Positions 1-64,000 of a stretch of DNA of 64,000 nucleotides are shown piece by piece. The translations under genes and the position numbers were made by a program. The stretch lies in assembly GCA_009695065.1 (NCBI GenBank), contig SIBR01000006.1, positions 50,201 to 114,200 of the forward strand, written 5' to 3'. The stretch comes from Opitutus sp. (GTDB taxonomy: Bacteria; Verrucomicrobiota; Verrucomicrobiae; Opitutales; Opitutaceae). Under the pieces are notes generated by a model that saw nothing but the letters and a program-made list of their open reading frames with translations, had not been told where the DNA came from and did no database searches. The number at the start of each line of letters is the position of its first letter. Within the stretch, counting starts at the first letter, position 1.

Positions 1-142
1 CCAGTTCCACCTGGGCCGCCGCTTCCGCAGCCGTTGCGCCAGCCGTGATCGGCACGGCGCGGGAAAAAAACAAGGCGTCCGACAACAAGGCGACCTTAGG
101 CGGCGGCGGCCCGGCGCGGAGAAAACTAAGAGGCGAGGCCAT
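1..142 (-). CDS. GspL/PilM-like protein, N-terminal fragment (runs off the window)
   Basis: Only about 47 codons lie inside the window, reading MASPLSFLRAG and then KVALLSDALFFSRAVP. It follows gspK on the same strand after a gap of about 85 bases. The position suggests the next gene of the type II secretion operon. In related clusters this is often an actin-like GspL/PilM-type scaffold, and the short beta-strand-like start fits such a protein without proving it. The frame is open upstream of the chosen ATG, so a non-ATG start further upstream is possible. The family assignment is inference from context. Confidence 0.45.
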   Translation of the reverse strand, partial: MASPLSFLRAGPPPPKVALLSDALFFSRAVPITAGATAAEAAAQVEL

Positions 143-226
143 GGGCAAAAGGTGTGGGCGGCGCTGAGCGGGTAGCGAGGACGAAAGGCGGGGCCAAGCG
201 GGCGGAGGGTTCGTTAGGATCGCGGC

Positions 227-1450
227 TCATTTCTCACGCTTGTCGGCAGGTGGTGGCGAGGGCTGAGAGATCTCATCATTTTCACGAACTTCCAAGAGCG
301 TAAAAGGATAGCGCAGGTTCCGGTCGGTGGAGGTTCCAGGGGCGTTTTGGCGGTTGTTGGAAACGGCGGGATTAGGACTGTTCGGCGGAACGGGATTGCG
401 CTGATTCTGTGCCGCGGTGGCATTCCGCGCCGTGGGGGCAGACGTCTGCGTGCGCTGGGCGGTTGCAGTGGTCTGGACGATGGTGGCGCCGTTGGGCGGC
501 GCGATTACGGCCGCCAGCCGGAATTGGGAACTCCCCTCATGCACGGTGATCGTAATGCGCAACGCGCTGATCGCCGTCCCAAAGCTCCCCGTGCTACCCG
601 TCGTGCCCGCGATCTGCTGGGCATCGCTGGCATTCCGAAAATACCCCGGCCCCTGCGTTTGATAGGAACCGGTCCCTTTCAAATAATCGTCCACGTTCTG
701 CTGCCCGATCGGATCGAACTGGCCCAGGGTCGCGAGCGTGTCGGGGCGGGCGCCGTTGATGTTGGGCCGTTGAAAGTCGAGCAGGGAGACGCTGTCGACG
801 AACCGCCGCCACCATTCGTTCGGCCGCCCTTCTTCGTCGAAAAACATTTCCCGCACCTTGTCGATCGCGCTCAGTTCTCGGAAGGAGCGGAGCGAACGGT
901 GCGGCTCCGCGTAGGGGATCGCGCTTTGCTCGTAGCGGGGCCGGAGCCCGGTGCTGTAGATGTGCTCTTTCTTCATCCAGCCCGCCAGCGCATCGGCCAG
1001 CGCCGTGGCATCGTTTTCCGGAATCAGCCAGTTTTTGAAAAGGTTGGTCAGCATGGCCGCATCCGCCCGCGGCAGGGAAATCCGGCCGCTCTCATCCTCG
1101 AACGCCACGTCGACCGTGCGGGCCTCGGTCGGCACGTACGAAGCGAACGTGAGCGGGTCGGACCAGCCTTCCGCCGGGCTGTGCAGGCCGTTGCCGACCC
1201 GCCGGAATTCCTCAAGCACCGCGAGCGTCACCTCCAACGCGGAATATGCCTCCATGCGCAACCGGCGCGCCACGGCAGCGCGCTGCTCGACCAAGAGGTC
1301 GTTGGTCGCCTTGTCCATGAAGACGACCAGCGCCGTCACGGCAAAGATCAGCGTCACCATTACGACCACGAGCACCGACCCGTTCCTGCCAACCTGACGA
1401 TGGCCGAATTGGCGGGGCCGGGGACGAAGTGCTGGGAGCGGCGCGTTCAT
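227..1450 (-). CDS. gspK: Type II secretion minor pseudopilin GspK-like protein
   Basis: This 407-residue protein begins with a basic leader of about 23 residues, then RNG followed by SVLVVVMVTLIFAVTALVV, a pilin-type N-terminal helix. Position +5 after the presumed cleavage is not Glu, which is the usual GspK exception among pseudopilins. The large periplasmic domain contains FEDESGRISLPRAD and NINGARPDTLATLG, resembling the GspK region in which two helix-hairpin-helix-like segments cap the pseudopilus tip. The C-terminal about 100 residues are rich in Gln, Thr, Asn and Pro and look disordered, longer than in classical GspK. It follows gspJ after 3 bases, so the two are probably co-translated. 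Confidence 0.85.
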   Translation of the reverse strand: MNAPLPALRPRPRQFGHRQVGRNGSVLVVVMVTLIFAVTALVVFMDKATNDLLVEQRAAVARRLRMEAYSALEVTLAVLEEFRRVGNGLHSPAEGWSDPLTFASYVPTEARTVDVAFEDESGRISLPRADAAMLTNLFKNWLIPENDATALADALAGWMKKEHIYSTGLRPRYEQSAIPYAEPHRSLRSFRELSAIDKVREMFFDEEGRPNEWWRRFVDSVSLLDFQRPNINGARPDTLATLGQFDPIGQQNVDDYLKGTGSYQTQGPGYFRNASDAQQIAGTTGSTGSFGTAISALRITITVHEGSSQFRLAAVIAPPNGATIVQTTATAQRTQTSAPTARNATAAQNQRNPVPPNSPNPAVSNNRQNAPGTSTDRNLRYPFTLLEVRENDEISQPSPPPADKREK

Positions 1451-1453
1451 GGT

Positions 1454-2197
1454 TCAGAACGCCGGCAGCGCAAGGCTCGGACTAGGCAGCGTGATGACCG
1501 TTTCCCGGGTCAATTTTCCATAGGTGAACGTAAACCGCAGCCGCTGGGGGGTCGTCGGCTGGCCCTGCGAATCGAGTTTCAGCGTTGTCTCGGTGCTCCA
1601 GCGACTGATCGTGGCATCGTAGTAATCATAGGCGACGCCCGTGACCAGTGGGGTGACGACGCTTTCGCGCGGCGGATCCGTGTCGAAATTCTTCTCGAGC
1701 CGTGAATGCCAGAGGAGAACGAGCCCCTCGTTGGGACGGACCTGGATCGAGCACACGACTTCTGGCAGCGGCCGCTCCGGCCACTGAAACAAGCGGCTGC
1801 CGGCCGGCAGGTCGAACGTCAGGAGTTTTTCCGAGGAGGCATTCTGGGGCCGGATCTCCTCCAGCGTGATTGGGGTCGTGCTGGCGGAGGCGGCCGGTGG
1901 CAGCACGGCACCGCGTAATTCGTTCTCGAGAAAACGGCTGACGGCGCGCACGTGCTGATCGAAGAGCCGGCGATCGGCATTGCGGCCCCAGAGTTCGCCC
2001 ATCGAAAAAACGAAGAGATTGAGCGCCACCAACACGAGCGAGACGAGGGCAAGCGCGAGGAGAATCTCGATGAGCGTGAACGCGGACCGGCGTTTCACCC
2101 GCAACCGCCGTGGCGTGGCGGCCACCGGGCGCCGCCCAGCCGGGTCGTCACCCTGGCCCAGCGTACGAAAATTTGTCTGGGCGCGGCCGGCACTCAT
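1454..2197 (-). CDS. gspJ: Type II secretion minor pseudopilin GspJ-like protein
   Basis: The 247-residue protein carries a prepilin signal at about residues 38-60 (RRSAFTLIEILLALALVSLV). Glu is at +5, but Ala rather than Gly stands at position -1, a tolerated variant. The leader of about 38 residues is far longer than the classical 6-8. The remainder is a beta-rich periplasmic domain (RLFQWPERPLPEVVCSIQ) of the expected GspJ size, and order in the cluster (G-H-I-J-K) supports the name. Its ATG overlaps the gspI stop by 4 bases, indicating translational coupling. Confidence 0.82.
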   Translation of the reverse strand: MSAGRAQTNFRTLGQGDDPAGRRPVAATPRRLRVKRRSAFTLIEILLALALVSLVLVALNLFVFSMGELWGRNADRRLFDQHVRAVSRFLENELRGAVLPPAASASTTPITLEEIRPQNASSEKLLTFDLPAGSRLFQWPERPLPEVVCSIQVRPNEGLVLLWHSRLEKNFDTDPPRESVVTPLVTGVAYDYYDATISRWSTETTLKLDSQGQPTTPQRLRFTFTYGKLTRETVITLPSPSLALPAF

Positions 2198-2724
2198 ATT
2201 TTCTTCTGCTGCAATTCGGTGATACGGGTCCGCACTTCCTGCCGCAGCTTGTCCCGCTCGGCCGGATCGACCGACCAGGTGGGACGCAGGAGCGTGAAGG
2301 TTTGCGCAACCCGGTCCGGCTCCGGACGGTTGGGATCCGATACCTCACACTTGAAGATCACGGTGAATACATCGGGCATCATCGTGGAGGTGATTTCGAC
2401 GCTCCACTGCGCCCGGCGTCCGCCCGCCGTCTCGAACTCTCCCCCCTTCTCCAGTTTCAAGCGATCCGGCTCCGCGAGCACCAACTGCCGGGCAAAAGCG
2501 ATGTCTTCCCCCACCACGGATTGGCGGGAAACAGCCTCGTAGCTGCTCAGGATATTCAAATACGCGGAGCCGAGTACGATCGCGGTCAGCGCAAAAATGG
2601 CCAGGGCGACGAGGACTTCGAGCAAGGTGAAGCCCCTTGGGGCGGGGGGGCGGGGCAAAGCCCCGCCCGCAGCCTGAGGGCCCCGCCGAAAATCCGCCCG
2701 GAAAACGAAAGGGATGAAACGCAT
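2194..2724 (-). CDS. gspI: Type II secretion minor pseudopilin GspI-like protein
   Basis: This 176-residue protein uses the ATG at 2724, giving MRFIPFVFRADF. A longer frame exists upstream, but this start lies one base after the gspH stop and avoids a large overlap. The pilin motif PRGFTLLEVLVALAIFALTA follows a roughly 30-residue basic/proline-rich leader, with Gly -1, Phe +1 and Glu +5. The C-terminal domain (QWSVEITSTMMPDVFTVI) fits the short GspI fold that nucleates the tip complex with GspJ and GspK. It overlaps gspJ by 4 bases. Confidence 0.82.
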   Translation of the reverse strand: MRFIPFVFRADFRRGPQAAGGALPRPPAPRGFTLLEVLVALAIFALTAIVLGSAYLNILSSYEAVSRQSVVGEDIAFARQLVLAEPDRLKLEKGGEFETAGGRRAQWSVEITSTMMPDVFTVIFKCEVSDPNRPEPDRVAQTFTLLRPTWSVDPAERDKLRQEVRTRITELQQKKI

Positions 2725-2725
2725 G

Positions 2726-3292
2726 TCAGATTCGCGGCGCGTTAGGATCGGGCGGGGTGAGTACCGCCGCGCAAGTCCACGGGTCGATCGCGATCGCCTG
2801 GGTCGCGCCCCGCTGTACGATTTGGAGCCGGAATGAAGTGCACGTCCCATCCGGATAGAACGTCACGAATTTCGCCGTCTGCGTCTCGATCATCACGCCC
2901 GCCACCAGGATGACATTGCCGCCCTTCTGTGTGGTGAGAAAATCCACCGCCAGTTCGCCATCGGCACCGGTGACGGACACCGGGAACTGCCTGGTCTCGC
3001 CCCCGTCGGTCAGGACAAAGGCCGTGCCTTTTTCCCGATCGTTGCTGAAGCGCAACTGGACCTCGTGTTCGTGTTGCAACGCGGCCTTGCGCGCCGCCTG
3101 CACGACTGTCCAAAACACTTCATCGACACCCCGCGGCTTATCCGCCAGCAACTGCGCCGAACCACCGATCAGGATGCCCGCCAGCAAGCCGATGATTGCG
3201 AGCGCGAGTAGAATCTCGAGCAGCGTGAAGCCGGCCCGGCCGCCACGCCGCCCAGCCGTGAAGGGAAAAAAGGGGGCGGATGACAAAGGCAC
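2726..3292 (-). CDS. gspH: Type II secretion minor pseudopilin GspH-like protein
   Basis: Chosen as a 188-residue protein starting at a GTG (VPLSSAPFFPF), because the longer open frame would run deep into gspG. The pilin signal GRAGFTLLEILLALAIIGLL has Gly -1 and Glu +5. The periplasmic part (VFWTVVQAARKAALQHEHEV, TKFVTFYPDGT-like strands) fits GspH, the minor pseudopilin linking the tip to the GspG shaft. The exact start is uncertain. It sits 56 bases after gspG and ends one base before gspI. Confidence 0.75.
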   Translation of the reverse strand: MPLSSAPFFPFTAGRRGGRAGFTLLEILLALAIIGLLAGILIGGSAQLLADKPRGVDEVFWTVVQAARKAALQHEHEVQLRFSNDREKGTAFVLTDGGETRQFPVSVTGADGELAVDFLTTQKGGNVILVAGVMIETQTAKFVTFYPDGTCTSFRLQIVQRGATQAIAIDPWTCAAVLTPPDPNAPRI

Positions 3293-3348
3293 GATGCTGG
3301 GACCACCGACGCCCGCGAAATTTTGCGGACCTCGGTCCTGCCGCCGGA

Positions 3349-3858
3349 TCACTTGTTCGTCGGGCCGCTCTCCCAATTGCCGATGTCGTCGTCGGTCCCG
3401 CTTTGATGATCCGGCCCTTTGGACCAAATATCGAAGCTGCCCTTGTTGTGCTTGCCGGGATACTCGTATTGGTAGGGATCGCCCCACGGATCGGTCGGAA
3501 CTTTATCGCCTTCGATATAAGGCCCCGCCCACCGCTCACCCCGTTGGGACGGCCGTGCGATCAGCGCCTGCAGGCCGTCCGAGCTACTCGGGTAGTCGCC
3601 CATGGCGATCTTGTAGGCGTTGAGCGGCAATTTTACGCTCGTCCGCACGAAGAGATCGGCGGTCTGGATTTTCGCGCTGTCGTAGATGCCGCCGATTTTG
3701 CTGATCGCGAGCCCGGCCACGAGGCCGATGATCGCGAGTACGACAAGAATTTCGAGCAGCGTGAAGCCGCGCGCCCGAGCCGGGCGGCGGACGAACCTCT
3801 CCCCGCCACGAGCGGCAAAAGGCGGGGTGGACGCAGAGGGTGCGGGAAAAGGCATCAC
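3349..3858 (-). CDS. gspG: Type II secretion major pseudopilin GspG
   Basis: The 169-residue protein has all the hallmarks of GspG. A prepilin signal ARGFTLLEILVVLAIIGLVA is cleaved after Gly31, with Glu at +5. The region DYPSSSDGLQALIARP is typical. The C-terminal calcium-site loop VPTDPWGDPYQYEYPGKHN continues to DIWSKGPDHQSGTDDDIGNW. It forms the pseudopilus shaft that pushes folded substrates through the outer-membrane secretin. The start is GTG at 3858 or ATG three bases later; neither has a Shine-Dalgarno sequence. The 30-residue leader is long for the family. It is the first pseudopilin gene of the minus-strand operon. Confidence 0.93.
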   Translation of the reverse strand: MMPFPAPSASTPPFAARGGERFVRRPARARGFTLLEILVVLAIIGLVAGLAISKIGGIYDSAKIQTADLFVRTSVKLPLNAYKIAMGDYPSSSDGLQALIARPSQRGERWAGPYIEGDKVPTDPWGDPYQYEYPGKHNKGSFDIWSKGPDHQSGTDDDIGNWESGPTNK

Positions 3859-3965
3859 GGAGGAACGATGTTAAACCTGCCAGCGGATGTCGAGACGCTC
3901 GCACAGCGTGAAGGTTGCAGGAAACCACGATCTTCCACTCGGCCCGCCACGGAACCGGACTGCAA

Positions 3966-4514
3966 TCAAGGTACGGGCGGCGGCCAGAACGCATCGTCGC
4001 CAGTCGCGAACGTGCGATCGGGCCCCGCGCTGCGAATTTCCATCTGCGTTCCGCTCAGCTGGTGAAGGCGAAAGGGCATGCCCCAGCGGTCGCAAAGTTC
4101 CCCGCGGGCGTTGATCGCGCGGTGACCGCGCGGAATGAACGCGAATCCGAGGCGGTTTTCACCGGCCAGCGCCGCGGTGATCTCGGCGTTTTCCCCGACG
4201 GGATTGCCCTGCCCCGGGAAATTCGACTGCCACGCGATCAGGAGCTCGTCGACGATCTCCAGGTCCCGGCGAATGTTACCGGCCGGGGCATTTAGGTCTG
4301 CCGCGATCGGACTCGGGCCATCGCCCGAAGCCGGAAGTGGCGATGTTCCCGCAACCACCGGTTGCGCCCCGGGCGAAGCGGGCAGGCGGATCCCCGCCGG
4401 CCGGCGTGAATCCGTGGACGTGTCGCCGTGATCCGCGCGCCGCCAAAGAACCAGCGCGACCAAGGCGAGAAGGCCGACGGCCAGCGAGGGCAGAATCCGG
4501 CGGAGCGCAGGCAT
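3966..4514 (-). CDS. Membrane-anchored protein with GspG-like C-terminal domain
   Basis: This 182-residue protein has an ordinary N-terminal membrane anchor (about residues 8-26, LPSLAVGLLALVALVLW) with no prepilin peptidase site. A Pro/Ala/Ser-rich linker follows. The C-terminal block CDRWGMPFRLHQLSGTQMEI then RSAGPDRTFATGDDAFW matches the order of landmarks in the GspG calcium loop (D-WG-P, aromatic, strand with S-GPD, then T-DD). It lies 107 bases upstream of gspG on the same strand. I infer an accessory pseudopilus-like factor fixed in the inner membrane; it could also be a periplasmic regulator. The homology is read from motifs only. Confidence 0.65.
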   Translation of the reverse strand: MPALRRILPSLAVGLLALVALVLWRRADHGDTSTDSRRPAGIRLPASPGAQPVVAGTSPLPASGDGPSPIAADLNAPAGNIRRDLEIVDELLIAWQSNFPGQGNPVGENAEITAALAGENRLGFAFIPRGHRAINARGELCDRWGMPFRLHQLSGTQMEIRSAGPDRTFATGDDAFWPPPVP

Positions 4515-4558
4515 ACGCGGTGAACGGTAACACCCGTCGCATCAGGCGCGGTCAACGC

Positions 4559-6022
4559 CTACGCCGCCATGAAGCCGAGATCCGGCTTCGCGAAACGGCC
4601 GATATTCGGCAGGACCACCGGCAAATTGGTTCCACTGACGCCAAACCATTTCGCGAGGGTGGCGCTGTATTCGTCGACGCTTGTACTGGGAATCCACCGC
4701 CCGCGGCCGGTGTCGTCGGGGCCGTTGATGTCAAATGCCGGCATGAGACCGTAGATCTCACCCCCGTTCACGGCACCACCGACGACAAAATGATGGCTGC
4801 CCCAGCCGTGATCGGAACCGTCCCCATTGGTGTTGTAGGTGCGGCCGAAATCGGAAGCGGTAAACGTGGTGACCTGATTGTCCGCCCCAACCGAAGCGAG
4901 CGCGCTGTAGAACGCGGTGACCGCCTGGCTGACATCGCGGAACAGGTTGGCATGCGCACCCGTCGCGGTGTTGCCCGCCACAACTTGGTTGTCGTGAAGA
5001 TCCCAGCCACCGATCCGGGCAAAAAAGATCTGCCGCCGCAGCCCGAGCGTCTGCTGCGCATTCACCAGTCGCGCGATCATGTGGAGTTGCTGGCTGAGAT
5101 TGGAGTTCAACCCGGTGAAGTAAGACGCAAACGGGCTCGTGCCGGACACCACGCCCGTGAGCAGCGCGCTGTTGCTGACCGCGCTGTTGGTGAGTCCGGC
5201 GAAGGCGGTCTCGAAGAGATTCGCGTTCTGCATGGCGAGCGCGTCGTTCATCGCGGCGGTGCGGATCCCGTTGACCGAGGTGCCCGTGCCGCTGCCCGTA
5301 AGCGCGATCGCCCCGTTGGTGCCCACGGCGTATTGCGCAACGTTCCGACCGACCTGAAACGAATTCTGGCCGTTCAACGTGATCGACATCGAAATACGGT
5401 TGTTCGCGTTGAACGCGTTGGTGAGGTCCGCCAGCCGTCCGCCCCAGCCGGTGGTGAACGGCTTGTCGGCAATGCTGCTCTGCCATTCGACCTGCTGGTC
5501 GTTGTGCGAAAAAAGCTGCAACGGCCGCAAGTCCGGGCGCGCCGTGTACTCCGCCTTGGTCAGCGGATACGAGAGCGCGCCGACATTCGCGAGGAGGGCG
5601 AGACGGCCCCGGTCGAACAGGCCCTTGAGCCCGCCATTGGTCGTGCCGTTTGGGTTGATGCCGAGGGAAGGATGCAGACCCCACGAACGGCCGTCGTTCG
5701 TCCGGGGCGTGATGGGTAGCACGGAAGACTGCGGCAACGCGAGGGCGCCGCGACCCGTCGCGTAGGCGGTGTAGGTGCTCGGGTCCGTCGGGACAATGAG
5801 GTTGTTCGCATCGTTGCCGCCGGCGAGAAAGAGACAGACGAGCGCCTTGAAATCGGTCTGTGGTGCCGCGGCGCGGCCGGGCGTTGGCGGGGAATCGGCC
5901 ACGGCTCCGATCAACCGGAGTTGGGCCAGGGTGGACAACATTCCCGTGGCGCCGACCGAGGCGCAGCACGCACCGAGAAACTTGCGCCGGGACAGGTCGG
6001 GGGTGGAAGTCTTGGAATTCAT
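4559..6022 (-). CDS. DUF1501 family protein with Tat signal
   Basis: The 487-residue protein starts MNSKTSTPDLSRRKFLGACC, a twin-arginine signal with SRRKFLG. The body shows the DUF1501 (sulfatase-fold) pattern: LVCLFLAGGNDANNLIVP near the N-terminus, WDLHDNQVV in the middle, and FTASDFGRTYNTNGDGSDHG followed by WGSHHFVVGG near the C-terminus. These hold the Asp/His residues expected of an alkaline-phosphatase-superfamily metal site. A longer open frame exists upstream, but it overlaps the DUF1800 gene. The two genes are 7 bases apart, a pair common in the PVC group. The substrate is unknown. Confidence 0.88.
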   Translation of the reverse strand: MNSKTSTPDLSRRKFLGACCASVGATGMLSTLAQLRLIGAVADSPPTPGRAAAPQTDFKALVCLFLAGGNDANNLIVPTDPSTYTAYATGRGALALPQSSVLPITPRTNDGRSWGLHPSLGINPNGTTNGGLKGLFDRGRLALLANVGALSYPLTKAEYTARPDLRPLQLFSHNDQQVEWQSSIADKPFTTGWGGRLADLTNAFNANNRISMSITLNGQNSFQVGRNVAQYAVGTNGAIALTGSGTGTSVNGIRTAAMNDALAMQNANLFETAFAGLTNSAVSNSALLTGVVSGTSPFASYFTGLNSNLSQQLHMIARLVNAQQTLGLRRQIFFARIGGWDLHDNQVVAGNTATGAHANLFRDVSQAVTAFYSALASVGADNQVTTFTASDFGRTYNTNGDGSDHGWGSHHFVVGGAVNGGEIYGLMPAFDINGPDDTGRGRWIPSTSVDEYSATLAKWFGVSGTNLPVVLPNIGRFAKPDLGFMAA

Positions 6023-6029
6023 CGCACGA

Positions 6030-9000
6030 TTATTTCTGAATGGCACCCTGCGGGACGCTGACCGCAAGATAGATGGCCGAGCGGACGCGCTCGAGATCGG
6101 TGGCCGCGGTATTGTTAGGCAGCGCGGAGATCGCCGCCACCATCCGGTCCGTGACCGCCTTGGGCAGGCCGCCGGCCGCCAAGACGAGGTTGACGTGATC
6201 CACGAGCGCCGCGGGGGTGCGCGCCAGCGCGAGCAAGCTGCTGTCATGGATGAAGCCGATGGTGGCCTCGCCGGCATTGGCCGTCGCGCCCTGCGTGCGG
6301 TTTGCGTAGATCCAGCTCCAAAGCTGGTTGGGCTGGCTGATCGCCGTGGTGTCGGTGAGAATCTGATACTCCGGCGCGAAGAGGCCGGCGGCGGCGAGCG
6401 TGCCGGGCTGGACGTAATTCGGCTCGTAGAAATTGAACACGGTGGGCGCGTGGAGAGCCGTCTGCCCGAGTTGGCTTTCATTCGTCTGCGCGACGAAGTA
6501 GGCGAAGCGGCCGTCGTTGGCGCCCCCGTTGAATGCACGCTGCAGGGCGGTCGCGCGCAACAGTGGCTCCCGGAGCTTGCCAAAGCTCGCCGTCGCGGCG
6601 ACGGCGGTGGAGCGCACCTCGTAATCGGTGAGAATCGCCCGAACCACTGCGCCGAGATCGCCGCGCACCCCGTTGCCGTTGTTGGCAAACGTCTGGGCGA
6701 CGCGGAACACGTAACCCGGACTCGGGTTGCTGGTGACGAACCGCTGGATGAGCTGGCGGGAAATAAACGGAGCTGTGTTCGGATGATTGAACAACGCATC
6801 GAGCGTATCCCGCAGGTCTTTCGCGCCACCCTGATTCGCCGGCAGTACGATGCCGCCGAAAAGGGTTTTCGCCTGGTCCTCATGAAACGCCGGATACAAC
6901 ATCATCGGCTGGATCCAGTTGGCGGTGGCGCCGGTGAAGCTGGGATTGGTGACGGTCGAAGCATATCCCCAGCCGGTGAACACTTTCGCCAGTTCGGTGA
7001 TCGAGTTCTGATCGAAAGTCGGAATGGGAATCCCCAATGCGTCGACCATCAGCGTTCCGTCCGGTTGCAAGCGGTTGAGACCGATGGTGAAGAGCTGCAT
7101 GACCTCCCGTGCATAATTTTCGTCGGGCGACGTGGGCCTGCCGGTGCGCTGATCCAGCGTGGCTTTGAGATTGCGCAGGCTGCTCAGGTAAAAACCCATG
7201 ATCGGACTTAGCGTCACGTCTTCCAGCACCTGGCGGAAATTACCGAAGGCTCCCCGGACTAGGATGTCGTAGTAGTTCGCCAGCCCGAGCGGGTTATTGT
7301 ACAGGGCCGAATTCACGTCGGACACGACGAAGATCTGGCTGAGCGCAAACGCCACGCGCTGGCGCAGCTGATCCGGTCCGGTGCGGACGTTTTTCCACCA
7401 ACCGGCCTGCCGGTTTTGGTAGGAAAACTGCGGATTGTCGGACGCGACGACGGTGAACGTGTTGAAGTCGGCCCGCGTAGCGTCGAGCAACAGGGACGCC
7501 GGCAACGCCATCTGCGCGGTGATCCAGTTTCCCAGTTCGCTGGCAGGCCGGCCCACGAGCGCGTCGATGTCGGCCTTGGTGGGACCGAATGTCGCCTGCG
7601 TCAGGAAACGCGCGGCGGCGATCGGAGTGAGCGCAGCATCGGCGACGGCCGGCGCGGCGGCAGGAGGTATAAAAGCGAGCGAGCCGTTCGACTGGATTAA
7701 AGCCCCGCGCAATTCGCCACCGGGAAAACTGGCGGATTCAACGCTGACAAAGATGCGACCGTCTTTCAGCGCCTGCACGATTTCGCCGACGGACAACGCT
7801 CCGCTGGCCTGGAAGGCCCATGTCTGACCACTGACCTGCCCGTTGGGCAACCGGACCAGTTCGGTGCCGATTTCACCGGGATTACCAATGCGCACGTAGG
7901 CGACGGTTTGCGGAGAACTCAGGTTCGAAAACGTCAGGTTGATCACCGCAAACGTCTGGTCGGAACTCAGCTGGATCGTCGCGGTGCCGTACCCTGTCGA
8001 CGTGGTCGCGACCGGTGCGACACGCAGGGATGAAACATACAGCGACCCCGGGTTGTAGAAGATACTGATCGCCGCCAAGGGATGCGTATCGAGCGTGTAA
8101 CCCGGGCCGGAGACGACGGAGAGGGAAACATCCTTGTTGATGGCCGGACCCAAGCCCGCTGCACGGGCGTTCACCGCGACGCTGGCGCTGGGAGCGCCAG
8201 CCGGAATCGTGACCAAACCGGGCAGGCTCGCGTAATCGAGACCCGAAATCGCGGTGCCGCTCAGATTGTAGTAGACGTCCAGTGGCGAACCGGTGGGACC
8301 CGTCCGCGTGACGGTGAACACGGCCGGCGCCGCGCCCTTGGTGTCCGTGCTGCTCGTCGTGGCGACGACGCTGACCGCCGCGAGATTCGCGGGGGTGAGA
8401 TCGTAGACCTCAATGAGGGCGATGCCGGTCGTGTTCCCCACCCCGCTGACTTGGATCGTGTAATTTTGGCCGGGCGCGAGGTCAGCGATCAGTGCCGCAT
8501 CCTTTGAACCGGCGCCAAACGGAAAGGCTCCTGTTTGCAAAAAAGCCGCCGACAACGCCGGCGCGTTTTTAGTGCCCCAATCGTCGTTGGACGCGATCTG
8601 GATGTTATTGCCGGCGATGATCGCGATCGTCGGATCCGCCAACGTGGGAAGACTCGGATACATCGCCCCCAGCGCAGGCCCGGCCGCGCGCACGAGGATC
8701 TTGCGAATTCCGCCGCCCGGCGCGATCGCGACTCCCGAGATCAGAATGCCACCGCCGGTGCCCACCTGCGCACGGGTGGAGAGATTCATCAGGCGGGCCT
8801 GGCCGGTGACGTCGTAGACCTCGAGCAGGATCATGCCCGCCTGCGTTGTCCCCACACCGGTCACCTGAGCCGTGTAAGCACCCGGCCCGAGCGTGGCGAG
8901 CAGGGCGGCGTCACGCGAACCAGTGCTTAACGCGAAAGCGCCAGCCGCCGAAAATCCGGCCGTTCCACCAATCGTGCTGGCGGTCCAATCGTCGTTCTCG

Positions 9001-9281
9001 GCAATTTTTGTCTGGCCCGAGTATAATTCGAGCTTCGGATTGGGCAACGTGCCGCTCACGCCCGGAAATTGATTGAGGCCCGGACCGATGGCACGAATCA
9101 GCACTTTTTTTTGCACCCCCTCGCCGATGACAAAACCCACAATCGGCGCAGATGCACCCGTCCCTGCCTGCGTCCGGGTGGAAAGATTGGCCAGACGCTG
9201 TCCGAATTCAGCCGCCTGCAGCGACACGCTCAAAAGCAGGGTAACCCCGAGGATCCAGCGGCGGAGAAAGGCAGATTTCAT
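6030..9281 (-). CDS. Large exported DUF1800 protein with repeat, Calx-beta-like and CHRD-like domains
   Basis: From the ATG at 9281 the protein is 1083 residues. A signal peptide (MKSAFLRRWILGVTLLLSVS) is followed by two related modules of about 130 residues (roughly 28-160 and 161-292). These share LSTR-QVGTG, KVLIRAIGPGL/KILVRAAGPAL, NDDW and LIEVYD. Next come a Calx-beta-like segment (about 300-400), a CHRD-like segment ending in FPGGELRGALIQS, and the DUF1800 region from about residue 545 (ARFLTQATFGPTKADID, SPDENYAREVMQLFTIGLN). It probably works at the cell surface or in the periplasm with the DUF1501 protein encoded just downstream. The function is unknown. The frame is open 64 codons further upstream, but the signal peptide decides the start. 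Confidence 0.85.
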   Translation of the reverse strand: MKSAFLRRWILGVTLLLSVSLQAAEFGQRLANLSTRTQAGTGASAPIVGFVIGEGVQKKVLIRAIGPGLNQFPGVSGTLPNPKLELYSGQTKIAENDDWTASTIGGTAGFSAAGAFALSTGSRDAALLATLGPGAYTAQVTGVGTTQAGMILLEVYDVTGQARLMNLSTRAQVGTGGGILISGVAIAPGGGIRKILVRAAGPALGAMYPSLPTLADPTIAIIAGNNIQIASNDDWGTKNAPALSAAFLQTGAFPFGAGSKDAALIADLAPGQNYTIQVSGVGNTTGIALIEVYDLTPANLAAVSVVATTSSTDTKGAAPAVFTVTRTGPTGSPLDVYYNLSGTAISGLDYASLPGLVTIPAGAPSASVAVNARAAGLGPAINKDVSLSVVSGPGYTLDTHPLAAISIFYNPGSLYVSSLRVAPVATTSTGYGTATIQLSSDQTFAVINLTFSNLSSPQTVAYVRIGNPGEIGTELVRLPNGQVSGQTWAFQASGALSVGEIVQALKDGRIFVSVESASFPGGELRGALIQSNGSLAFIPPAAAPAVADAALTPIAAARFLTQATFGPTKADIDALVGRPASELGNWITAQMALPASLLLDATRADFNTFTVVASDNPQFSYQNRQAGWWKNVRTGPDQLRQRVAFALSQIFVVSDVNSALYNNPLGLANYYDILVRGAFGNFRQVLEDVTLSPIMGFYLSSLRNLKATLDQRTGRPTSPDENYAREVMQLFTIGLNRLQPDGTLMVDALGIPIPTFDQNSITELAKVFTGWGYASTVTNPSFTGATANWIQPMMLYPAFHEDQAKTLFGGIVLPANQGGAKDLRDTLDALFNHPNTAPFISRQLIQRFVTSNPSPGYVFRVAQTFANNGNGVRGDLGAVVRAILTDYEVRSTAVAATASFGKLREPLLRATALQRAFNGGANDGRFAYFVAQTNESQLGQTALHAPTVFNFYEPNYVQPGTLAAAGLFAPEYQILTDTTAISQPNQLWSWIYANRTQGATANAGEATIGFIHDSSLLALARTPAALVDHVNLVLAAGGLPKAVTDRMVAAISALPNNTAATDLERVRSAIYLAVSVPQGAIQK

Positions 9282-9503
9282 TGGGAGCAAATTCGCGAAG
9301 TGCAGGTCGAAGAAGCCATCAGACGCCCGCCACCCCACCTTTGTTTCATCTGCGGAAATTAAGTCGAGTGCGAAGGTGCGAAATTTCCGTAAAAGCTCTC
9401 GCCCGGAATTCATGCTCAAGAAATAGCACCCCTCAATTTCCCAAGTGCAATTCGGGGCCAGGCCGGTATCCATTCGCCTTTTACTGAGTCACCGAATTGA
9501 GAA

Positions 9504-9579
9504 TGGTGCCCCCGTCCGGACTTGAACCGGAATCCGCAGTTTAGGAAACTGCTGCTCTATCCAGTTGAGCTACGGGAAC
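9504..9579 (-). tRNA. tRNA-Arg (anticodon CCU), CCA encoded
   Basis: Read on the minus strand, the gene begins GTTCCCG and closes its acceptor stem with CGGGGGC followed by A and an encoded CCA. The anticodon stem pairs GCAGT with ACTGC around the loop TTCCTAA, so the anticodon is CCT and reads AGG. The T arm TTCCGGTTCAAGTCCGG is canonical. All four arms are visible, and an AT-rich stretch precedes the 5' end. Confidence 0.96.
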
Positions 9580-9713
9580 TTATAATCTAATCGATTTCAA
9601 CCTAACCAGACCATATCGGCCGGCCGAAATCAAGTCAGTATGGCCCCGGCAAGGCATGCCGAATATTTTGCATGGCCGGGTGAATCGGGACTGCAAGGCG
9701 CCCAAAATGCGCG

Positions 9714-9742
9714 TTGACAAGCTGAACACCCGCTTCACCTTC
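9714..9742 (+). promoter_or_regulatory. Possible rpsR promoter (-35 TTGACA)
   Basis: A perfect TTGACA at 9714-9719 stands 40 bases before the rpsR ATG, in a gap without other coding. At a 16-18 base spacing the -10 region is poor (CACCTT or similar), so this is only a candidate. If real, the 5' leader would be very short. Confidence 0.25.
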
Positions 9743-9759
9743 TCCCCTCCTTTTAAGCC

Positions 9760-9954
9760 ATGAGCACGACCGAACAAAAGCAGCAGACTCCCACTCCCGC
9801 GGAAATTCCCTTCACGACGCCGCAGGCGTGGGTCCGTTTCGTGACCGACACGGGCAAGATTCTGCCGCGCAAATACACCGGGCTTTCCGCCAAGCATCAG
9901 CGGGCCGTCACCCGCACGATCAAGCACTCGCGGAACATGCTGCTCACGCAGTAA
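9760..9954 (+). CDS. rpsR: 30S ribosomal protein bS18
   Basis: The 64-residue protein carries the bS18 core: [20 protein letters not shown] then [19 protein letters not shown]. It binds the 16S rRNA platform beside bS6. The polar Gln/Thr/Pro N-terminus replaces the usual Cys-containing start and makes it shorter than the common 75 residues. It stands alone between tRNA-Arg and a terminator, not in an rpsF-ssb-rpsR-rplI cluster. No Shine-Dalgarno precedes the ATG; the leader is pyrimidine-rich. Confidence 0.95.
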
Positions 9955-9981
9955 GGCGTCCAGACTCATCACCTAAGTTTC

Positions 9982-10010
9982 AAGGCCGGAGACGCTCTCC
10001 GGCCTTTTTC
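9982..10010 (+). terminator. Rho-independent terminator after rpsR
   Basis: A perfect 11-bp stem (AAGGCCGGAGA paired with TCTCCGGCCTT, 3-base loop CGC) is followed by a short T run. It starts 28 bases after the rpsR stop and ends just before the next gene. Confidence 0.88.
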
Positions 10011-10015
10011 GTGCC

Positions 10016-11011
10016 ATGGCAAATGCATCCGTCCGCGTCTACCGGGGCACCACCAGAAACCTGAAATTCCTGGCGGGCCGCCTGCGCGCTGGCGAGGTCG
10101 TCGCCGTTCCGACCGAGACGGTTTACGGACTCGCGGCCAACGCGCTGAAGGCAAGCGCGTGCCGCAAGATTTTCCGCGCGAAAGGGCGCCCGCTCAACGA
10201 TCCGCTGATCGTGCACCTCCATTCGATGGCCGGGCTGCCGCAAGTGTGCGAGGCAAACCCCGCCGCCCTTAAGCTGGCCCGCAAATTCTGGCCCGGACCG
10301 CTTACCTTGGTGTTGCCAAAAAAATCGGCGGTACCCGCAATCGTTTCGGCCGGCCGGGAGAGCGTCGCCGTGCGAGTGCCGGCCCATCGCCTCTTTCGGC
10401 GCTTGTTGCAACTGACGGGGCTGCCGCTGGCGGCGCCGAGCGCGAATCCGTTTGGCTACATCAGTCCCACCACGGCCGGGCACGTGCGACAAAGTCTGGG
10501 CAAGAAGATCAGCCACATCCTGAACGGCGGGCCCTCGCGCATTGGCGTGGAGTCGACGATTGTCGATCTGCGCAATCCGGCCAAGCCTCGCGTCCTCCGG
10601 CCCGGCGCGATTTCGCGCGAAGCGTTGGCGGCAACGCTGGGCTGCAAGGTTGGCCTTGCTCGTCGTTCCACCGTCAACTCCCGCGAGGCAAAGGCCCAAG
10701 TCGCACCGGGCCTGCTGGAACGCCACTACAGTCCCCGCACGCCCGTGGTTTTGCATCAGCGCATCTCAACTCACGGCGACGCACGGTGCGGGTATATTTT
10801 TTTCCGCCAGCCGGCCGGGCCGGCACGAGCCAATATCTTCTGGCTCGACGCCCGCGGCGACCTGGCCGGTGCGGCCCGCCGGCTTTTTGCCACGCTTCGC
10901 AGGGCCGATGACCGGCAATTTGCCCAGCTTCACGTGGAACTCGCCCCCGCCGCCGGCGGGAGCTTGGGCATCGCCATCAACGACCGCCTGCGGCGCGCCG
11001 CCTCGCGCTAA
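10016..11011 (+). CDS. L-threonylcarbamoyladenylate synthase (Sua5/YrdC family, long form)
   Basis: The 331-residue protein makes threonylcarbamoyl-AMP from threonine, bicarbonate and ATP for the t6A modification of tRNAs reading ANN codons. The YrdC domain covers about residues 12-215: the phosphate-binding VPTETVYGLAANAL, KGRPLNDPLIVHL, WPGPLTLVLP, the nucleotide-site stretch LPLAAPSANPFGYISPTTA, and GVESTIVDLRNP. The C-terminal third after GLLERHYSPRTPV is the Sua5-type extension, so this is the long form rather than TsaC. The ATG lies at the end of the rpsR terminator. No SD is present. Confidence 0.92.
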   Translation: MANASVRVYRGTTRNLKFLAGRLRAGEVVAVPTETVYGLAANALKASACRKIFRAKGRPLNDPLIVHLHSMAGLPQVCEANPAALKLARKFWPGPLTLVLPKKSAVPAIVSAGRESVAVRVPAHRLFRRLLQLTGLPLAAPSANPFGYISPTTAGHVRQSLGKKISHILNGGPSRIGVESTIVDLRNPAKPRVLRPGAISREALAATLGCKVGLARRSTVNSREAKAQVAPGLLERHYSPRTPVVLHQRISTHGDARCGYIFFRQPAGPARANIFWLDARGDLAGAARRLFATLRRADDRQFAQLHVELAPAAGGSLGIAINDRLRRAASR

Positions 11012-11130
11012 CCCGCGGAAGCGCCGCGTTCAGCGGTGCTTCGAATCGTCGTCCTTCGCGGACATCACATAATAGTCCCTGTAGGACTTATGAGCAGCGC
11101 GATCCGCGCTATCTGGAGGAGCTTTTCGGC

Positions 11131-12393
11131 TTGTTGCTCAATCGACAGAAGAACGAGCGGGCCGTGGCAGCAGCCCGCGGACTACTTGGCGAGAAACTCC
11201 TGCCGCTGGAAGTCCGGCAGCTTGCTTTGCTGGCAGGCGCGACGGCGAGTTACCTTCAGGGCAATTTCGATCAGGCGGATGATTTCCTGCGATCGACTCC
11301 AACCGCGCCAGCCTCCGTCCAAGCCAGGCTATTGTCCGCCAAAATCAATTGGGAACGCGGTTATCGCGAACTGGCGCTGGTGGAACTGCGCTCGCTGGCC
11401 GCTGCCTTCCCCCATACGTGGGAAATCCACGCCGATCTGGTTTTCCGTTTGCGGCAATCGAACCTCTCCGGCGAGGCGCGACGGGCCACCCTGGCGTTCC
11501 AAGTCGCCCACCCCGACCTGCCCGGCCCTCGTATCGAGCTTCTCCACGCCTACCGGGAGGACGGCGACATCGCGTAGCTTCAACGGGAAATCGATTCGTT
11601 GATTCAAGATTTTGCGGCCGATCGTGGCGTAATTTTGAGGGTGGCGGAATTCGCCGCCGCCATGGGCGACGTTTCCCTCGCGCGCCGGCTGCTCGATCAC
11701 GCCCGCGTCCGAAATCTGCCGTGGGAACCACACGCCTTTTTATTCGTCGAAGCTCTGGTCGTTGCCCGCGAGTATCAAAACGCCTCCAACACGATCCGCA
11801 CGCTCCTTCGAGAGTATCCGGATTGGGCGCAACGCCACGGTCCTCTGCTCCACAGCCTTCAAGCCGCGACTTGCCTCGGATTGGGAGACTACGAGTCCGC
11901 CCGGCTATTCCTGACGCACGCACTGCATCAGCCCGCACTTCGGGCCGATAGCCTGCTCGCCATGTCAAATTGCTTCGCCGAACTGGGCGCGGCCGAACAA
12001 GCGCACAAAATCTTGATCAGGGCCTTTACCGCCGATCGGCGCAGTCAAGTGGTGCTCACGCGACTGGTGGAGTTCGACCTCAATCTGAATCGCATCGATC
12101 ACCTGCTCGATCACCTCGGCACCCTGCTGACCATGCGCCGGCCTTCACCGGACATTTTGCGCGTCGCCCGCCACAAACTGGGCAGCGATCTTTTCCTGTT
12201 TTCGCCCGGCCGCACCGCTGTCCTGGACGCCGTTCACGTCGCGCTAGAACGCAATCGCCGCGAGACTCCGCGGCGCGCGAGCCCCACCGCCCCGGCACCA
12301 GGTCAGCGCTTGATTTCACGCAACTCGGCAAGCAGCCGCTCATTCTGTTCCCGGGTGCCCACCGTGACGCGGATCCATTCGGGCAAGCCGTAG
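11131..12393 (+). pseudogene. TPR-type protein gene interrupted by an in-frame amber codon
   Basis: One reading frame carries a continuous tetratricopeptide-like helical protein broken by a single TAG at 11575-11577. Before the stop it reads QLALLAGATASYLQGNFDQA and LPGPRIELLHAYREDGDIA. After it the same frame continues LQREIDSLIQDF and then AAMGDVSLARRLLDHARV. The frame is also open upstream of the first TTG (YEQRDPRYLEELFG) without a good start codon, so the N-terminus may be lost too. The 3' end runs about 90 bases into the convergent hisC gene, suggesting the original stop is also gone. CAG to TAG is the simplest origin of the stop. Function unknown; probably a helical scaffold. Confidence 0.72.
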
Positions 12394-13394
12394 GATTTAA
12401 CTGGCCTCACGATCACGCCCCGCCGCTGCAGCGCCTCAAAAACGCGTATGCCGTCTCCGACTTTGATCAGCATGAAATTCGCGACACTCGGGACAAATTC
12501 CAATGCCAGTTCGCGGCAACCACGCTCCAGTTGGGCCAGCCCCGCGCGATTCTCCCGGACCGTCTTTTCCGCAAACTCGCGATCGTCCAGCGCCGCCAGT
12601 GCCGCCGCCTGCGCGATGGCGTTGACATTGAAGGGTTGCCGCACCCGGTTGAGCAGCCCGCACAACTCCGCGCTCGCATAGCCGTAACCGATGCGCAGCG
12701 CCGCCAGTCCGTAGATTTTGGAAAACGTCCGCAGGCAAACGATCTTGCGGCCCTCGGCGATCAACGGCCGCATGTCGGGTTCCCGCTCCAAAAACTCGGC
12801 ATAGGCCTCGTCGAAAACGGCGACGACATGGTCCGGCAGCTGACGCGCGAAAGCCAGCAGCTCGGCTTCGGCGTTGGCCGTCCCGGTCGGATTGTTCGGC
12901 GAACAGACATAGACGAGCTTGGTGCGCGGAGTTATCGCCCCCCGGATCGCATCAAGGTCATGCTGCCAGTTGCGCAAGGGCACTTCGACCGCTTTCGCGC
13001 CGAATAGCAGAGTCACCAGCTTGTAGACCACGAAGGCCGGCGCCCCCATCACCACCTCGTCCCCCGCTTCGATGAAGGCGTGTCCGAGCAATTCGATAAT
13101 CTCGTTCGAACCGTTGCCCACGATGAACTGATCGGGCTGCAAACCACGCCCCGCCGCCAGTTTTTGGCGCAGCTCGAAACATCCGCCATCCGGATAAAGT
13201 TCCCCCTGTTCGAGCGCCCGCCGGGCGGCGGCGATCGCCCGCGGCGACGGCCCAAACGGATTCTCGTTCGAAGCCAGCTTGATGATGCTCCGGGGATCGA
13301 GTCCCATCTCGCGCGCGACATACTCGATCGGCTTTCCCGGTTCGTAGACGGGTTGGGTCAACACGGAAGGCTTGGCCAGCGACGCAAAGTTCAT
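12303..13394 (-). CDS. hisC: Histidinol-phosphate aminotransferase
   Basis: The 363-residue PLP enzyme converts imidazole-acetol phosphate and glutamate to histidinol phosphate in histidine synthesis. Visible family signatures are IKLASNENPFGPSP, FIVGNGSNEIIELLGHAFI, YVCSPNNPTGTANAEAELL, VVAVFDEAYAEF, and TFSKIYGLAALRIGYG with the PLP lysine. The C-terminal RPVKSYGLPEWIRVTVGT carries the substrate-phosphate arginine. Length is normal. It is a single gene, convergent with the broken TPR gene. Some HisC-like enzymes act on aromatic amino acids, so a dual role is possible. Confidence 0.93.
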   Translation of the reverse strand: MNFASLAKPSVLTQPVYEPGKPIEYVAREMGLDPRSIIKLASNENPFGPSPRAIAAARRALEQGELYPDGGCFELRQKLAAGRGLQPDQFIVGNGSNEIIELLGHAFIEAGDEVVMGAPAFVVYKLVTLLFGAKAVEVPLRNWQHDLDAIRGAITPRTKLVYVCSPNNPTGTANAEAELLAFARQLPDHVVAVFDEAYAEFLEREPDMRPLIAEGRKIVCLRTFSKIYGLAALRIGYGYASAELCGLLNRVRQPFNVNAIAQAAALAALDDREFAEKTVRENRAGLAQLERGCRELALEFVPSVANFMLIKVGDGIRVFEALQRRGVIVRPVKSYGLPEWIRVTVGTREQNERLLAELREIKR

Positions 13395-13581
13395 CCATTG
13401 ACTCGAACACGATTCCCCACCGGCGCGAAAGCCCCAAATGTAGCCATGACTGGTGAGCGAGAGACGTTGGGGACAAAAGGTCGGCTATCGCCATCGCTCT
13501 ACCCGCCGGGCTGACAACGCGGACAAGCCCGACGGCGGCTATCCGGAACCTACGAGGCAAAGTGATGGGCAGCCCCGCGGA

Positions 13582-14748
13582 TCAGCCGAAACCCGTTCGC
13601 TCCAACAGCCAGTAAAGGCCCGCTAGCACGACAAGTACCGACAATGCCGGCACCCCGCGTCGCACAAAAGCTTCGTTTTTGCGCAGGCGCCAGACGATCG
13701 GCAAAACCACCGCCGCAATCGCCACCTGCCCCACCTCGACACCCAGATTAAACGTCAACAACGGCAGCGCGATCCCCTGCCGGCCCGACCCCACGCCCAA
13801 TTCGCGCAGGACGCTCGCAAACCCAAAGCCGTGAATCAGCCCAAACGCGAACGTGAGCGCCCAGCGCCCGGGAGGTTCCGCGCCACGCCGCCAAAGATTC
13901 TCCACCCCGACAAACACGATCGATACCGCGATCGCCGCCTCGACGAACGAGCTGGGCAGCTGGATGACATCGAGCGTCGCCAGCGCCAGCGTCAGGGAAT
14001 GCGCCAAGGTGAAGCACGAAACGACGGCGACGATGGAACGAAAACTTCGGCAGACGACGAGCAGCGCAAACAGAAACAGCAGGTGATCATAACCGGTCCA
14101 GATATGCTCCACGCCCAGCCGAAAAAAGCCGAAAAAAGCGACCCGCTCCGCGGCGGTTGGATTTTCCGCGGGTCGGAAGGAGGACGACCCCAGATCGATC
14201 TCGATCCGATCGTCCTTCGCGCTGAGCAACTTCGTCGCAATGGTTGAACCGCGCTGATCGGTAATGATCAGAAACTGCCGGTGACCCGACGGCAGGGCGC
14301 CCAGCTTCACGGCCCGCAACATCAACCGGCCAGACGCGGGACAAGGATAGACGAAGCGAAAATTCAAGCTGTCGCGATCCGCGAGGTTTACCTGCGTTTC
14401 GACGGGCACCACCCGCGTCGCTCCCGCTCGTGCATCCCAAAGCTCCGCCGCCAGCGCCTGCAATGCCGCCTTTGCCGCGGCGAATTCCGTCTCGGTCCAA
14501 GTCGCCGCCGTTCGCGCTGAAGGCGGTAGCAGTTGTTGGGCATCGGCGGGCGCGAAACCCACCGTGAGTTCTAGCACGCCCGCGCGGAGCTCGCCTTGCG
14601 CGGTGCTGATCCCGGGATCATGGGCGCGCAAGGCCGTCGCCCCAGCCAAGATTGCGATCCAGCCCCGCAAGAATCCCAACCGCCCGAACCCGCAACTTTC
14701 GGCGACAAATTTCGCCCGGTCGCCGGGATTGGATGCGGGGCGTTTCAT
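13582..14748 (-). CDS. HupE/UreJ family membrane protein with extracytoplasmic domain
   Basis: From the ATG at 14748 (MKRPASNPGDRAKF) the protein is about 388 residues. A signal segment precedes RAHDPGISTAQGELRAGVLE, which opens a periplasmic beta domain of about 170 residues. The C-terminal half has about six membrane segments with the HupE/UreJ_2 landmarks: FRLGVEHIWTGYDHLLFLFA, CFTLAHSLTLALA and FGLIHGFGFASVL. The histidines in these helices could bind a metal. Such proteins are often linked to nickel or cobalt movement, but no urease or hydrogenase gene is near. Its role here is undetermined. Confidence 0.82.
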   Translation of the reverse strand: MKRPASNPGDRAKFVAESCGFGRLGFLRGWIAILAGATALRAHDPGISTAQGELRAGVLELTVGFAPADAQQLLPPSARTAATWTETEFAAAKAALQALAAELWDARAGATRVVPVETQVNLADRDSLNFRFVYPCPASGRLMLRAVKLGALPSGHRQFLIITDQRGSTIATKLLSAKDDRIEIDLGSSSFRPAENPTAAERVAFFGFFRLGVEHIWTGYDHLLFLFALLVVCRSFRSIVAVVSCFTLAHSLTLALATLDVIQLPSSFVEAAIAVSIVFVGVENLWRRGAEPPGRWALTFAFGLIHGFGFASVLRELGVGSGRQGIALPLLTFNLGVEVGQVAIAAVVLPIVWRLRKNEAFVRRGVPALSVLVVLAGLYWLLERTGFG

Positions 14749-14910
14749 GCGGGGTGATCGGCAACGAAGCCGATCCACTTTCCACCGCGCAAGGAATTAT
14801 CCTCAGTCGGGCATAGAAGAACGCTGGCATCACCGCGCACCGACGGAGTTCAGAAACGCACTCGCGCGACCCCACATCCGCGCCACAAGCTTTCCCGCGC
14901 ATGCCGCGCC

Positions 14911-15579
14911 ATGCCTGCAATGGATTTCTTCTGGCTCCCTCCCGACCCCGCCGATCCGCTCGGCTTGGTGGCGCTCGACCGCCACCTGCCGCCCGAACGT
15001 CTGATTTCGGCCTATCGCCGCGGGATATTTCCGTGGCCTGACGCGGCGCTGACCGGCGTGATTCCCTGGGTTTGCCCCCCGCGGCGCGCCATCCTGGAAT
15101 TCGAAGCTTTGCACATCCCCCGCAATCTTCGGCGCGCCGGCCGGGCGCTTGCCACCCTGCGATTCACGATCGACGCCGCATTCGAAAGCGTGATCCGCGC
15201 GTGCGCCGCCGCACCTCGCCCGGGCCAGCGCGGGACCTGGATCACGCCGGAAATGATCAGGGCCTACATCGAACTTCACCGGCTGGGCCACGCCCACAGC
15301 GTGGAGGCATGGGACGGTGATGTCCTGGTCGGCGGCCTCTACGGCGTCACCGCCGGCGGCGTGTTCACCGGCGAAAGCATGTTCCATCAGCTCAGCGAGG
15401 TTTCGAAACTCTGCGTGCTCCGGCTCGTCGAACACCTCGCGAGCCGCGGGGCAACGTGGATCGACATTCAGCAACTCACCCCTCATTTCGCCCTCCTCGG
15501 CGCCCATGAAATCAACCGCGACGAATTTCTCCGCCGCCTAGCCGAAGAACAGTGTGTCGACCGCGTACTCTTTCCCTGA
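14911..15579 (+). CDS. aat: Leucyl/phenylalanyl-tRNA--protein transferase
   Basis: The 222-residue enzyme transfers Leu or Phe from tRNA to N-terminal Lys or Arg, creating N-degrons for ClpS/ClpAP. It starts MPAMDFFWLPPDPADPLGLV and shows the family blocks LISAYRRGIFPWP, WVCPPRRAILEF, TWITPEMIRAYIELHRLGHA, HSVEAWDGDVLVGGLYGVT, GESMFHQLSEVSKLCVLRL and DIQQLTPHFALLGAHEINR. Length and motifs are normal. The next gene, rlmF, may start inside its last codons. Confidence 0.95.
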   Translation: MPAMDFFWLPPDPADPLGLVALDRHLPPERLISAYRRGIFPWPDAALTGVIPWVCPPRRAILEFEALHIPRNLRRAGRALATLRFTIDAAFESVIRACAAAPRPGQRGTWITPEMIRAYIELHRLGHAHSVEAWDGDVLVGGLYGVTAGGVFTGESMFHQLSEVSKLCVLRLVEHLASRGATWIDIQQLTPHFALLGAHEINRDEFLRRLAEEQCVDRVLFP

Positions 15580-16640
15580 AGCGCAGCCCTACCGCCCCAT
15601 CGAAATTCGTCCGCGCGTTTGCATCGTCTACTCATCCGGTTCTTTGTGCCCCCGAACCCGCCGCCACATTGACCCATCGTCCAAAAACACCACTGGAAAA
15701 GAGCGGATTGCATCCGCGGAACCGGCATCGGGCCCGCTACGACTTCTCGGTCTTGGTCCGCGTTTGTCCGGACCTCGAACGTTTCGTCGAACTCAATCCC
15801 TCCGGGGAGCCAACGGTGGATTTCTCGGATCCGGCCGCCGTGAAATCCCTCAATCAAGCGCTGTTGAAACATCACTACGACGTTTCGGATTGGGATATTC
15901 CACCCGGTTATCTCTGCCCGCCCATTCCGGGTCGCGCCGACTACCTGCATCATCTGGCCGACTTGCTCGGCGCAGGCGAAGCAGCGACCGTCCCGCGGAG
16001 CCCGAAAGTCGCGGTACTCGACATCGGCATGGGGGCCAACTGCATTTACCCGATCCTCGGTGTCCGCGAATACGGCTGGCGGTTCGTCGGTTCCGACATC
16101 GACCCTTCCGCCGTCATCTGGGCCCGGCGACTCGTCGCCGCGAATCCGAATCTCAAGGGACTGGTGGATTGCCGGCTCCAGCCATCCCCGGCCGAAATCT
16201 TCCAAGGCATCGTTCAGCCCGGCGAAACTTTCGCGCTTTCGATGTGCAATCCGCCGTTCCACGCCTCGCCGGCGGCAGCCGCGGCCGGCACGTTGCGAAA
16301 ACTGAGAAATCTGGGTGTCGGGAAAAATGCCAGACCGGTTTTGAATTTCGGCGGCCGGAGCAACGAATTGTGGTGCGACGGCGGCGAATCCGCGTTCGTC
16401 CGAAAGATGATCACTCAAAGCGCCCGGCAACCCGAACTCTGTGGTTGGTTCACCACCCTGATCTCGAAACGCGAAAGTCTCCCGGCGGTCTATCGTGCCC
16501 TCACAGCCGTTAACGCCGCCGAGGTGCGCACCATCGAACTCGCGCACGGCCAAAAGCAGAGCCGGATCGTCGCGTGGCGGTTTCCGCTGAGCTCCGCCGG
16601 TCGATCGTCCCGCCGTCACGGCGGCCCGGCTCCGGGATGA
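15552..16640 (+). CDS. rlmF: 23S rRNA (adenine-1618-N6)-methyltransferase
   Basis: The protein methylates A1618 of 23S rRNA. Family markers are GLHPRNRHRARYDFSVLV, LNQALLKHHYDVSDWDIPPG, LCPPIPGRADYLHHLADLL, the SAM-binding VAVLDIGMGANCIYPILG, and the catalytic FALSMCNPPFHASP (NPPF). The GTG at 15552 gives 362 residues and a 28-base overlap with aat, but the first 50 residues are poorly conserved in character. A TTG about 115 bases further in, just before HRPKTPLEKSGLHPRN, is an equally good start. Confidence 0.9.
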   Translation: MCRPRTLSLKRSPTAPSKFVRAFASSTHPVLCAPEPAATLTHRPKTPLEKSGLHPRNRHRARYDFSVLVRVCPDLERFVELNPSGEPTVDFSDPAAVKSLNQALLKHHYDVSDWDIPPGYLCPPIPGRADYLHHLADLLGAGEAATVPRSPKVAVLDIGMGANCIYPILGVREYGWRFVGSDIDPSAVIWARRLVAANPNLKGLVDCRLQPSPAEIFQGIVQPGETFALSMCNPPFHASPAAAAAGTLRKLRNLGVGKNARPVLNFGGRSNELWCDGGESAFVRKMITQSARQPELCGWFTTLISKRESLPAVYRALTAVNAAEVRTIELAHGQKQSRIVAWRFPLSSAGRSSRRHGGPAPG

Positions 16641-16680
16641 AACCGCCCGCCGCCTGAACCATTCCGGCCGCTTCGACTCG

Positions 16681-17748
16681 TTACCCGAACATTTCGGCGA
16701 CGGTCACTTCGCGTTTTTCGAGCAGGGAGCGTTTGCCGGCCTCCAGGACCGCGATGACCTCCACCTCCTCGTCGATCGAAACGCTCTGCGTTCCGGTGCG
16801 CACCAGTCCGACAAAACGATCGAGCAGATACCAGTAGAGGTCGGAGAGATTGGGCGTAAGGCTGCGCCATCCCTTGGTGCCATAGAGATTGAGGTGATAG
16901 CCCGCGCGCATCCACGGTCGCTCGGCCACCATCAACATCAAGTCGCGGCCGTTCTCAAACCGCACGCGCACCAAGTTACGACCGGGTTGGCCGACATTGA
17001 GGCACGACACGGCCCCACGGCCGAGGACCGCGTAGGCCATCTCCAGCGCATGAATTCCATAATAAACCAGCTCGCTGCCGCAGATCGTCGTGGCCAGATT
17101 GATATCACCGAGCGCCGGCACCTCGCGCGCCAGCGCCACGATGTCCGGCACGAAGCGCAGCGAACTGGACGACATGAACGGCGTGCCGGTCTGCCGGGCG
17201 AGATCGGCGACGACCTTCGCCTCCTTCGCGGTCATGGCCAGCGGCTTGTCGCACAGCGTCGGCACGCCTTTTCGCAGCGGGGTCAGCGCGTATTTCCATT
17301 GCGCGCCGGATCCGTCGTCCACGATCAGCACCGCGTCCACGCCTTCGGCACATTCGTCGGCACTGTCACAGACCGTCGGTATGCTGCATACATCCGCGAG
17401 TTGCTCCGCCGCCGCCTTGACCGGATCCCAGATTTTGACGACCTGCGCGTTCTCCAGGCGTTTCTTGGCGGCGACAAACGTCCCCGCAAACGCCTTCCGC
17501 TTCGTTTCGTCGAAGCCATTGCAGGAGGTCGCAAACGCGGTGCCATGATTCGAACCCAGCGTGCGCGGTGCCCCCATGTATCCGTAGGTCGCCGCGGAAA
17601 TAAGACCGAGCCTGAGTTTCCGATTTTCGGCCGCACCCCGGAGAACCGACGGGAAGCTCAGCTGCGACGCGAGCGCGCCGGCCACGAGGGCCGTGGAGGA
17701 ATTCTTAAGGAAGTCGCGACGAGGGGAGGTTTGGGGATTCGAAGTCAT
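16681..17748 (-). CDS. Exported Gfo/Idh/MocA-family oxidoreductase (Tat signal)
   Basis: The 355-residue protein starts with a twin-arginine signal (PRRDFLKNSSTALVAG, residues 9-24). A Rossmann-like N-terminal domain (LRLGLISAATYGYMG; VVKIWDPVKAAAEQLADV) is followed by a segment close to the usual EKP motif (VPTLCDKPLAMTAKEAKVVA). The classical GxGxxG is altered to GLISAATYG. The C-terminal domain has HALEMAYAVLGRGAVSCLNV. Tat export fits a protein folded around NAD(P) in the cytoplasm. The substrate, probably a sugar derivative, cannot be told. Confidence 0.85.
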   Translation of the reverse strand: MTSNPQTSPRRDFLKNSSTALVAGALASQLSFPSVLRGAAENRKLRLGLISAATYGYMGAPRTLGSNHGTAFATSCNGFDETKRKAFAGTFVAAKKRLENAQVVKIWDPVKAAAEQLADVCSIPTVCDSADECAEGVDAVLIVDDGSGAQWKYALTPLRKGVPTLCDKPLAMTAKEAKVVADLARQTGTPFMSSSSLRFVPDIVALAREVPALGDINLATTICGSELVYYGIHALEMAYAVLGRGAVSCLNVGQPGRNLVRVRFENGRDLMLMVAERPWMRAGYHLNLYGTKGWRSLTPNLSDLYWYLLDRFVGLVRTGTQSVSIDEEVEVIAVLEAGKRSLLEKREVTVAEMFG

Positions 17749-17880
17749 GGGGGTAAATTCTGCTCACCTGGCCGACACTGCTAGGCCCTTTTCAGGCCCC
17801 GCATCGTTTCTTTCACAAGCCTATTGCTCACGCGGCCACGAATCGCGCCTGGCCGTCCGCGGGGTGGTCACCACCGCCCC

Positions 17881-19170
17881 CTACCGAGCCGCGAAACTCC
17901 AGCCCAACCCGACCAGCCCACTCACCAGCACCACGGTAACGACGCCGACCTTGAATCGCTGCATCGCGAGGCAGGCCACGCCCGCCACAACCACGGCAAA
18001 CCAGTCCACGTCGGTCAGAGTCCGACTCCGCGGGAAAAAAACATGCAAACCGAACCAGACCGCGAGATTCAACACCACGCCAACCACGGAAGCCGTTACG
18101 GCGGTCAAGGCGCGGCCAAGCCGGAGGTTGCCGCGCAACTGCTCGATGTGGGGCGCGCCCAGAAAAATCCACAGAAAGCACGGCACGAACGTCGTCCACG
18201 TCGTGATCAACGCACCCAAGGTCGCCATCGCCAGCGGGCCCAGTGTCCCCGGCTGGTTCCAGCCGCCGAGAAACCCCACAAACTGCACGACCATGATCAG
18301 TGGCCCCGGCGTTGTTTCCGCCAAACCGAGCCCGTCCAGCATCTGCGAAGCCGTGAGCCAGCCATGATGCTCCACGGCCTGCTGTCCGACGTATGGCAAT
18401 ACAGCATACGCACCGCCAAACGTCACCATCGCCGCCTTGCTGAAAAAAACGCCCTCGCGCACCAGCACCCCATCCCATCCCTGCCACCAGCCCGCCACGA
18501 TCACGGGCGCCCACCAGAGGACCAGCGAAATGAGCAGCACTTGGGCCGCTCGCCTCCAAGTCGGACGTAGCGCCGCGGCACCGCCCTCGCGGTGATCGCA
18601 GGCCTTCTCCGTTGGAAAACCAGAGTCGCCGCGCCCCCTCCGGAAACTCGCCAATCCGATCACCGCCGCGCCCACGACGATGGCGGGAAACGGCACGTGG
18701 AAAAAGAAAATTGCCAGAAACGCCGCTCCGGCCAGCGCCCACATCGCGGCGTCCTTGAGCGCCCGCCGCCCGATCCGGATCACCGCCACGGCCACGATTG
18801 CCGTCACCGCGGGCTTAAGTCCGTGGAAAATCGCCGCCACCCAGGGCACCGTGCCGTGGGCGGCGTAAGCATAGCTCAACCCCCAGAGCAGAAACGCCGA
18901 CGGCAGCACAAAAAGCGCCCCGGCCACAATGCCTCCCCACATGCCATGCAGCAGCCAGCCGCAATAGGTCGCCAGCTGCGTCGCTTCCGGCCCCGGCAGC
19001 AGCATGCAGTAGTTCAACGCATGCAGGAAACGCTCTTCGCCGATCCATTTTTTCCGATCAACCAGCTCCGTGTGCATGATCGCGATCTGGCCCGTCGGTC
19101 CACCAAAGCTGATGAAGCCCAGCTTCAGCCAGAACCGCAGCGCTTCGCGAAACGTGGGATGGGCCGGCAT
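17881..19170 (-). CDS. chrA: Chromate transporter, long-chain ChrA
   Basis: From MPAHPTFREALRFWLKLGFI the protein has about 429 residues and two homologous halves, each with about six membrane segments. Signature stretches are FISFGGPTGQIAIMHTELVD, CMLLPGPEATQLATYCGWLL and, in the second half, MVTFGGAYAVLPYVGQQAV then GLAETTPGPLIMVVQFVGFL. ChrA proteins export chromate in exchange with sulfate or protons. The halves are joined by a charged linker (RRGRGDSGFPTEKACDHREG). The open frame extends 26 codons upstream, but the chosen start fits the family. No ChrB-type regulator is adjacent. Confidence 0.92.
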   Translation of the reverse strand: MPAHPTFREALRFWLKLGFISFGGPTGQIAIMHTELVDRKKWIGEERFLHALNYCMLLPGPEATQLATYCGWLLHGMWGGIVAGALFVLPSAFLLWGLSYAYAAHGTVPWVAAIFHGLKPAVTAIVAVAVIRIGRRALKDAAMWALAGAAFLAIFFFHVPFPAIVVGAAVIGLASFRRGRGDSGFPTEKACDHREGGAAALRPTWRRAAQVLLISLVLWWAPVIVAGWWQGWDGVLVREGVFFSKAAMVTFGGAYAVLPYVGQQAVEHHGWLTASQMLDGLGLAETTPGPLIMVVQFVGFLGGWNQPGTLGPLAMATLGALITTWTTFVPCFLWIFLGAPHIEQLRGNLRLGRALTAVTASVVGVVLNLAVWFGLHVFFPRSRTLTDVDWFAVVVAGVACLAMQRFKVGVVTVVLVSGLVGLGWSFAAR

Positions 19171-19316
19171 CGGCTCAACGCAACCGGGGCCGGGGCCGCG
19201 TGACAAGTGACGAGTAGGCGCAAAAGCCCTGACGCCCGCCGAAACCAATCCGCCATTTACGGGATCGCCCCGCCCGCCGTCACACCCTCAGCTTCATCCG
19301 TTCGGCTCCCAATCTC

Positions 19317-20438
19317 ATGCTTCCGCCCCGCGCCACTCTTTTCCTCTTCGCCGCGTTCTTTTTTGCCAACGTGGCCGGCGCCGACGGGCCCACTCCGCAG
19401 CGCAATGTCGTGCTCGTCACGATCGACGGCCTGCGCTGGCAGGAGGTGTTTCGCGGCGCCGACGAAGCCTGCCTGAATACCGAGTTCGGCGGTATCCCGG
19501 CCAAGGAGGTCTCGGCCGCGCGCCAATCTGCACTCGACGCGACCGCCGCGGAACGGCGGAGGAAACTGTTGCCCTTTTTCTGGACCGAGATCGCACCGCG
19601 CGGCCAAATCTTTGGCAACCGCGATCGCGACAGCCGAATGAACGTCGCCAACTCCGAGTGGTTTTCCTACCCCGGCTACAACGAACTGCTCTGCGGTTTT
19701 CCCGATCCGCTCATCACATCGAACGCCCCCATCCCGAACCGCAACGTCACGGTGCTCGAATGGCTAAACGGCCGCACTCCGTTTGCCGGTCGCGTCGCCG
19801 CCGCAGTCACGTGGCACGTCCTGCCCGCCACTCTGAACGTTGGCCGCAGCCGGCTGCCCGTATGGGTTTCCAGCCGGAATCCGGGCCTCGCCGCCCGATC
19901 GCCGCGCTTCGCCAACCTCGACCGCTGGATGCAGGACGTCCCGCTCAAGGCGCGGGACGAGCATTACGACGCGTTCGGCTTTCGCGCCGCCCTGGCGTTG
20001 ATCGAGGAATTCAAACCCCGGGTCCTCTATGTCGCGCTCGGCGAACCCGACACCACCGCACATCGACGGCGCTATGACGACTACCTCGAATCCATCACGC
20101 GCTGCGACCGCTTCGTCCGGGAACTCTGGGAAAAACTCCAGTCGCTCGAACAGTATCGCGGCACGACCACGCTGCTCGTCACTACGGACCATGGCCGCGG
20201 CAGGGGCCCCACCGATTGGACTAACCACGGCAAGACGACGCCCGGTGCCAGTGAAACCTGGCTGGCCGTACTCGGACCCGCCACCTCACCCCTCGGCGAG
20301 CGTACCGCTCACGGTCCGGTCATCTCCGCGCAAGTTGCCGCCACCCTTGCGGCGGCGATCGGTGAAGATTGGCGAGCCGCCGAGCCCCGCGCGGCCGCAC
20401 CGATCCAGGACGCGTTGACCAGTCACTTCTCCCCCTAA
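19317..20438 (+). CDS. Exported alkaline-phosphatase-superfamily phosphodiesterase-like protein
   Basis: The 373-residue protein has a signal peptide (PRATLFLFAAFFFANVAGA). It carries the metal-site blocks of the superfamily: NVVLVTIDGLRWQEVFRGAD near the N-terminus, YVALGEPDTTAHRRRYDDYL in the middle, and LLVTTDHGRGRGPTDWTNHG near the end. The place where type I phosphodiesterases usually carry a nucleophilic Thr or Ser reads WFSYPGYNELLCGFPDP, with Asn after the Tyr. The catalytic residue is therefore unclear. It probably acts on phosphate esters in the periplasm. Confidence 0.8.
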   Translation: MLPPRATLFLFAAFFFANVAGADGPTPQRNVVLVTIDGLRWQEVFRGADEACLNTEFGGIPAKEVSAARQSALDATAAERRRKLLPFFWTEIAPRGQIFGNRDRDSRMNVANSEWFSYPGYNELLCGFPDPLITSNAPIPNRNVTVLEWLNGRTPFAGRVAAAVTWHVLPATLNVGRSRLPVWVSSRNPGLAARSPRFANLDRWMQDVPLKARDEHYDAFGFRAALALIEEFKPRVLYVALGEPDTTAHRRRYDDYLESITRCDRFVRELWEKLQSLEQYRGTTTLLVTTDHGRGRGPTDWTNHGKTTPGASETWLAVLGPATSPLGERTAHGPVISAQVAATLAAAIGEDWRAAEPRAAAPIQDALTSHFSP

Positions 20439-20533
20439 GCGGACACCGCCGCAACGCTTCGAGTAGAAACGGCCGTTCGACAGGGCTCGGTTTCAAAATT
20501 CCAGCCGCATTCCGCTCATCGCCACCGCCATCC

Positions 20534-21847
20534 ATGGCCCGCATCGTCCTCGCCGCCCTTGGTTCGCTCGGGGATCTGCATCCCGCCATCGCCCTGGCGC
20601 TCGGGCTGCGTGCCCGCGGGCATGCCGTGATCATCGCGACGAATGAAATGTATCGGTCCAAGGTCAACGCCTTGGGGTTGGAATTTCATCCGCTCCGACC
20701 GGACTTGCTCGCCCACGGCGAACACATCGTCGCGGAGATCATGGACGGCCACCGCGGCTCCGAACGCCTGCTGCGAAGACATCTGTTTCCCGCAGTGCGC
20801 GACATGCATGCCGACCTTGCGCCGATTGTCGCCACCGCGGACCTGCTCATCGCCAGCGAGCTCGTTTTCCCCGCCCCGATTTTCGCCGCCATCCAGGGCC
20901 TTCGCTGGGTTTCCTACCAGCTGGCTCCGGTTTCGCTTTTTTCGTTCCACGATCCACCGCTGCTGCCGGCGCCCGCCGCGCTGCGCTGGCTGCAACGGGG
21001 CGGATGGCTGCCCCGCGTAGTCAAGCCCCTCGCCAAGTGGGTGTCGCATTCCTGGTGGCAGCCGATCCGCGAGTTTCGCGCCGGGCTCGGACTGCCACCG
21101 GGCGAACATCCGCTCTTCGAGGGCAAGTTCTCGCCGCAACTCAACCTCGCCCTTTTCTCGTCCGTGTTGCAAGCGCCGCAGCCGGACTGGCCGCCGCTCA
21201 CGGTGCAGACCGGCTTTTTGTTTTTCGACGAAGAGACGGCGGCGGGTCCCGCCTCGCCCCTCCCGCCCGAGGTCGAAGCCTTTCTCGCGGCTGGCGAACC
21301 GCCGATCGTCTTCACGCTCGGCTCCGCCGCGGTCTATGTTGCCCGCGATTTCTACGCCGAGAGCGCTCGTGCCGCCGAACGGTTGGGCCGACGGGCATTG
21401 CTCCTCCTCGGGAAAAATCCTCCGCCCGCAAATCTGCCCTCCTCCACCCTCGCTTGGGATTACCTGCCCTACGCACGCATCTTCCCGCGCGCCTCGGTCG
21501 TCGTGCATCAAGGCGGCGTCGGCACCACGGCGCAGGCCTTGCGGGCCGCCCGGCCGATGCTGGTGGTGCCATTCGCCCACGATCAATTCGACAACGCCGC
21601 CCGGATCACGCGGCTCGGGGTCGGCCGCACCCTCGGACGTTCACGTTATCGGCTGCCGCACGTCGCGCGGGCGCTGGCCGGACTACTCGCCGACGAACAC
21701 CAGGCCGCAGCGGCGATCGCGGTCAGCCGGCACCTGCGGGCGGACAAGGGCGTGCAGACGGCCTGCAACGCGATCGAGCGGCTACTTCGGGCCAACATCA
21801 AGGGGGCACACCCGCCCGACTTTCTTGATCCGCCCCAAATCGCATAA
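20534..21847 (+). CDS. Glycosyltransferase, GT1/sterol-glucosyltransferase type
   Basis: From the ATG at 20534 (MARIVLAALGSLGDLHPAIA) the protein is 437 residues. The N-terminal GT-B half binds the acceptor. The C-terminal half has the UDP/TDP-sugar pattern: PPIVFTLGSAAVYVARDF, LAWDYLPYARIFPRASVVVH, QGGVGTTAQALRAARPMLVV and PFAHDQFDNAARITRLGVG. The HQGGVGTT and DQ residues match those that hold the donor nucleotide sugar. The likely product is a glycosylated lipid or secondary metabolite. An upstream in-frame extension lacks similarity to the family. It follows the phosphodiesterase by about 95 bases. Confidence 0.88.
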   Translation: MARIVLAALGSLGDLHPAIALALGLRARGHAVIIATNEMYRSKVNALGLEFHPLRPDLLAHGEHIVAEIMDGHRGSERLLRRHLFPAVRDMHADLAPIVATADLLIASELVFPAPIFAAIQGLRWVSYQLAPVSLFSFHDPPLLPAPAALRWLQRGGWLPRVVKPLAKWVSHSWWQPIREFRAGLGLPPGEHPLFEGKFSPQLNLALFSSVLQAPQPDWPPLTVQTGFLFFDEETAAGPASPLPPEVEAFLAAGEPPIVFTLGSAAVYVARDFYAESARAAERLGRRALLLLGKNPPPANLPSSTLAWDYLPYARIFPRASVVVHQGGVGTTAQALRAARPMLVVPFAHDQFDNAARITRLGVGRTLGRSRYRLPHVARALAGLLADEHQAAAAIAVSRHLRADKGVQTACNAIERLLRANIKGAHPPDFLDPPQIA

Positions 21848-21887
21848 CCGATGAGCTGAAGTCCGCCGCCGGTCTCCCGACGATCGC

Positions 21888-22193
21888 TCAATCGACGTTC
21901 ATCAGCAATTCGACCAGGATCATCCCCACGCCCGCAATCGTGGACAGCGAGGCGCAAAACCCGTAGATCCGCAACCGGTGCCGCCCTTCGGCCTCGGTCA
22001 GCTTGCCGTCTTTCATCTGCTCCTCGATCGCGATTCTTTCCTGCGGCAGGCGCCAATGCAGCAGCATGCCAACGATCGTCAGCATCACCGCCGCGCCCAA
22101 CGCGAATTCGTAGTTAAGCGAGAGCAAGAAATGCGTCGCGACAACAGTCCCCGCGCCTTCGGTCAAAAGTCCGGTGATGGCCGCAATGATCAT
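21888..22193 (-). CDS. Small membrane protein of unknown function
   Basis: The 101-residue protein has about three hydrophobic segments: MIIAAITGLLTEGAGTVVA, YEFALGAAVMLTIVGMLL and IYGFCASLSTIAGVGMILVE. A charged loop (ERIAIEEQMKDGKLTEAEGR) lies before the third. I do not recognise a family. Its ATG overlaps the stop of a 46-codon frame upstream (ATGA), pointing to a two-gene unit. Confidence 0.65.
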   Translation of the reverse strand: MIIAAITGLLTEGAGTVVATHFLLSLNYEFALGAAVMLTIVGMLLHWRLPQERIAIEEQMKDGKLTEAEGRHRLRIYGFCASLSTIAGVGMILVELLMNVD

Positions 22194-22330
22194 GTCCGCA
22201 TCGCACCACTCTGCGTCTCGCCGCCGACTTTCGAATCCGCCGGCCGTCGGGCATCCTTTCCGTCCACGCTGAAACCAGCCAACTTACTCCATTCGGCACG
22301 GGTGCGTTCGAGAGTGGGAAGCGTGGTCAT
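22190..22330 (-). CDS. Putative 46-residue protein coupled to the small membrane protein
   Basis: An ATG-started frame reads MTTLPTLERTRAEWSKLAGF and ends SGAMRT. Its TGA overlaps the ATG of the next membrane-protein gene by 4 bases. The composition (charged, no membrane segment) is credible for a small cytoplasmic protein, but there is no recognisable family. The overlap is the main support, and chance is possible. Confidence 0.4.
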   Translation of the reverse strand: MTTLPTLERTRAEWSKLAGFSVDGKDARRPADSKVGGETQSGAMRT

Positions 22331-22672
22331 GGGGTGCTCGACAACCTGAAAAATAGGAAGCGAAGGGCCTCGTTCAACAAGGCAATACCCCGTAAGCGCG
22401 TAATTCTACGTAGGTCAGGGTTCTTGACGGCCGGAAGCTTGCCCCTGCCGTCGCACGGGCTCCGGTAAAATTTTTGCATTAATCTGTTCGACAATTCCGA
22501 ACGGTCGACGGCCGCACGATTGCGGTGGCTCGGTCGCCCCGAGCCCTCCGCCAGGAAGTCGCGCAGAAAGAATTTCTGGCCCCCGCACGAGCCCGCCGGT
22601 ATGCACGGCACCGTGCGCCACGAATCGGCTTTACGTTCCTGATGCCGAGCCGGCCAGGGCAAATCATCCTGC
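22331..22672. other. Intergenic region, no confident gene
   Basis: About 340 bases separate divergent transcription units. A minus-strand open frame of 115 codons spans it but has no family features and ends in sequence shared with the small frame next door. AT-rich patches (around 22467-22485, GTAAAATTTTTGCATTAATC) could hold promoters for either side. I see no convincing hairpin terminator or RNA gene. Confidence 0.5.
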
Positions 22673-25600
22673 ATGAACCCAGCTGCATGGCCTAGTCACC
22701 TCGTGGCCCGACCGGAGGCGCTTTGTCCCATTCAGCACCGGTGGGGTATCCGCTGTTGGCCCGTCGGATTGGCCTTGGTCGCGGGCTCGCTTCCCGCCGC
22801 GCCCGCGCTCGACTACAATCGCGACATCCGGCCGATTCTCTCCGAAAATTGTTTCTCCTGTCACGGTCCGGATGAAAAAGCTCGAGAGGCAAAATTGCGG
22901 CTTGATGTCGCGGAGTCAGCCTACGCGGATCGCAACGGCTTTGTTCCCGTCAAGCCGGGGGATCCCGCCGGCAGCGAGGCCTGGCTGCGCCTCACCAGCA
23001 ACGACGAGGAGGAAATGATGCCGCCACCGAGGGCACACGAACGGCCGACCGCGGCTCAAAGACAAAAAATCAAGATTTGGATCGAACAGGGCGCAAAGTA
23101 TGCCGGCCACTGGTCCTTTGTTCCCCCGGGAAAAGCCCCCTTGCCTGGCGACGCCAATCTCCGCCCCATCGACGCCTTCGTGCAGACCCGACTCGCCACC
23201 GAAGGCCTGAAGCCATCCGCCGAGGCGGATCGCGCCACGCTGATCCGCCGGTCGACACTCGATCTCACCGGCCTGCCACCCTCAGCGGACGACGTGAACG
23301 CGTTCGTGCACGACCGCGACCGGCAGGCGTACGAAAAGGTCATCGATCGACTCTTGCAGAGCGAACACTTCGGGGAGCGCATGGCCCTCGACTGGCTCGA
23401 CTCCGCGCGCTACGCGGACACGAACGGTTTTTCCATCGATGGCGGACGTCATCTCTGGCTTTGGCGCGACTGGGTGATCCAGGCCTTCAACGACAACCTG
23501 CCCTACGATCGTTTCCTCGTTGAACAACTCGCGGGCGACTTGTTGCCGAACCGGACGGAAGCCCAGCTCATCGCCACCGGTTTTCAACGGAACAACATGG
23601 TCACGCACGAGGGCGGCACGATCCCCGAGGAAAATCTGACCAACTACAACGTCGACCGGGTCAAGACGCTCGGTGAGGCCGTACTCGGGCTCACGCTCGG
23701 TTGCGCGCAATGCCACGATCACAAATTCGATCCGATCACGCAGAAGGAGTACTACCAGATGTTCGCCTTCTTCAATACGCTCAGCGACAAGGGCCTCGAC
23801 GGGAACGGCGGCGTGAATCCCGGCCCGCGCATCCAGGCCCACACGGTGCTGCGCTCCAGCGAGGAACCCGGCTTGCGCACGCAAATCGCCGCGCTGGCTG
23901 CGGAACTCGCCCAACCCGACGCCGGCGTCCTCGCCCGCTGGGAGCAACAGGAGCAGGCTCGCCTCAAATCGCGCGGGCGGGAGTTGCAGCTTCATCCGGT
24001 CAAGGCGTTGAAAATTTCCACGCCGGGCCGCGGAGCGGGTTTCGACATCGAAGGTGAAAACCGCGTGCGTTTGCGTCCGACCATCGGCGCCGGCGCCTTC
24101 GACATCCTCACTGAGCTGCCACGGCTCTCCGAACCCATCACCGGTCTGCGCGTCGTCATGCATCCCCTCGCCGACCTCCCGGGGGGCGGCTGGGGGGGCG
24201 GCCCGGTCGTGCCCCGACGCACCCGGCCACGGGAAGCGGAGCCACCCGATACACCGGAAGAGCCGGTCAATGATCCGCCGCTCAAGGGCAGTTTCATGCT
24301 CACCGCCATCGCGGCCACGGCCAGCGCGGTTCCCGGCGACCAAGTCGACCTGCACAAACTGCTCCCCGTCGCGCGGGTCACCGCGAATTCGTGGGATCCC
24401 GCGCATTCGCCGGCCGGTTGCCTCGATCCACGCAACGACAGCGGGTGGTCGCCGGACCTCGCGGCCACCGGACCGGTTCGCCTCACCGCTACCTTCGCGG
24501 AGCCGCTGCGCGCCGAAACGACGCCGTATTTCACGGTGCAGCTGAATTTTGGCCACGGGAAGAACCTCATCCCGGGCCTCGTTGAACTGCTCGCCGTCAC
24601 GGGAACCGACGAGGACACGGACCTGCCGGCCAAAATCCTTGCGGTCCTCGCCACGCCTGCGGCCGGGCGCAGCGCGGAAATACAAACGACGCTCTGGGCG
24701 TATTGCGCCGCGCACACGGCGGAACTCGCGCCCAAGCGCGTTGCGCAAGCCAACCTTGAGGAACGCCTCGCGGTACTCACCCAGGAGTTTCCCACCATGG
24801 TCATGAACGAATCCGCCAAACCGCGGGACACCTTCATCCTGAATCGCGGCGATTACTCCCAGCCGACGGTAAAAGTCAGCGCGGGAACCCTCGCCGCGTT
24901 GCCGCCGATGCCGGCCGACGCTCCGGCCAATCGTCTTGGGCTCGCGCAGTGGATGACCATGAAAAGCCACCCGTTGACCGCCCGTGTCGCCGTGAACCGA
25001 ATCTGGAAACTATTTTTCGGCACCGGCCTGGTGGCGACCGCCGCCGACTTCGGCTCCCAGGGCGAATGGCCCAGCCATCCCGAACTCCTCGACTGGCTGG
25101 CGGTGAACTTCATGGAGTCGGGTTGGGACGTGAAGGCCCTGACTAGGCAAATCGTCCTGTCGCAGACCTACCGCCAAAGCTCCGTCTCCAGCCGGGAGTT
25201 GTTGGAACGCGATCCGCAGAATCGCCTCCTCGCGCGCGGCCCGCGCTTCCGGCTGCCGGCGGAATTCATTCGCGACACCGCTCTGAAAATCAGCGGTCTG
25301 CTTGTGCCTCGGGTCGGAGGACCGAGCGTCAATCCGTACAGCCCAGGCGACCTGTGGCGTGAAGTGAGCCACTACGGCAGCACGCCCGCCACGGCGCAGA
25401 CGTTCGTTCAGGATCACGGCGAAAAGCTCTACCGCCGGTCGATGTACACCTATTGGAAGCGCACCGCCGCTCCGCCGGCCATGACCGCATTCGATGCGCC
25501 GAACCGCGAAGTATGCACCGTGGACCGCGCGAATACCACGACGCCGCTGCAGGCGCTCGTAACGCTGAACGACCCGCAATTCAACGAAGCGGCCCGCGTC

Positions 25601-25885
25601 TTCGCCGAGCGTATTCTGGCCCAACCGGGCAACGACACGAAAAGGCTGCGCTGGGCTTTCCTTGAAGCCACTTCGCGCGAACCGCGCCCGGCGGAAATCA
25701 CCGTCCTGCAAGCTGCGCTCCGGCGCGAGCGCCGCCACTACGCCGCCGAGCCGGCGGCGGCCGAACGCACCGTCGGGATCGGCGAATCTCCGCGCAACCC
25801 GAAAATCCCGCCCGTCGAGCATGCCGCCTGGGCTCAGGTCGCCGCGACATTGCTCAACCTGAGCGAAACCATCACGCGCAACTGA
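22673..25885 (+). CDS. PSCyt1-DUF1549-DUF1553 planctomycete-type cytochrome protein
   Basis: The 1070-residue exported protein has the three-domain layout typical of Planctomycetes and Verrucomicrobia. After a hydrophobic N-terminus comes PSCyt1 (about 47-140) with one c-type heme site CFSCHG (residues 60-65) and the block MMPPPRAHERPTAAQ. DUF1549 follows (DAFVQTRLATEGLKPSAEAD; GERMALDWLDSARYADTNGF; CAQCHDHKFDPITQKEYYQM, a second CxxCH). A low-complexity Gly/Pro insert lies near residue 505. DUF1553 (VNRIWKLFFGTGLVATAADF; QTYRQSSVSSRELLERDPQN; TTTPLQALVTLNDPQFNEAA) closes the chain. The function is unproven, but links to extracellular polymer breakdown or redox chemistry have been suggested. 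A DUF1501 gene follows after about 120 bases. Confidence 0.93.
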   Translation: MNPAAWPSHLVARPEALCPIQHRWGIRCWPVGLALVAGSLPAAPALDYNRDIRPILSENCFSCHGPDEKAREAKLRLDVAESAYADRNGFVPVKPGDPAGSEAWLRLTSNDEEEMMPPPRAHERPTAAQRQKIKIWIEQGAKYAGHWSFVPPGKAPLPGDANLRPIDAFVQTRLATEGLKPSAEADRATLIRRSTLDLTGLPPSADDVNAFVHDRDRQAYEKVIDRLLQSEHFGERMALDWLDSARYADTNGFSIDGGRHLWLWRDWVIQAFNDNLPYDRFLVEQLAGDLLPNRTEAQLIATGFQRNNMVTHEGGTIPEENLTNYNVDRVKTLGEAVLGLTLGCAQCHDHKFDPITQKEYYQMFAFFNTLSDKGLDGNGGVNPGPRIQAHTVLRSSEEPGLRTQIAALAAELAQPDAGVLARWEQQEQARLKSRGRELQLHPVKALKISTPGRGAGFDIEGENRVRLRPTIGAGAFDILTELPRLSEPITGLRVVMHPLADLPGGGWGGGPVVPRRTRPREAEPPDTPEEPVNDPPLKGSFMLTAIAATASAVPGDQVDLHKLLPVARVTANSWDPAHSPAGCLDPRNDSGWSPDLAATGPVRLTATFAEPLRAETTPYFTVQLNFGHGKNLIPGLVELLAVTGTDEDTDLPAKILAVLATPAAGRSAEIQTTLWAYCAAHTAELAPKRVAQANLEERLAVLTQEFPTMVMNESAKPRDTFILNRGDYSQPTVKVSAGTLAALPPMPADAPANRLGLAQWMTMKSHPLTARVAVNRIWKLFFGTGLVATAADFGSQGEWPSHPELLDWLAVNFMESGWDVKALTRQIVLSQTYRQSSVSSRELLERDPQNRLLARGPRFRLPAEFIRDTALKISGLLVPRVGGPSVNPYSPGDLWREVSHYGSTPATAQTFVQDHGEKLYRRSMYTYWKRTAAPPAMTAFDAPNREVCTVDRANTTTPLQALVTLNDPQFNEAARVFAERILAQPGNDTKRLRWAFLEATSREPRPAEITVLQAALRRERRHYAAEPAAAERTVGIGESPRNPKIPPVEHAAWAQVAATLLNLSETITRN

Positions 25886-26006
25886 GACGCCCCCGCGATG
25901 ATCCCGCTCCTTTCCCCGATTCGGCCGTTTTCCTGCGGAGGTTTTCCGCCGTCCGGCGCCTCCCGCCAGGTCAGGTCGACGTTCGGTCCAAAGCCAATTT
26001 CGCCCC

Positions 26007-27470
26007 ATGAGTGACGCCTTCCACGAATACCAGCGGCACCTCACCCGGCGCACCTTCCTCGGCGATGTCACCCGCGGCATCGGCAGCATTGCGCTGGGTT
26101 CACTGCTGTTTCCCGGGCTCGGTCGCTCGGCGGAATCCTCGCGGGTCGGCGGCCTGCCGTCGCTGCCACATTTTGCACCTAAGGCCAAACGCGTCGTTTG
26201 CTTGTTTCAAAGCGGCGGGCTGTCGCACGTGGATCTGTTCGACGACAAGCCCGCGCTCCACACTTACGCCGGACAGGAAATCCCCGCCTCGATCAAGGGC
26301 ACCCAGCGACTGACCGGCATGACGTCGCGCCAGACCGCGTATCCGGTGGTTCCGCCGCTCATGGCCGGCCAGCGCTGTGGCCAGCACGGCACCTGGATCA
26401 GCGACTTGCTGCCGCACATCCAGGGCATCGCCGGCGACATTTGCATCATCAAGAGCGTGCATACGGAAGCGATCAATCACGACCCCGCCATCACCTATAT
26501 GAACACCGGCAACCAGCAGCCGGGTTACGCCAGCATGGGTGCGTGGGTGAGTTACGGGCTGGGCAGCGTGAACCAAAACCTGCCCGCGTTTGTCACGATG
26601 GTCTCGCAGGGCACGGGCAAAAATCCCGGCCAGCCGATCTTCTCGCGGCTATGGGGCAGCGGTTTCCTGCCGTCCTCACATCAGGGGGTGGGGTTGCGCC
26701 CGGGCGCAAATCCTGTGCTGTACTTGAACAATCCCCCGGGCGTGGACCGCGCCCAACGTCGCGCGATGCTCGACGATCTGGCAAAATTGAATCACCTGCG
26801 CGCCGCCGAGCTCGGCGACCCCGAAACCCTCACGCGCATCAATGCCTACGAAATGGCGTATCGCATGCAAACGTCCGTGCCCGAACTGACGGACATCAGC
26901 CGTGAATCCACCGCCACGCTGGACGCCTACGGGCCCGAGGTGCGGCGGCCCGGCAGCTACGCGGCGAACTGTCTGCTCGCCCGCCGGCTGCTGGAGCGCG
27001 ACGTGCGTTTCGTGCAGCTCTTCCACCGCGGGTGGGATCAACACATCGCCATTTCCCGCCAGTTACCGAACCAATGCCGCGACGTCGATCAGTCGACCGC
27101 CGCGCTCATCAAAGACCTCAAGCAACGCGGCATGCTGGAGGATACGCTCGTCATCTTTGCCACCGAATTTGGCCGCACGGTCTTCAGTCAGGGCAAACTC
27201 GGTGATCCTGGCATGGGTCGCGATCACCATGGCCGCAGCTTCACCGTGTGGCTGGCCGGCGGCGGCATCCGGGGAGGGATGGAATACGGATCCACGGACG
27301 ATTTCTGCTACAACATCGCGGAGAATCCCGTCCACCTGCACGACTTACACGCCACGATTCTGCACTGCCTGGGCATCGATCACGCGCGGTTCACGCACCA
27401 GTTCCGGGGGCTGAACGTACGCCTCACCGGAGTCGAGGAAGCCTCGGTGGTGAAGGGCATCCTGACGTAA
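26007..27470 (+). CDS. DUF1501 family protein with Tat signal (PSCyt1 partner)
   Basis: The 487-residue protein has a twin-arginine signal (HLTRRTFLGDVTRGIGSIAL). It shows the DUF1501 pattern: RVVCLFQSGGLSHVDLFDDK, IIKSVHTEAINHDPAITYMN, FHRGWDQHIAISRQLPNQC, LVIFATEFGRTVFSQGKLGD and GRDHHGRSFTVWLAGGG. Asp and His residues of a likely metal site are kept. It is the subtype that follows PSCyt1/DUF1549/DUF1553 genes and differs clearly in sequence from the DUF1501 protein at 4559-6022. Both partners are probably exported, by Sec and Tat respectively. Confidence 0.93.
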   Translation: MSDAFHEYQRHLTRRTFLGDVTRGIGSIALGSLLFPGLGRSAESSRVGGLPSLPHFAPKAKRVVCLFQSGGLSHVDLFDDKPALHTYAGQEIPASIKGTQRLTGMTSRQTAYPVVPPLMAGQRCGQHGTWISDLLPHIQGIAGDICIIKSVHTEAINHDPAITYMNTGNQQPGYASMGAWVSYGLGSVNQNLPAFVTMVSQGTGKNPGQPIFSRLWGSGFLPSSHQGVGLRPGANPVLYLNNPPGVDRAQRRAMLDDLAKLNHLRAAELGDPETLTRINAYEMAYRMQTSVPELTDISRESTATLDAYGPEVRRPGSYAANCLLARRLLERDVRFVQLFHRGWDQHIAISRQLPNQCRDVDQSTAALIKDLKQRGMLEDTLVIFATEFGRTVFSQGKLGDPGMGRDHHGRSFTVWLAGGGIRGGMEYGSTDDFCYNIAENPVHLHDLHATILHCLGIDHARFTHQFRGLNVRLTGVEEASVVKGILT

Positions 27471-27625
27471 AGAAACGCCTGCGAACGTCCTGAGGCTTCC
27501 GTTGTGCGTCTGATTTTGCGGTTCGCGCCTCGTTGCGGCTTCCGCCCTTGAATGCGTTTACGGCTTGAAGCCAGCCCAGACCGCGCAACTTCTCCTACTG
27601 CACTTCCCGAACCGACTTTCAATTC

Positions 27626-29116
27626 ATGACTCTCACACCCTGCCCCCTCTACATCGGCGGCGAATGGCTCGAGCCGCAAATTCCGGGTACACCGGTCTTC
27701 AATCCGTCGACCGGCGATGTCATCGCCGAGTGTCCTGCGGGCGGCGGCGCCGAAGTCAACGCCGCCGTGGAGGCGGCGCAGGCGGCATTTCCCGCGTGGC
27801 GGGAAACCCCCGTGGTCGATCGGGCGCGGGTGTTCTTCCGCTACCGGCAGTTGATCGAGCAAAATTTCGACCAGATTTGCGCGACCGTCTCCCGGGAACA
27901 CGGCAAGACGCTGGCCGAGGCGCGCGGCAGCATTTTTCGCGGACTCGAAAACGTCGAATACGCCTGCGGTGCCCCCACCCTGCTCATGGGCGACACGCTT
28001 GAGAACCTCGCCCGCGGCGTCGACTGCGAGACGCTGCTGCAGCCGCTCGGCGTCTGCGCGGGCATCACGCCGTTCAATTTTCCGGCGATGGTGCCATTGT
28101 GGATGTTTCCGCTCGCGATCGTCTGCGGGAACACGTTCGTGCTGAAGCCGAGCGAGAAAGTTCCGCTCACGGCCGTGCTCCTTGGCCGGCTGCTCGAGCA
28201 GGCCGGATTGCCCAAGGGCGTCTTCAATATTGTTCACGGCGGCCGGGTCGCGGTCGATGCGCTGCTCACCCATCCGCGGGTGAGGGCCGTTTCCTTCGTC
28301 GGCTCCACCCCGATCGCAAAATATATCCACGAGACGGCCACGAAACACGGTAAGCGGGTACAGGCGAATGGCGGCGCGAAGAACTACATCGTCGTCATGC
28401 CCGACGCCGACATGCCGAAGACGGTCGAGGCCCTCTCCACCGCCGCGTTTGGTTGCGCCGGCGAACGCTGCATGGCGGGCTCGACCGCGATCACCGTCGG
28501 CCCCGCCGCGGAACGACTGCTCCCCGCGCTCGTGGCCGCGGCGCGGGCGATCAAGGTCGGCCGCACCGATCAACCGCAGCCGCAACCCGACATGGGCCCC
28601 GTTATCACCGCGCAGCACCGCGATCGCGTCCTGAATCTCGTCGCCACCGGCGAAAAGGAAGGCGCCCGCGTGATTGTGGACGGCCGCGGCGCGAAGGTCG
28701 CGGACGCGCCCCGGGGCTTCTATCTCGGCGCGACGATTGTCGACGACGTCTGCGAAGCCATGACCCTTGCCCGCGAAGAGGTGTTCGGCCCCGTGCTCAA
28801 TGTCATGCGCATGGAAGATCTCGACGCCGCGATCGCCCAGACCAACCGCTCCGCCTTCGGCAACGGTGCGGCGATCTTCACCAACAGCGGCGCGGCCGCG
28901 CGCGAGTTCAAGCACCGGGTGAAAGCCGGCATGGTCGGCATCAACGTCGGCGTGCCCGCGACGATGGCGATGTTTTCCTTCACCGGTTGGGACGATTCAT
29001 TCTTCGGCGATCTGCATATTCAGGGCAAGGAAGCGGTGCAGTTCTACACGCAGCAAAAAGTCGTCACCACGCGCTGGTTCGGCGGCGACGTGGGCGACGT
29101 GTGGCGGCGCCAGTGA
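27626..29116 (+). CDS. mmsA: CoA-acylating methylmalonate/malonate-semialdehyde dehydrogenase
   Basis: The 496-residue ALDH-fold enzyme oxidises (methyl)malonate semialdehyde with NAD and CoA to propionyl- or acetyl-CoA plus CO2. MmsA-type features are CAGITPFNFPAMVPLWMFPL, FVLKPSEKVPLTAVLLGRLL, VSFVGSTPIAKYIHETATKH, NYIVVMPDADMPKTVEAL and the catalytic Cys in AAFGCAGERCMAGSTA. Near the C-terminus AMFSFTGWDDSFFGDLHIQG is typical. A class III aminotransferase follows on the same strand. Together they suggest breakdown of beta-alanine or beta-aminoisobutyrate. Confidence 0.92.
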   Translation: MTLTPCPLYIGGEWLEPQIPGTPVFNPSTGDVIAECPAGGGAEVNAAVEAAQAAFPAWRETPVVDRARVFFRYRQLIEQNFDQICATVSREHGKTLAEARGSIFRGLENVEYACGAPTLLMGDTLENLARGVDCETLLQPLGVCAGITPFNFPAMVPLWMFPLAIVCGNTFVLKPSEKVPLTAVLLGRLLEQAGLPKGVFNIVHGGRVAVDALLTHPRVRAVSFVGSTPIAKYIHETATKHGKRVQANGGAKNYIVVMPDADMPKTVEALSTAAFGCAGERCMAGSTAITVGPAAERLLPALVAAARAIKVGRTDQPQPQPDMGPVITAQHRDRVLNLVATGEKEGARVIVDGRGAKVADAPRGFYLGATIVDDVCEAMTLAREEVFGPVLNVMRMEDLDAAIAQTNRSAFGNGAAIFTNSGAAAREFKHRVKAGMVGINVGVPATMAMFSFTGWDDSFFGDLHIQGKEAVQFYTQQKVVTTRWFGGDVGDVWRRQ

Positions 29117-29268
29117 ACCGTGTTCGCCGCAGACGGCCAACCTGGCTCGCGATGGTTCGCCTCCCGCCCGCCGCGTCGAAGATTGCGGTCGGCCGCGCGC
29201 GCAACACACTCGGACCGTCACGCGGTCTACATTAATTAGATTCCTGATTTTTCCTCAAACCCCCGTTC

Positions 29269-30609
29269 ATGAAATCCATTCCGCTTCCGCCCACCTCGCA
29301 TACTCCCGCGCCTTACACCGGCCCCTCGGCGGAACACGTCCTCGCCCTCCGAAAGCAATACCTGAATCCCGGACTCTTCCTCTACTACAAGAACCCGATC
29401 ATGATCGTAGAGGGAAAGATGCAGTTTGTCTGGGACGACACCGGCAAGCGCTACCTCGACGGCCTCGGCGGCATCGTCACGGTGAGCGTGGGCCACTGCC
29501 ACCCGTACGTCGTCGCCGCGGCGCAGAAACAGAACGAAACACTGCAACACTCGACAACGATCTACCTGCAGCCGCGCATTGCCGAATTCGCCGAAAAGCT
29601 CGCGTCGAAAATGCCGGGCGACCTCAAGGTCTGCTACTTCGTCAATTCCGGCTCGGAGGCCAACGACCTTGCACTCCTGATGGCGCGGCTCTCCACCGGC
29701 AATTACGACATGATCGCGCTCCGCAACGGCTACCACGGTGGAAATGCTTCGGGCATGGGCGCCACCGCCCACAGTTCCTGGAAATTCAACGTCCCCCAAG
29801 CCTTCGGCGTGCACCACGCCGTCGCCCCGTATCCCTATCGCGGACACTTTAGCTACGACGATCCCGATGCCGGCCGCAAGTACGCCGAGGACGTGAAGAG
29901 CCTGATCGAATACGCCACGCCCGGCAAAGTCGCCGGGTTTATCGCAGAGTCGATCCAGGGCGTGGGTGGGTTCGTGGAATTTCCCCAAGGCTACCTGAAG
30001 CACACCTACGAACACGTCCGCGCGGCGGGGGGCGTCTGCATCGCGGACGAGGTGCAAACCGGTTTCGGCCGCACCGGCACGCACTACTGGGGCTTCGAAA
30101 CGCAGGGGGTGACGCCTGACATCGTCACGATGGCCAAGGGCATCGGCAACGGCGCGCCACTCGCCGCCGTCGTCACCACTCCCAAGATCGCCGCGACGAT
30201 GACGCAGAAAATTCATTTCAACACCTTCGGAGGCAACCCGGTCGTGAGTGTGATCGGCAAGGCCGTGCTCGAGGTCATCGAGCGCGAAAATCTTCAGGCC
30301 AATTCGCTTAAGATCGGCGGCTATATTCTCGCCGGCCTCGAAAAACTAAAGACCAGGCACAAAGTCATCGGCGATGTGCGCGGCCGGGGCCTCATGCTCG
30401 GCATCGAGTTCGTCAAGGACCGGACGACGAAGCAACCCGGCAAGGAGGAGTGTGCGCAAGCCGTCGAAAATGCACGCGAGCTCGGGTTGCTCCTGGGCAA
30501 GGGCGGGCTCTGGGGGCAGACCATCCGTTTCGCGCCGCCGATGTGCATCAATCAGGCCGACGCCGACTTCATTCTCGCGGTGCTCGACGAGGCGATCGGT
30601 GCCATCTGA
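29269..30609 (+). CDS. Class III aminotransferase (AGXT2 / beta-alanine--pyruvate type)
   Basis: The 446-residue PLP enzyme has [80 protein letters not shown] and the lysine segment [20 protein letters not shown]. These resemble mitochondrial AGXT2 and bacterial beta-alanine/pyruvate transaminases more than ornithine aminotransferase. Placed about 150 bases after mmsA, its likely job is to turn beta-alanine into malonate semialdehyde, the substrate of that dehydrogenase. Alanine-glyoxylate transamination is the main alternative. Confidence 0.9.
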
Positions 30610-30752
30610 AGCCCGGACTTCCGCCCCTTGGTCACCCCGGGACGCAAAAACGCTCCTGACCCTCGGTCCGCCATGCGGCACCGCCGCTCGATTTCGTTCG
30701 GCCAAGCGGTTGGGCTTGCGCCGGGCTGACCCTGTATCCTTCTTCCCGCTTC

Positions 30753-31322
30753 ATGGCCAAACCCGACAGCGCCGGTGAAAAACTCCTTGAGAAGGCAATT
30801 TTTGCGAGCCGCTGGCTCCAAGCTCCGCTTTACGTCGGCCTGATCGTCGCGCAGGGCGTCTATGTCTATCAGTTTTTTGTCGAACTATGGCATCTGTTGC
30901 ATGCCGCCGCCACCCAGCCGGCCGAGATCAAGGACCTGAGCACCTTCATCATGCTGAACGTCCTTGGGCTGATCGACGTCGTCATGATCGCGAACCTTCT
31001 CATCATGGTGATCATCGGCGGCTACGAAACGTTCGTGTCGCGTCTGCATATCGAGGATCACGAGGATCAGCCGGAGTGGCTGAGCCATGTGAATGCCGGC
31101 GCACTCAAGGTCAAACTCGCCACCGCACTCATCAGCATCTCGTCGATCCACCTGTTGAAAACGTTCATCGAGGTGCGAACGCCCAATGCCGTTTTCACCA
31201 ACGATGGGGTGAAGTGGCAGGTCATCATCCACCTCATCTTCGTCTTTTCCGCCATCGCGCTCGCCTACACCGACAAGCTCATGATGGCCTCCGCCCGCGC
31301 CAAGGCCGGCGACCGCCACTAG
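30753..31322 (+). CDS. UPF0114 (YqhA) family membrane protein
   Basis: The 189-residue protein has about four membrane segments and matches UPF0114: LLEKAIFASRWLQAPLYVGL, LNVLGLIDVVMIANLLIMVI, IGGYETFVSRLHIEDHEDQP, LKVKLATALISISSIHLLKT and FVFSAIALAYTDKLMMASA. The function is unknown; a transporter-like or channel-like role is often assumed. It is a monocistronic-looking gene, convergent with the aminotransferase on the other strand. Confidence 0.92.
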   Translation: MAKPDSAGEKLLEKAIFASRWLQAPLYVGLIVAQGVYVYQFFVELWHLLHAAATQPAEIKDLSTFIMLNVLGLIDVVMIANLLIMVIIGGYETFVSRLHIEDHEDQPEWLSHVNAGALKVKLATALISISSIHLLKTFIEVRTPNAVFTNDGVKWQVIIHLIFVFSAIALAYTDKLMMASARAKAGDRH

Positions 31323-31362
31323 GCCCGGGGCTATTCGCGCTCGTCAAACCGCGTCCGACCGG

Positions 31363-32514
31363 TCAGCGCGCCAGCTTCAACAAGCGCTCGCCGGCTGCGT
31401 GCAACGTTGCCGGGCGCTTCGCGAAATTCAGCCGGATGTAACGATTTTCGCCGTTCGCGAAAAAACTTGAGCCGGGCACCGGAGCGACGCCGATCTCCCG
31501 CGCCATCCAGTGGGAAAACTCCACGTCGCTCGCGTAGCCAAAAGGCGAAATGTCGACCATGACGAAGTAGGCGCCTTCCGGCCGCGTATAGCTAAGACCC
31601 GTGCGATCGAGATATCCCAACAGCACGTCCCGCGAGACGGCATATTCCGCGGCGAGCTCCGCGTAGTATCCCGCGGGGAAATTTAACGCCGTCACGACCG
31701 CGTGCTGCAGCGGCGCCGCGGCGCCGACGGTGAGAAAATCGTGCACCTTTCGCGCCTGCGCAATGACATCGGGCGCGGCCTGCAAATAGCCCAGCCGCCA
31801 GCCGGTGATGGAAAAAGTTTTCGAAAGTGACGAACACATCAGGGTGCGTTTCGCCATGCCCGGCAGCGTCGCAAAATACGTGTGCCGGTGCGGCGCAAAA
31901 ACGATGTGCTCGTAAACCTCATCGGTCAGAATCCAGACGTCGAACTCCTCCGCGAGCGCCGCAATCTGGCGCAGTTCCTCCGGTGTGAACACCCGGCCGC
32001 AGGGATTCGACGGATTGCAGAGCACGAAAGCCTTGAGCCCGCTCGCAAAAGCCCGCCGCAATTCGGCCGGATCGAAACGATAGTCCGGTGGATGCAGCGG
32101 CACATGCACCGCTTGGGCGCCGGTGAGAATCGCGTCGGCATTGTAGTTTTCGTAAAAGGGTGAAAACAACCCGACCCGGTCACCCGGGTCGCACACCGTC
32201 ATCATCGCGACCATCATGGCCTCGGTCGCGCCGCAAGTGACGACGAGTTCCCGGTCACCGTCGACGGGGAGACCCATGAACCGGGTGAGTTTCGCACTCA
32301 AAGCAGCCCGCAGTTCGGGTGAACCCCACGTCACCGCATACTGGTGACGATGCGTGTCCAGCGCATCCTTGGCCGCCTGAACCAGCGCCGCCGGGGGATC
32401 CCAGTCCGGAAAGCCCTGGGCGAGATTGATCGCCCCGTGCCGCGCCGCGACGCGCGACATCTCACGAATGAGCGATTCGGTAAAGATCGAGGTGCGGTGC
32501 GAAGTTTGGGGCAT
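31363..32514 (-). CDS. Class I/II aminotransferase (methionine/kynurenine-oxoglutarate type)
   Basis: From MPQTSHRTSIFTESLIREMS the protein is 383 residues. It shows NLAQGFPDWDPPAALVQAAK, HQYAVTWGSPELRAALSAKL, AFVLCNPSNPCGRVFTPEEL, DEVYEHIVFAPHRHTYFA, SLSKTFSITGWRLGYLQAAP with the PLP lysine, and RYIRLNFAKRPATL. The NLAQGFPD start is typical of methionine aminotransferase YbdL and kynurenine aminotransferase III. The true substrate could be Met, aromatic or kynurenine-like amino acids. It is followed on the minus strand by a convergent gap of 40 bases. Confidence 0.88.
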   Translation of the reverse strand: MPQTSHRTSIFTESLIREMSRVAARHGAINLAQGFPDWDPPAALVQAAKDALDTHRHQYAVTWGSPELRAALSAKLTRFMGLPVDGDRELVVTCGATEAMMVAMMTVCDPGDRVGLFSPFYENYNADAILTGAQAVHVPLHPPDYRFDPAELRRAFASGLKAFVLCNPSNPCGRVFTPEELRQIAALAEEFDVWILTDEVYEHIVFAPHRHTYFATLPGMAKRTLMCSSLSKTFSITGWRLGYLQAAPDVIAQARKVHDFLTVGAAAPLQHAVVTALNFPAGYYAELAAEYAVSRDVLLGYLDRTGLSYTRPEGAYFVMVDISPFGYASDVEFSHWMAREIGVAPVPGSSFFANGENRYIRLNFAKRPATLHAAGERLLKLAR

Positions 32515-32557
32515 CGTCGGTGCCGGCCGCGCGAAGCAACAAGCCACGCGCGGCCAA

Positions 32558-33424
32558 CTAGGGAATTCTCAACTCAGTGCCGGGTTTGAGCGGAGTGTTA
32601 ATGTTGCCGCTGGAAAAAACCTCGGGATTCGCCTCGGCGATCTCCCGCACTTTCTTGCTCGTGCTCACCGGATCATACTGGCGGGCGATCGCGAAGAGCG
32701 AGTCGCCGGGTCGCACGCGATATTTTCGCCCACCGGAGACGGCCGGGGTCGCGGGCTTCGCCCGGCCCGAATTCGGGGCCAACGGCAGGAGCTGGCGCTC
32801 GGGCGTGACCGGCTTGGGGGCGGGCGCCAGCGTAACGGGCGACACCTCCGCGACCACCGGGGCGGGCGCCGGCCGCACCGGCTCGGGAATCACGACACTG
32901 ATCCCGCGCGAGGTGCGGGGCACCGGGACTCCGCCTCCCCCCCGCAACGTGGCCACCTGGGCCCGCAACTCCTCGTTTTCCCGGCGCAATTGATCCATTT
33001 CCACTGCGGCCTCGTTAAAGCCCCGATCCTCCGCCGGTCGTGCCGGCAAAGTGCGTGCGAATTCGCGTTTCGCCGTGTTCACCAGCTCGCGTACCCGCCG
33101 GGCCTCTCCCGAGTTGGGCTGCAGGGCCAGATACGCTTCGAAGTGATGAATCGCCTCGATGAAATCCTTGCTGTGGTGGAGGTAAATCAAGCCAGCCTCC
33201 AGATGCGATTCGGCCGCCGACTGCTGGCCGCGCTTTTCGATCACTTTGATAAAACTGACCAGCGCCTCGGGATTGCGGCCCTGCCGCTTGAGCAGGAGTC
33301 CCTGTTGATAAAGGGGCTCCTCAACCTCGGCCGCCATCGCAGGTCCATCACCCCGGCCGCAACCCGCGACAAACAGCACGGCGGCAAGCGCAAGTGCACT
33401 GGTAATTCGGTGGCGAACAGTCAT
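32558..33424 (-). CDS. LysM-domain lipoprotein with TPR-like helices
   Basis: The 288-residue protein starts MTVRHRITSALALAAVLFVA and has a lipobox ending at Cys (VAGCG). Helical TPR-like repeats follow (YQQGLLLKRQGRNPEALVSF; AGLIYLHHSKDFIEAIHHFE), then a short coiled-coil segment (MDQLRRENEELRAQVATLRG) and a Pro/Ala-rich linker. A C-terminal LysM domain (YRVRPGDSLFAIARQYDPVS) completes it. It probably sits in the outer membrane or periplasm and touches peptidoglycan. Much longer open frames upstream on this strand lie antisense to kdsD and are rejected. It is divergent from kdsD. Confidence 0.87.
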   Translation of the reverse strand: MTVRHRITSALALAAVLFVAGCGRGDGPAMAAEVEEPLYQQGLLLKRQGRNPEALVSFIKVIEKRGQQSAAESHLEAGLIYLHHSKDFIEAIHHFEAYLALQPNSGEARRVRELVNTAKREFARTLPARPAEDRGFNEAAVEMDQLRRENEELRAQVATLRGGGGVPVPRTSRGISVVIPEPVRPAPAPVVAEVSPVTLAPAPKPVTPERQLLPLAPNSGRAKPATPAVSGGRKYRVRPGDSLFAIARQYDPVSTSKKVREIAEANPEVFSSGNINTPLKPGTELRIP

Positions 33425-33499
33425 CTCGGCGGGAAAGGGATTGAATGGGCAATCGCGGCCCGTAGATTCCGCCAGCTCTTCCCGACGCTCAAACTCTAA

Positions 33500-34489
33500 A
33501 TGGCCCTGCAACCGAAAACCACGCTCGCCCGGGCGCGCGCGTGCTTCCGAATCGAAACCGCCGCACTGGCCGAGACCGCCAAAAGTCTGGGCCCGGAATT
33601 CGTGGCGACCGCGCGGGCGGTGGAAGCCAGCAGCCTCGCGGGCGCCAAGCTCATCTTCACCGGCGTGGGCAAAAACGCCCCCATCGCGCAAAAGATTGCC
33701 GCCACGTTCAACAGCACGGGCATCTCCTCCTGTTTTCTCGATGCCACACAGGCGCTCCATGGCGATCTCGGGCTCGTCGACGAGGGCGATCTCGTATTCC
33801 TGCTGAGCAACAGCGGCCAGTCTGAGGAGATTCTCCGCCTGGTGCCGGTCCTGAAGCGCTTCGGGGTCCGCATCGTGGCCTTCACCAGCAATCCGGCCTC
33901 CGACCTGGCACGCAACGCCGACCTCCGGCTCCTCTATCGTGTGCCCCGGGAGGCCTGTCCGCTCAAGCTCGCCCCCACCGCGAGCACCACCGCCGCGCTC
34001 GCCCTCGGCGACGCGCTGGCGATGGTGCTGCTCGAGGCGCGGGGACTGACTCGGGATGATTTCGCCCGATATCATCCCGCGGGCAACCTCGGGCGGGTAC
34101 TGCTGCTGCGGGTAAAGGACATCATGCGCACCGGCAACCGCCTGCCGATCGCGCCAGACACTGTCTCCACGCAGGAGGCGATCTTCGCCATGACCCGGGC
34201 CAAAAGCGGCAGCATCGCACTCGTGGCCCGGAAAACCGGCAAGCTCACCGGCATCCTGACCGACGGTGATTTCCGGCGCAGCGCGCTCACCGGACCGGAT
34301 TTTTTAAGCCAGCCCGTCTCCACCTTCATGACCCGCAGCCCGAAGGTGATATCCCAACACGCACTCGGCGTCGATGCCCTGCGCCTGTTCGAAGTGCATA
34401 AGATCGACGATCTGATCGTGATCGATGCCCGCGGCCGGCCGGTGGGGTTGATCGACGGACAGGACCTGCCGAAATTCAAGATCGTGTGA
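33500..34489 (+). CDS. kdsD: Arabinose-5-phosphate isomerase (KdsD/GutQ/KpsF family)
   Basis: The 329-residue enzyme interconverts ribulose-5-phosphate and arabinose-5-phosphate, the first step to Kdo for lipopolysaccharide. A SIS domain comes first (KLIFTGVGKNAPIAQKIAAT; FLLSNSGQSEEILRLVPVLK; LKLAPTASTTAALALGDALA; DDFARYHPAGNLGRVLLLRV). Two CBS domains follow from about residue 205 (VKDIMRTGNRLPIAPDTVST; GILTDGDFRRSALTGPDFLS; FMTRSPKVISQHALGVDALR). The pattern and length are normal. A Gfo/Idh gene overlaps its stop by 4 bases. Confidence 0.93.
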   Translation: MALQPKTTLARARACFRIETAALAETAKSLGPEFVATARAVEASSLAGAKLIFTGVGKNAPIAQKIAATFNSTGISSCFLDATQALHGDLGLVDEGDLVFLLSNSGQSEEILRLVPVLKRFGVRIVAFTSNPASDLARNADLRLLYRVPREACPLKLAPTASTTAALALGDALAMVLLEARGLTRDDFARYHPAGNLGRVLLLRVKDIMRTGNRLPIAPDTVSTQEAIFAMTRAKSGSIALVARKTGKLTGILTDGDFRRSALTGPDFLSQPVSTFMTRSPKVISQHALGVDALRLFEVHKIDDLIVIDARGRPVGLIDGQDLPKFKIV

Positions 34490-35739
34490 AGCCTCTCCTC
34501 CGCATCGCGATCATCGGCATGGGCGGCTTCGCCGGCTCGCATCACCATGCCGTTGCCCGGTTGGAGGAGCGCGGCGAAGTTCGCTTAATCTGTACCTGTG
34601 ACCCGGATCCGGCGGCGTTCGCGAAGGAACAGCAGACGTGGCGGCTCGCGACCCGCGGCGTAGGAGTTTTTTCCGACTACCGGGCGATGCTGGAAGCGTG
34701 TCATTCCAGCCTGGATCTTGTTGCGGTTCCGACGCCGATCCAGTTGCACGGGCAAATGCACGCCGCCGCCACGGCCTTCGGCCTGCCCGCGTATCTGGAA
34801 AAGCCTCCCACGCTCGACCATGCCGAGCTGGAAAAAATGATCGAGGCGGACGCCCGCGCCCGCAAGGCGTCGCTCGTCGGCTTCAACTTCATCATCGAGA
34901 AAAAGCGGCTCGCGCTCAAGGAGCGCCTGCTGGCCGGTGAGTTTGGCGCGATCCGCGGCTCAACCCTGAGCGCGCTCTGGCCGCGGCCGGCGGGGTATTT
35001 CGCCCGCAACAACTGGGCTGGCCGGCTGATGATGGGCGACCGGGTGGTCCTCGATTCGTGCTTCGGCAACGCGATGGCGCACTTCGTTCACAACCTCCTG
35101 TTTTGGACCGGCGGGCCGGAGCTTTTCAGCTGGGCTCAACTCGCCGCCGTCCGCGCCGAACTCTATCGGGCGCACGCGATCGAGGGCGCCGACACGTTTT
35201 TCGTCGAGGCCGACACCATCGCCGGCATCACGCTGCGCTTCGCCGTCTCGCACGCGTGTGCCGGTCCCAGCACCCACTGCGAAGTGGTGCTGTGTGACAA
35301 AGCCGCGTTGCGCTACACGGTCGGCGGGCAGATCGAAGTGCGCTGGAACGACGGACCCATCGAGCGCATCGAACTCGAATCATTCGATCCGCTCGCGGAG
35401 AACCACTCCAATTACTACCGCTACCTCCGCGGAGAGGCACCCCGGCCGGCAACCACGCTGGCGGACTCACGACCATTTGTCGCCCTGAACGACCTCGCAC
35501 ACATTTCCAGCGGCCGGATTTTCCCCGTGCCACCGGAGCGGTTGAGCGGGGTGCGGGACAACAAGGATCAAAAAGACTACCTGCAAATCGCCGGTTTGAT
35601 CGCGACCCAGGAAAATTTTCTGGTGCGCGGCATCTGGCCCGGCACCAGCGGCTGGGGCGGCGGGCCCGCCGAAGTGGTCACGCCGGCGGATCTCCGGCGG
35701 TTCCACGACGTCGTGCGGGCCATGGCGGCGGTAGCTTAG
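34486..35739 (+). CDS. Gfo/Idh/MocA-family oxidoreductase
   Basis: The 417-residue protein starts at a GTG overlapping the kdsD stop (GTGA). It has the NAD(P) fingerprint [20 protein letters not shown], the EKP-type motif [20 protein letters not shown] and a beta-sheet C-terminal domain with [20 protein letters not shown]. It lacks a signal peptide, unlike the Gfo/Idh protein at 16681-17748. Coupling to kdsD suggests a sugar-nucleotide or sugar-phosphate substrate linked to cell-surface glycan; this is inference. Confidence 0.87.
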
Positions 35740-35803
35740 TTTTCCGCCCGCAGCGACCGCGCGCCCCGCTTTACACCACGGGAAAAACGCCAACTCTTTC
35801 TTC

Positions 35804-37447
35804 ATGCCTACACCGCCCTTTGCTTATCAGGATCCGCTGCCGCTCGGCCCCGACGACACCCAGTATCGCCTGCTCTCGACCGAAGGGGTAAGCACCGCGA
35901 CCTTCGAAGACCGCCCGATGTTGAAGGTGGAGCCGGAGGCCCTCGCATTTCTCGCGCAACAAGCCTTCCACGACACGTCTTTCATGCTGCGCACAAAGCA
36001 TCTGCAGCAGGTCGCCGCCATTCTGGACGATCCCGAGGCGTCCCAAAATGACCGCTACGTGGCGCTGATCCTGTTGAAGAACGCCGAGATCGCCGCCGGC
36101 GGCATCCTGCCGATGTGCCAGGACACGGGGACGGCGGCGGTTTTCGCCAAGAAGGGACAGCAGGTCTGGACGGGGGCCAACGACGCCGAATGGATTTCCA
36201 AAGGCATCTACGAATGCTTCACGAAGGAAAATCTCCGCTATTCGCAGACGGCACCGCTCGACATGTGGAAAGAGGTCAACACCGGGACGAACCTTCCCGC
36301 TCAAATCGATCTCCACGCCACCGAGGGCGCGAAGTACGAATTTCTCTTCATCGCCAAGGGTGGCGGCTCGGCGAACAAGATGTACCTGTTTCAGGAAACG
36401 AAAGCGCTGCTCAATCCGAAGAGTTTCGAAAAGTTCGTCGCCGACAAGCTACCCCTGCTGGGCACCAGCGCCTGCCCACCGTACCACCTCGTGTTCGTCG
36501 TCGGCGGAACGAGCGCCGAGGCCTGCATGAAGACCCTGAAGCTCGCGTCCGCGAAATACCTCGATACGCTGCCCACCACGGGCAATGAGCACGGCCGGGC
36601 GTTCCGCGATACGGCGATGGAGGCGAAGGTGCTGGAAATCGCTCGGTCGACCGGTATCGGCGCGCAGTTTGGTGGAAAATATTTCGCGCTCGATGTGCGG
36701 GTGGTGCGGCTCCCGCGGCACGGGGCGAGTTGTCCCGTGGCCATGGGTGTGTCGTGCAGCGCGGACCGCAACATCAAGGCGAAGATCACGGCGGACGGCA
36801 TCTTCCTTGAGCAAATGGAAGCGAATCCGGGCCGGTTTATTCCGCCCGCCCTGCGCACCTGGAAGGACGATTCCAGCGTACCGATCGATCTCAACCGGCC
36901 GATGAAGGATATCCTCGAGGAACTCTCCCGGCATCCGGTCACAACCCGCGTATCGCTCACCGGCCCGCTCATCGTCGCACGCGACATGGCCCATGCCCGC
37001 TTGAAGGAACGCATCGATGCCGGCCAGGGCTTGCCGCAATACTTGAAGGACCATCCAGTCTACTACGCCGGCCCGGCGAAGACGCCGAAAGGTTACGCCT
37101 CGGGCTCCTTCGGTCCGACCACCGCGGGCCGCATGGATAGCTACGTCGACTTGTTCCAATCCCACGGCGGTTCGATGGTGATGCTCGCCAAGGGTAATCG
37201 GAGCGCGCAGGTCACCAGCGCTTGCAAGGCGCACCGCGGGTTTTATCTCGGCAGCATCGGCGGACCGGCGGCGATCTTGGCGAAGGAAAACATCAAGCGG
37301 GTCGAAGTGCTTGAATATCCGGAGCTCGGCATGGAGGCGGTGTGGAAGATCGAGGTGGAGGATTTCCCGGCCTTCATCCTCGTCGACGACAAGGGGAACG
37401 ATTTCTTTGCGAACGGCTGCGCCGCCTGTCTGCCCGCAAAGAAGTGA
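35804..37447 (+). CDS. Fumarate hydratase, class I (iron-sulfur)
   Basis: The 547-residue single-chain enzyme converts fumarate to malate with an oxygen-sensitive [4Fe-4S] cluster. Class I marks are [100 protein letters not shown] and the swivel domain [20 protein letters not shown] through [12 protein letters not shown]. The three cluster cysteines appear present. Length equals E. coli FumA/FumB. An unrelated class II fumarase lies only 480 bases beyond on the other strand. Confidence 0.94.
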
Positions 37448-37460
37448 TCGGCCGCAGCCG

Positions 37461-37491
37461 GATGACCGATGCGCCGCCCGCCGGTCATTTT
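37461..37491 (+). terminator. Possible terminator between convergent class I fumarase and yjbQ genes
   Basis: ATGACCG pairs with CGGTCAT around a 14-base loop, followed by a short T run on the plus strand. It lies just after the fumarase stop and just beyond the yjbQ stop. The loop is long and the T run short, so this is a moderate call. Confidence 0.4.
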
Positions 37492-37493
37492 CA

Positions 37494-37913
37494 CTACTCT
37501 CCGAGCACCGTCACCACCACCCGACGGACGTGCGGTCCACGCCGGTGCTCCCACAAAAAGATGCCCTGCCACGTGCCGAGCAACATGTGCCCATGGGCGA
37601 ACGGCACGATTTCGCTGGTGCGGGTGAGCGTCATCTTGATGTGACCGGGCATATCGTCCGATCCCTCGATCGTATGCTCGAAATCCGGATCGTTCTCCGG
37701 CACGAGCCGGTCGAGCCAGGCTTCAAGATCACGCCGGGCCGATGGATCGGCGTTTTCCATCAAGACGAGACTGCAACTGGTGTGCTGGCAAAAAACCGTC
37801 ACCACCCCGCACGTGAGTTTGCTGCGCGTCACTTCGCGTGCCACCGCTTCCGTAATTTCGTGCAGACCGCGCCCCGCGGCGCGAAGCGTAAGAATCTCCT
37901 GCTGGACCGGCAT
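37494..37913 (-). CDS. YjbQ family protein (UPF0047)
   Basis: The 139-residue protein starts MPVQQEILTLRAAGRGLHEI. It contains the family signature CGVVTVFCQHTSCSLVLMEN, TIEGSDDMPGHIKMTLTRTS and LGTWQGIFLWEHRRGPHVRR. YjbQ folds as a compact trimer with conserved Cys/His residues, and weak thiamine-phosphate synthase activity has been reported for some members. Its biological role is unclear. It follows fumC after 16 bases and is probably co-transcribed with it. Confidence 0.92.
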   Translation of the reverse strand: MPVQQEILTLRAAGRGLHEITEAVAREVTRSKLTCGVVTVFCQHTSCSLVLMENADPSARRDLEAWLDRLVPENDPDFEHTIEGSDDMPGHIKMTLTRTSEIVPFAHGHMLLGTWQGIFLWEHRRGPHVRRVVVTVLGE

Positions 37914-37929
37914 GATCGTCTTCGGAAAA

Positions 37930-39339
37930 TCAATGATCCGTGGCCCCGGAGCCGGGGGCACGGGGCTGGGTCATCGCCGTGGGGTCCAGCACCCGATCCA
38001 GTGCCCCGGGATCCATGAGGTTTCGCTCCAGCACAATTGCCCGCAGCGTGCGGCCCGTCGCCAGGGCCTCCTTTGCGATCGCCGCAGCCACGTCATATCC
38101 CAGGTGGGGATTCAACGCGGTCACGAGCACGAGCGAACGGTCGACGAATTCGCGGGCGCGACCGGCGTCGGCCTCGAGGCCGGCAACGCACCGCACCGTG
38201 AAGGTCGAGACGGCGTTGGTCAGGCAGTGGATCGACTCGTGCAAACAGTGGGCGAGCAACGGCAGGGTGGCGTTGAGTTCGAAATGCCCCTCGCGGCCGC
38301 AGAGCATCGCGGTCTGCGTAAGCCCGTGCACGTAAAGGCCGACCTGCACGAGCATCTCGCTCATCACCGGATTCACCTTGCCAGGCATGATCGAGGACCC
38401 CGGTTGCGTGGCGGGCAGACGCAACTCCCCGAAGCCCGCACGCGGGCCGGAACCGAGCAGCCGGAGGTCGTTGGCGATTTTCGTCAGGCTCGCGGCGACC
38501 GTCGCGAGTTCCCCGGCCACTTCGACGCAATCGTCGCGCGCCGCCTGCGCCTCGAAGTGGTTGGCCGCCTCGCGGAACGAAAGCCCGGTTTCGGTGCTCA
38601 GGATTTCGCCCACCCTGGCGCCAAAACGGGCATCGCAATTCAATCCCGTGCCCACGGCGGTGCCACCCACCGCGAGTTCGCCGAGCACGACGATCGCTCG
38701 GCGCACGCGTTCCGAGGCTTTGCGCATTTGTGCGGCATAGCCGGAAAATTCCTGACCGAGGGTCAGGGGTGTCGCGTCCATGAGGTGCGTCCGGCCGATT
38801 TTCACCACGCCGGAAAACGCGCGCGATTTTTCCTCCAGTGCTTGGGCGAGTCCATCCAGCGCCGGCGCCAGCCGGGTTTGCAGTGCCACGGCAAGGCTCA
38901 CGTGCAGCGCCGTCGGAATGATGTCATTGGATGACTGGCTGAGATTGACGTCATCGTTGGGATGCACGGGGCGCTTTGAACCCAATGGTTCGCCCGCCAG
39001 CTGGCTGGCGCGGTTGGCGATGACCTCGTTGGCGTTCATGTTGGTCGACGTGCCGGAGCCGGTCTGAAAAACATCGAGCGGGAAATGCGCCGCGAGCCGG
39101 CCATCGGCCATCTCCCTCGCCGCCTGCTGAATCGAGCGGCTTTTGTGCGGAGCAAGAAGCCCGAACTCCTCATTCGCGATCGCACAGGCGAGTTTCACGA
39201 GGCCCAGCGCACGAATGAAGCCCTCGGGAAGGCGCCGGCCGCTGATCGGAAAATTGAGCACCGCCCGCTGGGTGCTCGCACCGTAGAGCGCCTCAGCGGG
39301 CACCGGCAGTTCGCCCATGGAGTCTTTTTCCAAGCGCAT
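37930..39339 (-). CDS. fumC: Fumarate hydratase, class II
   Basis: The 469-residue enzyme belongs to the fumarase/aspartase family, needs no iron-sulfur cluster, and acts in the TCA cycle. It starts MRLEKDSMGELPVPAEALYG and has TGSGTSTNMNANEVIANRAS, VHPNDDVNLSQSSNDIIPTA, KIGRTHLMDATPLTLGQEFS and the signature GSSIMPGKVNPVMSEMLVQV. Asn in NLSQSSND marks fumarase rather than aspartase. Length is normal. A terminator upstream separates it from the sigma-factor operon, so it has its own promoter. Confidence 0.95.
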   Translation of the reverse strand: MRLEKDSMGELPVPAEALYGASTQRAVLNFPISGRRLPEGFIRALGLVKLACAIANEEFGLLAPHKSRSIQQAAREMADGRLAAHFPLDVFQTGSGTSTNMNANEVIANRASQLAGEPLGSKRPVHPNDDVNLSQSSNDIIPTALHVSLAVALQTRLAPALDGLAQALEEKSRAFSGVVKIGRTHLMDATPLTLGQEFSGYAAQMRKASERVRRAIVVLGELAVGGTAVGTGLNCDARFGARVGEILSTETGLSFREAANHFEAQAARDDCVEVAGELATVAASLTKIANDLRLLGSGPRAGFGELRLPATQPGSSIMPGKVNPVMSEMLVQVGLYVHGLTQTAMLCGREGHFELNATLPLLAHCLHESIHCLTNAVSTFTVRCVAGLEADAGRAREFVDRSLVLVTALNPHLGYDVAAAIAKEALATGRTLRAIVLERNLMDPGALDRVLDPTAMTQPRAPGSGATDH

Positions 39340-39371
39340 GGTGACAGTATGAGACTCGACGAAAAGAAAGC

Positions 39372-39397
39372 AAAAAGCCCCGCGCAGGCGGGGCTTT
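39372..39397 (-). terminator. Rho-independent terminator of the sigma/anti-sigma operon
   Basis: On the minus strand AAAGCCCCGC pairs with GCGGGGCTTT around a 4-base loop, followed by more T residues. It lies 25 bases after the last gene of the operon and just before fumC. Confidence 0.85.
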
Positions 39398-39421
39398 GGT
39401 CAAGGTCGGAATGGATGCCGC

Positions 39422-40255
39422 TTAAAACTTAAGCAGAAAGCGATCGGCCTTTGCCCCAAAGCGACTGGCGCCATCGTAAAGCTGGTCGCCCGAAATCCGG
39501 CTGGCGACGCGCTCACTCGTGCGCGCCGGCAGGTCATTCGACATGGAAACCATGGCCGACATCAGGCGGGCGCTGCGGGTCTGCGCCGGCGTCGCCATTT
39601 GTTGCAACGGTTCGACGGTCGCAACGCGGGTCGAAAAGGCGCGCGCTTCAAATCCGCGGGAAAGGCCAAGTAATCCGCGCGTCACCACCGGTGCGGCCGC
39701 TTGGGCCGCCGCCAGATTGGCCTGAATATATCGGGCTGAGGGACTGCTTTCTTCCTTCGCATTTTGCGGTTCATCCGACAACCGCGAAGCCGAAATCCCA
39801 CCGGCCGCGGCAACCTCGGCGCTGGCCGATACTTCGCTCGCAGTCACCCCGGCGAAAACAGACTCCGTGACCGGCGCAGCGGCGGGAGAGGTCGCAACCG
39901 CATCCAGTCCATCAACCGAAGGGAGGGAAGCTGAAACTGAAGTCGTCTCGCGGACGACATGGGCGCCGGCTGTATCCATCGCAACCGGAATTCTTGTCGC
40001 ATGAAAATCGCGCGTCGCGAAAAACGTTATCGCGAGAACGGCCGTGGCGCCCAAAGGAAGCTGGTAACGCGAAAACCCGCTAAACAGGGCCGGGGCCGAG
40101 CGCCACCACGGACGTTTTTCGACCAAGGCGGCCAACTGCTTGGCCCGGAGCTCCCGGTCGAAACCATCCCAGAACTCGGCGGGGGGACGCTCGGCGCGCT
40201 TAAGGCGGAGAATATCTTCGAGTGTGACGGGACGTTTGTTGCTATCTTGATTCAT
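39422..40255 (-). CDS. Probable anti-sigma factor, single-pass membrane protein
   Basis: The 277-residue protein has a charged cytoplasmic N-terminus (about 1-60, MNQDSNKRPVTLEDILRLKR) and one membrane segment (about 65-82, YQLPLGATAVLAITFFATRD). A long Ala/Ser/Val-rich outside domain follows, with no recognised fold. No zinc-binding HxxxCxxC motif is present. Its start overlaps the ECF sigma gene stop by 4 bases (ATGA). Position and topology suggest that it holds the sigma factor at the membrane; no sequence family confirms this. Confidence 0.6.
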   Translation of the reverse strand: MNQDSNKRPVTLEDILRLKRAERPPAEFWDGFDRELRAKQLAALVEKRPWWRSAPALFSGFSRYQLPLGATAVLAITFFATRDFHATRIPVAMDTAGAHVVRETTSVSASLPSVDGLDAVATSPAAAPVTESVFAGVTASEVSASAEVAAAGGISASRLSDEPQNAKEESSPSARYIQANLAAAQAAAPVVTRGLLGLSRGFEARAFSTRVATVEPLQQMATPAQTRSARLMSAMVSMSNDLPARTSERVASRISGDQLYDGASRFGAKADRFLLKF

Positions 40256-40887
40256 CGGCGCAGATAGGGCTGTAGCTCGGACTGCAGAAGCTGTTTCGCA
40301 TAGTGCAGACGCGAACGCACAGTGCCCACGGAACAGTCCATGATCTCGGCAATTTCCTGATGGCTGAGGCCATCGATTTCGAAAAGAGTAACCACGGTGC
40401 GATGCGTGATAGACAGTTTTTGCATCGCTTCGTTCAATTTTTCCTGAAGCTCGCGCACATACGAGTCCCGGTCCACACCCGTTTTATCTGTCAACGCAGC
40501 AACGATTTCGCGAGATACGGGTTCATCAGCATCGATGCCTTCCAGGCTAAAAAATGACCGGAGGCGGCTTTTACGCAAGTGGCTGAGAGTCGAATTCACC
40601 GCAATCCGGTACAACCAGGTGAAAAAAGAAGACTGCCCGCCGAAGCGTTGGATCGACTGAAAGGCTTTGATAAACGTGTCCTGCGTGAGGTCGGCCGCAT
40701 CTTCGCGATTCGAAGTCATGTTGTAGACGATCCCCAAAACCCGCTCGCGATATTTGGAAATCAAACGATCAAAAGCTGCGACATCACCGGCTTGGACCTG
40801 CCGGACGACAACAAGGTCGGCATCCGCCTCCTGCCGTCGCTCGGGCGAGGCAACCATCGCCTTTCCGCGTACTTTGATCGCATCCAT
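40252..40887 (-). CDS. ECF-type RNA polymerase sigma factor
   Basis: Starting at MDAIKVRGKAMVASPERRQE the protein has 211 residues; a start ten codons later is also possible. Region 2 shows DVAAFDRLISKYRERVLGIV, NREDAADLTQDTFIKAFQSI and SSFFTWLYRIAVNSTLSHLR. Region 4 shows LSITHRTVVTLFEIDGLSHQ then EIAEIMDCSVGTVRSRLHYA. It is RpoE-like. The coupled membrane gene probably controls it. The target genes cannot be read from the window. Confidence 0.93.
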   Translation of the reverse strand: MDAIKVRGKAMVASPERRQEADADLVVVRQVQAGDVAAFDRLISKYRERVLGIVYNMTSNREDAADLTQDTFIKAFQSIQRFGGQSSFFTWLYRIAVNSTLSHLRKSRLRSFFSLEGIDADEPVSREIVAALTDKTGVDRDSYVRELQEKLNEAMQKLSITHRTVVTLFEIDGLSHQEIAEIMDCSVGTVRSRLHYAKQLLQSELQPYLRR

Positions 40888-41016
40888 GAAGCCCGTAGAA
40901 AATGGCAATCGGCCGGCAGGCGCAAACGGAAAGTGCACAGATTAGAAGCCGACCGGGCCTCCGGCGGGATTCCTGCCCCCGAACGACCCGGCCCACGGCA
41001 GCCGACGCAGCCCCAC

Positions 41017-42156
41017 CTATGCCTCCTTGGGCTGGAGACTGGCGACCTGTATCTGCAAGACCTCGCAAAGACCGAACAAGAGAGGCGTCGGAGGCTCAGT
41101 CGGCCATTCCGCCAGCGCGGATCGAGCGGCCTCAATCTCAAATTGCACGGCTTCCTTAACCAAACCGAAGACACCCAGTTCACGCATTTGACGCAACCGC
41201 AGCCCGAGGTGAGGCGGAGAAGCTCCGGAAATTTCAGCGGCCAGAGCGGAGGCTTCTACCGCCGGGAGCCGCTCAAGCAGAGCAATCAAGGGCAAGGTGA
41301 GCTTACCACTGGCTAGGTCGGTCCCCAAAGTCTTGCCGACCCGTTGCTCTTCGCCAAAAAAATCCACGAGATCGTCGTAAATTTGGTACGCGATCCCCAT
41401 GTGCCGGCCAAAGCGGCTGGCCGCTTCAACGTAACGCGCAGAGAATCCTCCAAGCCGGGCGCCAAGAAAACACGAGACGCGAAAAAGCTCGGCCGTCTTA
41501 AGGTCGACGATCCGCTGGTAATCGGCACGGTTGATGTTCGTAGAGCCGCGGCGCAGGGTCTGGACAATTTCCCCGGCGCACACCCGCCGCGTAGACTCGG
41601 AAACGGCCGCACAAATTTCCGTGGTAGGAAATTGCGTGGCCAGATGCAACGCATGCGCAAACAGCGCGTCGCCCAGCAAGACCGCAGCGGTCGGCCCGAA
41701 CTTGCGCGATGCGGTGCGCCGGCTGCGTCGGACTTCTGCCGCATCCATGATATCGTCGTGCACGAGCGTGGCGAGGTGCACCAATTCGACCACCGCCCCC
41801 ACCCGGACCAGTTCCGGCCGGATTTCCGCACCGCGCCAGCCACTGAGAAAAACCAGCGCCGGCCGAATCCGCTTACCCGAGGTGTCGATGCAGTAATCCA
41901 CCATTGTCCGGATCTCGGGCTCGAACGCGCCCAACTGGTCGCGCAGATAGCGGTCGAGCGCCGCCAGATGCGGGGTAAGCATCGCGAAAACCCCCGCAAA
42001 CGCGTGGGGCGGAACGGCGGCTTCCTCAGAAGCCTCCGTCGTCCCGCCCGTCCGCAGAGCAGAGTCAGCAGAAGAGGCAGCCCGTTTCATGGGCTCGGCG
42101 CGCGCGATGCTCCTCATAGTTGGCTGGACGGTAGGTGCCAAATCGGAAATGGCCAA
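41017..42156 (-). CDS. Polyprenyl diphosphate synthase (trans-type, long chain)
   Basis: The 379-residue enzyme extends isoprenoid chains, probably for the quinone side chain. Both Asp-rich motifs are present: VHLATLVHDDIMDAAEVRRS and IAYQIYDDLVDFFGEEQRVG. Other marks are IDTSGKRIRPALVFLSGWRG and GTDLASGKLTLPLIALLERL. The first 45 residues are unlike the family, so a start at MKRAASSADSA (42090) is possible. The small residues before the first motif favour a long product, such as C35-C45, but this cannot be fixed by eye. Confidence 0.9.
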   Translation of the reverse strand: MAISDLAPTVQPTMRSIARAEPMKRAASSADSALRTGGTTEASEEAAVPPHAFAGVFAMLTPHLAALDRYLRDQLGAFEPEIRTMVDYCIDTSGKRIRPALVFLSGWRGAEIRPELVRVGAVVELVHLATLVHDDIMDAAEVRRSRRTASRKFGPTAAVLLGDALFAHALHLATQFPTTEICAAVSESTRRVCAGEIVQTLRRGSTNINRADYQRIVDLKTAELFRVSCFLGARLGGFSARYVEAASRFGRHMGIAYQIYDDLVDFFGEEQRVGKTLGTDLASGKLTLPLIALLERLPAVEASALAAEISGASPPHLGLRLRQMRELGVFGLVKEAVQFEIEAARSALAEWPTEPPTPLLFGLCEVLQIQVASLQPKEA

Positions 42157-42251
42157 TCAATACTGGAAACGAACCGCATGAACCATCCGTTGCTCCTCCT
42201 TGCGCTGAACGCGGCTGGAATCTATCTGGGAAAACTTTGGCGCGACGACTG

Positions 42252-42584
42252 TCAGGCCTCGAAGTCGGGTCGCCCGAATCCCAACGGCCTGCCCGGCGCC
42301 ACGCCCGCACCGTTCCCCTTCTCGGCGGCGGTGCGGGCAGGCGCGGCGGCCGGGGCACCCGCGCCGGCGGTGGCGGGCTTGTCCGCTAGGGCGGCGGGAG
42401 CGGCCGGGGTGGCGGCATCGGCGGCCGGAGCCGCCGCTTGGGCAAATCCACGGCCGGCGAACGCCATGGCGAGCAGCGCGACGACGAAGTACGACTGAAG
42501 CGATCGGGGAGTGGAACGGCCCCGGGCCCGACCGGATAAGCGCGTTTTTTCAGGCTTGAGAAGCCTCACCGCCCGGCGGTTCAT
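42252..42584 (-). CDS. Secreted Ala/Pro-rich low-complexity protein
   Basis: The 110-residue frame has a basic N-terminus and a hydrophobic signal (SYFVVALLAMAFAGRGFAQ) ending at a likely AQA cleavage site. The mature part is almost only Ala, Pro, Thr and Gly. It has no family. An AT-rich stretch directly before the ATG (on the minus strand TTTATGCTTAATTATATGCA) looks like a promoter, which supports a real gene. The function is unknown. Confidence 0.5.
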   Translation of the reverse strand: MNRRAVRLLKPEKTRLSGRARGRSTPRSLQSYFVVALLAMAFAGRGFAQAAAPAADAATPAAPAALADKPATAGAGAPAAAPARTAAEKGNGAGVAPGRPLGFGRPDFEA

Positions 42585-42652
42585 CGGCCTATCGCATAAT
42601 GCATATAATTAAGCATAAAATACTTGCGAAAATAAGACGTGGACCTAAAAAG

Positions 42653-42681
42653 TAAAAACCCGCCTCGGAATACGGCGGGTT
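42653..42681 (-). terminator. Rho-independent terminator after the COX24-type ribosomal protein gene
   Basis: On the minus strand AACCCGCC pairs with GGCGGGTT, followed by a run of T. It lies about 40 bases after the stop of the 33-codon gene and before the AT-rich promoter region of the next gene. Confidence 0.85.
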
Positions 42682-42722
42682 CGATTGCTGACTGAAAGCA
42701 ACCTAGAAGCGAGCGCGCCGGC

Positions 42723-42824
42723 TCACTTCTGCCACGTGCGCTTTTTGTGGCGATTCGACTTCAAGCGCTTGCGGCGCTTGTGCTTGTTCATCTTCAAACG
42801 GCGTTTCTTTTTCAGGTTGCCCAT
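42723..42824 (-). CDS. Small basic ribosomal protein, AURKAIP1/COX24 domain type
   Basis: A 33-codon gene reads [20 protein letters not shown] and then [13 protein letters not shown]. This extremely basic peptide matches short bacterial AURKAIP1/COX24-domain proteins, related to mitochondrial mS38 and found on the small subunit. The pattern [20 protein letters not shown] is close to diagnostic. It is easily missed for its length. The ATG lacks an SD, and a strong terminator follows. Confidence 0.9.
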
Positions 42825-42886
42825 GGTTGGTGAGAATTAGCGAACGGGCACCGTGCGACGCCCCCGCCGCGCTGTAAAGCTAGAAT

Positions 42887-45800
42887 TTACCGCGACTCGA
42901 CGACGATACGGCGGCGCACCCAAGTGAAAACAACTTCGCTCCCAACCATGGAATCACTCACGCCAGCGAGTGAGACGACAACTCGCCGATAGAGCTCGAG
43001 CTGCCGGGCGTAACGGCGCGCCGCCGCTTCGACCGCCGGCTCATCCGCCACCAGGCCGGTTTTAAAGTCGTAGACCGTCGCACGCTCCACCCTGCCGTCG
43101 GCGCCCCGCTCGACAACGACGCGATCGAGCACCCCCGTCACCCACATGCCGTCCAGCACCACCTCGAAAGCTCGCTCGCGCCAGACTTCCGTCCGAGCAA
43201 CCCTAGCCGGCCGCTGCCACACCGCCGCGAGGCCGGGATCCCGCAAACACGCCAGCACCTGCTCACGCACGCCAGTTTCAATCTTCCGGGCGGCCCATGC
43301 GTGCCCCAGCACCGCGAGCTCTCCTGCGTCGAGCCATTCCACCTCAGCCAGCAGTGCATGCACTTGCGTTCCGAATTCAGTGCTCACCCGGTCCCCCAGC
43401 GCGAAAATCGGGGCCGCGGCAATCGTGCCGTCTTTCTCATCCGACGGCCGCCGTGCGGGCAGGCGCCGCGATCGACTACCCGCCGCCGGGTCGAGTCGCG
43501 GCAGCTCCACCGTGCGCGGCAATGCGACCGGCGGTGGCGCCACACGCGTATGCCAGTCCGCGTGCCCCACGGCCCACGCGCCGGCGAGTTCCAGTTTTCC
43601 CACGCCCACGCTCTCGCCCGCTTCACCCAGCGTTTCGGCGAGCAGTTTCGGGAAATTACGCGACGTCGACTTGCCCGACGGCTTTGTGACGAGATACATC
43701 GCACGTTTCGCCCGGGTCATCGCGACATAGAGCAACGACAGGTTTTCATAACACGCGTCCGCCTCCGCCGCTCGCAGGTGGGCCGCGAGCACCGCGTCCT
43801 GTTCGGCAAAAAGTTTCCCCGGCAAATCCAGCACCCAGGCAACGGAGCGGTTGGCGGCGTGCTGCACCGCGAGACCGTCGCGCCGCCCGTCGAGCCGCGT
43901 GCCTTCGAGATCGGGCAGAATCACGACGTCAAAGCCGAGGCCCTTCGCCTTGTGGATCGTCATCACCCGCACCACCGCCACCGCATCCGGCTTGCGCACC
44001 GTGTGTCGTTCCATGAACTGGATGAACTCGGCGACATCGCGGCTGCCGGTCGCGTCGAACAACCCCGCCGCCGCCATGAACTGCCGCGCCCGCTCGCGCG
44101 TGAACGCGTCATCCACCGCCAGCCGCGGTTCGAGCCGGCGCCACCAAGTGTCCATCGTCCGCTCAAAACCCTCCGCGTGAATCTGCCCGAGCACCCGCTG
44201 CGTCAGCACCTCGGGCGCCGCCATACCCTCCTCCGCTAACCGCGCGGCCAGCGGGGTCATCAGGACGTGCTCGCGTGCCAGCGTGTCACCCGGATGAGCC
44301 GCCGCCTTCACCAGCGCGAGCAACGCGGCACCCAGCGGGTGGTCCACGCACACGTGGAGATCGGATTCCGCCACCGCCGGCAATCCGCCCTCGTGCCGGA
44401 GATAGTCCGCCAGCCGGGCGGCGGTGTCGTTTTTCTGCACGAGCAGGGCGCAGGTGAGACCGCGTTCGAGCGGCTCGATTTCATGCAGCAGCCGCAACGC
44501 GGTCGCAAAACGGTCGGCCTCATCGTCCGCGTACAACCACGCCGCGTGGCCGCCGAGTTGTGGCCTGGCAGACTCATGGTCGCGCCACTCGCGGTTCCAC
44601 TCGGCCGAGGCGGCGCCGGGAAACAACTCCGCGATCGCCGGCGCGGCGCCGAAAACGGCGTTGACCAGCGCGATCACCGGCGGAGCCGAACGGTACGATT
44701 TTACCAGATGCTGCTCGGCGATCGTCCCGGGCGCCCCGTCATTGTAGTGGTTGAAAATCTCGCGGAACAACCGCGGGGCGCCGCCGCGCCACGCAAAGAC
44801 CGACTGCTTCACGTCGCCGACGTAAAAGAAGCTTCGCGCGCCGGTCGGATCCTGCACCGCCTCGTCGATGAGATTCTTGAGCACGGACCACTGGCCGAAA
44901 CTGGTGTCCTGAAATTCGTCGAGCAGCCAATGGTCGATTTCCGCATCGAGCCGGAAATCGATGAAGAGCCGTCCCTCCTCCGCCGCAACCCGCGACAGCG
45001 ACCGCGCGCCACCCTCGCCCGGCGCGAGCAGCCGCTGCACATCGCCAAACGTGAGCTTGCCGGCGCGTCGCACCGTATCGTGGTAGACCGCCTCGTAACC
45101 GCTGAGCACGGCATAAATGCCCCGTGTGACCTCCAGCCGCCGATCGAATTCCTGGCCGATGAGCGCCTGCAGCAGCAGGCGCAACGCCGCGCGCGCCCCG
45201 GACGGCAACACATGATTTTTCCGCTCGACCATAATTTCCACCAACTCGGGCCAGGCCTTGAGCGCATTCTTGAAAATATACTCCAGCGCGGCGCCCATCG
45301 GCGCACCCGGCGCCCAATCCCCCAGCTCCGCGAAGAACGCCTCCCAGCGCGCGCGTTGCTTTTCGCTCAACTCGAGTGTCGCCAGCGCGGTCCGCAGCGC
45401 CTGCGCCGCCGGCTCGCGCCGTGCCGCGGCGCCAAACCATTCACCACCGTCCGGCCAGATGCGGGCCGCATTACCCCAGCGATCACGCTCCGGCACTTCG
45501 AGAAAGATCTCCTGATGCTCGTCGATGAAACGGTCGAGCTGCGCCCCCAGGCGCTTTTCATCCCCGCCAAACGTCGCCCGCTTGAACGCCTCGATGAACT
45601 CCCGTTGCGCGGCAGCGAGTCCGCCCACCCGCTCGAACATCCGGCGCAACACCCGGCCACGCTCCCTCCGGGCGGCGTGCTCCTGCAAAATCTCGAATTC
45701 ACCCGCGAGCCCGAGCTCAAGTGGAAAATTGCGGGCGACGCGCGCAAAGAAGCCGTCGAACGTACCCAGCCGCAACCGGTGCATCGCATCGGCCACGCCG

Positions 45801-46072
45801 CGCAGCATGCGGAGAAAATCCGCGGGACCAAACGCCGGCACTTCGATGTCGCGGGCCAATTCGGCCGCAAACCCGGGATCCCCGGCCGCGCGCGCGAGCT
45901 TGTGGAGGATCACCTCGAAGAATTCACCCGCCGCCTTGCGCGTGAACGTCAGCGCCACAATTCGTTCGGGCTTTGCTCCGAGCGCGAGCAACCGCAAGAA
46001 ACGGTTCGTCAGCGCGTAGGTTTTTCCGGACCCCGCGGAGGCCAGGATCATCACGTGGCCGATCGCGGTCAT
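42887..46072 (-). CDS. AddA-like UvrD-family helicase/nuclease
   Basis: The 1061-residue protein has the superfamily 1A helicase motifs: Walker A ILASAGSGKTYALTNRFLRL, motif Ia VALTFTRKAAGEFFEVILHK, Walker B DHWLLDEFQDTSFGQW, motif IV-like AWRGGAPRLFREIFNHYN, and motif V-VI VRVMTIHKAKGLGFDVVILP with LSLLYVAMTRAKRAMYLVTK. A C-terminal RecB-type nuclease (VLDRVVVERGADGRVERATV, YDFKTGL, then RRYARQLELYRRVVVSLAGV) carries the D, K and Q of the PD-(D/E)XK site. It starts inside the stop of the AddB-like gene (4-base overlap). Together they should resect double-strand breaks for recombination. Confidence 0.9.
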   Translation of the reverse strand: MTAIGHVMILASAGSGKTYALTNRFLRLLALGAKPERIVALTFTRKAAGEFFEVILHKLARAAGDPGFAAELARDIEVPAFGPADFLRMLRGVADAMHRLRLGTFDGFFARVARNFPLELGLAGEFEILQEHAARRERGRVLRRMFERVGGLAAAQREFIEAFKRATFGGDEKRLGAQLDRFIDEHQEIFLEVPERDRWGNAARIWPDGGEWFGAAARREPAAQALRTALATLELSEKQRARWEAFFAELGDWAPGAPMGAALEYIFKNALKAWPELVEIMVERKNHVLPSGARAALRLLLQALIGQEFDRRLEVTRGIYAVLSGYEAVYHDTVRRAGKLTFGDVQRLLAPGEGGARSLSRVAAEEGRLFIDFRLDAEIDHWLLDEFQDTSFGQWSVLKNLIDEAVQDPTGARSFFYVGDVKQSVFAWRGGAPRLFREIFNHYNDGAPGTIAEQHLVKSYRSAPPVIALVNAVFGAAPAIAELFPGAASAEWNREWRDHESARPQLGGHAAWLYADDEADRFATALRLLHEIEPLERGLTCALLVQKNDTAARLADYLRHEGGLPAVAESDLHVCVDHPLGAALLALVKAAAHPGDTLAREHVLMTPLAARLAEEGMAAPEVLTQRVLGQIHAEGFERTMDTWWRRLEPRLAVDDAFTRERARQFMAAAGLFDATGSRDVAEFIQFMERHTVRKPDAVAVVRVMTIHKAKGLGFDVVILPDLEGTRLDGRRDGLAVQHAANRSVAWVLDLPGKLFAEQDAVLAAHLRAAEADACYENLSLLYVAMTRAKRAMYLVTKPSGKSTSRNFPKLLAETLGEAGESVGVGKLELAGAWAVGHADWHTRVAPPPVALPRTVELPRLDPAAGSRSRRLPARRPSDEKDGTIAAAPIFALGDRVSTEFGTQVHALLAEVEWLDAGELAVLGHAWAARKIETGVREQVLACLRDPGLAAVWQRPARVARTEVWRERAFEVVLDGMWVTGVLDRVVVERGADGRVERATVYDFKTGLVADEPAVEAAARRYARQLELYRRVVVSLAGVSDSMVGSEVVFTWVRRRIVVESR

Positions 46073-48873
46073 CGCGGCCCCTCCGCCCCGGGGAAAATCA
46101 CGCTCTCGGCCACGCCGCGGTGGAACAGCGTGGCGAACGCATCGCGGTCAGCGCGGACATTTTCATTCGGCGGCCAGAACTCACCGGCCCGGATCGCCGC
46201 CGCCACCCCCTCGGCGCACCGCCAGGCAGCCGCGGCCAGTTCGGGCGTGTAGCCGTCCCACCGCGCGATGCCGGTTTCCGTCGCCGCCTTCGGCAGATTA
46301 AAATAGCCGCACTCCGCTTCGCCGGAAAACTCCCCCGCCATCGCCCGCAAATAGAGGGGCAACTGCAAATCACGCCATACCTGCTCGCGTTCATCGCCGG
46401 ACGCGAAGCGCGCAAAAGCACGAGCGGTCTCGTCGCGGCGCGCGGTGCGCAGATGCGCCTCCCACGGCTGCGCCGGCTGGTCGGACGTCTTGTAATCGAG
46501 CACCCGGACCGCCCCCGTGCGCTCGTGGCGGTCGATGCGGTCGATCTTGCCGCTCACGATCAGACCGCCCACCTCAAGTTTAAACTTCCGCTCCACCGCC
46601 GCGACGACCCAGCCCTCGGCGCGCGCCTGCGCCTGCACGTCGGCGGCCCGCGACAACCGCTGGCGGGCGGATTCGAGCTGCACTATGAGCGGCAGCGTGA
46701 GCTCCGCCCCGAAACGTCGCGCGGCCTCCCGCTCAAGCGCCGCGAGCAGAAATTCGCGCAGCACCTTCGCCTCGGTGCAATCGCGCAGCACCGGCTCATT
46801 GCCCATCGCCTCGAGCGCGGCGTGGCAGAGCGTGCCGAAGTCGAGCGCGTCGAGCTCGGTCTTCGTCGGATCCACCGCTTCCATGCGCAACACCCGCTCA
46901 AGATAGAAGCGAAACGGGCAGTCGAGCCAGGCGCGCAACGCCGTGACCGCCACGCGCGCGGGCGGCGCCGCGAGCCTCGGCCGGAGTCGCCACGCCCGGT
47001 GCCACGCCGGAGTCGCCGGCGCCGATTCGACCGCACCAAACAGAAACGCGATGCGCCGCGGCAGCTCCGCGTCGACGCAGCGCAGCAACAACCGGGACGG
47101 CCGCAACGGATCGCCGGCCGCGGAGGTTTTGCCGAGCAGGAGATCGAGCCGGCCCCCCGTCGCGCGGCAGGCGGCGAGCGCCTGCAGGAGGTAGGCGTCG
47201 CGGGCAAAACGCGCGCCGTTGGTCTTCAAGCCCAACCGTTCGCGCAATGACTCGGGCAGAAACGGATCGCCCGCCACCGCCTCGGGCACGCAGCCGTCAT
47301 TCAGTCCGGCGACCACCAGATGCGGGGCATCCTCCCAGAGAAGTTCGAGCCAACCCTGCAGCTCGACGGCACCGGCCGGCTTTTCGTCGGTGCGTTTGCT
47401 CTCGCCGTAAAGCTGGAGCGCGACGTCCCACCACTCCGCCTCCGCCACGTCGTCAAATCTCCCCGCGACCGACCGTACCTCGCGCATCACTTCCGCCCAA
47501 GTCCCGGCCGCTTCGGCGGCGTGCGCGTCCGCCGGCCGCATCAGGTCGAAACGGCGGGCCGCGAAGATCGCGCCGAGCGCCGCCGCGGCCGTCTGGGGAA
47601 AAGTCCCGGTCGTCAGCAGCGCGCGCAACTCGGCCACCGCGCCCAGCGCCCGGCTGTGCGGCGCGTGGCGGCGCGCCGCCGCCAAATCCGCCGGCAGGTG
47701 CGCGGCGTGCAAGGCATCCAGCTCGGCCAGAAAACGCGCCACCGAAAAATCTTCGCCGTGACGCGCGCGGAGGTACGCCAAGAAGTCGGGACAGCGCGCC
47801 AGCGTCTGGACGGCCGCAAACGAATCCTCGCGCACCAAACCGGCCAGCGCCGCGAGCAATTGAAAAAGCCCGTCGCCGCGGCGCGCGCGGCCCTCGGGAT
47901 TGAACCCCGCCAGACCGGCATGCCGGAGTTCCCGTTCGAACAGCGGCAGCGCCTCGGGATCCGCGACGCCGATGCCGAGCACGCCGTCGGACTGGCCATA
48001 GCCGCGCGCCACCGCCACCGCGCGTTCCGCCTGCGCCGCCGGATCGGCGCAGAGGTGCACGCGGGGCTCGAAATCCGGCAGGGCGAGCACGCGTTGCTCC
48101 CACGCCGCCGCGAGGGGCCGCCCCCAACCATCGAAAGCCGCGGCCTCCTGCTCCGGCGCGAAGACCACGACTTGCACCGGCAGCACCCGGGCATACTGCG
48201 TCATGACGGCCAGCGCCAGCGGGAGGGGGTCGGGCGTCGCCAGCAATACGATACGGTCAACGCCCTCGGGGGGCGGCGGATTTTTCCCGGCAGCCAGCCG
48301 GGCCGCCGGGCCGCCGGCCCGGCCCAGCACCGCGAGCTTTTCGGCCTGCCGCCGCCCGAGCTCCGCCATCTGGCGCCAGCGCTGGACCTCGGGAAAATCC
48401 TCGCCGGCTTTTGCTCCGACCCCGGCAAGGGTGAGCCCGGCTTCCGCGAGGGTGGATTGCAGCCGGACAAATTGCTGGGCCAGACGCACGGCCCAGGCAA
48501 ATGTGCGCTCGGGCGGATCCACTGGGAAAACGTCGCGGAATTCCCCGAATTCGAGCCCGCGAAACACCTCGGTCCAGGCGAGCTGCGATTCGAGCGGCGA
48601 CGCCACCCCCCCGGCGATGAGCCGGGAAACAAACGCCTCGGGCGCCAGCACCCGCGGAGGCAGGACGGCTTGACGGTGGACCGCGGCGAAACCGGCCAGC
48701 GCCTCGCGCAACCGGCGGCCCGACTGGCGGGTCGGCACGACCACCAGCAGGCGCGACAGATCGAGAGGACCGCGGCCATCCCACTCGCCCGCCAAAAACG
48801 CCGCCGCCTGGTTCAGCAATGGCTGATCCCAGGCAAGAAAATGACGGCGGACGTTCGCAGGCGGCGAATCCAT
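46069..48873 (-). CDS. AddB-like PD-(D/E)XK nuclease
   Basis: Starting at MDSPPANVRRHFLAWDQPLL the protein is 934 residues. The N-terminal helicase-like half has no Walker A (LLVVVPTRQSGRRLREALAG), so it is probably ATPase-dead. The middle has LVVAGLNDGCVPEAVAGDPF. The C-terminal nuclease shows VTALRAWLDCPFRFYLERVL, then GKIDRIDRHERTGAVRVLDY followed by KTS (the D and DYK of the active site), and QVWRDLQLPLYLRAMAG. The first of the four iron-sulfur-staple cysteines (LDCPF) is kept, but the expected C-terminal Cys triplet is not seen. It is shorter than B. subtilis AddB. Confidence 0.85.
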   Translation of the reverse strand: MDSPPANVRRHFLAWDQPLLNQAAAFLAGEWDGRGPLDLSRLLVVVPTRQSGRRLREALAGFAAVHRQAVLPPRVLAPEAFVSRLIAGGVASPLESQLAWTEVFRGLEFGEFRDVFPVDPPERTFAWAVRLAQQFVRLQSTLAEAGLTLAGVGAKAGEDFPEVQRWRQMAELGRRQAEKLAVLGRAGGPAARLAAGKNPPPPEGVDRIVLLATPDPLPLALAVMTQYARVLPVQVVVFAPEQEAAAFDGWGRPLAAAWEQRVLALPDFEPRVHLCADPAAQAERAVAVARGYGQSDGVLGIGVADPEALPLFERELRHAGLAGFNPEGRARRGDGLFQLLAALAGLVREDSFAAVQTLARCPDFLAYLRARHGEDFSVARFLAELDALHAAHLPADLAAARRHAPHSRALGAVAELRALLTTGTFPQTAAAALGAIFAARRFDLMRPADAHAAEAAGTWAEVMREVRSVAGRFDDVAEAEWWDVALQLYGESKRTDEKPAGAVELQGWLELLWEDAPHLVVAGLNDGCVPEAVAGDPFLPESLRERLGLKTNGARFARDAYLLQALAACRATGGRLDLLLGKTSAAGDPLRPSRLLLRCVDAELPRRIAFLFGAVESAPATPAWHRAWRLRPRLAAPPARVAVTALRAWLDCPFRFYLERVLRMEAVDPTKTELDALDFGTLCHAALEAMGNEPVLRDCTEAKVLREFLLAALEREAARRFGAELTLPLIVQLESARQRLSRAADVQAQARAEGWVVAAVERKFKLEVGGLIVSGKIDRIDRHERTGAVRVLDYKTSDQPAQPWEAHLRTARRDETARAFARFASGDEREQVWRDLQLPLYLRAMAGEFSGEAECGYFNLPKAATETGIARWDGYTPELAAAAWRCAEGVAAAIRAGEFWPPNENVRADRDAFATLFHRGVAESVIFPGAEGPR

Positions 48874-49065
48874 GGACACCGATTGCACGGGCAGACCGGA
48901 TACGACTCAAACCCTATCCGGAATTTTTCCCGGCTCCGAGCGGTAAAAAAGGCAACCCGCGCAGAAATCAGAACCTACCAGCGGCACCGCTGTTTCACCC
49001 CGCGAAACAATCCTAGAGTTGTGCGGGAATCCGGTCTGCGGGCAGACGAACCCCAAGCCCGAAAA

Positions 49066-49326
49066 TTACTTGGCCGCAAAAACTTTCGCGGCGTGCGACT
49101 TCGCCCGCGCCGCGGCATTGCGGTGAACCACGCCGGACTTTACGGCCTTGTCCATCGCCGAAACAAAGGCGGAAGCGGCGGTCTTGCTGCCGGCGACATC
49201 CTTGGCCGCGAGGAGGGTTTCCAGACGTTTGCGCAACGTCTTCAAGCGAGTCTTGACCCCCTGATTACGGTCTTGGAGGCGGGTGGATTTGCGGGCTGCT
49301 TTGATGGCAGATTTCGTGTTGGCCAT
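49066..49326 (-). CDS. rpsT: 30S ribosomal protein bS20
   Basis: The 86-residue protein starts MANTKSAIKAARKSTRLQDR and has the family's basic helices (KTRLKTLRKRLETLLAAKDV; SAFVSAMDKAVKSGVVHRNA; ARAKSHAAKVFAAK). Length is normal. A frame 14 codons longer exists, but this ATG is the family start. It is a single gene downstream of the decayed locus, and no SD precedes it. Confidence 0.95.
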   Translation of the reverse strand: MANTKSAIKAARKSTRLQDRNQGVKTRLKTLRKRLETLLAAKDVAGSKTAASAFVSAMDKAVKSGVVHRNAAARAKSHAAKVFAAK

Positions 49327-49499
49327 GGTCGTTCGGAGATTCGGAGCCGGCCAAGGACTCAAACGCACCGGGGGGAGTCAAGGGTATTGTCATGAGGCCC
49401 GATCCGGCCGATGCGTGACTGGAAATGGGGTAGTCCGGCTAAAAAACTGTCTTTCGCTTGGCACCCTGCGGCGCATGCACTACCGCAATCGGTGATTCG

Positions 49500-50190
49500 A
49501 TGAGCATCAAACTTCGCCTCGCAACCCTGCTGGGCTTATTGCTGCTCGGATTTCTGGCCGCGCTGGTGGCGGTGCGGACGTTGGAACGGCGGGAGCTCGA
49601 GCAAATGGTCGCGCATGACCGGCGCGCACGCATCCAGCTGCTCAATCACTGGATCGACGCCACCACCCGTGCTTTGCCCTAATTTGCCGCCGATGCCGCC
49701 CAATCCGATGCGCTGGAACTCCTCCTCACCCCAGCCGCCACCGAAACGGGCCGAAAACAAATCGAAACCTATCTGCGATCATCCGGTGTCAACGCGTTGT
49801 GGATCGTGTCCGAGGGTGGCATCCCGCGCCTGTACTTGCAGGATGTGCCCGGGACGGCGCCCGCGGTGCCCGCCCCCCTCTCGCCCGCCGACTTCGTTGC
49901 GCTGGTCGCCGAAACACCGAATCCGCGCTTCTTCGCCGAGCAGCCAGACGGACTGCTGGAGGTGTCCGTCCGGCGTTTGCAAATGCCGGGAAAGGCGCGC
50001 CGCGATTGGCTCGTGGTGGAGCGCCGGCGGGACGGGAATCAGTTGCGCACCCTCGCGGATCTGACCGAAAGCGCCGTCTCACTCGAACCTCCGGAAGCCA
50101 TTACCCAACCTCCCGCCGCCGACTCGCATATCGTCCTGCTTCGGCCCCTCGTCGACCCAAAGGGACACCCGGTGCGCACACTGCGGGCAC
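49500..50190 (+). pseudogene. Decayed sensor-kinase-type N-terminus (CHASE4-like)
   Basis: An ATG-started frame gives a membrane-sensor start: MSIKLRLATLLGLLLLGFLA, then RTLERRELEQMVAHDRRARI and QLLNHWIDATTRALP. An in-frame TAA (49680-49682) breaks it. The same frame goes on FAADAAQSDALELLLTPAAT through SGVNALWIVSEGGIPRLYLQ to HIVLLRPLVDPKGHPVRTLR. This fits the CHASE4-like outside domain of a histidine kinase or diguanylate cyclase. No second membrane segment, HAMP or kinase domain follows; the sequence switches abruptly to prepilin-like protein near 50190. The family is inferred. Confidence 0.7.
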
Positions 50191-51624
50191 CTGAATCTCA
50201 ATCTTGCGTCGAGCCGGCTGGCCCGCCGGACTTTCAATGAGTACGCGGCGTTAAATCTCGCGGAGGCCGGCCTCGAGGAAGGCGTCTGGTCTTTTATTTC
50301 CAACGACACGGATGCGAACACCAGCGGCGATCTCACCGCCAGCGAGCTTGGCCAGCCTATCAACTTCCAACTCTGGGGCACGAAGACGAGCGGCACGCAG
50401 AGCATCGACATCAGGGCAACGGGCGTTCAGCGGAATTGTTTACGCACCTCAAGGCACCGTGACGATCGTCGGCAACGGCGCCGTCAATGGCTCCGTAGTC
50501 GCCAACAATACCTGCCGGCTTGGTCACCTTCATTCCCCACAAGTCGACCGTCGTCACCGTGGGTTCGAAAATCGTCGACGGGGTTAATAACAACAAATAT
50601 CCGGTCACCACGACCATCAACGGCGGGACGGCCTCGACGGCCACCGTTACCTACGCTGCCGCAAGCCCCGGGGCCAGCAGTGTGGTCAACCAAGGCATGT
50701 ACGATCAGCGGCAGGACGCGCGCATCAATCTCGTGCAAATCGACATGGCCGCATTGCGCTCCGCCCTGAACGACACCGTCGGGAAACACCAACGCCGACA
50801 CGAAGGCGATCCTCGATGCGTCGGGCGGGATCTGGGGTGCCGGCACTTGGAACGGCGGTGTCTACGTCGAAGTCAAATCCGCGACCAGCAGCGCCTTTCC
50901 CGGCCAGACCAGCGTCGCGCTCGCCAACGGCAAGGTCTCCTCGGGGAGCAGCCTGACCCCAACGGTCAATTCGGTATCCGGTCTCACCGTCGCCACCAAC
51001 GCCCCCGTATACATCCTCGGCAATTTCAACGCCGACGGCGCCAACCCCACCGTCGCGACCAGCGCCACGACGCCCGACGATGGCAAGACAAACGCCGCCG
51101 GTGCAGCCGTCAGCGCCCAGATCCCGGTAGCCATCGCGGCGGACGCGATCACCATCCTGTCTCCCGACTACTTCGGGGCCGCTGGGGCGAATGGCAGCGC
51201 CGCCGCCGCGACCAATGCCTCAACCGTCAGCGCCTACACCAATCTGGCCAACGTGAGAAACAATGCGAGCGGCTCGGTCGAGGTCGCCGCCGCCTTTATC
51301 ACAGGCATAGTCGCCACCACTGGGTCGTCCTTCAGCGGCGGCGTGCACAACCTTCCCCGCTTCCTCGAAAACTGGGGCACCAACTCGGCCGCCATCCGCG
51401 GTTCCCTCGTTTCGCTCTACAAAAGCAAAGTCGCCACCGGGCCTTGGGCTTAAGCCTACTACAGCGCGCCGAAGCGGGTATGGGGTTTCGACAAGACGTT
51501 TGAAAACGGCACGTTCCCGCCCCTCACCCCGCGCGTCATGTCCTAACGTCGGGTCGATTTCACCGATTTGAATGCCACCACCTATCAAACGGCTCGACAC
51601 ACGCTCTGGCCGAGCCGGTTCTGA
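50191..51624 (+). pseudogene. Decayed PilX-like prepilin gene with several frameshifts and stops
   Basis: Protein-like text can be followed through changing frames. FNEYAALNLAEAGLEEGVWS (from 50233) is the conserved post-helix block of PilX-like prepilins. FSGIVYAPQGTVTIVGNGAV (from 50426) is in another frame, MYDQRQDARINLVQIDMAAL (about 50698) in a third, and ILDASGGIWGAGTWNGGVYV through HNLPRFLENWGTNSAAIRGS from 50788 returns to the first. Two TAA codons then interrupt it (51451-51453 and 51544-51546, the latter within V-M-S-stop-RRVDFTDL, where a Tyr codon is expected). The N-terminal signal and helix are missing. Confidence 0.82.
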
Positions 51625-51659
51625 ACGCCGCCCGCTCATGCGCGACGGGGAAATAATTT

Positions 51660-52135
51660 AGCTTTGGAGCCGGTAAGCCGGATTCTGTTCCTCCCACTTG
51701 CGCGGGATTCGGCCGTCATTTCTCTCGAGTTCGCCTCGCGGCGAACTCGGCCTTCGTAGTCCCGCCGAGGCGGGACGAAGTAGGCTGCGGCATACCCGTG
51801 GCTATAGGGCGGGCCACCCAGCCACCTATTTTGCCTTGCACCGGAAGGGGTTTTTCGTGCCGCCGACGTCGCCGTCGGCGCGGTGGGCTCTTACCCCACC
51901 TTTTCACCATCACCCTGAGCGAGCCGCCTTGCGGCGGGCCGAACCGGGCTGTCTGTTTTCTGTGACACTGTCCGTCAACGCGCCTTGAAGCGCGCCGCCT
52001 GCACTTGGCTTGCGCCTCGTGCAGCATCCTGCCCTGCGGTGTCCGGACTTTCCTCTCCGAACTTTCTAAAACGGGTGCGGCATTACCCGCACCTTGGGAT
52101 CAAAGAACTCGGAGCGACGACCAGGCCCCAAAGCT
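51660..52135 (-). ncRNA. rnpB: RNase P RNA, bacterial type A
   Basis: The minus strand carries the invariant blocks GAGGAAAGTCCGGAC near the 5' end, ACAGAAAACAGACAGC in the core, GGTGAAAAGGTGGGGTAAGA (J11/12 region) and GAACAGAATCCGGCTTACCG near the 3' end. The two ends pair as P1: AGCTTTGGGGCC with GGCTCCAAAGCT, one mismatch. Strong internal hairpins are visible, for example GAGTTCGCC with GGCGAACTC. At about 476 bases it is longer than the E. coli 377. It is the catalytic RNA that trims tRNA 5' ends. Confidence 0.96.
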
Positions 52136-52254
52136 AAGCCGCAGACATGGGCCACGGTCCCAATCGAGGCAAGCGGCTAACGCACGTTACCTTCACGACC
52201 TCGCAGCCAGCGGGCTTTGCCGCGGCCGACGCCAACGCATCGCGGGGGCGGCAC

Positions 52255-52974
52255 TCAGTTGTCCCAATACACGATCCGCCCACATTGGTCGCAGGTCGGC
52301 AGTTGGGCCAGTGGATCGACGCCTTTGCCCCGGGCGGCCGACTCGACCTCGCTGGAAACCTTTAAGTGGCAGCCGCCACACTTCCCCGCCCCGATCGCCA
52401 CGACCGCCGGCATGTTGCGGGTCGCGATCCGGTCGTAAACGCGCAGCCGGGATTCTCCCACCGGCCCTCGCGCCACGGCCACCTCGCTCTGGGCCACCTT
52501 CAATTCCGCCGCGAGGCTGGTTTCGCGTTCGCGCAGCATCTTGATCCGCGCCTCGTGCCCGGAAATATTCGCCTTCAACTCCGCCTCGGCAGCACCGAAG
52601 CGCTTCTTCGCCTCGTCGATCGCATACATGATCTCGAGTTCCCGACCCTCAAGGTCGGCAATTTGGGCCACCATCGTTTCGATCTGATGCCCCATCGCCT
52701 GGTATTCCTCATTCTTGCGAATCGAAAGCTGCTGGGTGCGATATTGCCCGATTTTCGTTTCGGCCGACCCGATCTCGGTCTCGAGCGACTTCTTCTTCAC
52801 TTCCAGGGCCCTCAACTCCGTGCGGGCGGCTTCGATCGCCGCTTTTTCCGTGGCAATCTTTAGTTCCACCCGGGCCACGTCGCCCGGCACCGCCTTCAAC
52901 TGCGCCTCCAAGCCAAGCCGTCTGATATCGCGGTCTTGCAGGATCAGCAGCGGTTCGATCGCGGGGTGCACCAT
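52255..52974 (-). CDS. Coiled-coil protein with C4 zinc ribbon (zf-RING_7 type)
   Basis: The 239-residue protein is a long antiparallel coiled coil (LLILQDRDIRRLGLEAQLKA; RTELRALEVKKKSLETEIGS; QLSIRKNEEYQAMGHQIETM). It ends in a four-Cys zinc ribbon (AGKCGGCHLKVSSEVESAAR; LPTCDQCGRIVYWDN). This matches the widespread C4-type zinc-ribbon family whose members are thought to bind nucleic acid. The gene ends about 120 bases upstream of rnpB on the same strand. Confidence 0.88.
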   Translation of the reverse strand: MVHPAIEPLLILQDRDIRRLGLEAQLKAVPGDVARVELKIATEKAAIEAARTELRALEVKKKSLETEIGSAETKIGQYRTQQLSIRKNEEYQAMGHQIETMVAQIADLEGRELEIMYAIDEAKKRFGAAEAELKANISGHEARIKMLRERETSLAAELKVAQSEVAVARGPVGESRLRVYDRIATRNMPAVVAIGAGKCGGCHLKVSSEVESAARGKGVDPLAQLPTCDQCGRIVYWDN

Positions 52975-55890
<2,916 letters not shown>

Positions 55891-55891
<1 letters not shown>

Positions 55892-56321
55892 GTAGCGAGT
55901 AGCGGGCATGGCTGAAAAATCACAATCTTTCCGGGATGTTGTCGTGTGGCAGAAGGCGCATGCCTTCGCCCTCGCCATCTATCGCGCGACTGAGCCTTTT
56001 CCTGAACACGAGCTTTTCGCCCTCACTTCACAACTCCGTCGAGCCGCTGCCAGCGTTCCATCAAATTTCGTCGAGGGTTTCCGGAAGCGCACGAAGCCCG
56101 ACAAGCTTCGCTTCTACAACATCGCCCAAGGCTCCGCTGACGAATGTCTCTACCAACTCATCCTCGCTCACGACCTCAGCTACGCCGATACCACCGCCCT
56201 CCAAGCTGACCTCGAAGACGTCTCCCGCCTGCTCCAAGGCTCCATCAACGGCCTGGAACGCGATGGCGCCTAATCCGTCGCCTCGCGCCTACTCGCTACT
56301 CACTACTCGCTACTCGCTACT
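55891..56321 (+). mobile_element. 431-bp unit with 14-bp terminal inverted repeats carrying an S23/IVP-type gene
   Basis: AGTAGCGAGTAGCG at 55891-55904 is the exact reverse complement of CGCTACTCGCTACT at 56308-56321. Between them is one gene, a four-helix-bundle protein. The unit separates gyrB from gyrA. I see no transposase and no clear target duplication, so movement would need outside enzymes. The mobile nature is inference from the ends and position. Confidence 0.45.
55908..56273 (+). CDS. Four-helix-bundle protein (S23/IVP family)
   Basis: The 121-residue protein reads FRDVVVWQKAHAFALAIYRA, ELFALTSQLRRAAASVPSNF, VEGFRKRTKPDKLRFYNIAQ and GSADECLYQLILAHDLSY. The motif series (F-D-V-WQKA, LTSQLRRAA-S-P-N-EG, GS-E) identifies the family first seen as the open frame in 23S rRNA intervening sequences and related to the Avd accessory protein of diversity-generating retroelements. 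It forms pentamers and may bind nucleic acid. Here it sits between gyrB and gyrA, flanked by heptamer repeats. The biological role is unknown. Confidence 0.93.
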   Translation: MAEKSQSFRDVVVWQKAHAFALAIYRATEPFPEHELFALTSQLRRAAASVPSNFVEGFRKRTKPDKLRFYNIAQGSADECLYQLILAHDLSYADTTALQADLEDVSRLLQGSINGLERDGA

Positions 56322-56322
56322 C
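56289..56322 (+). repeat. Heptamer tandem repeat (CTACTCG) in the gyrA leader
   Basis: Nearly five head-to-tail copies: CTACTCG, CTACTCA, CTACTCG, CTACTCG and a partial CTACTC. The array ends 4 bases before the gyrA start, and its reverse complement (about two copies) stands at the left end of the unit. It occupies the place where a ribosome-binding site would lie. Confidence 0.9.
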
Positions 56323-56326
56323 TCCC

Positions 56327-58831
<2,505 letters not shown>

Positions 58832-59149
58832 CCGGGACGCGGCGCCAAGGATGTCCGGCTTGTGACTCTCGAGCCCGGCGACAAACTGCTCAGCATCGTC
58901 GAGACCGACAGAGAGCAGGCCCCCGTCGCCGAAGCGGTCGCGATCGTTCCACCGATCGCCTGCTCCTCCGCCGTCGCCTCGCGGATCGGCCCGGCCCGCG
59001 ACCGGTTTGGACGCGGAGTCGCAGACATCGCGCCTGACGCTCCCCGGCATTCCTTCGTGGGTGATTGGTCTGACGTGACCATGGGGCTCGGCCCGGCAAC
59101 TCCGCCCTTGCCAAGGGCACGGCCGATTCCCTGTCTCTGGGAATCCTGA
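58832..59149 (+). pseudogene. Degenerate in-frame duplicate of the gyrA 3' end
   Basis: In the gyrA frame, right after the TAA, the sequence reads RGAKDVRLVTLEPGDKLLSI and then VETDREQAPVAEAV. It matches the gyrA end RGGKGVKLLTLAPGDKLLSI with ARVIESAEEQ. At DNA level 58697-58757 and 58838-58898 agree at about 46 of 61 positions, offset by 141 bases (47 codons). The frame then stays open, without similarity, to a TGA 5 bases before the next gene. It has no credible start of its own. It looks like a decayed tandem duplication or recombination scar. Confidence 0.75.
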
Positions 59150-59154
59150 CTCGC

Positions 59155-59625
59155 ATGGCCGGCAAAATTACCTCCCTCCTCGATCCCAGTTGTATTTCGC
59201 TCCACGTGCAGAGCGGCAAGCGCACGGCCGCCCTCAACGAAATCGCCCGCCTGCTCGAGGGTCATCCCGACGTCGGCAACTACGCTGGTTTCTACGACGA
59301 ATTGCTGGCGCGCGACCGGCTCGACACCACCTGCCTCGGCAACGCCGTCGCGCTCCCGCATGCCCGCACGGAACACGTGAAAAAAATCGTGATGGCCGTC
59401 GGCCGCAGCGAGGCCGGCATCCCCTTTGACGCCAACGGCGAGATCGTCCGTCTTTTTTTCGTCCTCGGCACGCCCAAGACCAAGCCGGGCGACTACCTCG
59501 CCGTGGTCAGCGCCCTGTGCAAAATCCTGAAGGATCCCGCCGATCGCGCGACCTTCCTGAACGCGAGCACGCCCGAGGAGTTCATCGCCGCCATTTCCGC
59601 CGCCGAGGCGAAGCTGGGGCTGTAG
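59155..59625 (+). CDS. PTS IIA-type protein (PtsN/EIIA-Fru-Ntr family)
   Basis: The 156-residue protein has the EIIA-2 fold marks CISLHVQSGKRTAALNEIAR, YDELLARDRLDTTCLGNAVA, and LPHARTEHVKKIVMAVGRSE with the phosphorylated His (about residue 69). KTKPGDYLAVVSALCKILKD follows. No sugar permease is adjacent, so a PtsN-like regulatory role is more likely than transport. It starts 5 bases after the decayed gyrA-tail frame. Confidence 0.9.
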   Translation: MAGKITSLLDPSCISLHVQSGKRTAALNEIARLLEGHPDVGNYAGFYDELLARDRLDTTCLGNAVALPHARTEHVKKIVMAVGRSEAGIPFDANGEIVRLFFVLGTPKTKPGDYLAVVSALCKILKDPADRATFLNASTPEEFIAAISAAEAKLGL

Positions 59626-59744
59626 TCGGCGGCACCCCGGCCCGCTTCTCGGGGTCGGGCGGCAGCGTACCCCGCGCCGGCTTTGTTGGCCCTCGCGCGC
59701 CTTTTTGTGGCCATTCGCCCCGCCCCCCCTAGTCTCTCCGCCGC

Positions 59745-60713
59745 ATGATCCGTTCGTTCGTCTTCAGCGAAGGCAAGCTCGTCGGTCAGGATTTGGAGCG
59801 CGAGGCGCTCCGGCTCGTCCGTGCCGACAAGGGGCTCCTTCTCTGGGTCGATCTCGACAAGCCGACCGAGGAGGAAACGAAATTCGTTCTCGAAGCCGTC
59901 TTTCAGTTTCACCCGCTGGCCATCGAGGACTGTGTCGCGCCGAGCTCGCTCCCGAAGGTCGAGGACTACGAAGACTATCTGTTCATTGTCACCCACGCCG
60001 TGGATTTCACCCGCACGGAAAAGTTCAATACCACCGAACTCGATCTCTTCCTCGGCCGGGACTACCTCGTCACGTTTCACACCGCGCCCCTCCGTTCCGT
60101 CACCCAACTGAGCGAGCGCCTCGCCAAGAATGCCGGCGTCGGTCCGCGCGGGCCGGACCGGATCGCCCACACCCTGATCGACCTTCTGGTGGACAATTAC
60201 GCCCCCGTCCTCGAGGAACTCCGCGCCGAGCTGGAGGAACTCGAGGAACTCGTCCTCAGCCGTGAGTCGCTCCGCCAAAAGCTCGTCAACGAAATGCTCC
60301 ACGTGCGCGGCGATTTCACGCGGCTGCGCACGATCGTCCGCCCGCAGCGCGACGTCATCGACCGGCTCGCCCGCGGCGACGGCAAAATGATCCGGCCCAA
60401 GTTGCTGCCGTACTTCCGCGACTTGCGCGACAACCTCGTCCGGCTGGAAGACACGGCCGCCGGTTATCACGAACGGCTGTTGATGGCGTTCGACATCTAT
60501 CTCAACAAGGCGGCGTTCGAGGCGAACGAGGGCATCAAGTTTCTCACCGCCATCACCGCGGTGACGATCCCGGTCATGGTGATCGGCACCTGGTTCGGCA
60601 TGAACTTCGAGAACATGCCGGAGCTCAAACACGGCTATCCGTGGGCCCTGGGCGCGACCCTCGTCACGACGTTGCTCATGGTGATCTATCTGAAGAAGAA
60701 AAAGTGGTTCTGA
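59745..60713 (+). CDS. corA: CorA-type magnesium/cobalt transporter
   Basis: The 322-residue protein has a cytoplasmic domain (HPLAIEDCVAPSSLPKVEDY; VDFTRTEKFNTTELDLFLGR), a long helix (ELEELEELVLSRESLRQKLV) and two C-terminal membrane helices. The signature is MVIGTWFGMNFENMPELKHG (GMN at the pore). It ends with a basic tail KKKKWF. It forms pentamers for Mg2+ uptake. Length is normal. Confidence 0.95.
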   Translation: MIRSFVFSEGKLVGQDLEREALRLVRADKGLLLWVDLDKPTEEETKFVLEAVFQFHPLAIEDCVAPSSLPKVEDYEDYLFIVTHAVDFTRTEKFNTTELDLFLGRDYLVTFHTAPLRSVTQLSERLAKNAGVGPRGPDRIAHTLIDLLVDNYAPVLEELRAELEELEELVLSRESLRQKLVNEMLHVRGDFTRLRTIVRPQRDVIDRLARGDGKMIRPKLLPYFRDLRDNLVRLEDTAAGYHERLLMAFDIYLNKAAFEANEGIKFLTAITAVTIPVMVIGTWFGMNFENMPELKHGYPWALGATLVTTLLMVIYLKKKKWF

Positions 60714-60729
60714 TCCGGGCCTCCTCCCC

Positions 60730-62628
60730 TCACTTGATCTTCGACGCCTCGGTTTCCATCCGCGAAACGAGCTCTTCCATCTGGTCGATCACCGCTTGCA
60801 CGGTCTGGCGCTGCGTCAGGTCGACACCGGCTTTTTGCAGCTGCGCCATCGGATGGTCGTTGCCCCCGCTCCGCAACAGCGTGAGGTAGCGCTCCGTCGC
60901 CGCCTGTCGCGACGCCTCGTCCCCGGTGGTCATGTCCTTGAACAGCTTCGCCGAGGACGCGAAGCACGTGGCATATTGATAGACGTAGTAGGGCGAGTTG
61001 TAGAAATGCGGGATGCGCGTCCACGTATATCGGTAGAGATCGTCGATCGTCACCGCGTCGCCGTAATAGTCCTTCAGCAACTTCCCGTAGATTCCGCAGA
61101 GTACTTCCGCCGTCACCGGCTGACCTTGTTCCGCCAGCTGGTGCGCCTGCAGCTCAAAGTCGGCAAACAACACCTGCGTGTAGAAGGTGCCGACAATGGA
61201 ATCCACCGCGTGCTGCAAGAGCAGAAAACGCTCCCGCGGATCCGCGGTCATCGCGAGCAGCTTGTCCAGGAGGAAGCGCTCATTCGTCGTCGACGCCACT
61301 TCCGCCACGAAAATCGTGTAGTCGGCCGTCACGAACGGCTGCGTCTCATACGAAAGCACGGTGTGCATCGCATGCCCCGCCTCGTGCGCAAACGTGAACA
61401 CCGCATCGAGCGTGTCATTGTAGTTGAGCAGCAGATAGGGCCCGACCCCATACACCCCCGCGCTATAGGCGCCGCTGCGCTTGCCCTCGTTTTCGAACAC
61501 ATCGATCCGGCCGCCCGCGACGAATTTCCGGTACTTGGCCGTGTAGTCCGGGCCGAGCGGCGCGACGGACGCGATCACCAGGTCCTTCACCTCGTCGTAG
61601 GGATAGACCCGGTCGCTTTTGAAAATCGGGATCGATGCGTCGTAGAGGTGATACGCCTCCACGCCGAGGAGCTTCTTGCGCAGCCGGGCATAGCGCTGCA
61701 GCGGCGCCGTGCCGCCGCGCACCGTGTCGACCAGGGTCCGCACCACCGCCGGCGGAATCGCGTTGTTGTCGAGGGCGGCCTCCAGCGTCGCCGGGTAATT
61801 CCGCGCCTGCGCGGTGAACCAGCCGCGCTGCAGTACGGCGTGGTAAATCGCGGCGTAGGTGTTCGCCGTCGCCACGTAGGTCTTGATATACGCCTCGAAC
61901 GCCTTGGCCCGGTCCGCCTGCGCATGGTTCGTCTGCAGGACGTTTTGATACACCCCGGGTGAAAGCGTGATCTCTTTACCATCGCCCAACGTCGCCTTCG
62001 GGAACTTGATGTCCGAGGTGCTGAGTTCCTGAAACGTCGCCGCCGGCGTCTGATTAAACCGCGACGCAAAGGACAGCAGTCGCTCGCCCTTCTCGTCGAG
62101 CACGTGGGCCTGCTGGCGGTAGGCGTCGAGAATGGAAAAGCGGTACGGCTGCAATGCCGGCGTGCCCGCGATCCACTGCTCCATCGTCGCCTGCGGAATC
62201 GTCAGCAGTTCCGGCGTGAACCACGACGTCGTCGTGCGAAATTTTGCGAACACCGCCCCCACGCGCTGAAACTTGCCGGCGATCGTCTGGTCCCGCGTGT
62301 CGACGTCGCGCTGCAACTGCGGGTAGCGGTAGACTTTGTACTGCATCATCCCGATCTCGTCGAAGGCCCGGTAGGCCTCCAGCACCGCCGCCGGTCCCTG
62401 GGCCAGCGTCCCTTTGCGCGCTGCAAACGCGTCCATCTTTGTTTCCATCTCCTGCATCGCCGCGTCCCACGCCTCCCACGACGGATAGATGGCGGAAAAA
62501 TCCCAACGATACTGGGCCGGGATCTCGGCGCGGTTGCGGGTCTCGGGCTTTCCCGCCAGCGGCGTTCCGGCCACGGCCAGCGAAGCCGCACCCCACACTC
62601 CGTAATTCAACAGGCTCTGGTGCTTCAT
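60730..62628 (-). CDS. Exported M3-family oligoendopeptidase (PepF-like)
   Basis: Starting at MKHQSLLNYGVWGAASLAVA the protein is 632 residues. The M3 zinc site is FTFAHEAGHAMHTVLSYETQ (HExxH), followed by FVAEVASTTNERFLLDKLLA with the third ligand Glu. The end TRIPHFYNSPYYVYQYATCF is typical of PepF. The N-terminus is hydrophobic with an Ala-rich end, suggesting export, unlike the usual cytoplasmic PepF. A much longer open frame upstream is antisense to the MBL-fold gene and is rejected. Confidence 0.9.
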   Translation of the reverse strand: MKHQSLLNYGVWGAASLAVAGTPLAGKPETRNRAEIPAQYRWDFSAIYPSWEAWDAAMQEMETKMDAFAARKGTLAQGPAAVLEAYRAFDEIGMMQYKVYRYPQLQRDVDTRDQTIAGKFQRVGAVFAKFRTTTSWFTPELLTIPQATMEQWIAGTPALQPYRFSILDAYRQQAHVLDEKGERLLSFASRFNQTPAATFQELSTSDIKFPKATLGDGKEITLSPGVYQNVLQTNHAQADRAKAFEAYIKTYVATANTYAAIYHAVLQRGWFTAQARNYPATLEAALDNNAIPPAVVRTLVDTVRGGTAPLQRYARLRKKLLGVEAYHLYDASIPIFKSDRVYPYDEVKDLVIASVAPLGPDYTAKYRKFVAGGRIDVFENEGKRSGAYSAGVYGVGPYLLLNYNDTLDAVFTFAHEAGHAMHTVLSYETQPFVTADYTIFVAEVASTTNERFLLDKLLAMTADPRERFLLLQHAVDSIVGTFYTQVLFADFELQAHQLAEQGQPVTAEVLCGIYGKLLKDYYGDAVTIDDLYRYTWTRIPHFYNSPYYVYQYATCFASSAKLFKDMTTGDEASRQAATERYLTLLRSGGNDHPMAQLQKAGVDLTQRQTVQAVIDQMEELVSRMETEASKIK

Positions 62629-62796
62629 GTCGCAAACGTTGCGGAGAAAGCCGGGCCGCGTCCAGTCGCCAGCGCCGGTTACCCCCTTCCACACTTCCCG
62701 CGCTTCCACCCGTGCCTCGGCAAACCCGCCCCGGCCAAAATCGCTCGCTAGGGGCGCGCCCGCGGGATTGCCTTCGTCGCACCCTGCTTTCGCGCC

Positions 62797-63777
62797 GTGA
62801 GACTCCTGCCCGCCCTGCTCATTCTCGTCGTTTTCTCCGGCTCCTATCCGGGGGCCGCACCCGCCGCGCCTCCCGTCAAATCGGTCCGCGTCACAATCCT
62901 TTCCACCATGCTGGTGGGCGGCGCCGGCAACGGCGAAATTGGCGAGTGGGGTTTCTCGGCGCTCGTCGAGACCGACGGGCGGAAGATTCTTTTCGACACG
63001 GGCTTCCGGCCCCAAACCGTGCTCCACAACGCCGCTGTGCTTGGCATCGATTTGAGCGATGTCACGGACGTCGTGCTCTCGCACCATCACGGCGACCACA
63101 CCGGCGGGTTGCTCACGTTGCGGCGGGAATTCGCCAGGAAGAATCCCGCCGCGCTCTCCCGCGTCCACGTCGGCCGCGGCATCTTCTGGAATCGTGGCCT
63201 CGACAAAAAGGGCGTACCCCACAACCCGATGCCGAAACTGCGGGTGGCTTACGAGGCCACCGGCGGCACCTTCATCGAACACGACGGTCCCGCGGAAATC
63301 GCCCCGGGGGTCTGGCTCACCGGCCCGATCGCGCGGCCCCACCCCGAGCGCAACTTCGGCGTCGCCCCCGGCACCCGGGTCGAGGCTCCCGACGGACCAA
63401 GGGAGGACACCATTCCCGAGGACTCCGCTTTGGTGCTCGATACCACGCGCGGGCTGGTCGTGATCACGGGCTGCGGCCACGCGGGAGTAGTCAACACCCT
63501 CACCGCTGCCCGCCAGCTCGTGCGGCCAGCCTCCGTCCACGCTTTGATCGGCGGCATCCATCTGCTGACCTCCGACGAGCCGGCGCTCATGTGGACCGCC
63601 GGTAAGTTTCGCGAGTTCGGAGTCGCACACCTTTTTGCCGCCCACTGCACCGGGCTTGAGGCGACCTACCGCTTGCGGACGCTCGCCGGCCTGGCCCGGG
63701 AAACCGCCGTCGTGGCCGCCGTCGGCGCGACCTTCGATCTCACCCGTGGCATCGATGCGCTGATTCTCGCCCGCTAG
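62797..63777 (+). CDS. Exported MBL-fold metallo-hydrolase
   Basis: The 326-residue protein starts at GTG with a signal (RLLPALLILVVFSGSYPGAA). It has the metal motif VVLSHHHGDHTGGLLTLRRE and the later ligands VVITGCGHAGVVNT and ALIGGIHLL, with a final His in FAAHCTGLEATYRLRTLA. The GCGHAG block is typical of the dihydropteroate-synthase-like MBL group (methanopterin-type enzyme relatives). The substrate is unknown. Confidence 0.88.
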   Translation: MRLLPALLILVVFSGSYPGAAPAAPPVKSVRVTILSTMLVGGAGNGEIGEWGFSALVETDGRKILFDTGFRPQTVLHNAAVLGIDLSDVTDVVLSHHHGDHTGGLLTLRREFARKNPAALSRVHVGRGIFWNRGLDKKGVPHNPMPKLRVAYEATGGTFIEHDGPAEIAPGVWLTGPIARPHPERNFGVAPGTRVEAPDGPREDTIPEDSALVLDTTRGLVVITGCGHAGVVNTLTAARQLVRPASVHALIGGIHLLTSDEPALMWTAGKFREFGVAHLFAAHCTGLEATYRLRTLAGLARETAVVAAVGATFDLTRGIDALILAR

Positions 63778-63899
63778 GCACGAATCCAACCGGCGGACTC
63801 AAAAAACGGCTCGCCTCGCCGAACGCTTCTTGGCTCGCTCCGACGCTTGGATCGGTGCGGACCATCCCACGCTCTGCCCCACCCCCCCCACGCTTTCCC

Positions 63900-64000
63900 A
63901 TGCCCTGGCCCCAAATCTACTCGCCCGTCGGCGGGATCGTCACGTCCGCGCTCATCGCGGCACTGCCCGTCGTCACCCTCCTCGGCCTGCTCGCGTTCTT
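63900..64000 (+). CDS. lctP: L-lactate permease, N-terminal fragment (runs off the window)
   Basis: The last 101 bases encode MPWPQIYSPVGGIVTSALIA then ALPVVTLLGLLAF. This matches the start of LctP/LldP lactate permeases, where MPW-QIY and a first membrane helix with LGLLAF are typical. The ATG follows a pyrimidine-rich stretch. Only the first helix is visible. Confidence 0.75.
   Translation, partial: MPWPQIYSPVGGIVTSALIAALPVVTLLGLLAF

Follow-up and report, generated by a model that had tools for sequence, protein, structure and literature searches.

Is the small unit between gyrB and gyrA of this Opitutus genome a chance arrangement, an old operon gene or a member of a wider class of genetic elements? 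In the window, the whole 64,000-nt stretch of DNA analysed here, the gyrB-gyrA spacer is filled by a 431-bp unit with exact 14-bp inverted ends and one gene of the S23/IVP family (Table 1). The initial annotation, made from the letters alone, had described this unit as a four-helix-bundle gene of an IVP/Avd-related family between CTACTCG heptamers, nearly five on the right and about two inverted on the left, and had proposed a non-rRNA, mobile form of S23 without its own transposase. The unit was verified at 55891-56321, with about 4.9 heptamer copies on the right and two on the left. Five genes of the region were profiled, namely gyrB, gyrA and genes for EIIA, CorA and a metallo-beta-lactamase-fold protein, and the two neighbours were identified by Pfam.

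Table 1 Features of the gyrB-gyrA region (positions in the window)
Feature	Position	Strand	Evidence
gyrB, upstream host gene	53327..55891	+	Pfam DNA_gyraseB, DNA_gyraseB_C, Toprim, HATPase_c
Left arm: heptamers AGTAGCG AGTAGCG, exact inverted copy of right end	55891..55904	+	
S23/IVP four-helix-bundle gene, 121 aa	55908..56273	+	PF05635, TIGR02436, AlphaFold2 + Foldseek
Right arm: CTACTCG CTACTCA CTACTCG CTACTCG CTACTC, ~4.9 copies	56289..56322	+	
gyrA, downstream host gene	56327..58831	+	Pfam DNA_topoisoIV, DNA_gyraseA_C; start from ORF list

The inverted ends, AGTAGCGAGTAGCG (55891-55904) and CGCTACTCGCTACT (56308-56321), are exact inverted copies over 14 nt. The first base (A) of the left arm doubles as the final base of the gyrB stop codon, and gyrA starts with GTG 5 nt past the end of the right arm. 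With no mismatch allowed, CTACTCGCTACTC occurred three times in the 64-kb window, every time inside the unit. Besides S23, two ORFs of at least 80 aa touch the unit, one in an overlapping frame that runs into gyrA (55936-56442) and one that is antisense and lies mostly in gyrA (56303-56566). The S23 ORF occupies the unit; among ORFs of at least 80 aa no transposase gene was found between the inverted ends, and the unit holds no mobilising enzyme. A perfect 13-bp inverted repeat with a 3-nt loop (CTTAAACGTCCAG / CTGGACGTTTAAG) was seen at 55864-55892; it spans the last gyrB codons and overlaps the left arm by 2 bases.

The 121-aa protein matched PF05635 (3.2e-33, 114.6 bits vs a curated cut-off of 33.8) and TIGR02436 (1.9e-33, 114.9 bits vs a cut-off of 24). 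The AlphaFold2 model had four helices and a mean pLDDT of 94.7, and Foldseek gave 2gsc as the best match, followed by 2rld and by 4dwl, the Avd protein of diversity-generating retroelements. The match to 4dwl had a probability of 1.00 and a TM-score of 0.75-0.85, but an E-value of 0.027-0.46 and 10-12% identity. Avd and S23 have the fold in common, whereas no reverse transcriptase is present in the window unit. The entry 2gsc has 5 chains and is a homopentamer according to the available excerpts of PMC4990558; by homology, the S23 protein of the window would be a pentameric ring of the Avd fold. Long familiar as a family, S23/IVP proteins still lack a known function, as stated in excerpts of PMC4990558 and PMC11270868. 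At the gyrA site the median dN/dS of S23 was 0.08 (120 pairs of 16 genes, with high dS in many pairs), which indicates that the protein is under purifying selection there.

A contig scan with the S23 protein of the window gave 182 relatives, and in the best 80 of these period 7 was the best of the periods 4-12 in 71 upstream and 64 downstream flanks. The set was widened with PF05635 matches from 12 genomes of other groups (64 of 67 matches used) and from 61 genomes belonging to the family of locus L001 (84 of 269 used). The latter were the strongest matches together with further copies from chosen genomes, and PF05635 was present in 51 of the 61 genomes, with up to 15 matches each. These 228 S23 loci were reduced to 206 distinct units, of which 202, from many bacterial phyla, were usable (ORF of at most 180 aa, flanks of at least 60 nt); the window's own unit was excluded, and six loci whose profile match contains a stop were retained. 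Period 7 was uniquely best in 139/202 upstream and 134/202 downstream flanks, compared with 66/1010 shuffled flanks per side (6.5%). At least 16/21 matches at period 7 were found in 85 upstream and 93 downstream flanks, where shuffles gave 0 and 0.4 per 202 and random stretches taken from the same loci 3.0 per 202, which rules out chance repeats. Since such flanks are far commoner in these 202 related units than in either control, the unit with inverted heptamer ends between gyrB and gyrA is beyond chance and confirmed as real. The proposal of an S23 element outside rRNA that has heptamer ends and lacks its own transposase is supported, and the plan proved far more general than the initial annotation had suggested.

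Strong period-7 arms on at least one side were present in 33/34 near relatives and 29/46 distant loci selected by the query; in the sets picked regardless of flanks they were present in 34/72 family-genome units and 24/50 units from the 12 other-group genomes. The rate from near relatives is too high, and a fairer estimate is about half of the S23 genes. Copies of S23 without such flanks, named beforehand as an observation against the element, therefore exist in part: the arms of the remaining units are weak, degenerate or of another period. Hexamer-like arms (GTTCTC / GAGAAC type) were seen instead of heptamers at L240, L250 and the L130 spacer. Arrays that pass the cut-off had medians of 5.1 and 5.7 copies, and hold at least 4 copies because the cut-off is 28 nt; they abut the start and stop codons with median gaps of 8 and 3 nt. 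The 64 strong upstream arms outside the CTACTCG set fell into 52 exact heptamer classes, with rotations merged, single-base variants kept separate and a few classes still CTACTCG-like. On the S23 strand, 75/85 upstream arms are purine-rich and 87/93 downstream arms pyrimidine-rich.

Left and right arms of the same unit tend to be alike. The left arm matched the reverse complement of its own right arm above the 99th shuffle percentile in 113/202 units, compared with 4.7% for arms of different units; 89/202 units missed this threshold. Within single genomes the own partner arm was the best one in 41/61 units, with 10 expected, and for same-junction units of different species, pooled over nine groups, own arms beat foreign arms (0/5000 permutations). 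Three of the groups were significant alone, with own vs foreign matches of 18.7 vs 14.5 at the pheT site and 17.9 vs 10.8 at the rfbA-like site (0/2000 permutations each) and 15.2 vs 8.0 at the gmd-like site (4/2000); the other six, including gatB and gyrA (414/2000 at gyrA), were not. Since S23 has several origins within each of these three significant groups, separate insertions could explain their arm match, and the assumption that same-site groups are orthologues throughout was dropped. The orthologue claim rests on the livH-like junction, where all nine S23 genes share a single origin in a quick tree (SH-aLRT 90) and the heptamers differ. This site had been two groups in the nine-group test; taken whole, as one group, own arms scored 25.7 vs 18.1 for foreign arms (0/5000 permutations). 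The other two one-origin groups had no arm match (nuoG-like, 1496/5000; third group, 1375/5000). Arms changing together in place were thus shown at one site and are not general. In the CTACTCG family the arm match was weak (own arm strictly best in 1/23; 36/5000 permutations).

We lean, with guarded confidence, towards reading the unit as a compact intercistronic element that is non-autonomous, related to the intervening sequences (IVS) of rRNA and expressed by read-through; its S23 ring probably recognises the heptamers of the unit. Its plan would be a heptamer arm, the S23 gene and an inverted heptamer arm. S23 would probably be made by read-through from the host operon, since the unit leaves almost no promoter room and the genes are co-oriented. 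Most likely the pentameric ring is specific for the heptamers beside its own gene, with each subunit perhaps binding one of them, and such recognition would keep the arms of one unit alike while the heptamer differs between units. Over evolutionary time the S23 clade has switched between operon junctions, and S23-less arrays would be deletion derivatives; because the unit is without a transposase, any such movement would need a mobiliser acting in trans. The arms may pair in the transcript as they do in the 23S rRNA IVS, so that release by RNase III would be possible.

The unit resembles an IVS in anatomy. According to the available excerpts of PMC4990558, the 23S rRNA IVS of Coxiella burnetii carries an S23p gene, complementary ends and tandem heptameric repeats directly before the gene; it has a 28-bp terminal stem and is cleaved by RNase III in vitro. 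Going by these excerpts, it shares with the window unit an S23-family ORF, a length of about 430 nt, complementary ends and heptameric repeats just 5' of the ORF. In the window unit, too, the ends are complementary and can pair around the S23 ORF: they are exact over 14 bp and form the outer stem of the predicted fold. Unlike an rRNA IVS, the window unit lies between the protein genes gyrB and gyrA, outside any rRNA gene; compared with the Coxiella IVS as described there, its S23 is conserved and not decaying, it has heptamers at both ends, and the heptamers vary between units. None of the loci gathered by then matched any of eight 23S motifs, and the link to IVS therefore rests on the excerpts of PMC4990558.

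In the predicted transcript fold of the unit (-141 kcal/mol, z -2.18) the arms form the outer stem, and 1 of 100 shuffles folded as well. Further, S23 genes between neighbours of the same direction were co-oriented with them in 136 of 141 cases and opposite in 5. ORFs were called here by amino-acid composition against background residue frequencies, and the S23 frame was called in only 150/202 units; this caller replaced a length-only one, which had given a noisy 108 vs 13. The fold and the sense-strand bias would also suit an RNA-only element, a messenger version of the 23S rRNA IVS in which RNase III cuts the double-stranded arms and splits the gyrB and gyrA messages while S23 is incidental, as would the in vitro cleavage of the similarly built Coxiella IVS by the RNase III of that organism (PMC4990558, in part). 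However, a strand-specific RNA signal was not found in the G:U test, in which 110 wobble-permissive vs 159 non-permissive transitions were counted, compared with 320 vs 554 in the cross-unit control (Fisher p 0.22), so that selection on an RNA stem via G:U pairs is unsupported, and the purifying selection on S23 shows that the gene is not incidental at the gyrA site. We therefore consider the RNA-only explanation unlikely. As between an action at the RNA and at the DNA level, the outer-stem folding and the orientation favour RNA, and the negative G:U test does not.

Arrays also occur without S23. The exact 13-mer GAGTAGCGAGTAG had 89 matches (overlaps counted) in 16 of 23 family genomes, compared with 7 for the reversed control pattern, and genome G005 has 13 matches and no PF05635, which indicates that the arrays outlive S23 or do not need it. 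Among the 30 13-mer loci listed, 3 belong to S23 units and another 3 duplicate a neighbouring locus, leaving 24 distinct S23-less sites. In 18 of these, no more than 3 of 300 shuffles equalled the inverted arms; 11 of the 24 retain GAGCAT (or its complement), the start of S23 units. Judged from their sequences, the S23-less inverted arrays look like deletion derivatives of S23 units, and the retained GAGCAT fits an internal deletion.

A second gene type, GxxExxY, sits between inverted repeats at the same junctions as S23 (gyrA; gatB and pheT by eye). The spacer protein of locus L132 is PF13366 (PDDEXK_3, GxxExxY-type), and PF13366 matched at all four GxxExxY gyrB-gyrA spacers (L132, L136, L141, L142) and in 52/61 family genomes. 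At 30 PF13366 loci (L259-L288) the own inverted arms exceeded the 99th shuffle percentile in 26/30, and 31% of the cross pairs did so as well because these repeats are shared among loci. The best period (of 4-14), taken without a shuffle control, was 8-10 in 21/30 downstream and 13/30 upstream flanks, and the commonest upstream period was 6.

The many S23-less arrays, G005 included, and the similar arms around GxxExxY genes would be expected if the heptamer arrays were ordinary slippage-prone dispersed repeats, MITE- or REP-like, that are moved by another transposase and have S23 as a passenger or domesticated cargo. Strong period-7 arms, however, accompany about half of the S23 units in the two sets picked regardless of flanks (34/72 and 24/50), the arms tend to be unit-specific, and a passenger is not expected in so many phyla. 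These points argue against this explanation, which we regard as improbable. REP/REPIN sequences with RAYT, a Y1 transposase, and MITEs likewise consist of inverted repeats dispersed in intergenic DNA and have short non-coding derivatives. S23 units differ from them in that their gene is S23, not a Y1 transposase, and in that their arms are tandem heptamers varying between units.

Occupancy of the sites was compared in relatives; gene names were given by eye except for gyrA/B, gatA/B and pheS/T. The gyrB-gyrA spacer was readable in 28 of 30 gyrA loci from relatives: 10 were labelled empty (27-116 bp), 4 contained S23, 4 GxxExxY, 3 toxin-antitoxin-like pairs (L135, L138, L140; PIN-domain-like and HicAB-like by eye) and 7 short S23-less inverted arrays. 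One spacer labelled hairpin by eye (L119) failed against shuffles (171/300); the arms of the other six labelled so beat shuffles at 5/300 or better, though not in every case with period 7. Spacer states in the gyrA/gyrB tree, to which the window was added, needed 18 changes, not below shuffled labels, and these labels are partly by eye, given the failure of L119. Sister genomes differed in occupancy: G055 (27 bp, empty) and G001 (S23) with a support of 100/100, and G022 (48 bp) and G002 (S23) with 95/94. The arrangement is thus not the same in all relatives, and an old fixed gene is ruled out by the empty sister sites and the patchy occupancy.

One supported S23 clade (97/90, 31 rows) spans the gyrA, gatB and pheT sites; in this tree L019, L023, L025 and L035 were scored as 'other', though the junction grouping puts them at the pheT site. 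On a single contig, the S23 proteins at gatA-gatB and pheS-pheT are identical in 107/120 residues. As far as trees can tell, this clade is shown to have changed sites among the gyrB-gyrA, gatA-gatB and pheS-pheT junctions over evolutionary time. Near-identical S23 copies at two sites of one genome were not found among the 202 units and the window; the closest pair, L008/L018 on one contig, shared 290 of 366 nt, and L084/L085 came next at 77%. The top 'different-site' matches, L100/L102 and L015/L020, look like missed same-site pairs, L015 being absent from the site groups. No target-site duplication was found, and at the sister empty site compared (L127 vs L128) divergence is too great for the junction to be placed. 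Mobility, as claimed in the initial annotation, is inferred from site-switching and patchiness and not from a target duplication, a mobilising enzyme in the unit or near-identical two-site copies among the units compared; the earlier reading as a whole is partly supported. A fixed, immobile operon gene that regulates its host operon via the heptamers would fit the purifying selection, the single S23 origin at each of the livH-like, nuoG-like and third junctions and the arrays abutting start and stop codons, but is very improbable in view of the patchy occupancy in close relatives, including empty sister sites, and of the spread of a single S23 clade over three operon junctions that are unrelated.

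The recurrence of compact, non-autonomous S23 units in many phyla points to a widespread, little-described kind of compact genetic element, and suggests a class that hides in operon spacers. More tentatively, and as a possibility rather than an expectation, S23 could represent a bacteria-wide class of selfish intercistronic elements whose pentameric ring reads unit-specific arrays of about five heptamers at both ends, one per subunit; GxxExxY nuclease-fold genes, which have other inverted repeats but share the operon junctions, would then form a second class alongside it, and the rRNA IVS would be a branch that entered rRNA. S23 proteins without a function and bacterial heptamer repeats without an owner are now linked by period-7 inverted arms that tend to match within a unit. 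This rule makes a direct binding test possible and places the rRNA IVS in a wider family. Among the open PMC papers listed, no title or abstract beginning was found to connect S23 or other four-helix-bundle genes with heptamer arms elsewhere than in rRNA. Intergenic tandem heptamers are described for Xanthomonas and Nostoc in excerpts of PMC4692102, and intergenic TAACTGA tandem repeats for Beggiatoaceae in excerpts of PMC4679880; as described there, both resemble the S23 arms in being tandem and intergenic, and the terms 'S23' and 'four helix' are absent from the main texts of the two papers. S23 units might account for some of the bacterial excess of heptameric repeats cited in the excerpts of PMC4692102. 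Apart from the repeats, the S23 genes of L062 (Syntrophaceae MAG) and L079 (Elusimicrobia MAG) were 80.5% identical in DNA over 349 nt, a likeness that suggests either a transfer between phyla or a binning error.
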